Part shown: positions 1 through 30,065 of the stretch, piece after piece
Layout of the letters: every line of letters starts with the position of its first letter
How positions within the stretch are numbered: the stretch's first letter is position 1
IMG/VR virus record: IMGVR_UViG_3300030101_003483
Location: 1 to 30,065 of that record
Length of the DNA: 30,065 nucleotides
Origin: a virus
Direction: 5' to 3' (one strand)
Notes under the pieces: generated by a model
Database searches by the model: none
What the model was told of the DNA's origin: nothing
What the model saw: the letters and a program-made list of their open reading frames with translations, nothing else
Made by a program: the position numbers and the translations under genes

Positions 1-87
1 TTGATCCTGGTTAATTAATTCTACATTTATAAATCTATTATATGATTTAATATAGTAAAATAATTTTTCTAGATTTGATTGATTCAT
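1..87 (-). CDS. Hypothetical protein, 5' part only (runs off the window)
   Basis: Leftward frame that starts with ATG at 87 and stays open for 29 codons to the window edge, so the C-terminus is missing. An AAAGG Shine-Dalgarno lies about 9 nt upstream. The visible N-terminus (MNQSNLEKLFYYIK) has no motif I recognise. It is the last visible gene of the leftward operon. Its 5' leader is the 3' product of the hammerhead ribozyme at 172-107, so its mRNA should begin with a 5'-hydroxyl end 26 nt before the start codon if the ribozyme cleaves. Confidence 0.6.
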   Translation of the reverse strand, partial: MNQSNLEKLFYYIKSYNRFINVELINQDQ

Positions 88-106
88 TTTAATTTACCTT
101 TCTTTT

Positions 107-172
107 ATTCTAAGACCTTGCACGTTTCGCAACGTTCAAAGTTTCGCTTTTATAAAGCTCATCAGTTAGAAT
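107..172 (-). ncRNA. Type I hammerhead self-cleaving ribozyme
   Basis: Read on the minus strand, every element of the hammerhead core is present in order. Stem I strand AUUCUAA (172-166) is followed by the core CUGAUGA (165-159). Stem II is GCUUU (158-154), loop AUA, AAAGC (150-146). GAAA follows at 145-142. Stem III is CUUUG (141-137) pairing with CAAGG (120-116), continuing past an A/G mismatch into ACGUU (135-131) and AACGU (126-122) under a GCGA tetraloop. Then come U115 and the cleavage-site C114, and the second stem I strand UUAGAAU (113-107), which pairs perfectly over 7 bp. The G-C pair closing stem II, the A-U pair beside the cleavage site and the UH rule are all satisfied. Stem I is open-ended, hence type I. 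Predicted cleavage is between 114 and 113. It sits 4 nt after the stop codon of the upstream gene. Confidence 0.93.
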
Positions 173-176
173 CTAT

Positions 177-350
177 TTATTTATTTTCATCGACTATTAC
201 AAAATATTCTCCTTGAACTTCTGCAATTTGCTTTTTACTTGTTTTTCTTCTCCTGCATAATTCTGCTAGATAATCATCATCATTTAAATTATTATGATAT
301 CTATAATTTATAGCATCAACTAACTCTTTATTATTTAAATGTTTAAACAT
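177..350 (-). CDS. Small hypothetical protein, 57 aa
   Basis: Leftward frame of 57 codons from ATG at 350 to TAA at 179-177. Its start overlaps the stop of the upstream gene (TAATG arrangement), so it is probably translated by coupling. The protein is acidic in the middle (NLNDDDY) and then basic (LCRRRKTSKKQ), and ends in a short hydrophobic beta-like stretch (EYFVIV). I recall similar small proteins in other phages but no function. The hammerhead ribozyme begins only 4 nt after its stop codon, so ribosomes terminating here would cover the first ribozyme strand. Confidence 0.7.
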   Translation of the reverse strand: MFKHLNNKELVDAINYRYHNNLNDDDYLAELCRRRKTSKKQIAEVQGEYFVIVDENK

Positions 351-481
351 TATATTAACCCCCTTTTTATTTTTTCTTTTTTTACTTTCTCAAAATGCTC
401 ATAATTCACGTATGAAATTCTATGAATAAATTTTCCACGTTCATCGAAATATGATATATTACTATATTTTAATCCTAGCAT
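350..481 (-). CDS. Small hypothetical protein, 43 aa
   Basis: Leftward frame of 43 codons from ATG at 481, with a strong Shine-Dalgarno (AAGGGGG) about 8 nt upstream, inside the end of the previous gene. It ends in a lysine-rich tail (EKVKKEKIKRG). No family is recognised. Its stop overlaps the start of the next gene by one base, which fits the compact leftward operon. The clean ribosome site and the stop-start overlaps at both ends are the main support. Confidence 0.6.
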   Translation of the reverse strand: MLGLKYSNISYFDERGKFIHRISYVNYEHFEKVKKEKIKRGLI

Positions 482-482
482 A

Positions 483-776
483 TTAAAACCCCCTTGAAAC
501 GTTATAAATTAAATCTTTTAATTGCTTAGTATTCATTAATTTAGTTTTAGAATTAGGCCTTGCTTGGCTTTGTTGTTTTGACGTGCTAACAGAATATTTA
601 TCAGTATTTTCAAACCAGGTATTTTTATATTTAACATACATAGGAAAATGAAAACCATACGAATAAACTATATATAATTTATCTTTTTTTATATGTTCAC
701 TAAATATATTACTTGCTTTAAATTCTATCTTATTATTAACCAATTCACTACATCTATTATTTGTTGTTTTAATCAT
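483..776 (-). CDS. Hypothetical protein, 97 aa
   Basis: Leftward frame of 97 codons. ATG at 776 is preceded by GGAG about 8 nt upstream, within the end of the upstream gene, which stops at 779. No domain is recognised. The middle is rich in aromatics and lysine (KDKLYIVYSYGFHFPMYVKYKN), looks like beta strands, and has no membrane segment. It is probably an accessory early protein. Confidence 0.6.
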   Translation of the reverse strand: MIKTTNNRCSELVNNKIEFKASNIFSEHIKKDKLYIVYSYGFHFPMYVKYKNTWFENTDKYSVSTSKQQSQARPNSKTKLMNTKQLKDLIYNVSRGF

Positions 777-778
777 TT

Positions 779-955
779 TTAATACTCCATTTCTTTTATT
801 TGTTCTAAATTTCTATAGCCAGTTCTTGAATATAAAATAGACTCTAATGATTCCAAGTTATATCCATTAATTGATGTTACTAGTCTTATTTCTTCCTCTG
901 TTGCTATATTAAAATCAATCAAATAATCATTTAATTCTTGCTCTTGTTTTTCCAT
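779..955 (-). CDS. Small hypothetical protein, 58 aa (first gene of leftward operon)
   Basis: Leftward frame of 58 codons, ATG at 955 to TAA at 781-779, with AGAGAGG about 6 nt before the start. The protein is acidic and probably helical; its core reads ATEEEIRLVTSINGYNLES, followed by YSRTGYRNLEQ. I recall close relatives of this pattern in small proteins of other phages, but no assigned function. It is the first gene after the leftward promoter with a consensus TTGACA, and is followed by the next gene after 2 nt. Confidence 0.7.
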   Translation of the reverse strand: MEKQEQELNDYLIDFNIATEEEIRLVTSINGYNLESLESILYSRTGYRNLEQIKEMEY

Positions 956-988
956 TGTTCAAACCTCTCTTTTAATTGTTACTATAAC

Positions 989-1015
989 TTAATACTATCT
1001 ATCTGTTATTGTCAA
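989..1015 (-). promoter_or_regulatory. Sigma-70-like promoter for the leftward operon
   Basis: On the minus strand a perfect -35 hexamer TTGACA (1015-1010) is followed 15 nt later by TATTAA (994-989), a fair -10 box. Transcription would start near 982, about 27 nt before the ATG at 955, leaving room for the AGAGAGG ribosome site. The 15-nt spacing is shorter than the ideal 17. The consensus -35 suggests use of host housekeeping sigma factor, as expected for early genes. Confidence 0.5.
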
Positions 1016-1075
1016 GGTATTTCTTTACACTAATAATAATTATTTATATATATATTTTGTTATTGTGTTAAGTAT

Positions 1076-1091
1076 GTAAGTAATCACTTAC
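1076..1091. promoter_or_regulatory. Palindrome GTAAGT-N4-ACTTAC before the structured RNA
   Basis: A perfect 6-bp inverted repeat with 4-nt spacer AATC. It is directly followed by an AT-rich box (TATTATATT, 1092-1100) that could serve as a -10 element for a rightward transcript starting near G1104. The same palindrome with a different spacer recurs at 2082-2097. It could be an operator or an RNA hairpin; the sequence does not decide. Confidence 0.35.
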
Positions 1092-1100
1092 TATTATATT

Positions 1101-1336
1101 GGTGGGATTGTCGGCTCAGATGGCTCACGCTTAATTGATAGCAAGGTCTAAAAACTAAATCAATCTACTATATGTAGTGGTCAACATCTATCATTTAAAG
1201 TAATACTTTATATTTCCCGACGTGAACACCCTTAAATAAAGTTAACATATTGTATGTTATCAGAATCCCAGAGAGGAAATAATTTAGGGCATAGAGCGTA
1301 TGCAAATTCTCTTCCCTTAACAGCCACCATCCCACA
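1101..1336 (+). ncRNA. Candidate large structured non-coding RNA
   Basis: About 235 nt without a convincing gene but dense in complementary segments. The ends pair as an acceptor-like stem, GTGGGAT (1102-1108) with ATCCCAC (1329-1335), followed inside by GGCT (1113-1116) with AGCC (1322-1325). Local hairpins are TAAAGT/ACTTTA (1196-1210), TAACATA/TATGTTA (1243-1259), TGATAG (1136-1141) with CTATCA (1188-1193), and AATTT plus GCATA with TATGC plus AAATT (1281-1308). GTCGG (1110-1114) can pair CCGAC (1217-1221), and TCACG (1125-1129) can pair CGTGA (1221-1225), which would form a pseudoknot. It is not a tRNA or tmRNA (no T-arm), and I see no RNase P, group I intron or hammerhead core. Strand is inferred from the -10-like box at 1092-1100. 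The rest of 956-1416 holds the leftward promoter and the terS leader. Confidence 0.5.
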
Positions 1337-1416
1337 CAAAATAGGATTTAAAAGGTCAATTCGGTGCTACAAAAAAAAATTTGAAAATAAGGTCAAAGGT
1401 TGTATATATTAGAATA

Positions 1417-2073
1417 ATGAATAAGCTTGCCAAAATAAAAGAAAGACAAAAAGCTGCTGAAATGATGGCATTTAATCCTGAAATGAGCGTAAAAGAGATA
1501 GCTACAACGCTTAAAGTTGCCCCTACAACAGTACAACATTGGCGCAGAGACCCAAACTTCGTAGATATGGTTTATGAGCTTTATATGATTGAATTTGGAT
1601 CAGATATACCTGCTGTTTTAAAGTCTATGGTTAGGGAAGCAAAGGCAGGAAATGTCCAAGCTGCACGTTTAGTTTTAGAGCATAGTGGAAAACTTGTGAA
1701 GAATATAAACGTAACGATTGATAGTCCTTTTGAGAAGTTTTTAAAAGCAGATAAAACGCCTGTAGAATTTGTAGATGCAGAAGTACAAGATATTGTGGAA
1801 GATATTCCAGAGATGCCAGATATAGAGCTTCCAGAGCGTAAGATTGAAGATCAAGAAGAGCGCACCAGGACTGAATATACTACGATTAAAAGAGAAAAGC
1901 ATAAGCATAGGCGCAAGGTGAATAGGAATAGAATGTATCACTGGAAAAAGCGTGCTAAGGCTGTAGGTGTAGACGTTTTACCTAATGGCCGACCAACAAA
2001 AGCGCAAAAGCAAGAGTGGATAAATAAGGTTAAGACAGCAGAGCTAGAAGCAAAGAGAGCAAAAAAGAAATGA
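1417..2073 (+). CDS. terS: Terminase small subunit (putative)
   Basis: Encodes 218 aa from ATG at 1417; the same frame is open back to a TTG at 1381 that has no ribosome site, so I prefer the ATG. The N-terminal third is a helix-turn-helix (MSVKEIATTLKVAPTTVQHW), followed by a helical segment typical of small terminases (AKAGNVQAARLVLEHSGKL). A central acidic linker leads to a basic C-terminal tail rich in K and R. In this family the HTH binds the packaging site and the helical region oligomerises and delivers DNA to the large subunit. Its usual partner terL lies 3.3 kb downstream on the opposite strand (5399-6724), which is unusual. A weak AAAGG lies about 16 nt upstream, so the exact start is uncertain. 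Confidence 0.78.
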   Translation: MNKLAKIKERQKAAEMMAFNPEMSVKEIATTLKVAPTTVQHWRRDPNFVDMVYELYMIEFGSDIPAVLKSMVREAKAGNVQAARLVLEHSGKLVKNINVTIDSPFEKFLKADKTPVEFVDAEVQDIVEDIPEMPDIELPERKIEDQEERTRTEYTTIKREKHKHRRKVNRNRMYHWKKRAKAVGVDVLPNGRPTKAQKQEWINKVKTAELEAKRAKKK

Positions 2074-2309
2074 TAGACGTTGTAAGTGGTTACTTACTTT
2101 TTTTATTGATTATGCAGCCTGTAGAGGAAGTATATAATTGCAACCACCCTAATTTAGTTGGGACTCAAAGATATCACGCTCTATGTGACTGGGGAGAGGA
2201 TGATTTTTATACAAACATTAAGGGCAAAAAGATTTTAAGACCAAAAAGAAAGAAGGATAATCGCATTAAGTCATATTATAGAAAAAAATACTGGAGTGAG
2301 ATGCAATGA
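2070..2309 (+). CDS. Hypothetical protein, 79 aa, hydrophobic N-terminus
   Basis: Starts at ATG 2070, overlapping the terS stop by four bases (ATGA), so it is probably coupled to terS. Residues 5-17 (VSGYLLFLLIMQP) are hydrophobic, like a short membrane anchor or signal segment. The rest has two cysteines (YNCNHPN, HALCDWGEDD) and a basic C-terminus (KKILRPKRKK). No family is recognised. The start of the gene coincides with the terminator-like hairpin at 2082-2104. Confidence 0.6.
   Translation: MIDVVSGYLLFLLIMQPVEEVYNCNHPNLVGTQRYHALCDWGEDDFYTNIKGKKILRPKRKKDNRIKSYYRKKYWSEMQ
2082..2104 (+). terminator. Terminator-like hairpin after terS, second copy of the palindrome
   Basis: GTAAGT (2082-2087), GGTT loop, ACTTAC (2092-2097), then a run of seven T. 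This has the layout of an intrinsic terminator on the plus strand, though the 6-bp stem is AT-rich and weak. It lies just after the terS stop but inside the start of the 79-aa gene. It may therefore attenuate rather than end transcription, or act as an operator like its twin at 1076-1091. Confidence 0.35.
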
Positions 2310-2506
2310 ACGTCATGAAAAGTGGATACGATCTTTGGCAGGAAAAAAAGTACAAAAGTAGGTTCAAAAATGGTGGAATTGAGTGTAATGCCTGCAAGGA
2401 GATTAAAAAGCCAGAAGATTATAGTTCAAGTAAGAGTAAATGCAAAAAATGCTTAACAGCATACTATAAAAAGCGAAATAAAAGGGCAAATCAAAGTCTT
2501 TGGTAA
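2306..2506 (+). CDS. Small zinc-binding protein, 66 aa (putative)
   Basis: ATG at 2306 overlaps the previous stop by four bases. The protein carries two CxxC pairs, C27/C30 (CNAC) and C46/C49 (CKKC), about 16 residues apart, which should bind one zinc. It ends in a basic tail (AYYKKRNKRAN). This pattern resembles the zinc-binding part of phage HNH endonucleases, but the HNH catalytic part is absent, so it is not called a nuclease. A role in nucleic-acid binding is inferred. Confidence 0.62.
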   Translation: MNVMKSGYDLWQEKKYKSRFKNGGIECNACKEIKKPEDYSSSKSKCKKCLTAYYKKRNKRANQSLW

Positions 2507-2516
2507 AAATATAGGT

Positions 2517-2574
2517 AAGCAGAGATGCTTTCTAGTCGAAAAGAGATAAGGGGAGGGCAACCTTCCCAAGTCTC
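2517..2574 (+). promoter_or_regulatory. Two GNRA-capped hairpins in the leader of the 70-aa gene
   Basis: The 86-nt gap before the gene at 2593 holds two hairpins. AAGCA (2517-2521), GAGA loop, TGCTT (2526-2530) is 5 bp. GAGAT (2543-2547) pairs GTCTC (2570-2574), then an AA/AA internal loop, then seven pairs of 2550-2556 with 2561-2567 (one G-U) capped by GCAA. Both loops fit GNRA. No T-tract follows, so it is not an intrinsic terminator. A structured mRNA leader is the likeliest reading. Confidence 0.4.
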
Positions 2575-2592
2575 ATAAAAAAAGGAAAAACA

Positions 2593-2805
2593 ATGCCGAA
2601 GTTAACAAATAAAGAAAGAGATCAGCAATTAAGATGGCTTACAGGCCAAATCCAGAATATGAACAGCTTATTTGCAAGTTATGTAGAGTGGAGAGGTTTA
2701 TCTGCTGATTTCCAGAAGCATATAATCGATTTAAACGAAAAACTAAAGAAAAAGGCTGAAAATGATACAAGCGCTGATAATAAAGTGGATTCTAAAGAAG
2801 GGTAG
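2593..2805 (+). CDS. Hypothetical protein, 70 aa, helical
   Basis: ATG at 2593 preceded by an A-rich stretch with AAAGGA about 9 nt upstream. The protein is mostly helical with charged termini; its middle reads LTGQIQNMNSLFASYVEW and the C-terminus is lysine- and aspartate-rich. No family is recognised. Its last 44 nt overlap the next gene, which starts at 2762 in another frame. Confidence 0.6.
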   Translation: MPKLTNKERDQQLRWLTGQIQNMNSLFASYVEWRGLSADFQKHIIDLNEKLKKKAENDTSADNKVDSKEG

Positions 2806-2914
2806 TATTGAGTTTTTATTGTTTGTAGGTGAATTAATTGTAAAAACTACTAAATCTAAGAAAGATGATAAGATGTGGAAAGAGATTAAACCTATTATTG
2901 AAAAATATAAGTAA
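2762..2914 (+). CDS. Hypothetical protein, 50 aa, hydrophobic N-terminal helix
   Basis: Frame of 50 codons from ATG at 2762, inside the 3' end of the previous gene, to TAA at 2914. Residues 3-25 are a hydrophobic helix broken by KWILKKG and followed by SIEFLLFVGELIV. The C-terminal half is very basic (KTTKSKKDDKMWKEIKP). The shape resembles small phage membrane or holin-accessory proteins, but that is inference. Its stop lies directly against the stop of the convergent MuF-like gene (2915), with no terminator between them. Confidence 0.55.
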   Translation: MIQALIIKWILKKGSIEFLLFVGELIVKTTKSKKDDKMWKEIKPIIEKYK

Positions 2915-3454
2915 TTATCTACTAGATTCTATCCCACCAACGCCCTGAACTATAACTTTGTCGTCAATAGGTATATCTTCTGGTATAAGTTGGCAATAGC
3001 AGTTCTCTTTACAGACTGAAAACCCACTTGCAGGTAAACCAGCAGCTTGCCAGTTCTCCCAGGTATCGACTTGACCAATCCTAGCAGCGCAATCGCCACA
3101 TATTTTAGGGCTTCCAACAGAAACCCAACGCATCATTACGTTATCCCCATAAATATTGTCTTGTCCGACCCTGAAACCTTGCATAATACCTCCAACAATT
3201 CCACGCTTAATGGTATTTCTGAACTCTCCAAAAATTCGTCCTCCAGTCCTAAGATCATCGGACAGAATTTGGATAATTGCTCTATCTCCGACTCCTGATC
3301 CTCTGAGAACAGCAATCTCTCGTTCAATTCTCGAAGCAAATACATCAATTCCATAAGCAAGTCCGAGTGCGACCCAGAGAAGGGTGTCTTCGTCTTGTTG
3401 TTCGATTTCTTCGGCATCTAAAAATTCCTCCAGGGTTTCGTATTGTTCAGCCAT
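2915..3454 (-). CDS. MuF-like minor head protein (C-terminal type)
   Basis: 179 aa. The C-terminal 70 residues match the phage Mu gpF/SPP1 gp7 minor head family: RWVSVGSPKICGDC, then a WENWQAAGLPASG segment, then a cysteine cluster. Cysteines 119, 122, 148, 152 and 154 form the usual probable metal site. The N-terminal half is acidic and then helical. Family members are carried in the prohead near the portal and some enter the host with DNA; it is shorter than typical full-length MuF proteins (about 300 aa or more). It is the last gene of the inverted terL-portal block. The start at 3454 overlaps the preceding stop (TAATG). Confidence 0.75.
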   Translation of the reverse strand: MAEQYETLEEFLDAEEIEQQDEDTLLWVALGLAYGIDVFASRIEREIAVLRGSGVGDRAIIQILSDDLRTGGRIFGEFRNTIKRGIVGGIMQGFRVGQDNIYGDNVMMRWVSVGSPKICGDCAARIGQVDTWENWQAAGLPASGFSVCKENCYCQLIPEDIPIDDKVIVQGVGGIESSR

Positions 3455-3960
3455 TATTGAGACCTTTTCATCATCGCTCTATTCATTTTATTAACTAAAT
3501 CATCCTGTATCTTTTCTAAGCCTTCCTTGTCTCTTTTTAAATCATCAGCTCCTGCTATGAATTTTCTAGAGAAAACATTTCTATTTTCAGGCGTTTTAAA
3601 CCCTTTATGATGTTCAACACCATACTCAAGCATTTCAATTCCATCTTTAGTCGGCTTTATAGAGTTTAATAGGTTTCCAGTATAATGTAGTGGCGTAGTT
3701 CTACTTGTAGGAGTTAAAGAATTCATACCTTGACCTGGGCTATCATAAGAATTAAAGGTTGATAACCCTCTTCTTCTAAGTTCTAATGTGTTCTGAGATA
3801 AACCTCTAAGTTTACCCTCAGTTATATTTCTTTTAGTCATTTGAGCAAGTCCATCAATAACAGACTCATTGCTCTTACCAAGTATGTCATCCATCTGTCT
3901 AGATAACTTAGAAAATCTAAAGTTAGAAGTAAATGTTACTTTATATAATGGCTTCGCCAA
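3454..3960 (-). CDS. Head-tail joining / virion morphogenesis protein (Mu gpG or HK97 gp10-like)
   Basis: 168 aa starting at a TTG at 3960 with GGAG six bases upstream, inside the end of the previous gene. The middle contains the pattern PLHYTGNLLNSIK and then GVEHHKGFKTP, typical of small phage connector or tail-completion proteins in which a conserved L..TG.L..S segment is followed by a beta region. It also has an N-terminal helical part with QMTKRNITEGKLRGLSQNT. I infer a role at the head-tail junction. Mu gpG and HK97 gp10 families are both possible; a detailed profile search would choose. Confidence 0.6.
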   Translation of the reverse strand: MAKPLYKVTFTSNFRFSKLSRQMDDILGKSNESVIDGLAQMTKRNITEGKLRGLSQNTLELRRRGLSTFNSYDSPGQGMNSLTPTSRTTPLHYTGNLLNSIKPTKDGIEMLEYGVEHHKGFKTPENRNVFSRKFIAGADDLKRDKEGLEKIQDDLVNKMNRAMMKRSQ

Positions 3961-4174
3961 ATTCTTCTCCTAATTTTCGTGCTTCTTTAATTCTATCTAT
4001 ATTCTGAAGTAATATTTTGTTAGCTACCTTCTCAGCGAACGCTTTTGGGTCTACTATAACTTCGCTAATATCTCCATCAATGTCAATATCTATTTTATGA
4101 AGGTCTTTGATTTTGCTGACGTATTCTCTCAAAAATTGATTGTTGCTCGTTTTCTTGCTTGTTTGCTCTGACAA
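3941..4174 (-). CDS. Hypothetical protein, 77 aa, between portal and connector
   Basis: Frame of 77 codons with an upstream TTG at 4174; no ATG exists in frame, so the start is uncertain and a second TTG at 4135 is an alternative. It overlaps the portal 3' end by up to 80 nt and the next gene by 20 nt. The C-terminal two thirds look structured (DPKAFAEKVANKILLQNID, then KEARKLGEEFGEAI), mainly helical and acidic. No family is recognised. The position suggests a head-assembly accessory factor. Confidence 0.5.
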   Translation of the reverse strand: MSEQTSKKTSNNQFLREYVSKIKDLHKIDIDIDGDISEVIVDPKAFAEKVANKILLQNIDRIKEARKLGEEFGEAII

Positions 4175-5399
4175 TTTCTCTAGCCTCCTCTATAGATAAA
4201 TCTTTGTTTTGTTTTACAAGTAGCTCTGGCTGTGTAGTAAGATTATTTTGTAGTGCATGATTATCAAGTAGAATCTGATCCTGTACTGTCTTAGGATATT
4301 CAGGTTCAATAAAATCAAGCTTTAGTTCGTTTGGCAAATTAATACCATTATAACCTGCAATCGCACGCTCAACTTGATAGAACTCATGCTCATACATTCT
4401 AAACAACTCTATATCATCCTGATAATCTTCAAATCGTTCTAAGTCTTTTATTTTGAGTGCTATACCTGATGGAACTTCGCCACCATCTTGAGCAAACTGA
4501 ACATATAAGTGATTGTTTTGCGCTACAAGGTCTACCTGAAACTTAACACTTTCTATTACAGACTGAATATCACCCTGTGGAGCAGCAATACCAAAAGTAG
4601 AACCTTCAGGAAGGTCAAGTATTTGATCACTACCAGTTCTTTTCATACCTTTATCGCTATATACTCCAGTAACAAATGGTTGTCCAAACATTTGGAATCT
4701 AAGACCTAGCTGCAATTCAGTCATTGTAATATTAACTTGCTCATTACAATCAACAATATCATTAGCCCCTTCTACAAAGAAAGAGTCTATCTGATTTTCT
4801 CTATGTGTAAATACAAAAGGAATGACTCCATATCCATGCTCAAATTCATTAATTATATTTCCATCCTCGTCATAATGCACATGAACATTTGCATCCCAAT
4901 ACGCATATTCTAGTTTACGAGTATCATATACTTCGTTCACATTATGCAAAATAGGATATGTGATTGCAGTAGGAATAAATGGATTATCTTCCATGTGGAC
5001 ATCAAAGTAATAAACAGGCCTATAATCAAAATGTGGCATATCGCCATCCATAAAAATAACTTGAGTTGCAATCGTACCAACAAGCCTTGTCATCTTCTCA
5101 ATATGTTTCATACGAGCATCTTTTTTTACAGTAAGTTCATCGTATCGTGGATTCACATTACGATTTGCGCCAACATTGTATATTCTTGACATCTTATTAA
5201 TAAATCTTTTAGTAAAATTCGCATTATATAGAGGAATTTCTCTAAACGCATCAGCATCAAAATAGTCATCGATGTATTTTTGTGTCTCTGTTCCAGAATA
5301 ATAATCTATAAGTTTATATATCTCTCTTCGCCTTGCTTGTGCTTGACTAAGCTTATATTCCTTTATAGAATCTTGTATTATTTGTTCAACTGTACTCAT
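4095..5399 (-). CDS. Portal protein
   Basis: 434 aa, the usual size for SPP1/HK97-type portals. The N-terminus (YKLIDYYSGTE, then NFTKRFINKMSRIYNVGANR) and the C-terminal pattern are typical: a helical region (FEDYQDDIELFRMYEHEFYQ), an EPEYPKTVQDQ segment, then TQPELLVKQNKDLSIEEA and a polar tail. The portal forms the dodecameric ring at one capsid vertex through which terminase pumps DNA. Its ATG at 5399 overlaps the terL stop (TAATG), and the canonical terL-portal order is kept although the block is inverted. Confidence 0.88.
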   Translation of the reverse strand: MSTVEQIIQDSIKEYKLSQAQARRREIYKLIDYYSGTETQKYIDDYFDADAFREIPLYNANFTKRFINKMSRIYNVGANRNVNPRYDELTVKKDARMKHIEKMTRLVGTIATQVIFMDGDMPHFDYRPVYYFDVHMEDNPFIPTAITYPILHNVNEVYDTRKLEYAYWDANVHVHYDEDGNIINEFEHGYGVIPFVFTHRENQIDSFFVEGANDIVDCNEQVNITMTELQLGLRFQMFGQPFVTGVYSDKGMKRTGSDQILDLPEGSTFGIAAPQGDIQSVIESVKFQVDLVAQNNHLYVQFAQDGGEVPSGIALKIKDLERFEDYQDDIELFRMYEHEFYQVERAIAGYNGINLPNELKLDFIEPEYPKTVQDQILLDNHALQNNLTTQPELLVKQNKDLSIEEAREIVRANKQENEQQSIFERIRQQNQRPS

Positions 5400-6724
5400 T
5401 ATCTATTCCTCATTATTATTTTATTTCGTTTTATTGGAAATTGGTTTATAAAAAAATATCTTAACATATCACATCCATGGTCATGGAATCCATCTTTTAG
5501 TGGGTCAGGTTTTAAGTCTTTATTTTCAACAGCCTCTGGATAACGATAGTTTTCAAGATCTTGAGCCAGTCCCACGCATTTATTATCCAGATGCAAATAT
5601 CTATTATTATTAGCATTTTCAATAAATCCTCTAACGTGAGTAATTCCAGAAGCAATATTCCTTGAAGCTTTATCTCTTACAGACCTTACGTTAATGCCAT
5701 TTCTCCTAAAGATTTCGATATCTCCCAGTCCTGATTGTCCTTGAGCTTGCATACCTGCTGGGTCACCAAAGTATGCTATTGGATTATATCCTTTACTTTT
5801 AATTTTATTAATAAGTTCATCTGTCTTTATATTTTTCTCATGTATGATCTCATCAATTACATTTATATGCCACTCGCCATTTATTCTATGAGTTTGAAAC
5901 CAGCCCACTGCTGGCATCCTATATCCAAAGTCAATAGAACAGAAAGTTGAATAATTAGGATTATAAGGAAAATGACCAACGTCTTTATTTCTATCAAAGG
6001 GATAAACCTTTCCTTCAAACGATGTAAATGCTGAACCAAACTCTTGGTCAAACATCTCCTTAGACATATTCCTTTTTCTCTCAATAAGAAAAGGGTCATC
6101 CATTCCTTTAGGAAACGCATATTGATTTTCCCACGATGGAGCTTGATGCGATTCCCATAATTTATCAGACTGACCTAACAAGAAAAGGTCATATATCCAA
6201 TTAAATCCTTCTGGGGTAGTAATAAAAATACATTTACTATCTTTCTTATCTGCTAGGGTAGGAGATAAATACATCTCCCATATTTTCCTTTTAACCTTAG
6301 CTGCCTCGTCAATAACAAGTAGATCAAGACCAGCGCCCACTAAAGAATCTGGGTTATCTGCTGATTTTGCTTCTACTACGCTACCCCACTTGAAGCGTAT
6401 ATATCGTTCTTTCTCTGAGGCCTTTTCTATATCATTAGCTTTACCAACGACCATTCGCTTCCAAACTTCTCTAAACATAATGTCTGCTTTATCGTAGGAT
6501 AGTCCAACAAGCCATACTCTCTTATCAGGCTGGGATGCGTAATACGTTGCCTCCATAGCTGCTGCTGTTGACTTCCCAAACCTACGACCACATACCATGA
6601 CAAAAAACCTTGCATCTTCCTTCGATGGAAAGTGCAACTTGACTTGACCATTATGAGGCTTATACCCCATAAAATCAAACCATTTATCCTTAAATTTTTT
6701 TAGATTGTTATTAAATGTTTGCAT
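5399..6724 (-). CDS. terL: Terminase large subunit
   Basis: 441 aa. The ATPase domain has Walker A GRRFGKST at 46-53, Walker B LDLLVIDEAA with D139/E140, and coupling motif TTPEG at 169-173. The RNase H-like nuclease domain has acidic residues at D265 (SIDFG), D321 (YFGDPAG) and D415/D419 (HDHGCDM). It translocates DNA through the portal and cuts the concatemer. The start is the only in-frame ATG near the leftward promoter, and no Shine-Dalgarno is visible in the about 12-nt leader. It lies on the strand opposite terS and is divergent from the scaffold gene. All catalytic positions are intact. Confidence 0.95.
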   Translation of the reverse strand: MQTFNNNLKKFKDKWFDFMGYKPHNGQVKLHFPSKEDARFFVMVCGRRFGKSTAAAMEATYYASQPDKRVWLVGLSYDKADIMFREVWKRMVVGKANDIEKASEKERYIRFKWGSVVEAKSADNPDSLVGAGLDLLVIDEAAKVKRKIWEMYLSPTLADKKDSKCIFITTPEGFNWIYDLFLLGQSDKLWESHQAPSWENQYAFPKGMDDPFLIERKRNMSKEMFDQEFGSAFTSFEGKVYPFDRNKDVGHFPYNPNYSTFCSIDFGYRMPAVGWFQTHRINGEWHINVIDEIIHEKNIKTDELINKIKSKGYNPIAYFGDPAGMQAQGQSGLGDIEIFRRNGINVRSVRDKASRNIASGITHVRGFIENANNNRYLHLDNKCVGLAQDLENYRYPEAVENKDLKPDPLKDGFHDHGCDMLRYFFINQFPIKRNKIIMRNR

Positions 6725-6735
6725 TTATAACCCAA

Positions 6736-6747
6736 CATAATATAACT
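6736..6747 (-). promoter_or_regulatory. Probable leftward promoter of the terL-portal block
   Basis: The divergent gap 6725-6812 separates terL and scaffold. On the minus strand it contains AGTTATATTATG with TATATT as a -10 candidate (6744-6739), placing a start about 6-8 nt downstream, just before terL. The identical 12-mer occurs upstream of the right-hand minus operon at 30040-30051. No good -35 is visible. For the rightward genes, TTGTGT near 6775 and TATATA near 6799 is a weak candidate pair. Confidence 0.4.
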
Positions 6748-6812
6748 TACGCAATAGGAAACATACAAGATATTGTGTGTTTGCAATCAAAAAAACTATA
6801 TATGGAGGCAGT

Positions 6813-7334
6813 ATGTCACAAGAAAATAGTCAAGTAGAAAGCACAACAGTAAGTGAGCAACCTACAGTAGTAGCCGATGATAATTCGACCGATGTCAGAG
6901 GATTGATACTTGAAAATAAAAAGTATCGTCAAAGGTCGCAGGAAGCTGAATCACGATTAGAGCAACTTGAGAAGAAGCTTGCTAGTGCAGAAGAAGCTAA
7001 ACTAAAAGAGAAAGAAGACTTTAGAGCATTATATGAAAAAGTATCTTCTGAAAATGAAAGTTTATCTGCAAATGCACAGAAGTGGAACAAGTATGAGGAT
7101 AATCGAAGAAACACTTTATTGGAATCAGCCCCTGAGGAAGAGAGAGAAAGATTAGCAGGACTTGATCTTGACACTCTTGAATATGTAACAAGTAAAATTA
7201 ATAATCAAAAGCCTTCAAACGCTGAACATATTCCTGGCAGAACAAGAAACATTGAAATTAATAAACCTTGGTCTAAAATGAACGAAGAAGAAAAGCGTGC
7301 ATATTACGCTCAAGCTTCAGCTAAAAAGGCTTAA
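6813..7334 (+). CDS. Scaffolding protein (putative)
   Basis: 173 aa from ATG at 6813, chosen because GGAGG lies 4 nt upstream; the frame extends upstream to a TTG at 6777 without a ribosome site. The protein is acidic and lacks cysteine. A disordered N-terminus is followed by a coiled coil at about residues 30-90 (ENKKYRQRSQEAESRLEQLE and following), then a Q/N-rich linker and a basic C-terminus. This layout and the position directly before the major capsid gene are typical of phage scaffolds, whose C-terminus docks on the coat protein. No protease gene is seen nearby. Confidence 0.78.
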   Translation: MSQENSQVESTTVSEQPTVVADDNSTDVRGLILENKKYRQRSQEAESRLEQLEKKLASAEEAKLKEKEDFRALYEKVSSENESLSANAQKWNKYEDNRRNTLLESAPEEERERLAGLDLDTLEYVTSKINNQKPSNAEHIPGRTRNIEINKPWSKMNEEEKRAYYAQASAKKA

Positions 7335-7352
7335 ATAGAAAAGAGGTAAAAA

Positions 7353-8432
7353 ATGGCATTAGCCCCTACAAATAACGTAGCTCTCGCTGGTGGTTTAACT
7401 GATGAGGGTGTAGATTCTACTTTACAAAACTTTGTCCCAGAAATCTGGGGTGCTTCAATTATGGACTACATGGAAAAAAGTCTTGTTTTCGGAGCATTAG
7501 CAAATGACTTATCAGGATTAGTTGCAAATGGTGGTGATAAAATTCATCTTCCAAAGCACACTGAAATAACAGCATCTGACACTTATGGTGGATCATCTGT
7601 TGCAGTTGAAACTCTAATCGATTCTCCTTTAGCTTTTAATGATTCAACTGCTGCTGAGGGTGAATATACTCTTGATATTAATCAAGCAATTCACAGTGCA
7701 ATAGCAATTACTGACGTAGCACAAATGCAGTCAAGCTACGATGTAATGAATATTTATACTGAAAAGCTTGGTTATGCTCTTGCTAAAAAAGTTGACCAGT
7801 ACTTAGCGCAAAAATTATTTGAATCAGTAGCATTTAACTATAAGAATGGTACAGATGATGGCGCTCAAGCTGGTAATACAATTATACTTAATGACACTAC
7901 AGATACAAGAACAATGACACAAACTGGTATTACAAATATGTTGAGTGCAATTTACTCTAATGACTCAAGCATAGAGGATTTTGTTATGGTTCTTACTCCA
8001 GGTGTATACGCAAGTTTATTTAGCTTAGATGATTTTGTTAGATTTGATGGCGTAGGAAATTCATTCGGAAGTGAAGTTCCACTTGTGAGTGGATTTGTTG
8101 GAAAGCTTGGTGGCGTTGAAGTTATCGTTTCAAATAACTTCGTTCACTATGGTGCAGCTTCTACATCTTTAGCAGCATCAGCAACACCAGTGGGTAACTT
8201 CAGTGCAAATGGTGTAGACGATGAGCATGAGAATCTACTAGGGTTCTTAATACATAAAGATGCAATGCACATCGCATACTCAAGAGGTATGAAAGCTAGA
8301 GTACAAAGTGATTATCACCTATCAACATTATCAACAAGATTTGTTGCTGATAGTGTTTATGGATGCTTAATTACTGGTAATACAACAGCAGGAAACCAAA
8401 GAGTATTTGCTTTAATAGACAAACTATCATAA
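7353..8432 (+). CDS. Major capsid protein (HK97-fold, putative)
   Basis: 359 aa from ATG at 7353 with AGAGG about 6 nt upstream. The N-terminus has FVPEIWGASIMDYMEKSLVF, the usual coat-protein entry segment. A central region with TITDVAQMQSS-like helix and YALAKKVDQYLA forms the long-helix part, and the C-terminus has LIHKDAMHIAYSRG and VADSVYGCLI. These match the pattern of HK97-fold coat proteins of T7/P22-like marine phages as I recall them. Position after the scaffold supports the call. No N-terminal pro-domain is visible, consistent with a separate scaffold. Confidence 0.88.
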   Translation: MALAPTNNVALAGGLTDEGVDSTLQNFVPEIWGASIMDYMEKSLVFGALANDLSGLVANGGDKIHLPKHTEITASDTYGGSSVAVETLIDSPLAFNDSTAAEGEYTLDINQAIHSAIAITDVAQMQSSYDVMNIYTEKLGYALAKKVDQYLAQKLFESVAFNYKNGTDDGAQAGNTIILNDTTDTRTMTQTGITNMLSAIYSNDSSIEDFVMVLTPGVYASLFSLDDFVRFDGVGNSFGSEVPLVSGFVGKLGGVEVIVSNNFVHYGAASTSLAASATPVGNFSANGVDDEHENLLGFLIHKDAMHIAYSRGMKARVQSDYHLSTLSTRFVADSVYGCLITGNTTAGNQRVFALIDKLS

Positions 8433-8440
8433 AGATAATA

Positions 8441-8466
8441 TTAAGGGGAGAGAAATCTCCCCTTAA
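8441..8466. terminator. Strong stem-loop after the major capsid gene
   Basis: TTAAGGGGAGA (8441-8451), GAAA tetraloop, TCTCCCCTTAA (8456-8466): a perfect 11-bp stem with a GNRA loop 9 nt after the capsid stop codon. Only three T follow on the plus strand, so it is at best a partial intrinsic terminator. It may reduce expression of downstream genes relative to capsid or protect the mRNA 3' end. Confidence 0.6.
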
Positions 8467-8486
8467 TTTCTAGGAGAATATATACA

Positions 8487-8642
8487 ATGATAAAAATGAC
8501 AAGCCCAAATAGAAAAGGTTTATTTAAATTTTTCAAAGAAGAGGATATAGAAGCTGCAAAAGCCAATGGATGGGTAGAAGCAGTTAAACCAAAGGCTGTG
8601 AAAAAATCAAAGCCCAAAAAAGAAGATAAGGGAGATAAATAA
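8487..8642 (+). CDS. Small lysine-rich protein, 51 aa
   Basis: Frame from ATG at 8487 with AGGAG 10 nt upstream to a TAA whose last base is the A of the next ATG. The N-terminus MIKMTSPNRKGLFKFF is followed by a short helical pattern (EEDIEAAKANGWVEA) and then a tail of mostly K, P, D. The FKEEDIEAAKANGW part resembles short motifs found in small phage head genes next to the coat protein. Function is unknown; a role in head assembly is inferred from position. Confidence 0.65.
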   Translation: MIKMTSPNRKGLFKFFKEEDIEAAKANGWVEAVKPKAVKKSKPKKEDKGDK

Positions 8643-9148
8643 TGGCCTTAACAGATTTAGCAGGAAGAACGAGCCAGGCAAAACTCAACTCAATGGCAGT
8701 TGATCTTATTGATGTAACATTAACAAGGACAGGAACAAGTGTAGCTGATGGTCAAGTTATCTCAGAATCAATAGAAATACCAAATGCAGTTGCAGTTACA
8801 GGTGGATCTGCAATAATTCAATCTATAATTTTACATAATAGGGATGATGATGTTGAATCACCTGCGATTGAATTATTATTTGAGCCTAATGATATGTCAG
8901 CAGGCACTATGGCAGGTATATCAGATGATGAAAGTATTACAATACAAGGAGCAGTAACGATATCTAATTGGAGTACCTTGCAACCAAGTGCTAATGAAAT
9001 AGCATTTAAGAGTAATATTGGAATGGTAGTAAAGGCAGCATCAGATAGCAGGTCAATATATGTTACAGCTATCAATAGAAGTGGAGCAGCTTACACTCCA
9101 AGTTCAGTTAATAGTTTGACAGCTAAAATTGGCATTGTAAAAGATTAA
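8642..9148 (+). CDS. Probable virion structural protein, 168 aa
   Basis: ATG at 8642 with GGGAG 5 nt upstream. The protein is rich in S, T, A, I and V with predicted beta strands throughout (for example GGSAIIQSIILHNRDDD, DSRSIYVTAINRSG). It has no cysteine and no membrane segment. This composition and its place right after the coat gene fit a head decoration or similar surface protein, but I recognise no named family. Its stop overlaps the next start (TAATG). Confidence 0.6.
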   Translation: MALTDLAGRTSQAKLNSMAVDLIDVTLTRTGTSVADGQVISESIEIPNAVAVTGGSAIIQSIILHNRDDDVESPAIELLFEPNDMSAGTMAGISDDESITIQGAVTISNWSTLQPSANEIAFKSNIGMVVKAASDSRSIYVTAINRSGAAYTPSSVNSLTAKIGIVKD

Positions 9149-10248
9149 TGTTTCCAACACGTAGAATAACAACAACTGGTGGCGATGTATTTAGAGATGA
9201 GTTTTCTTTAGCGTTTGATGGTAGTAATGATTATGTAGAAATCTCTGATGTTCCTTCATTTAATTATAATGTCAATTCTATATCTATTTGGGTTAATCCT
9301 GCTGCAGAATCAGGTTCAATGAGCTTGTTTGATTATAGAGATGCAAATAATGATGGTGTACATATTTTTTTAGGAGATGGTGATGTAACCTATCAAATTG
9401 ATAATACAGATGGTCATTATGACACTAAATTACCTTTAAATCAATGGTCACATATTCTTTGCACAAATGATGGAAGCACAAGCACTATTTATGTGAATGG
9501 TGTTTCAGTTGAAACAGCAGATACATCAGGAGAAACAATAAATGTATCAGGCTCTGCTGTTATAAGAATTGGAGCAAGAAGTCATACTTCTTCAAATAAT
9601 TTTTTTCAAGGCAATATATCAGAAGTAGCTATATACGACAAAGCATTGTCAGCATCAGAAGCAAAAACATTATACAATGGCAGAGAGCCTTATAACCACA
9701 AAGAAGGTGTATGCTCATCTAACTTACAAGGTTGGTGGCGTATGGGTGATGGGGTTTTAGATGGTCATAATCTTATAGCCGACCAAAATAATTTAACATT
9801 AGGCCCAAATCTATGGACACTTGGAGATGTAGGCCCTGATAGTGCAGGAGGTAGTGATCCTACTGTTTCGGCAAGTATGGACATATCAACCAACAACCTA
9901 AATGTAGGTGATGTTTTAAAACTTACTGCAGTTATTGAGGATAGTAATGGTGGCAGAATTATAGCACCTGACAAGGGGGCAAGTTCAAATGGGGTTCAAA
10001 TGGTTGCAAATACATCTACACCACAAGGCACAAATTCTCACACATCCAATGGAAGAATTGAAAGATATGTATATGTAGAAGATAATTCATCAACTAAAAA
10101 ATTTAAAATAAGAACTGATTATGATGGGATAAATGGTACAGCTAATGATACAACGCAAAAAATGACTAATATTGAAGTTCGCAAATTAAGTCAAGCAGGT
10201 GTAATGACAAGTATGAGTGCAAATGCTATCAAAGGAGATACGCCTTAA
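9148..10248 (+). CDS. LamG/concanavalin-like domain virion protein
   Basis: 366 aa. Residues about 10-180 form a LamG-like jelly-roll: SLAFDGSNDYVEISD at the start, then SISIWVNP, then PLNQWSHILCTNDGSTSTIYVNGV, and finally EVAIYDKALSASEAKTLYNG. GWWRMGD after it is typical of the family's C-terminal edge. The rest is beta-rich with no recognised domain. LamG domains bind carbohydrate or protein, so a capsid- or tail-displayed adhesin for host or particle surfaces is likely. Expression is coupled to the genes on both sides through TAATG overlaps. Confidence 0.8.
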   Translation: MFPTRRITTTGGDVFRDEFSLAFDGSNDYVEISDVPSFNYNVNSISIWVNPAAESGSMSLFDYRDANNDGVHIFLGDGDVTYQIDNTDGHYDTKLPLNQWSHILCTNDGSTSTIYVNGVSVETADTSGETINVSGSAVIRIGARSHTSSNNFFQGNISEVAIYDKALSASEAKTLYNGREPYNHKEGVCSSNLQGWWRMGDGVLDGHNLIADQNNLTLGPNLWTLGDVGPDSAGGSDPTVSASMDISTNNLNVGDVLKLTAVIEDSNGGRIIAPDKGASSNGVQMVANTSTPQGTNSHTSNGRIERYVYVEDNSSTKKFKIRTDYDGINGTANDTTQKMTNIEVRKLSQAGVMTSMSANAIKGDTP

Positions 10249-10484
10249 TGGATTATAGTAATAGAAAGTGGGTGATTATAAATGTGTCTGATATAACAGA
10301 TGAAATGATAGATAGTGCTATACAGACAAGCATGAGTACTCTTAGAAAAACATTAGATGGCACTCAAGCGATACTAAAATGGGATGGGGACACACCTACT
10401 TGCTTTGATGGTATGACTACTTATAATCATAGTGAAATATTAACAGAACTTGCTAAATCAACTTGGACAGAAGATGAATCTTGA
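10248..10484 (+). CDS. Hypothetical protein, 78 aa
   Basis: ATG at 10248 overlaps the previous stop. The protein is compact with VIINVSDITDEMIDSAIQ at the N-terminus and then a KWDGDTPTCFDGM segment. I recall similar small proteins in marine phages next to lysis or fibre genes; no function is known. It overlaps the lysozyme start by 11 nt. Confidence 0.6.
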   Translation: MDYSNRKWVIINVSDITDEMIDSAIQTSMSTLRKTLDGTQAILKWDGDTPTCFDGMTTYNHSEILTELAKSTWTEDES

Positions 10485-10896
10485 TAATTTAAGAAAACAG
10501 ATCGCACACCATGAAGGCTTTGAATCTCGTGTGTATAAATGTACTAATGGATATGACACTATAGGCTATGGATTTGCTATAAAAGATTTAGTGATGGATC
10601 GTGAAGTTGCAGACCTCATTCTAGATGGAAAAATAAATAATATAATTAAAAGCATAGGCAATCATGATGATTGGAGTAAATGGTTTTTTGAAAAACCAAA
10701 AGCTATACAAGAAGTGCTTATAAACATGATATTCCAGATCGGATTTTCTGGAGTACGAAAATTTAGAAAAACAATACAATATATAAAAGATGATAACTTT
10801 TTGAAGGCTAGCGAGGAGATGCTCGATTCTAAATGGGCAAAGTCTGACAGTCCGAATAGGGCTAAAGAGTTAAGTGAAATAGTTAAATCACAATAA
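10474..10896 (+). CDS. T4-type lysozyme (GH24 endolysin) with Cys in the catalytic triad
   Basis: 140 aa from ATG at 10474; the frame is open to 10450 but the ATG gives the canonical N-terminus. The catalytic pattern E-x8-(D/C)-x5-T of GH24 is exact: E14 (HHEGFE), C23 (VYKCTNG), T29 (DTIGYG). Cysteine stands where T4 lysozyme has Asp20, as in phage P1 Lyz. Other family hallmarks are ALINM-like VLINMIFQIGFSGVRKF and a C-terminal PNRAKEL. There is no signal or SAR segment at the N-terminus, so release should need the holin. It cleaves the MurNAc-GlcNAc bond in the host wall. Confidence 0.93.
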   Translation: MNLDNLRKQIAHHEGFESRVYKCTNGYDTIGYGFAIKDLVMDREVADLILDGKINNIIKSIGNHDDWSKWFFEKPKAIQEVLINMIFQIGFSGVRKFRKTIQYIKDDNFLKASEEMLDSKWAKSDSPNRAKELSEIVKSQ

Positions 10897-10908
10897 GCTA
10901 GGAGGTCT

Positions 10909-12123
10909 ATGATAGACCAAAAAAAGTTAGTTTGCCCTAACTGCTATCATATAGGTTTAGCCAAAAAAGGCAAGTGTGCCAAAACAGGCAAACAAAGATA
11001 TGGTTGCATCAAATGTGGGTCAAGAACTATATATCCTATATGGGATGCTGACATAGATATCGTACGAGAAAACGTAAGGCTATCTAAGCAGAAACAAAAA
11101 GCTCAGGATAACAATAGAATATACAATAAAGCATTTCGTGAACACGCAAGAATCGAAAATGCTATAGAAGAGTATACAAAAGAATTAAAAACGCTTTTTG
11201 AAAATAATAAGTTAAACAAGTCTACTAATAAATTTAGTGTTAACGATAAAGCTTGTGGAGTATTACAACTGAGCGATATCCACTTCAACGAAATCGTAGA
11301 ATTAGAAAACAATCGATATGATTTTAGCGTTGCATCGGAAAGAATAAGAACTTTCGTAAATAAGGCTAAAAGGTACTTTAAAACAGCAAACATAACTAAT
11401 ATAGTTGTTGCTATGACTGGTGATATGATGAATAGCGATCGTAGGCTCGATGAACTCTTAAATCAAGCTACTAACAGAGCTAATGCTACATTCCTTGCTG
11501 TGGATATCCTTCAACAAGCTATATTAGATTTAAATGAAGACTTTAATGTGACTGTTGCTTCTATTATTGGAAATGAAGGTAGAGCTAATCCTGAGATGGG
11601 ATGGTCAAAAATAATAGCATCAGATAACTATGATTATACAATTTTTCAATGTTTAAGGTATTTATTTAGAGATAGTTGTATTAAATTTATACAAGGGAAT
11701 CCATCAGAATTAGTGATAAATGTAGCAGGTCAGAACTTATTAATGTTGCATGGTCATGGGTCTTTAAGAGGCAAGTTAGAGTCTGCTGTAAATCAAATAA
11801 TTGGAAGATATTCTTTAAAAGGCATAGCAATAGACTATATGATTTTTGGTCATGTACATTCTGCAAGAATAGGTGATGGTTACGCCAGATCAAGTAGCTT
11901 AGTTGGAAGTAACGACTACGCAGAAAAAGCTCTAAACCTAAGTGGTAGAGCAAGTCAAAATTGCTACATATTTTATGACGATGGAAATAGAGATGGAATT
12001 AAAATAGACCTACAAAACACAGATGGAGTAGGCTACAATATAGATAAATCATTAGAGGCATACAATGCAAAAAGTGCAACAAAAGCAAAAGAAAAAAAGA
12101 CAATCTTTGAGATTGTCATATAA
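10909..12123 (+). CDS. Metallophosphoesterase with N-terminal zinc ribbon
   Basis: 404 aa from ATG at 10909 with AGGAGGT just upstream. Residues 9-36 form a zinc ribbon (C9/C12 and C33/C36), linked by a basic helical region to a calcineurin-like phosphoesterase domain. The metal and catalytic motifs are D123-x-H125 (LSDIHF), G171-D172 (TGDMMN), G221-N222-E223, H281-G-H283 and G314-H-V-H317. The usual GNH motif is GNE here, so the catalytic His is replaced. Family members hydrolyse phosphodiesters or phosphomonoesters; a nucleic-acid substrate is suggested by the zinc ribbon. Lying between lysozyme and holin-like genes it is probably expressed late. Exact substrate unknown. Confidence 0.85.
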   Translation: MIDQKKLVCPNCYHIGLAKKGKCAKTGKQRYGCIKCGSRTIYPIWDADIDIVRENVRLSKQKQKAQDNNRIYNKAFREHARIENAIEEYTKELKTLFENNKLNKSTNKFSVNDKACGVLQLSDIHFNEIVELENNRYDFSVASERIRTFVNKAKRYFKTANITNIVVAMTGDMMNSDRRLDELLNQATNRANATFLAVDILQQAILDLNEDFNVTVASIIGNEGRANPEMGWSKIIASDNYDYTIFQCLRYLFRDSCIKFIQGNPSELVINVAGQNLLMLHGHGSLRGKLESAVNQIIGRYSLKGIAIDYMIFGHVHSARIGDGYARSSSLVGSNDYAEKALNLSGRASQNCYIFYDDGNRDGIKIDLQNTDGVGYNIDKSLEAYNAKSATKAKEKKTIFEIVI

Positions 12124-12166
12124 GTGTTGGAGCGATACAACGCCAATGCCAAAATTTTATAGATAA
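12065..12166 (+). CDS. Small basic protein, 33 aa, overlapping the phosphoesterase end
   Basis: Frame of 33 codons from ATG at 12065, with AGAGG about 7 nt upstream, to a TAA that overlaps the next ATG (TAATG at 12164-12168). It lies in a different frame over the last 59 nt of the phosphoesterase. The protein is very basic at the N-terminus and ends KCWSDTTPMPKFYR. The ribosome site and stop-start coupling are the support; function unknown. Confidence 0.5.
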   Translation: MQKVQQKQKKKRQSLRLSYKCWSDTTPMPKFYR

Positions 12167-12462
12167 TGGACGTTTTTGAATTAGTTAAAGAATATGGGAT
12201 AAGCATAGTAGGCCTTGTGGCTTTAGCTTATTATGTTAAAACTCAGAACGATTGGATAACAAACGAACTGCAAACAGAGCTAAGAGAATCTTTTACTCGC
12301 CTTGAAAGTATAGTGATTAAGCTTATCGACAACAGTAAGAAAGTTGAGATAAAGCAATCAGAGCTAAAAGCAAGTTACAGGGCAATTGTAGAAATACTAG
12401 CTTCTATGAGTGGTAATGGATTAAAAGAAAAATTTATGCGAAAGCAAGACAAGCATTATTAA
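12166..12462 (+). CDS. Small membrane protein, 98 aa (holin or lysis-accessory candidate)
   Basis: Starts at ATG 12166, coupled to the 33-aa gene. One N-terminal membrane segment (about residues 10-24, YGISIVGLVALAYYV) is followed by a charged coiled-coil-like domain (TELRESFTRLESIVIKL and following). One-TM proteins of this shape next to endolysins occur as holins or antiholins, but no family is recognised. The call is by topology and by neighbourhood of lysozyme. Confidence 0.6.
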   Translation: MDVFELVKEYGISIVGLVALAYYVKTQNDWITNELQTELRESFTRLESIVIKLIDNSKKVEIKQSELKASYRAIVEILASMSGNGLKEKFMRKQDKHY

Positions 12463-12475
12463 AAGGAGATAACAT

Positions 12476-12784
12476 ATGTTAGATTCAGTATTAGGAGTAT
12501 TAAGTAACAATTCAGGTTTAATGGTAGGTGGTGGGGCATCTGCTATAGTTTTATGGGTGCTAAAAAAAGTGCCTAATGAGCATATCTGCTCAGTCATTGA
12601 AACAGCGTGCGAAAGTATTGGCAGAGTAATGACTTTAGGATTAAGTAAATGGAGTGTCACTAAAAATGTTTGGAATAGCACTATTGAGCCATGGTTTATT
12701 GATTTAGTAGATAATATTTTTGGCTCTATAGTAAGAGGGTTTATTAAAGGTTTAAGAGCTGATGATAAAGTGGCTGGCAAATAA
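12476..12784 (+). CDS. Membrane protein, 102 aa (holin candidate)
   Basis: ATG at 12476 with AAGGAG 8 nt upstream. N-terminal half is hydrophobic and glycine-rich (SGLMVGGGASAIVLWVL, residues about 14-30). The rest has amphipathic helices including WFIDLVDNIFGSIVRGFI. A second gene, 72 aa, begins inside its end. Together with the preceding gene it makes a two-membrane-protein lysis cassette, but which is the pore-forming holin cannot be decided from sequence alone. Confidence 0.55.
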   Translation: MLDSVLGVLSNNSGLMVGGGASAIVLWVLKKVPNEHICSVIETACESIGRVMTLGLSKWSVTKNVWNSTIEPWFIDLVDNIFGSIVRGFIKGLRADDKVAGK

Positions 12785-12980
12785 ACTAGAACCATTCATA
12801 CAGATACAAGGGTGGGTCATTAATATTTTTAGAAGACTTGACAAACTAGAGGACAGCGCCCACCCTCCTCTATTTGAAAAAAATCAAGTTAGTAAAATAC
12901 ATAAAAGATTAGAAGACTTAGAAACTACAAAATTTGTAGATAAGTTTCCAAAAATGAAGAACTATGAAGGTACAGATTAA
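12762..12980 (+). CDS. Hypothetical protein, 72 aa
   Basis: ATG at 12762 inside the end of the preceding gene. An amphipathic N-terminus (MIKWLANKLEPFIQIQGWV) could lie on the membrane. It is followed by RRLDKLE and a charged C-terminus with repeated KL/RLEDLE heptad-like pattern. I have seen similar proteins in marine phages beside holins; function unknown. Confidence 0.55.
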   Translation: MIKWLANKLEPFIQIQGWVINIFRRLDKLEDSAHPPLFEKNQVSKIHKRLEDLETTKFVDKFPKMKNYEGTD

Positions 12981-12982
12981 AA

Positions 12983-13597
12983 TTGTTTATAAACGAAAAT
13001 AATTTAAAATTACAACATAAACTAAAGTCAGACAGACAGGTTGTAAAAGTCGGAGATGACTCTAGTGGTTTATTATTAAAAGATAATCGTGTATTTGTTG
13101 AACAACAACCATCCGAGGAACAAGAGGTAGCTACAAAAAAATATGTAGATGATAATAGTGGTGGCAGTACAGAGTTTAGGCAAATACTACATGGTGGCTT
13201 TAATTATAGCTCACTAGCAGGAACAAAAGTATACTTGCCTTTAAATGGCACGTTATCTGAATTAAGCAGCACTTCAAGTGTAAATGAGTTTCGATCTTAT
13301 GTTGTACCATACGATGGTTATTTAAATCAAGTAATTATAAGAAGTGAAGAGGCGTGTGGCGTTACAATAGTAGGTTTTCATAAATCATCAACAGGTACAG
13401 AAATACCTAATAATACAGCAACATCAACTGTTACTATTCAAATGACAGTAGACGATACAGCAACAAAATTTTCATTTGGAAGTAGTAATACTTTTAGTGC
13501 AGGAGATATAATATCTATATCGTTTGATCCTAGTAATGATGCAAATGATACAAACTTTACAGCAGAACTAATTTTAGATAGTTCATCAGGGCTATAG
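12983..13597 (+). CDS. Tail fibre or virion structural protein, 204 aa
   Basis: Starts at TTG 12983, the only reasonable start, with GAAGG about 10 nt upstream. The early motif EEQEVATKKYVDDN is the VATKKYVDD signature common to phage tail fibre and baseplate proteins. The rest is a beta-rich S/T/N-rich domain. It is the first of three adjacent virion-type proteins, and probably contributes to fibre or head-fibre structure. Confidence 0.6.
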   Translation: MFINENNLKLQHKLKSDRQVVKVGDDSSGLLLKDNRVFVEQQPSEEQEVATKKYVDDNSGGSTEFRQILHGGFNYSSLAGTKVYLPLNGTLSELSSTSSVNEFRSYVVPYDGYLNQVIIRSEEACGVTIVGFHKSSTGTEIPNNTATSTVTIQMTVDDTATKFSFGSSNTFSAGDIISISFDPSNDANDTNFTAELILDSSSGL

Positions 13598-13604
13598 GAG
13601 AATA

Positions 13605-14396
13605 ATGAGTTTATCAGGAAAGACAATAAAAAATTCGTATGTAGATTTATTGCAATTAGACAATTCTAATAGTGGTGTGCCTACATCTCTAACAGCAATT
13701 AAGGATGGAGCTGGTTCAAGTACAGCGTTGCAAATATCAGATGATAATGTAAGAATATTGCCACAAAATGACGACACTAATAACGCACTACAAGTAAGAG
13801 CTAAAGGCACAGGTAATGTTGTTTTATCTGTAGACACTACTAATGAAACTGTAACTGCATCAGGAAATACAGTAAACACGCAATACGCTTACTTTAGTAT
13901 AGGTAATGCAGAGTCAGCATTTTTTTCTTCAAACACACATACTGCTATAACATTTTCTTCAGCTAATTTTGGAACATCTGCTACACCTCCTACATTTGGG
14001 ACTGGGACAGATCCTGCAACAACATTTACAACAGCAAATAGTAATAATGAAAGAGCATCAGATTTAGTCCCAACTATGTGGTACATAGCCGATAATATGG
14101 TTATTGATGCAGTATATTCAATAGAAGGTGCAGATACTGCAACAGGCGATACTACTCGTATGCACTTAATGAGCTATGATTTCACATCAGGGGCGACAGC
14201 ATGTTTAACTAATGGTACATTGCTTGCTCATAATAGTGATGTAACTAACGCAGGAAGCGAGCAGCCATATTTATCTACTTGGACAATAGACTCGTCATCG
14301 GTAGCTTCAGGAAAAGTAATTTTAGCATTATTTAGATCAGATAGTATTAATTCTGATTATTCAGTAAACATTAAAATAAAATATCATTTAACGTAA
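13605..14396 (+). CDS. Virion structural protein, 263 aa (fibre-like)
   Basis: ATG at 13605 with AGGAG about 7 nt upstream. N-terminus (MSLSGKTIKNSYVDLLQLDN) and NALQVRAKGTGNVVLSVDTT resemble N-terminal segments of phage fibres. The C-terminal two thirds are a beta domain with many T, S, N and the end KVILALFRSDSINSDYSV. No enzymatic motif. The role as an appendage protein is inferred from sequence composition and neighbours. Confidence 0.55.
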   Translation: MSLSGKTIKNSYVDLLQLDNSNSGVPTSLTAIKDGAGSSTALQISDDNVRILPQNDDTNNALQVRAKGTGNVVLSVDTTNETVTASGNTVNTQYAYFSIGNAESAFFSSNTHTAITFSSANFGTSATPPTFGTGTDPATTFTTANSNNERASDLVPTMWYIADNMVIDAVYSIEGADTATGDTTRMHLMSYDFTSGATACLTNGTLLAHNSDVTNAGSEQPYLSTWTIDSSSVASGKVILALFRSDSINSDYSVNIKIKYHLT

Positions 14397-14406
14397 GGAA
14401 AGAATT

Positions 14407-15963
14407 ATGACAAAGTATGCAATACAAAACCCTGGGGCGAGTGGAAGTTCTGTATCAACTACTAGAAAATCAAGATCTCCAAAATCTACAACAACAAAAT
14501 CTTTAACTTTTAGCGATACAACTAACGACTTACTATTAGATATAAGTAAAGATGCAAGCGCTTCATCCCAAAAATCTGGAGATGTTTCAATGGTTAGAGT
14601 ATCCAATACTGGAAAGATTCCAGCAATTGCAATATTTGGATTTCAGCAATACACAGACGAAGATACTATAGGAAATGAAAACTTTTTACATTTCTTATTA
14701 AGCCCAGGCGAAGTTATAAGTATGCCAGCAACTAGGGCTATTATGACTGATAATGACACAGATTTATATGAAGGGGATGTCATAACATCACAAGCACCAA
14801 ATTCTAATTTAAGAGTATTTAGTGGCGCAACATTAGCAGAAAATGTCGAAGATTCTGATACAGAATTTAATGTTAGCGACTCAGACTTTTTTAGAGTTGG
14901 GGATTGCATACAGATTGGTATAGATGATTCAACAACAACAAGAAAAGAAGTAATGGAAGTTACTGCAATAGGAACAAATAATTTGACTGTAAGAAGAGGA
15001 TTGTATGGAACTAGTGTAGCAGACAAGGATAATCAAACAGATGGTACTAATGGAGCAGTAAGTGGAGCTAGGATTTATTTTCCAATATTTAATAAGTTTC
15101 ATGATTATGATAAATATAGTGTAGTCCAAACAGATAACCTTGGAAGATATATGTCTACTAACTTTTTTGGGTATGGAAGAACAGCAACAGCATTATGTGG
15201 AATAACACCAGGTTCAGTTGCAATACAGTTTTATACAAAAGGATTTCAAAAACTTGGTTTATCTGATGTTACCTCAAATACTCCTACAGGATTAACAGCT
15301 TCTACTACATATTTTTTAACTATAGCAGCAGATGGTGGTTCAGCCTTAGAAATTAGCTTTACTACAGATGCAACTAATGGTAATTTTGGTGGAGAGAATG
15401 GACTTGTACAAAAAATACAAGATGCTTTAGATGAAGCATATTATACAGCAGGTAATTTATTTGAGAAAAAAGTAAACGTATTGATATCAGGTGGAGATGT
15501 GGTTTTTGAATCACAAAGCAAGCTTTCAACCTCAGCAATAGCATTAACAGCAGGAACAAGTGGATCTGGGGCATCAGTTAGATTTTTAGCTCAAGCTAAT
15601 GGTAGAATACCAGCACTTGCAAATATTCCAAGCGCAGTAGATGCAAGGCTAGAGCAAGATACATTTTTTGATCCAATAACATTCGCATCAAACATTAAAG
15701 ATATATTTATAACAGATGATGGCTTTGGTAGACTTATGTACCAGGGTAGGGCTGTAGGTGGAATTAATTATGAATCTGGAGCAATAAATTGGCAAATATC
15801 AAGTTGTCCAAATGCAGAATTTGTAGTTAGCGCATTATCAAACTCACCACTTAGTGGTAAGCAAGATGCAACAGATGCAGCAAAAGTAAATTCATTAATT
15901 GAAGTATTAGGAAACACTCCACAGCAAAAAGGTGGAGCAACATTAAAAGTAGAAACATTTTAA
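14407..15963 (+). CDS. Large virion structural protein, 518 aa
   Basis: ATG at 14407 with AAGGA about 6 nt upstream. N-terminus is S/T/K-rich and probably disordered. A central part has EVMEVTAIGTNNLTVRRGLYG, the beta pattern seen in phage baseplate or head-fibre proteins. The C-terminal end is a globular domain (DIFITDDGFGRLMYQGRA). I recall related proteins in uncultured marine phages, described only as structural. It directly precedes the basic-protein cluster. Confidence 0.6.
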   Translation: MTKYAIQNPGASGSSVSTTRKSRSPKSTTTKSLTFSDTTNDLLLDISKDASASSQKSGDVSMVRVSNTGKIPAIAIFGFQQYTDEDTIGNENFLHFLLSPGEVISMPATRAIMTDNDTDLYEGDVITSQAPNSNLRVFSGATLAENVEDSDTEFNVSDSDFFRVGDCIQIGIDDSTTTRKEVMEVTAIGTNNLTVRRGLYGTSVADKDNQTDGTNGAVSGARIYFPIFNKFHDYDKYSVVQTDNLGRYMSTNFFGYGRTATALCGITPGSVAIQFYTKGFQKLGLSDVTSNTPTGLTASTTYFLTIAADGGSALEISFTTDATNGNFGGENGLVQKIQDALDEAYYTAGNLFEKKVNVLISGGDVVFESQSKLSTSAIALTAGTSGSGASVRFLAQANGRIPALANIPSAVDARLEQDTFFDPITFASNIKDIFITDDGFGRLMYQGRAVGGINYESGAINWQISSCPNAEFVVSALSNSPLSGKQDATDAAKVNSLIEVLGNTPQQKGGATLKVETF

Positions 15964-15974
15964 GGGGGTAGACT

Positions 15975-16070
15975 ATGCCTTATGGTAAAGGTACATATGG
16001 TAAAAAAAGAGGAAGACCTAAGAAGTCTAAAAAAAGAAAAATGAAAGTTAGAAGAAAAAGGAAAAAGTGA
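15975..16070 (+). CDS. Very basic 31-aa protein (core-protein-like)
   Basis: Frame of 31 codons from ATG at 15975 with AGGGGG about 6 nt upstream. Starts MPYGKGTYGKKRGRPKK; 18 of 31 residues are K or R. Similar short proteins with a MPYGKGTYG start recur in marine phages. A nucleic-acid-binding or DNA-condensing role, as for eukaryotic virus core peptides, is inference. Confidence 0.65.
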   Translation: MPYGKGTYGKKRGRPKKSKKRKMKVRRKRKK

Positions 16071-16071
16071 G

Positions 16072-16332
16072 TTGGCTAAGTATAGAGGAAAGTCAGTTAG
16101 ACTCAATAAGCCAAGTCGCATTAGAAAGGGTCAGCCAAGCTATGGTAAAAAGAAATCTCAGGTTTACGTTAAGACTAGAGCTGGAAAAGTAAAAAGAGTA
16201 ACCTTTGGTGACCCTAAAATGAGAATTAAAAAGTCAAGCCCAGCTAGAAGAAAATCATTTAGAGCTAGGCATAGATGTGCAACTGCTAAAGATAGAACAA
16301 CAGCAAGATATTGGTCTTGCAAGGCTTGGTAA
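16072..16332 (+). CDS. Basic protein, 86 aa, conserved in marine phages
   Basis: Starts at TTG 16072, giving the expected MAKYRGKSVRLNKPSR N-terminus, with AAAGGA upstream in the end of the previous gene. About 35 percent K/R. The sequence contains VKRVTFGDPKMRIKKSSPARR and RARHRC...DRTTARYWSCKAW, a pattern I recall from cyanophages and other marine phages. Two cysteines near the end (C69, C83). Function unknown; DNA or coat binding is likely from charge. Confidence 0.72.
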   Translation: MAKYRGKSVRLNKPSRIRKGQPSYGKKKSQVYVKTRAGKVKRVTFGDPKMRIKKSSPARRKSFRARHRCATAKDRTTARYWSCKAW

Positions 16333-16333
16333 G

Positions 16334-16540
16334 ATGGCGAAGAAGAAAAGAAAAACTAGAAAACGTAGAACTAAAAGTAGAGTTAATGAGGCAGGTAACT
16401 ATACAAAGCCAACTATGCGCAAGCGTTTATTTCAAAAAATAAAAGCAGGATCTAAAGGTGGGAGAGCAGGTCAATGGTCAGCAAGAAAAGCTCAAATGCT
16501 TGCTAGGCAGTATAAAGCAAAAGGTGGAGGCTACAGATAA
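16334..16540 (+). CDS. Basic protein, 68 aa, conserved in marine phages
   Basis: ATG at 16334 immediately after the previous stop; the frame extends upstream but lies in the previous gene. The N-terminus is a K/R run (MAKKKRKTRKRRTKSR), then GNYTKPTMRKRLFQKIK and AGQWSARKAQMLARQYKAKG, a motif seen in many marine phage small proteins. About 37 percent K/R. Probably a virion nucleic-acid-binding protein, inferred from charge and position. Confidence 0.72.
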   Translation: MAKKKRKTRKRRTKSRVNEAGNYTKPTMRKRLFQKIKAGSKGGRAGQWSARKAQMLARQYKAKGGGYR

Positions 16541-16785
16541 TGGCACTTAAAAAGTCACAAAAGTCATTAAAGAAGTGGACTAAACAAAAGTGGGATTATG
16601 TTAGCTCTAAAGATAAAAAGAAGCCTAAGAGTAAACGTGGCAGATACTTACCTAAGTCTGTTAGAGATAGTCTTACTCCTGGCCAGAAAGCGTATGAAAA
16701 TAGAAAGAAAAGAAAAGCAACTAAGGCTGGCAAGCAAAGAGCGAAATACTCTAAGTCAGTTAGAAGAAAGATGAGAGGTAAATAA
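16540..16785 (+). CDS. Basic protein, 81 aa (DUF5872-like pattern)
   Basis: ATG at 16540 overlaps the previous stop. Starts MALKKSQKSLKKWTKQKWDY and has GRYLPKSVRDSLTPGQKAYE, resembling from memory the DUF5872-type pattern found in phage and large-virus small proteins. About 40 percent K/R. Its stop overlaps the start of the connector gene (TAATG), so it is co-translated with morphogenesis genes. Confidence 0.68.
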   Translation: MALKKSQKSLKKWTKQKWDYVSSKDKKKPKSKRGRYLPKSVRDSLTPGQKAYENRKKRKATKAGKQRAKYSKSVRRKMRGK

Positions 16786-17741
16786 TGGCATCAGCCCCAA
16801 TATATTGTACACATAAAGAATTAAAAAGAGTATTTCCACAGCTTGATGAGTATGATCAAAAGACTCCTATATATGGTTGGACAGAAGTTACGAGTAATAA
16901 ATATGCTGCTCATGATAGTGGACAAGTAACTCAGTTATTTGTAAATGGAGAATCTTTAGGGGCAGCTCAATCTGCACATACAGATTTAAATGTTGAAGGA
17001 GAATGGTTCTATAATGCTACTGATGACGTTCTTTACTATTTTTCTACTAGCACTCCTATAGATAAATTAATGGAATCAGGAGAACTTTTTACTGCGATGG
17101 TAACAGAGTTTAGAACCGATGCAAGTAGATACTTAGATTCAAGACTTGACCCTAAGCTACCTAAAAATATGTGGAAAAATGAAGCTGGTGAATTTGACTA
17201 TATGATTATCAGAACAACAGCTTTATATGCTGCTGCGTTTATGGTAAAGACTAAAGACCCAACATCAGAATTAGCAACTGCGCTTATGACAGAAGCTGAT
17301 AATAATGTACAACTTCTAAATGAAGGTAGAGCTGCACTTTCTTGGCAGAATACTGGAGATGCTTCAAGAGGTGTAATTAGAGATGTTAACTATACCGATA
17401 ATAGGCTAAGACCTGTAGATTTAAGAGGCAGAGCAGGTGGTGTTGATTATGATTTAATTAAAATCTCTATAGGCACTGGGGGTGTATTAGGGACAGCAAC
17501 ATATAATGTATTCGTAAAAGATAGCACAGGACTAAAGACAAACCAAGTAGTTACAGAAGAAGTTATTACTGGCGACTATCAGACTTTAGCTTATGGGTTG
17601 CAAGTAAGGTTTGGCCATGAAAGTTTGCTTAATGCTGTCGCTAACAATGAATGGGAAGTTGAAGTCAGAGGATACAACGAAGAAGTTGATACTGGAGACT
17701 TAAAAGGAATAAAAATGACTAGAAGAAGGCATTATTTATAA
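16785..17741 (+). CDS. Head-tail connector protein, 318 aa (putative)
   Basis: N-terminal half has APIYCTHKELKRVFPQLDEY and RYLDSRLDPKLPKNMW, the helical pattern of head-completion adaptors (HK97 gp6-like) in which a helical bundle binds the portal. An added beta domain in the middle (YGWTEVTSNKYAAHD) and a C-terminal beta domain make it larger than typical adaptors (about 100 aa). It is followed by a tail terminator-like gene and tail tube, which supports a neck role. Family identity is not certain. Confidence 0.55.
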   Translation: MASAPIYCTHKELKRVFPQLDEYDQKTPIYGWTEVTSNKYAAHDSGQVTQLFVNGESLGAAQSAHTDLNVEGEWFYNATDDVLYYFSTSTPIDKLMESGELFTAMVTEFRTDASRYLDSRLDPKLPKNMWKNEAGEFDYMIIRTTALYAAAFMVKTKDPTSELATALMTEADNNVQLLNEGRAALSWQNTGDASRGVIRDVNYTDNRLRPVDLRGRAGGVDYDLIKISIGTGGVLGTATYNVFVKDSTGLKTNQVVTEEVITGDYQTLAYGLQVRFGHESLLNAVANNEWEVEVRGYNEEVDTGDLKGIKMTRRRHYL

Positions 17742-18178
17742 TGGCTGTAAATTTTACTAACAACTTTAAGAATATTCTTGATAAATTACGTAACACGATA
17801 AGGACAGAATTTAAGGGTGCATTGCCTGTATATATAGGTCATGAGACCAATCAAGCAGGTGCGCAGTTTTTAAGATTAGATCCAGTAGGGTCTGAGCTAA
17901 CTGAGTATAATGTTAATGGCGAGATAAGAGAGTTTACAGTTAATATGTATTATTACTTTCTTGACAAAAACATAAAGAAATCATCTCTCGACCATGTACT
18001 TAGATACACCTCAAGGATAGAAGCTTTGGTGCATGATAATATTGCAATGACACTAACAGACTCTACTAATGTATTTAATTGTAGGATTGAGTCAAGCACT
18101 TTAAATAGCTTAGAAGATGAAAATGAATATGTTGTCGAATTAGTATGGAGAGGGCAACACTTAGCAAATACTGACTAG
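17741..18178 (+). CDS. Tail completion / terminator-like protein, 145 aa
   Basis: ATG at 17741 overlaps the previous stop. Alpha-beta pattern: an N-terminal helix (NILDKLRNTIRTEF), beta strands (ALPVYIGHET, EFTVNMYYYFL), then a helical RYTSRIEALVHDN and a final beta segment (EYVVELVWRGQ). This is the shape of phage tail terminator proteins (gpU-like), which cap the tail tube. Position before the tail tube gene agrees. Confidence 0.6.
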   Translation: MAVNFTNNFKNILDKLRNTIRTEFKGALPVYIGHETNQAGAQFLRLDPVGSELTEYNVNGEIREFTVNMYYYFLDKNIKKSSLDHVLRYTSRIEALVHDNIAMTLTDSTNVFNCRIESSTLNSLEDENEYVVELVWRGQHLANTD

Positions 18179-18185
18179 GAGTAGT

Positions 18186-18395
18186 ATGAATATTAAATTA
18201 AAAAATAAAGAGAAACCTATAAGCTTAAAGTCAGGATGGTGCTTTAATAATTCTGGCTTTGATTCTGGACTTATAGAAAAAATTAATTCAGGGAAGCAAG
18301 TTAAAGTTGATAAAATACCAAAGCCTGCTTTGGATTATGTGCAAGTAGTTAAGCAAGAATTAAAGAAAAAAACTAAAACCCAAGGAGGTAAATAA
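18186..18395 (+). CDS. Small hypothetical protein, 69 aa
   Basis: ATG at 18186 with GGAGTAG 2-8 nt upstream. The protein is basic with a short N-terminal beta-like half (LKSGWCFNNSGFDSG) and a helical, lysine-rich C-terminus. No family is recognised. Its 3' end contains the strong AGGAGGT ribosome site of the tail tube gene. Confidence 0.6.
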   Translation: MNIKLKNKEKPISLKSGWCFNNSGFDSGLIEKINSGKQVKVDKIPKPALDYVQVVKQELKKKTKTQGGK

Positions 18396-19414
18396 TGGCT
18401 GTTGATGGCAATGCTTACTCCCCTAAGCAATTTAAATTTTTAATCGCTATGCAAGACGATTGGGGAACTTTAAATCCAGATTCAAGTGGAAGTCCAGACA
18501 ATCCATATCTAGCTGTAGATGTAGATTCTGTAGGAAGTCCATCTTTAAATCTAAATCAAGTATTAGAACATAGAACTGGTAGTCGTGTTTTACAAGCTAC
18601 TGATTTCTTTCAAGATAAATTAACTAAAGTTATGGAAATTTCAGTAAGTGGTACAGCAACAACAGAAGTTATGGATATGCTTTTAGGAAACATAACCGAA
18701 GGAGATAGTGTTCCTTATGGAATTGCAGCAAATAGTGGAGCGCAAAACCTAACAAATGCAACTACGAACCAAACAGCAAATCAAATATTATCTATAATAT
18801 ATAGTTCTCCAACATCTGGTAAAGATATGGCGTTTAAAGATTGCTTTTGCACATCGTTGTCTTTAAATGGAGATGCAGGAACTGAAGGTGGTAGGATTAA
18901 ATTTTCAGCAACATTTAAAACTGGAAGCTTACCAGCAGATTTAACAAACTCTTCAATCGCTGTAGATACTGCAATTACTTCAAATAATTACTATATGAGC
19001 GCATGGGATGCTGACGATAGAATAATAGCTGGACACTCAAATATGCTTGTTAATAATTTTACATTAAATGTAGAGAATGACGTTGTGTTTTCTGGCCCAA
19101 CAGCAACTGGTTTTGAATCAGCAGCGAGAGTAGGAGAAGTATCTGCTACAGCAGATTTTAATGTTAAATATGATGGCAATACTGATTCAATGTTCGAGAA
19201 TTTTCACGATCAATCAACTGGAGCTTCAGAAGGTGCAACTCTAATGGCCACAGATACAACTCCATCAAATGGAGAATTTGAGTTTAAATTTGCAAATTCA
19301 GTTATTACTAGCCTTTCTTTATCAGAAGGTGATGTAATGGGATTGGATGTATCAGTTAAAGCACTGGGTGCTGGTATCGGCTCAAGTGATTTATTTTTTG
19401 AAATAGCAGTATAG
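18395..19414 (+). CDS. Major tail tube protein (putative)
   Basis: 339 aa from ATG at 18395 with AGGAGG 6 nt upstream, the best ribosome site of the tail region, as expected for an abundant protein. N-terminal MAVDGNAYSPKQFKFLIAMQ, a central VMEISVSGTATTEVMDML, and later NNFTLNVENDVVF and GRIKFSATF are the beta pattern of siphovirus tail tubes, including the long loop and duplicated halves. Placed between the terminator-like gene and tail chaperone. Confidence 0.72.
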   Translation: MAVDGNAYSPKQFKFLIAMQDDWGTLNPDSSGSPDNPYLAVDVDSVGSPSLNLNQVLEHRTGSRVLQATDFFQDKLTKVMEISVSGTATTEVMDMLLGNITEGDSVPYGIAANSGAQNLTNATTNQTANQILSIIYSSPTSGKDMAFKDCFCTSLSLNGDAGTEGGRIKFSATFKTGSLPADLTNSSIAVDTAITSNNYYMSAWDADDRIIAGHSNMLVNNFTLNVENDVVFSGPTATGFESAARVGEVSATADFNVKYDGNTDSMFENFHDQSTGASEGATLMATDTTPSNGEFEFKFANSVITSLSLSEGDVMGLDVSVKALGAGIGSSDLFFEIAV

Positions 19415-19438
19415 ATAACTAAAAAAAGAGGGAACATT

Positions 19439-19720
19439 ATGGAATTTAAAACTAAATCTGGAAAGAAAGTTGTTTTTAAAGATATTTCAATAGATGAAAA
19501 GGATATGCTCCTTGATTCTGTTGAATATAGCTATGATGAAGATGGTAACATAGGTGCATTTAAAATGATGAATACTACTGTTACAAAGTGGATTAGAAAT
19601 GGCTTAAAAGGCGATACATCTGATAAATTCTTATCAACACTTTCTATGGAAGATAGGACAGAAATCTTCTTAGCTTTACAGAAATATATTTTAGTGGGGG
19701 AGAAGAAAGCCTCCAAATAG
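19439..19720 (+). CDS. Tail assembly chaperone, N-terminal part (gpG-like)
   Basis: 93 aa from ATG at 19439 with GAGGG about 7 nt upstream. Acidic N-terminus with a beta start (EFKTKSGKKVVFKDISIDEKD) and a helical C-terminal part (MMNTTVTKWIRNGL, ALQKYILVG). Siphoviruses encode two chaperone proteins between tail tube and tape measure, the second often by frameshifting; the next gene is in the -1 frame, open from 19657. A run of five G at 19696-19700 is the best slip candidate. Confidence 0.65.
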   Translation: MEFKTKSGKKVVFKDISIDEKDMLLDSVEYSYDEDGNIGAFKMMNTTVTKWIRNGLKGDTSDKFLSTLSMEDRTEIFLALQKYILVGEKKASK

Positions 19721-19731
19721 AACTCAATGTC

Positions 19732-20142
19732 ATGATTGAGCCATGTGGGGGCTGTAAATTCCATAGTTTTCCTTATGAGGCAGAATTGCCTGTCATGATA
19801 GATGGAAAGTATGAAACTCGCACATTTAATTGCGATGAAGATGTTTGGGATGCAATACGTTTAATTATAGAAGAAACTAAGGAAGTAAACTTGAGAGATA
19901 ACAAAAACTTTAGTGTAGCAAAATCAGTCCAATCTCAGCTTCCTTTCTTTGCTTGCAATAACGTCATATACGACAACAGTTGTCAAAAAGATATCCAACG
20001 ATACATATACTGCGAAAACTTCGGCATACAACCTTATCCTGGTTCTTATGGAGAGCAACCAGGCAGATGGGTGCAAAAATCCTTTATCATTAAAAAAGTA
20101 ATTAACAAGATTAAAGAAAAGGCTACAGAAAATGTCAAATAA
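19732..20142 (+). CDS. Cysteine-bearing tail chaperone-like protein, 136 aa (T-like)
   Basis: ATG at 19732 has no convincing ribosome site, and the frame is open upstream to 19657, so it may be made as a fusion to the previous gene by -1 frameshifting. It carries PCGGCKF at the start and cysteines in NCDEDVW, FFACNNV, NSCQK and IYCENFG. The pattern matches the protein I recall between the chaperone and tape measure of related marine phages. Position agrees with the T part of a tail chaperone pair. It overlaps the tape measure start by 11 nt. Confidence 0.55.
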   Translation: MIEPCGGCKFHSFPYEAELPVMIDGKYETRTFNCDEDVWDAIRLIIEETKEVNLRDNKNFSVAKSVQSQLPFFACNNVIYDNSCQKDIQRYIYCENFGIQPYPGSYGEQPGRWVQKSFIIKKVINKIKEKATENVK

Positions 20143-22009
20143 GATAACAGTAAAATTTGAAGCACAGGGAGCTAGAGCATTAAAAACTGCTATAGATCAA
20201 CTACACTTGTCTCAAGTAAAATTAGAGAAAGGAACAAAAGCATATAAGCGTGCTTTATCAAAATTAAATTCAGAAACTCAAAAAACATCAAAAGGCTTAT
20301 TTGACATAACCAATAAAGGAAGATTGGTTCAAGGAAGTTTTGCAACATTACGTTCTCAATTACTGCTTGCCTCTTTTGCATTTGGCATTGTAAATGCTAC
20401 TGTTTTAAAGCTTGGAAGGGCGTTTGGAGAGCAAGAACAAGCAGAAAAAAGACTATCAGGACTTATAGGTAAATCATCAGAAGCTTTACAAGCAAGGGCA
20501 TCTGAACTTCAAAAAAACACAAGGTTTGGCGATGAGCAAACATTAGGAGCAATGAGTCTTGTAGCAGCATATACTACTGAGGAATCTGCTATAGCACAAT
20601 TAACTCAAGCAGCTATGGATCTGGCGACAGTTAAAGGTATGGACTTAAATACTGCCACTGATATGCTTTCTAAAAGTGTATTCTCATCAACAAATTCAAT
20701 GTCAAGATATGGAGTTGAAATTGAAGGTACAGCAGGCTCAGGGGCTAGATTAAATAGTGCATTAAAGGCTATATCTGCTCAAATGGGTGGCGCATCAGAA
20801 AGAGATGCTGCTACATTCCTTGGGGCTATGGATCAGATGAATAATGCAGTTGGTGACTTGGCTGAGGTTTTTGGTAAAATACTAGCCCCTGCAATATTAA
20901 TAGTGGCCGATGGAATAAAGTTTTTTGCAGAACAAATAGACGAAGAAGAAATAAAATCCTATGGAGCAGCATTAGCTACAGTAGGCACAGTCTACGTTGC
21001 TTACGCACATGGGTTAAATCTTGCCACAAAAGCTACAAATCTATTTACAAAAGCTACGAAAAAGAATTTAATTATACTCGGAGCTACTGTAGCTATAGCA
21101 GAATTAATTGATTTGACAAACGCATTTGGAGGTTCAACTGAAGACGTTGCAAAAGAGTTAGAAAACTTAAATAAAGAATTGTCTGCAAACCAAAATCTTT
21201 TAAAAGATGACAGTAAGGTTAAACAAGAGCAATTTGACAAGCAAACAGAAATGGCTTTATTGGAGGCTCAACACCATCAAGCTATTAGCAGGGCGCAAGA
21301 TATACAAGAACAAGGATTAATGTTAGACTTAGCTGAATTAGATTTAGTAAATCAATTAGCTATTGCTCAAGAAACTAGAAATAGATTGATTGAAAAAGAG
21401 GAACAAGGCTTAGTGGCTATATCTGATAAAAGAGAGCATAAAATGAAAATGATGAAAGCTGAAATAGATATAGCAAACATAGATTCTAAAATTGCAATAA
21501 AAGCAGAAAATGACAAACAAAAAGCTATTAATAAAACAATAGCTGTTTCTAGATCAGCACTTGCAGCATTTGGCAATAACTCTAGAGAATTAAAAGCTAT
21601 TGACTTTGGTCTTATGATGGTGAGCGCCTTTAAAACAGCGACAAATACAAGAGAGTTACTATCTAAAACTATGCCACCTCCATTTCCTGGGATTATAGCT
21701 GCTGCTGAATTTGCAGCGACAGCAGCCTTAGCTAAAGAAGCTCAAAAATTTGAAACTGGTGGTCTAGTTGGTGGAAGAAGGCATAGCCAAGGTGGGACTT
21801 TAATAGAAGCAGAGCGTGGCGAGTTTGTTATGAGCAGAAATGCTGTGCAATCTATTGGCGTAGATAACTTAGAGGCTATGAACCAAGGTGGAAGCGCAGT
21901 TAATATAACGATAACTGGTAATGTAATGACATCTGACTTTGTAGAAGGTGAACTTGCAGATAAAATAAGGGATGCAGTCAGGACTGGAACTGACTTTGGA
22001 ATGTCATGA
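20132..22009 (+). CDS. Tape measure protein
   Basis: 625 aa. N-terminal helical part, then hydrophobic stretches (about residues 67-88 SFATLRSQLLLASFAFGIV; also around 283-300 and 312-325), an alanine-rich helical region (LQARASELQKNTRFGDEQTL) with the ATDMLSKSVFSSTNSMSRYG segment typical of tape measures. A long charged coiled coil covers residues about 340-480, and the C-terminus has GGLVGGRRHSQGG and RGEFVMSRNAVQSIG, a known tape measure ending. At about 0.15 nm per residue the tail would be near 94 nm, an inference from the general rule. Confidence 0.9.
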   Translation: MSNKITVKFEAQGARALKTAIDQLHLSQVKLEKGTKAYKRALSKLNSETQKTSKGLFDITNKGRLVQGSFATLRSQLLLASFAFGIVNATVLKLGRAFGEQEQAEKRLSGLIGKSSEALQARASELQKNTRFGDEQTLGAMSLVAAYTTEESAIAQLTQAAMDLATVKGMDLNTATDMLSKSVFSSTNSMSRYGVEIEGTAGSGARLNSALKAISAQMGGASERDAATFLGAMDQMNNAVGDLAEVFGKILAPAILIVADGIKFFAEQIDEEEIKSYGAALATVGTVYVAYAHGLNLATKATNLFTKATKKNLIILGATVAIAELIDLTNAFGGSTEDVAKELENLNKELSANQNLLKDDSKVKQEQFDKQTEMALLEAQHHQAISRAQDIQEQGLMLDLAELDLVNQLAIAQETRNRLIEKEEQGLVAISDKREHKMKMMKAEIDIANIDSKIAIKAENDKQKAINKTIAVSRSALAAFGNNSRELKAIDFGLMMVSAFKTATNTRELLSKTMPPPFPGIIAAAEFAATAALAKEAQKFETGGLVGGRRHSQGGTLIEAERGEFVMSRNAVQSIGVDNLEAMNQGGSAVNITITGNVMTSDFVEGELADKIRDAVRTGTDFGMS

Positions 22010-25000
22010 TAACAATACCTGAGAGTATACAAAAAGATTTAATTACTGATATTAATAATTTCGATGTTATGGCTGTAATATCATCTGCCAATGACACATT
22101 TTACATATCAACAAAACAGCAATACTTTGAAGATAACTACTACGAAGACTTAGATTTAAGAGTTAGTGGGTTAAAAGAATCTATTAACTTTAAGTCTAAG
22201 AAAGTAAAAATGTCTGGAACAACCATTAGCTTAAATAATTATGAGATAAATGGTAAAAGATTTACAGATAGAGCAAAGTATGGCCTAGCAAATGCAACTG
22301 TAGAGATTTACTTAAAGACAGGTAGTTGTGAGTCTTTAGCAGATTGCGCAAAATTAGCTACCTTAAAAGTCACAAGATTTGATCAAGACAAAGAAAAGGT
22401 TACAATAAAGTGCGAGGAATATCTTACCCAGTCACTTAATACTGAACTTCCTAAAAAAGAATATACACTTTACTCAGAGGATAATGAAGGGGCAGCATTA
22501 GATGGTAAGACGTATGAGGTATATAACGAACAAAGAATACCTATATTGTATGGACATTTAAAAGAAGCTCCAGCAATTACATATATAGACAATGAAACAA
22601 ATAAAATAAAAGTGCTTCCAGATAATGCTTACATAAGCAATTATGAAATTGGTGGCATAAAAAGAATTAGTCCAATAGAATATCCGAATTACTACGACTC
22701 TAATACAAATTTAACACAATTAGTAGATCAAGATTGTTTAACTGTAAAACTTGGAGATGGTGGTGCGAGGGTTTTAAAATCAATCTACAAGCAATCAAAT
22801 CTTCCAATACTAGTAGATACTTTTGATACTCAATTCGATATTAATAATAGCTATGTAGAGTTTTATACAGAAGAAGATAACGTGCCTAGAACTGCATCTC
22901 AATATATCAATCAATCAATTTTATTGGTTTCAGAAAATTCTAAATTAAAAAATGCTAATATTTTTAAAAACGTATACACAATTCCAACAAATGGTAATGG
23001 TACAAATTATTATGGAAGGAATGACTTTAGTAACACTATAAATGAAATAGGCTATAAAGATTCAGATTTATTTACTACTGTATCTGCTCAATGGGGGGAT
23101 TTAGATAACCCTCAAGGGGAGGGCTACCACCCAATACCATATTCTTCATATTTAAAAGGAGGAACAGGTCAAAGGCTGGATATAGGTGGAGATGAACATT
23201 ATATTATAGACAATGCTTCTTTAGAGTTAGAATTTGAGGAAATTAAATCATCTCCTGATGTTGCCTCTGATAACTTTGGAAATAAATTTGCTTCAGATTT
23301 TCATTTGATAAGTTTTATAGAAGTTAATATGGCTGAAGGTACAGATGATATATTCGTAGATACATTTGAACAGCCTATCCTTAGAATGTGTATGTTCCCC
23401 AAAAAAGCAAATAATTCGTTTGGCAATTTAATGACCTATGGTAGTTATGGAGATGGCTCTGGATTTCAAGATAGCACGCCAATAGGATTCGCCCCTAATG
23501 TAATAAATGGATTGACCGATCCAGGTTTTGATAGTATCCCTGGAGGCTATTATGGAGACATTGGATTTGGTTTTCCAGAAGGCAGTAATGGCTTTTCTTA
23601 TTTTTTTGGCAATGATACAGATGCTGGGGTTGTTGAATACTTTACTGATGCAATACGATTAACTTCTGCTAAAGAAATAACTAAATTTAGAATGAAGTTT
23701 TCTACTGGCAGTGCAGTCCCTCCACTTGGAAATGAACATTATACTAGACCTATAACAGACTATAGACACCCTTTTAGCGACACTTGGAACAATGGTATAG
23801 TGGAAACCTTAAATTATTCTGCTCATGATATGAGATCTATGATAATTAATATTTTTCCAGATGATGATGACTATAATTTTGAATTTAATACTAGATTGTA
23901 TCTTAATGCTAAGTTCAATGGGATGATTTTAAGGAGAGTTTGGTATCAAAACAATGCCCTAAATAATAAATTTTTTATAAATTCAAGGGGAAGGGTTTCT
24001 CCATTTGATGACAGTTTATCGCAAAGAGTAAAAAAGATTACTGGGGCTAATCTATATTATATTAGTAGAAATAAAGTACCATCAGAGGACTATCATCAGA
24101 CTTCAAATGATGATGCACTAAAATATATTTTAGATTACATCGGAAATGATAAATTAAAATATGAAAGTATTGATGACATAAAACATGAAATTATGATAAA
24201 ATATACAATAGACTCTAGTGCAACTAACCCTTCTGAACTTCGTAATGAGACTGGATACATATACGATTTAGATATAAATCAAATATATACAGAATATCAT
24301 ACAGAGGACACTTCTCATATTGTAAAGATTAATGGCTCTATGTTTAGAAATACTAATTCAAATGGGTTTACAAGTAGCATTGACGATAGTTATATCTACA
24401 TAGATGATATAAGACTCGTTTATGCAAAAAAAGAAATTAATAGGCTTACTGGAGATATCGAAGGGATTACAGAAATAGAAGAATCTGAAGTAATAAACCT
24501 TACAGGTATGCCTTTTATAGATACTCAAGATCTTATACCAGAGTTTTCATCTAGGGTGGGGATGATAATAAAATCTGAAAACATTTCAGAATTAAAAAAA
24601 GTAATTAAAATGCCAAAGCTCGTAGTTAAAGATTTAATGAATAGAGAGTTTGGGCAAGGTTTCGAGACAAAAAATACAGCAGATAGCAATTACGAACTAA
24701 ACTTTTCTATAGATAAGCCACAGAAAACAGTAGATGTCTTACAGCAAGTGGCGCAAAATACAAACTTTTTTTACAAGACTGGATTAAGTAATTCATTGCC
24801 AACAGTTATAGGTATGAAAAATAGTTATGCTGGAGAAGATGTAGATAAAACTATATTTGTTGACTATATTGAATCCTACAAGTTTAGCAAGACTAATATT
24901 GAAGATCTTGCAGTAAAATGTAGAGTAAAATATGGATATGACTACATTACAGAAAGTTTTAAGCACGTTACAGAAGAAATACAAGTTCCAAATACAGAGG

Positions 25001-26901
25001 ACTACAAAGCATACTATGGATTGACTGATAATGATATTAGTGGTGATGAGTTTTTATTAGAGCATGAAGCTCCATATATACAAGACGAGCCGACTGCTAT
25101 ACTGCTTAGGAATCATTTACATGAATTGCATAAAAATCAGCATACCATTGTAGACTTCAAGATTAATTTATCGCAAGGTTTTGAATTAGAGGTTGGAGAT
25201 ACAATTAATTTTAAAGCTATAGGAGATGGAGAATATAAATCATTTTTCTCTCCTTATGGCGTTGATATTATGCAGCCTACAGGATTACCTTTTTTGCCAG
25301 GGATAGAAAATCAACAAGCTGTACTACCTTATTTTATGATAACTGATATTAATAAGACTATGGATAGCGTGTCAATAAAAGCAATACAGATACATGAGCT
25401 TATAGGCTTAACCCAAATTCCAGAACCACCTATTGATGATGATGATACTGGAGATGATGATACTGGAAATCAATCAACTCTTATTGGGGATTTAAATTTA
25501 GATGGAACTCCATACGAGACAGTTGATTATTTAATGCTATTGGGATACATTACTTATGGGCAACAAGAGTCAGGAATATATAATTTTAGCGAACAGCAAA
25601 TATTAAATGCAGACATAAATAACGATGGAAATATAGATGCCCTTGATTTAGTGGCATTTATGGATGGTTATATAGAAACAATGGGCGACCAGTATCTTCC
25701 TGGAGATGTAACTGGCGATGGATATGTAACTCAAGATGATGTCGATGCAGCACAAGCCTATGTAGATGATCCAGTAGCAAATCCACTTTCTCTTAATGCT
25801 ATAGCAAATGGAGATATTGCAGAGCCTAGAGATGGTATGATAACAGCAGAAGACGTAGCTGCGATTGATGCAATTAAAAAAGTCCCACCAGCAGAAGTTG
25901 AGCCGATTGGTGATTTACTTATAGATACAGAAAATTCAAATTTTGGTGTTATGGCCATGTATCATTCTGGAGATAATATTGTAATAGAAATCGCAGAAGC
26001 AATAGATATTGGCAATGATTATATTCTTATAGACTATATCGGTAATTTATCTTCAAATAATTTAACGTTAGTCGGTACAAATATAACTTTCCAACCCACA
26101 CTCACAGGAGATTTAATTAGTCCACAATACTATCCATGGTTGAACGCTGCAGGATATTATACTATTGAAAGTATCGTGCATATATCTGATGTAGCACCAC
26201 AACTCAAAAGATTTATAATAACATTAGATGCCCCTGAGGTTGATGGTTCTAACCTTATTGGCATAGGTGCATATAATGATTACGCTGGTGGACTTAATGA
26301 TGCTAACGTAAAAATATATGGAACTCCAGAATCAATAGCTGATGATACTGGGGATGAATATTCTGAATTATTATCTACTAGGCATCATTATGAAGCGAGT
26401 GGACTTGATGCTGATGTGGGTATTTTTGCTTATGCCACTGGTATTCAAATGAGCAATGTGAGCGATAAAATACTTACAGGGACTGACAATACTATTGCGC
26501 CAAATGCAACTTTATCCGAATTAAGAGATGCAAGACCAGACATTTTTAATTTTAATGATAATATATATTGCAGAATAAACGTATCGTACAATCAAGAATA
26601 TGAAGATTATGTTGGCGAGCCTAGTACTGCTCACATGGAAAGAATTAATAATTGGCTAGCATTTGATGGATTTTTTGGTATATTCAGCAGTGGAAATGAT
26701 AATTTCTTTAAATTGGGATATGATTATATGCTTTATCCAGATGGTCAAGAATTAGATTATGAAGATATTGGTGGTACTAGGTATATAGATCTCTATCAAG
26801 ATGGAAATGCAATTGAATTAAATGTTCAGAATTTCGCTATAAGTAGTGTCGAGGATTATATTATTTTAACAATATCATATCCAGTGGAGTCGAATGGGTA
26901 A
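22006..26901 (+). CDS. Large tail-tip / baseplate hub protein with dockerin-like repeats
   Basis: 1631 aa, beginning 3 nt before the tape measure stop. The N-terminal about 200 residues (FDVMAVISSANDTFYISTKQ, KVTIKCEEYLTQSL) and the position after the tape measure suit a tail-tip hub or Tal-like protein. Residues 1144-1157 are an acidic linker (DDDDTGDDDTG). Residues about 1161-1290 hold four EF-hand/dockerin type I-like repeats: D1162-LNLDGT, D1203-INNDGNID, D1234-VTGDGYVT and D1270 (degenerate). The C-terminal about 340 residues form an unknown beta-rich domain. Dockerin modules bind calcium and usually cohesins; here they may stiffen the fibre or bind a surface. The host-binding role is inferred. 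Confidence 0.75.
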   Translation: MITIPESIQKDLITDINNFDVMAVISSANDTFYISTKQQYFEDNYYEDLDLRVSGLKESINFKSKKVKMSGTTISLNNYEINGKRFTDRAKYGLANATVEIYLKTGSCESLADCAKLATLKVTRFDQDKEKVTIKCEEYLTQSLNTELPKKEYTLYSEDNEGAALDGKTYEVYNEQRIPILYGHLKEAPAITYIDNETNKIKVLPDNAYISNYEIGGIKRISPIEYPNYYDSNTNLTQLVDQDCLTVKLGDGGARVLKSIYKQSNLPILVDTFDTQFDINNSYVEFYTEEDNVPRTASQYINQSILLVSENSKLKNANIFKNVYTIPTNGNGTNYYGRNDFSNTINEIGYKDSDLFTTVSAQWGDLDNPQGEGYHPIPYSSYLKGGTGQRLDIGGDEHYIIDNASLELEFEEIKSSPDVASDNFGNKFASDFHLISFIEVNMAEGTDDIFVDTFEQPILRMCMFPKKANNSFGNLMTYGSYGDGSGFQDSTPIGFAPNVINGLTDPGFDSIPGGYYGDIGFGFPEGSNGFSYFFGNDTDAGVVEYFTDAIRLTSAKEITKFRMKFSTGSAVPPLGNEHYTRPITDYRHPFSDTWNNGIVETLNYSAHDMRSMIINIFPDDDDYNFEFNTRLYLNAKFNGMILRRVWYQNNALNNKFFINSRGRVSPFDDSLSQRVKKITGANLYYISRNKVPSEDYHQTSNDDALKYILDYIGNDKLKYESIDDIKHEIMIKYTIDSSATNPSELRNETGYIYDLDINQIYTEYHTEDTSHIVKINGSMFRNTNSNGFTSSIDDSYIYIDDIRLVYAKKEINRLTGDIEGITEIEESEVINLTGMPFIDTQDLIPEFSSRVGMIIKSENISELKKVIKMPKLVVKDLMNREFGQGFETKNTADSNYELNFSIDKPQKTVDVLQQVAQNTNFFYKTGLSNSLPTVIGMKNSYAGEDVDKTIFVDYIESYKFSKTNIEDLAVKCRVKYGYDYITESFKHVTEEIQVPNTEDYKAYYGLTDNDISGDEFLLEHEAPYIQDEPTAILLRNHLHELHKNQHTIVDFKINLSQGFELEVGDTINFKAIGDGEYKSFFSPYGVDIMQPTGLPFLPGIENQQAVLPYFMITDINKTMDSVSIKAIQIHELIGLTQIPEPPIDDDDTGDDDTGNQSTLIGDLNLDGTPYETVDYLMLLGYITYGQQESGIYNFSEQQILNADINNDGNIDALDLVAFMDGYIETMGDQYLPGDVTGDGYVTQDDVDAAQAYVDDPVANPLSLNAIANGDIAEPRDGMITAEDVAAIDAIKKVPPAEVEPIGDLLIDTENSNFGVMAMYHSGDNIVIEIAEAIDIGNDYILIDYIGNLSSNNLTLVGTNITFQPTLTGDLISPQYYPWLNAAGYYTIESIVHISDVAPQLKRFIITLDAPEVDGSNLIGIGAYNDYAGGLNDANVKIYGTPESIADDTGDEYSELLSTRHHYEASGLDADVGIFAYATGIQMSNVSDKILTGTDNTIAPNATLSELRDARPDIFNFNDNIYCRINVSYNQEYEDYVGEPSTAHMERINNWLAFDGFFGIFSSGNDNFFKLGYDYMLYPDGQELDYEDIGGTRYIDLYQDGNAIELNVQNFAISSVEDYIILTISYPVESNG

Positions 26902-27325
26902 TTTAATACAATATCAAAACCATGTAGATTTTGATTCCAAAGGTAGTATTTTATCTATGCAAATAGAATATTCTGGTAGAATGTCGATAGATATTAATGT
27001 AGACGTTAAAAAAGCTAGAATTACAGACAATAAAATATTTATAACATTCTTCCCAAACACGCAGATACAAGATACTTTATTTAATTATGAGGGATATTTA
27101 AATATTAAAAAAGTAAGATGTTTTGGAAGAGGTCGAAAATTCAGCTCAAGCATTAAATTAATAGACCAAACCTTTAGAAGAGTAACTGATAAATGGGATG
27201 GGAGTGAAGATAATTGGGAGTCTTATGATGCAAAAATAAGCCCACTAGGCGAGAGAAGAAGGGAGCTTAGTTATAATTACAAGGGAATAACAATTAAAAG
27301 AAAACCAAAGACTAGAAGGAAATAA
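26894..27325 (+). CDS. Basic structural protein, 143 aa (tail tip associated)
   Basis: ATG at 26894 overlaps the end of the tail-tip gene, with GTGGAG about 5 nt upstream. It starts with a beta-rich region (FDSKGSILSMQIEYSGRMSID) and ends in a strongly basic tail (TIKRKPKTRRK). No family is recognised, though I recall similar proteins following the tail-tip gene in related marine phages. It probably joins the tail tip. Confidence 0.55.
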   Translation: MGNLIQYQNHVDFDSKGSILSMQIEYSGRMSIDINVDVKKARITDNKIFITFFPNTQIQDTLFNYEGYLNIKKVRCFGRGRKFSSSIKLIDQTFRRVTDKWDGSEDNWESYDAKISPLGERRRELSYNYKGITIKRKPKTRRK

Positions 27326-27327
27326 AG

Positions 27328-28476
27328 ATGCCATTAAGTAAAACAACTTTTTCTACCCCAGGCACACCTCGTGTATATATTGATAATTTTTTATTCGCAA
27401 GAGCAATTAATATGAAAATGCAAGTAGGTGATGTTACTGTAGTTAGGGATGATGATGATAATTATGTATATTTCGATAACTCAGCCGACAATAAACTTTT
27501 ATGGGATTTAGACCCTGTTAGATATGTTACACTTAATAATTCTGGAGAATCAAATATAAAGCGTATTTCTGCTGAATTTTTTACTGAAGCTGAAGATGGC
27601 GCACAGATGAAGCCATTTTTAAATTTAATGCACACATCAAATTATGCTGGGGTATTTAATCATAACTTATCTAGTGGTTCAGATTCAAAAGTAAAAGTAG
27701 ACTTAGTTTACAATGGAGCATCACAACCATCAACTCCTGACGATGACAGACCATTAGGCTATGGAGGTCAGCCAGAATATATAAATTCTATTGTTGGTGA
27801 ATTTGGTCAAGAGATAAATGAAGATGGATTTATATTATCTAAGATTTCATTAAATAGAGCTGGAGATGAAGACCAACTACATCAGTTTGATTTTGTTATA
27901 GAGCCAAGCTCTGGCGACTATTTACCTGTAGATTTTTCATACAATATTGGTTCTTTTTCTGTAGGAACATTCTTAGACTTCCCTGTTAGTCCAGATCTTA
28001 GTGTTAAGCAGACATATATGCACGAAGGGATAAAAACTAAAACTACAATAGGTGGAAAGCATTTAACTCACGTTGATTACTATGGCGCACCAAATTGGGC
28101 TACATTACCTCCATTTACAACTACTGAATCTACAACTGAAAACTTTATAGGCACAGGACATACTGGTAGAAAAGCGTGGGATATGAAATTTTCGTATGTA
28201 GATAAGACAGATATGTTTAATGCAATACAATCTGGAAGTTCAGCAGGTGGATATATTAGATTTATCAATAACCAAGCCATTGGATTTAAAAAACAAAAGT
28301 CAATAATAGGAACTTACTTAAATAGAACTTTAGGAGGGTCAATTCGACATATACTGCAACCAGATAATTCCAGGAATGAATTTTATATGGTAAAGCTAGA
28401 CCAAAAGTCTACAAGCATAACTCAAGTGGCACATGGCGTATTTGAAGTCGCTTTTAAGTTTGTTCAGGTTTGGTAG
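27328..28476 (+). CDS. Tail or fibre structural protein, 382 aa
   Basis: ATG at 27328 with AAGGAA about 7 nt upstream. Beta-rich throughout, with FSTPGTPRVYIDNFLFARAI at the start and LGGSIRHILQPDNSRNEFYM and TQVAHGVFEVAFKFVQVW at the end. No enzymatic motif. It is the last rightward gene and overlaps the stop of the convergent resolvase-like gene by 23 nt. A virion role is inferred from position. Confidence 0.6.
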   Translation: MPLSKTTFSTPGTPRVYIDNFLFARAINMKMQVGDVTVVRDDDDNYVYFDNSADNKLLWDLDPVRYVTLNNSGESNIKRISAEFFTEAEDGAQMKPFLNLMHTSNYAGVFNHNLSSGSDSKVKVDLVYNGASQPSTPDDDRPLGYGGQPEYINSIVGEFGQEINEDGFILSKISLNRAGDEDQLHQFDFVIEPSSGDYLPVDFSYNIGSFSVGTFLDFPVSPDLSVKQTYMHEGIKTKTTIGGKHLTHVDYYGAPNWATLPPFTTTESTTENFIGTGHTGRKAWDMKFSYVDKTDMFNAIQSGSSAGGYIRFINNQAIGFKKQKSIIGTYLNRTLGGSIRHILQPDNSRNEFYMVKLDQKSTSITQVAHGVFEVAFKFVQVW

Positions 28477-28828
28477 GTTTATATAGCTCTAGTTCGTCTT
28501 TTAACTGCCTATATCTGCGCATTTCTGCAAGATAATCATCATACCTAATAACTATGTAGGCTTCGCCTCTATCCTCTCTAATAAGCTGAGAATCTATAGC
28601 ATCATCTTTTGGAAAAATATAGGTAGGTAAACGCTTTCTAATCTTACATTGAACGTGCATTTCATCATTATAGTTTTTATCACCCAAAACAATATCTACC
28701 TCTGGATGTAAGCCTAATGATCTACCATCTGAACCCCACGCTCTTTTGCTTGGTATTTCAAATAGTTCTGCTTTTTTACAGCAATCTCTTTCAAACTTAT
28801 TGCCTTTAATCTTACTTGGATGGCTCAT
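28454..28828 (-). CDS. PD-(D/E)XK nuclease, Holliday junction resolvase-like
   Basis: 124 aa from ATG at 28828, chosen over an ATG at 28834 because GGAG lies 6 nt upstream of it. Motifs of the Hjc/RecU-like nuclease fold are seen: E13 (KFERD), RAWGSDGRS loop (29-37), D45 (PEVDIV) and Q60-x-K62 (HVQCKIR). The usual Glu of the E-x-K motif is Gln here, which some relatives tolerate. A role in debranching DNA before packaging or in recombination is likely. It is the last gene of the right-hand minus operon. Confidence 0.68.
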   Translation of the reverse strand: MSHPSKIKGNKFERDCCKKAELFEIPSKRAWGSDGRSLGLHPEVDIVLGDKNYNDEMHVQCKIRKRLPTYIFPKDDAIDSQLIREDRGEAYIVIRYDDYLAEMRRYRQLKDELELYKPTKPEQT

Positions 28829-28973
28829 CTTCATCTCCTATATAACATAAATAAAACGCATTACAATTACTACAGCTCAAATTACTAACTATACCTTCAC
28901 CTTCCATACAATAATCCTCGTATGTATGATCCCCACCCCATATTACTTTGCTATTACAATGCCAACAATTCAT
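28812..28973 (-). CDS. Small zinc-finger protein, 53 aa
   Basis: Frame of 53 codons, ATG at 28973 to TAA at 28814-28812. The ATG overlaps the stop of the upstream gene, with GGGG about 6 nt upstream. Two CxxC pairs C3/C6 (CWHC) and C34/C37 (CSNC), with further cysteines at 22 and 43, and the IWGGDHTYED segment match small zinc proteins I recall in cyanophages and other marine phages. Nucleic-acid binding is inferred. Its 3' end overlaps the resolvase start. Confidence 0.72.
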   Translation of the reverse strand: MNCWHCNSKVIWGGDHTYEDYCMEGEGIVSNLSCSNCNAFYLCYIGDEDEPSK

Positions 28974-29323
28974 TATTTACCCCACTTATTTGCTCTTAAA
29001 ACCATCAACATATTTGCATAGTTCATCAGATCAATAGCTGTATCTTCTATAGATTCTCTAACAGCAGACGACTCTTCCATATCTTTTTTATATAAATTAA
29101 TTAGTCTACTGATTTTATCATTCATTCTAATTACAACACCCAATTGGGCTAGCCTATTATTTTGCGAATGCTCGGATGAAGAGGAGTCTAGGTCTAAGCC
29201 CAATCGGATATTAGAATCGCCATAGTCATTTTGCTTTTTACACCAAAGTTTATATGCCCTTTCCTGGTTATCAAGTAATTCATTAGTACATTCTGGATAT
29301 TGTTGTTCCATTTCTTTTATCAT
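28973..29323 (-). CDS. DUF1599-like (nucleotide-modification-associated) protein
   Basis: 116 aa from ATG at 29323, preferred over 29335 because GGGAG lies 5 nt upstream and its ATGA overlaps the upstream stop. The pattern WCKKQNDYGDSNIRLG, then GVVIRMNDKISRLINL and SIEDTAIDLMNYANML, fits the DUF1599/Nmad1 family, a MazG-like helical nucleotide-binding group often encoded by phages. It may hydrolyse or sense nucleotides, which is unproven. Confidence 0.72.
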   Translation of the reverse strand: MIKEMEQQYPECTNELLDNQERAYKLWCKKQNDYGDSNIRLGLDLDSSSSEHSQNNRLAQLGVVIRMNDKISRLINLYKKDMEESSAVRESIEDTAIDLMNYANMLMVLRANKWGK

Positions 29324-29760
29324 ATTTTCTCCCATGGTATTTTATAATATGCTTTTCCATTGTCTTCATAATAATCTATCTTGCACGTTGCTACGACTTC
29401 AGTCATTTTATCGAGTACAATAATTTTGCTTTGTTTGAATTTAGTTGAATAGCTAAAAATATAAAGTTTGCAGAGATTATTCCAAAAATTATAAGCTTTT
29501 AGGTCGCTTAACTTTAATTTTAGTATGTCAAAGCATCCTTTTGCTTCTAAAAAAAATGCAGAGTCTCTAAAAACCATATAATCAGGTGTAGATCTTAAAT
29601 TTTCAGGTATTTTCATAAAATCTTTAGCAGAAACATCGTGTAGGCAGTCAAATCCATACCTAGTAAATAAAATATTGTTTTTTTGTAAGTATTCCACGCA
29701 TTTTTCCTCTGCTGTATTAATTGTATTCCTTTTTTTAAATGATTCTTTATAATTAGGCAT
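29320..29760 (-). CDS. PD-(D/E)XK family nuclease (putative)
   Basis: 146 aa from ATG at 29760, overlapping the upstream gene by 8 nt. Core motif: D60 (TPDYMVF), E72-A-K74 (FFLEAKG), with E19 as a possible first acidic residue in an N-terminal helix (NTAEEKCVEYLQ). The rest, LKLSDLKAYNFWNNLCKLYIF, is the alpha-beta pattern following the active site in such nucleases. It may degrade host DNA or serve in phage recombination. The exact family is unclear. Confidence 0.7.
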   Translation of the reverse strand: MPNYKESFKKRNTINTAEEKCVEYLQKNNILFTRYGFDCLHDVSAKDFMKIPENLRSTPDYMVFRDSAFFLEAKGCFDILKLKLSDLKAYNFWNNLCKLYIFSYSTKFKQSKIIVLDKMTEVVATCKIDYYEDNGKAYYKIPWEKI

Positions 29761-29962
29761 TAAATGCTTCTTTAAATTGTTTCATAGTCTTATATTTACC
29801 CTCTCTCAGCGCACATTTTTGACATATTATAAGCTTTTCTGAAGGTGTTTTAGGTAAAATCCCATAAGTATAAAAAACATAAGAGTAGTTGTGAAAGAAA
29901 TTACTTTTACACATATCACAAGCAAATGAAGATTTTTTTATCTGTTCTTTAAGGCCATACAT
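29753..29962 (-). CDS. Small zinc-finger protein, 69 aa
   Basis: ATG at 29962; 7 nt upstream begins the structured element 29970-30037 and no clear Shine-Dalgarno lies between. CxxC pairs C15/C18 (CDMC) and C47/C50 (CQKC) should hold one zinc; the C-terminus is basic (GKYKTMKQFKEAF). It is the first gene of the right-hand minus operon. Translation may depend on opening of the upstream stem. Confidence 0.62.
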   Translation of the reverse strand: MYGLKEQIKKSSFACDMCKSNFFHNYSYVFYTYGILPKTPSEKLIICQKCALREGKYKTMKQFKEAFNA

Positions 29963-29969
29963 AAAGAGT

Positions 29970-30037
29970 GGCTACCCTGTTAACAAAGTAACAAGGAGGA
30001 AAAGAAAGGATATGGAAAACCTCCAAAATGGGTAGCC
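29970..30037 (-). promoter_or_regulatory. Three-way-junction RNA element in the 5' leader
   Basis: An 8-bp stem GGCTACCC (29970-29977) with GGGTAGCC (30030-30037) encloses two hairpins: TGTTA/TAACA (29978-29993, stacking directly on the first stem) and GGAGG/CCTCC (29995-29999 with 30020-30024, 20-nt loop). The stems can form on either strand. On the minus strand the element starts 6 nt after a -10-like TATATT and ends 7 nt before the ATG of the zinc-finger gene. No known riboswitch is matched by eye. Confidence 0.5.
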
Positions 30038-30039
30038 TC

Positions 30040-30051
30040 CATAATATAACT
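30040..30051 (-). promoter_or_regulatory. Probable leftward promoter of the right-hand operon
   Basis: AGTTATATTATG on the minus strand, with TATATT (30048-30043) as -10 box and G30037 about 6 nt downstream as start. The 12-mer is identical to the one before terL (6736-6747). A -35 box would lie at or beyond the window edge; none is obvious. The gap 29963-30065 holds only this and the structured element. Confidence 0.4.
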
Positions 30052-30065
30052 AATCCTCGAATACT

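Follow-up and report, generated by a model that had tools for sequence, protein, structure and literature searches.

What is a self-cleaving RNA doing between two small genes of a phage operon? The window, which is the entire virus record of 30,065 bases, encodes a type I hammerhead ribozyme (HHR) close to its left end, at the junction between a 57-amino-acid gene and a second small gene cut off by the end of the record. We give a probability of about 0.7 to the reading that it is a functional type I HHR acting as a gene-junction processing element, dividing a polycistronic phage mRNA. The evidence consists of structure, conservation and placement, and from these we infer cleavage, the resulting mRNA ends and a benefit. 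The relevant features are as follows.

107-172, minus strand: type I HHR (sequence, fold and an independent covariance model, E = 4.6e-12).
172-166 with 113-107, minus strand: stem I, an open stem of 7 bp (AUUCUAA with UUAGAAU; sequence).
165-159, minus strand: core CUGAUGA (sequence).
158-154 with 150-146, minus strand: stem II hairpin GCUUU-AUA-AAAGC, 5 bp (sequence).
145-142, minus strand: GAAA, with G145 as G12 (sequence).
141-131 with 126-116, minus strand: stem III hairpin, GCGA loop at 130-127 (sequence and fold).
Between C114 and U113, minus strand: predicted cleavage site in a GUC triplet, with U115-C114 before the cleavage point.
88-113, minus strand: 26-nt leader of the downstream mRNA after predicted cleavage (sequence; same length in relatives).
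97-105, minus strand: likely ribosome-binding site AAAGAAAGG, inside the leader (sequence).
1-87, minus strand: downstream small gene, truncated by the record end, 29 codons visible (open reading frame).
177-350, minus strand: upstream 57-amino-acid gene of unknown function (open reading frame).
350-481, 483-776 and 779-955, minus strand: three further small genes of the leftward operon (open reading frames).

Along the minus strand the elements follow in the order AUUCUAA-CUGAUGA-GCUUUAUAAAAGC-GAAA-CUUUGAACGUUGCGAAACGUGCAAGG-UC/UUAGAAU. The invariant CUGANGA and GAAA core and the UH at the cleavage site are present, and three stems surround the core, with stem I open and stems II and III closed by loops, as given by the minimum-energy fold and by compensatory changes in orthologues. 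The first-pass annotation had called a type I hammerhead with all its elements on the minus strand, and sequence and predicted fold bear this out: stem II (GCUUU/AAAGC), GAAA, the GCGA loop, the UC site and the 7-bp stem I were all located there. The predicted cleavage site at C114 and its polarity also hold, and the next gene starts at 87, which leaves 113-88 as the 26-nt leader originally proposed. The further claim that the element matches its family exactly is right for core and topology and too strong otherwise: stem III has an A136·G121 mismatch and one U·G pair among its 11 positions, Rfam thresholds are not reached and the viral subgroup has a 6-bp stem I. Folding of 104-175 gives precisely the hammerhead as the minimum-energy structure (-16.2 kcal/mol, z = -2.45), an energy matched by 4 of 200 shuffles. 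In longer contexts, with 60-150 nt of upstream sequence, the probability of the HHR secondary structure is 0.04-0.35 and other folds compete, which leaves room for control by translation.

No Rfam family matched the window at gathering thresholds. At relaxed limits the best match was RF02275 Hammerhead_HH9 (23.9 bits against a threshold of 52, E = 0.0039), and the RF03152 RAGATH-1 hammerhead scored 22.5 bits (E = 0.61). An RF00163 scan of the record gave no match either, a result of little weight since the control was also without a match. Only 2 of dozens of sister HHRs (14 related loci) pass Rfam gathering, so the miss of the window is read as a limit of sensitivity; a gathering score is a recognition threshold, not a structural feature. 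A covariance model (R1) built from 81 related hammerheads, with the window and the orthologous loci L037, L063 and L128 left out, finds the window HHR at 51.2 bits (E = 4.6e-12 in 119,574 bases). The covariance search proposed at first pass was answered in two ways: the Rfam score fell below threshold, formally the outcome named there as a refutation, and the independent model recovered the element. Rfam thresholds miss most of this viral HHR subgroup, and its abundance in viruses is thus underestimated.

A type I descriptor matched once in the window, versus one weaker match in 60 shuffled windows; with the R1 score, this upholds the initial judgement that a chance match is unlikely. That the element is a chance match or a dead relic, for which its standing below all Rfam gathering scores and the degenerate copies in relatives described below could be cited, is exceedingly improbable in view of the R1 match, the compensatory changes in orthologues and the intact core and cleavage site; chance is excluded because of the orthologues. 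The element at 107-172 is almost certainly a real hammerhead under selection.

Related phages (L037, L063 and L128) carry the same ribozyme in the corresponding leftward operon; terminase small subunit identity to that of the window is 75% in L063 and 95% in L128. Stem II of L128 is fully replaced yet paired (GAGAU/AUCUC), and stem I of L063 differs in its letters and is still paired (GCUUAA/UUAAGC), with the core unchanged in both. The genes flanking these orthologous ribozymes differ. No correspondence is recognisable among the immediate upstream genes, and the gene that adjoins the ribozyme on its downstream side in L037 is separated from it in L128 by one additional gene. The 57-amino-acid gene has 7 homologues among viral contigs; those in L001 and L005 adjoin no HHR, so this gene does not need the ribozyme, and the one in L002 lies two genes downstream of another hammerhead. 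Homologues of the 43-amino-acid gene (350-481) are found in L037 and L128. Different neighbours around orthologous ribozymes, and a core sequence shared by many HHRs of one genome, would suit a module boundary at the DNA or RNA level, the ribozyme being a short recombination homology around which small genes are exchanged, with cleavage secondary or lost. Recombination would favour conserved letters, not conserved pairs, whereas the stems vary but keep pairing around an invariant core, and we regard this explanation as improbable.

The ribozyme is patchily distributed. Of the close relatives that reach far enough, defined by at least 65% identity of the terminase small subunit, L063, L128 and L202 have an HHR and L132 does not; most distant relatives are without one, L183 excepted. 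Two intact HHRs and one degenerate HHR are present in L063. Hammerheads with a mismatched first stem II pair, at 2922-2980 (minus strand) in L063 and 15714-15774 (plus strand) in L202, are perhaps decaying copies; apart from these, matches to a relaxed descriptor were mostly non-canonical noise and were discarded. Imperfect tandem repeats of GATTATAAATTTAACTTGGATT also lie between two small operon genes of L063, at about 1350-1500 (minus strand).

Placement at gene junctions is stereotyped. Across 212 unique HHRs, from contigs related to varying degrees so that the junctions are not independent events, the last base of the upstream stop codon typically falls on the first ribozyme base (median +1, IQR 0-6) and the cleavage site lies 29 nt before the next start codon (IQR 27-36; 26 in the window), the commonest leader being 27 nt. 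In the window, the stop codon of the 57-amino-acid gene is 4 nt ahead of stem I. The median gap is 76 nt at HHR junctions versus 3 nt at other same-strand junctions nearby. The location between genes noted in the window is shared by most of the 212, and the operon context holds as well, orthologues lying in the same operon and other HHRs at junctions elsewhere.

In most HHRs no more than about 12 nt separate the stop codon from the core; for 77 of 189 (about 40%) the stop is formed by UAA in stem I or UGA in the core, a share partly forced by the search pattern, and the rest are mostly just upstream. In L128, too, the upstream stop codon is inside stem I. A terminating ribosome would in such cases sit over the core and the 5' strand of stem I, and the ribozyme could be a translation-sensing switch that cuts only when translation of the upstream gene is poor, so that mRNA integrity is coupled to translation. 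This spacing also follows from the compactness of phage genomes, however, and no conserved alternative on/off fold was seen as far as examined; a switch of this kind is unlikely, if less so than the module boundary.

Repeated ribozymes follow one orientation. There are 62 loci with at least two HHRs, none with HHRs on both strands, at a median spacing of 505 nt; arrays of 2-9 are found in many of 116 viral stretches, always on one strand, and in the gene maps of L041, L043, L051 and L012 ribozymes alternate with blocks of one to several genes. In L041, nine hammerheads in 7.3 kb (2233-9483, minus strand) divide blocks of one to several small genes. One-strand arrays could also free gene fragments for circularisation or joining, in the manner of retrozymes and viroid-like RNAs, and the ends left by hammerheads, 5'-OH and cyclic phosphate, suit RtcB-type ligation. 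The window shows a single copy, with the record ending just after it, and such products were sought and not found by Perreault et al. (PMC3088659), so that cutting followed by ligation is very improbable here.

Division of the message at the gene junction is probably the purpose of the HHR. A leftward polycistronic mRNA would be made from the divergent region near 1000 and would fold and cut itself between C114 and U113 after transcription of the 3' strand of stem I. By hammerhead chemistry, the 3' end of the upstream message would be a hairpin shortly after the stop codon, bearing a 2',3'-cyclic phosphate; the downstream message would start with a 26-nt 5'-hydroxyl leader carrying the ribosome-binding site. 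The two halves could then be translated and degraded independently, with the hairpin guarding one 3' end and the other piece free of the 5' monophosphate that stimulates RNase E. A 5'-OH end avoids this monophosphate stimulation, although the enzyme also has a direct route of entry (PMC2948425, PMC4191395).

The proposed function has relatives among known systems. The early mRNA of phage T7 is cut by RNase III between adjacent genes of a polycistronic message, and the cuts predicted here likewise fall between adjacent genes of polycistronic phage mRNA; unlike T7 processing, which uses a host protein, the hammerhead needs no protein, and the ends it produces are a 5'-OH and a 2',3'-cyclic phosphate. 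HHR clusters have been described in prophages of Clostridium scindens, Azorhizobium caulinodans and Agrobacterium tumefaciens, and HHRs also in phage PaP3; the three prophage clusters cleave in vitro, that of A. tumefaciens also in E. coli, and processing into single-gene or operon-length mRNAs was proposed for them in 2011 (Perreault et al. 2011, PMC3088659). As in those clusters (PMC3088659), the HHRs here lie between genes of a polycistronic phage transcript, cluster on the sense strand and have changing neighbours. They differ in belonging to an uncultured phage clade, in their measured stop-codon placement and 27-29-nt leader, in the one copy in the window and in that cleavage is predicted. 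One paper on phage theta ribozymes does not mention hammerheads, and the role of prokaryotic and phage hammerheads has been listed as an open question (PMC6155905). The kind of ribozyme is already known; new are this example, the measured layout of stop codon, ribozyme and leader, the subgroup signature, the gene turnover around orthologues and the pelagiphage HHRs.

The wider subgroup was defined by a search pattern of the exact core plus three stem I pairs, with matches in 116 viral-contig stretches and in 17 stretches from cellular genomes, the latter mostly Legionella. In 126 unique matches, the 8 stem pairs not fixed by the pattern were formed in 90-100%, versus 40-71% with permuted partners, and at position 7 of stem I pairing dropped to 17%. 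This pattern-only test was used instead of pair counts on alignment A1, which were set aside as partly circular because its rows had been picked for pairing. In a non-redundant set of 135 sequences, 118 have a 6-bp stem I; A occupies the position immediately 5' to stem I in 90% and the two positions 3' to it in 74% and 72%, and the usual loop II is UNAAU or GUAA. This signature suggests a putative tertiary contact between loop II and the A's flanking stem I. In the window, loop II (UAUAA) is unlike the usual UNAAU, and A172 is present but paired with U107. Core and topology are those of RF00163 Hammerhead_1 and RF02275 Hammerhead_HH9, from which the viral subgroup differs in its 6-bp open stem I, the lack of a closing internal loop and an often long stem III. 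The hammerhead core is also shared with RF03152 RAGATH-1, whose model expects an upstream hairpin and a minimal stem II, unlike the normal 5-bp stem II of the window.

Many Legionella and Legionellaceae genomes (L204-L208, L210, L213-L216 and L218-L220) carry hammerheads that fit the same pattern but have a longer loop on stem II. Related Legionella hammerheads upstream of ardA were reportedly noted in 2011.

With odds that we put a little short of even, the viral HHR subgroup may constitute dedicated gene punctuation: a widespread unit of stop codon, ribozyme, leader of about 27 nt and start codon that persists as neighbouring small genes turn over, yields gene-sized mRNAs without a host nuclease and has a distinct open-ended contact (6-bp stem I, flanking unpaired A's, loop II UNAAU or GUAA).

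HHR DNA gave partial matches only against annotated phages. By the model, those to PHIKZ166.1 of the phiKZ group and to Bacteroides phage BT638P1 were not hammerheads, and that to Pelagivirus S35C6 was one. In four T7-like pelagiphages, model R1 found type I hammerheads (E = 1.7e-7 to 1.8e-11) located within or close to the early region.

2948-3008: type I hammerhead in HTVC019P (L224).
2297-2359: type I hammerhead in HTVC022P (L225).
1105-1164: type I hammerhead in HTVC109P (L229).
5996-6056 and 8144-8203: type I hammerheads in Pelagivirus S35C6 (L223).

Rfam at gathering gave none in seven pelagiphage stretches. In the literature searched, with subscription papers mostly outside it and earlier reports therefore possible, no report of HHRs in cultured HTVC019P, HTVC022P or HTVC109P was found. 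Stereotyped placement, gene turnover and these cultured examples make the mRNA-processing idea directly testable, by 5'-OH end mapping during infection.

The remainder of the leftward operon is tightly packed, with the genes at 350-481, 483-776 and 779-955 spaced at most 2 nt apart. None of the four small operon genes received a function from Pfam or PHROGs, 483-776 matching PHROGs of unknown function, and BLAST of window positions 1-1000 against annotated phages gave no match. No tRNAs were found. A promoter scan returned sites no more numerous than in shuffles, and for this reason no promoter is claimed. The terminase subunits lie apart on opposite strands (small, 1381-2073, plus; large, 5399-6724, minus), and the large subunit has at most about 32% identity to any listed annotated phage. 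The mostly non-coding stretch at 1034-1400, which separates the leftward operon from the terminase small subunit gene, is 82-85% identical in L124 and L127 and could be a packaging or control site.
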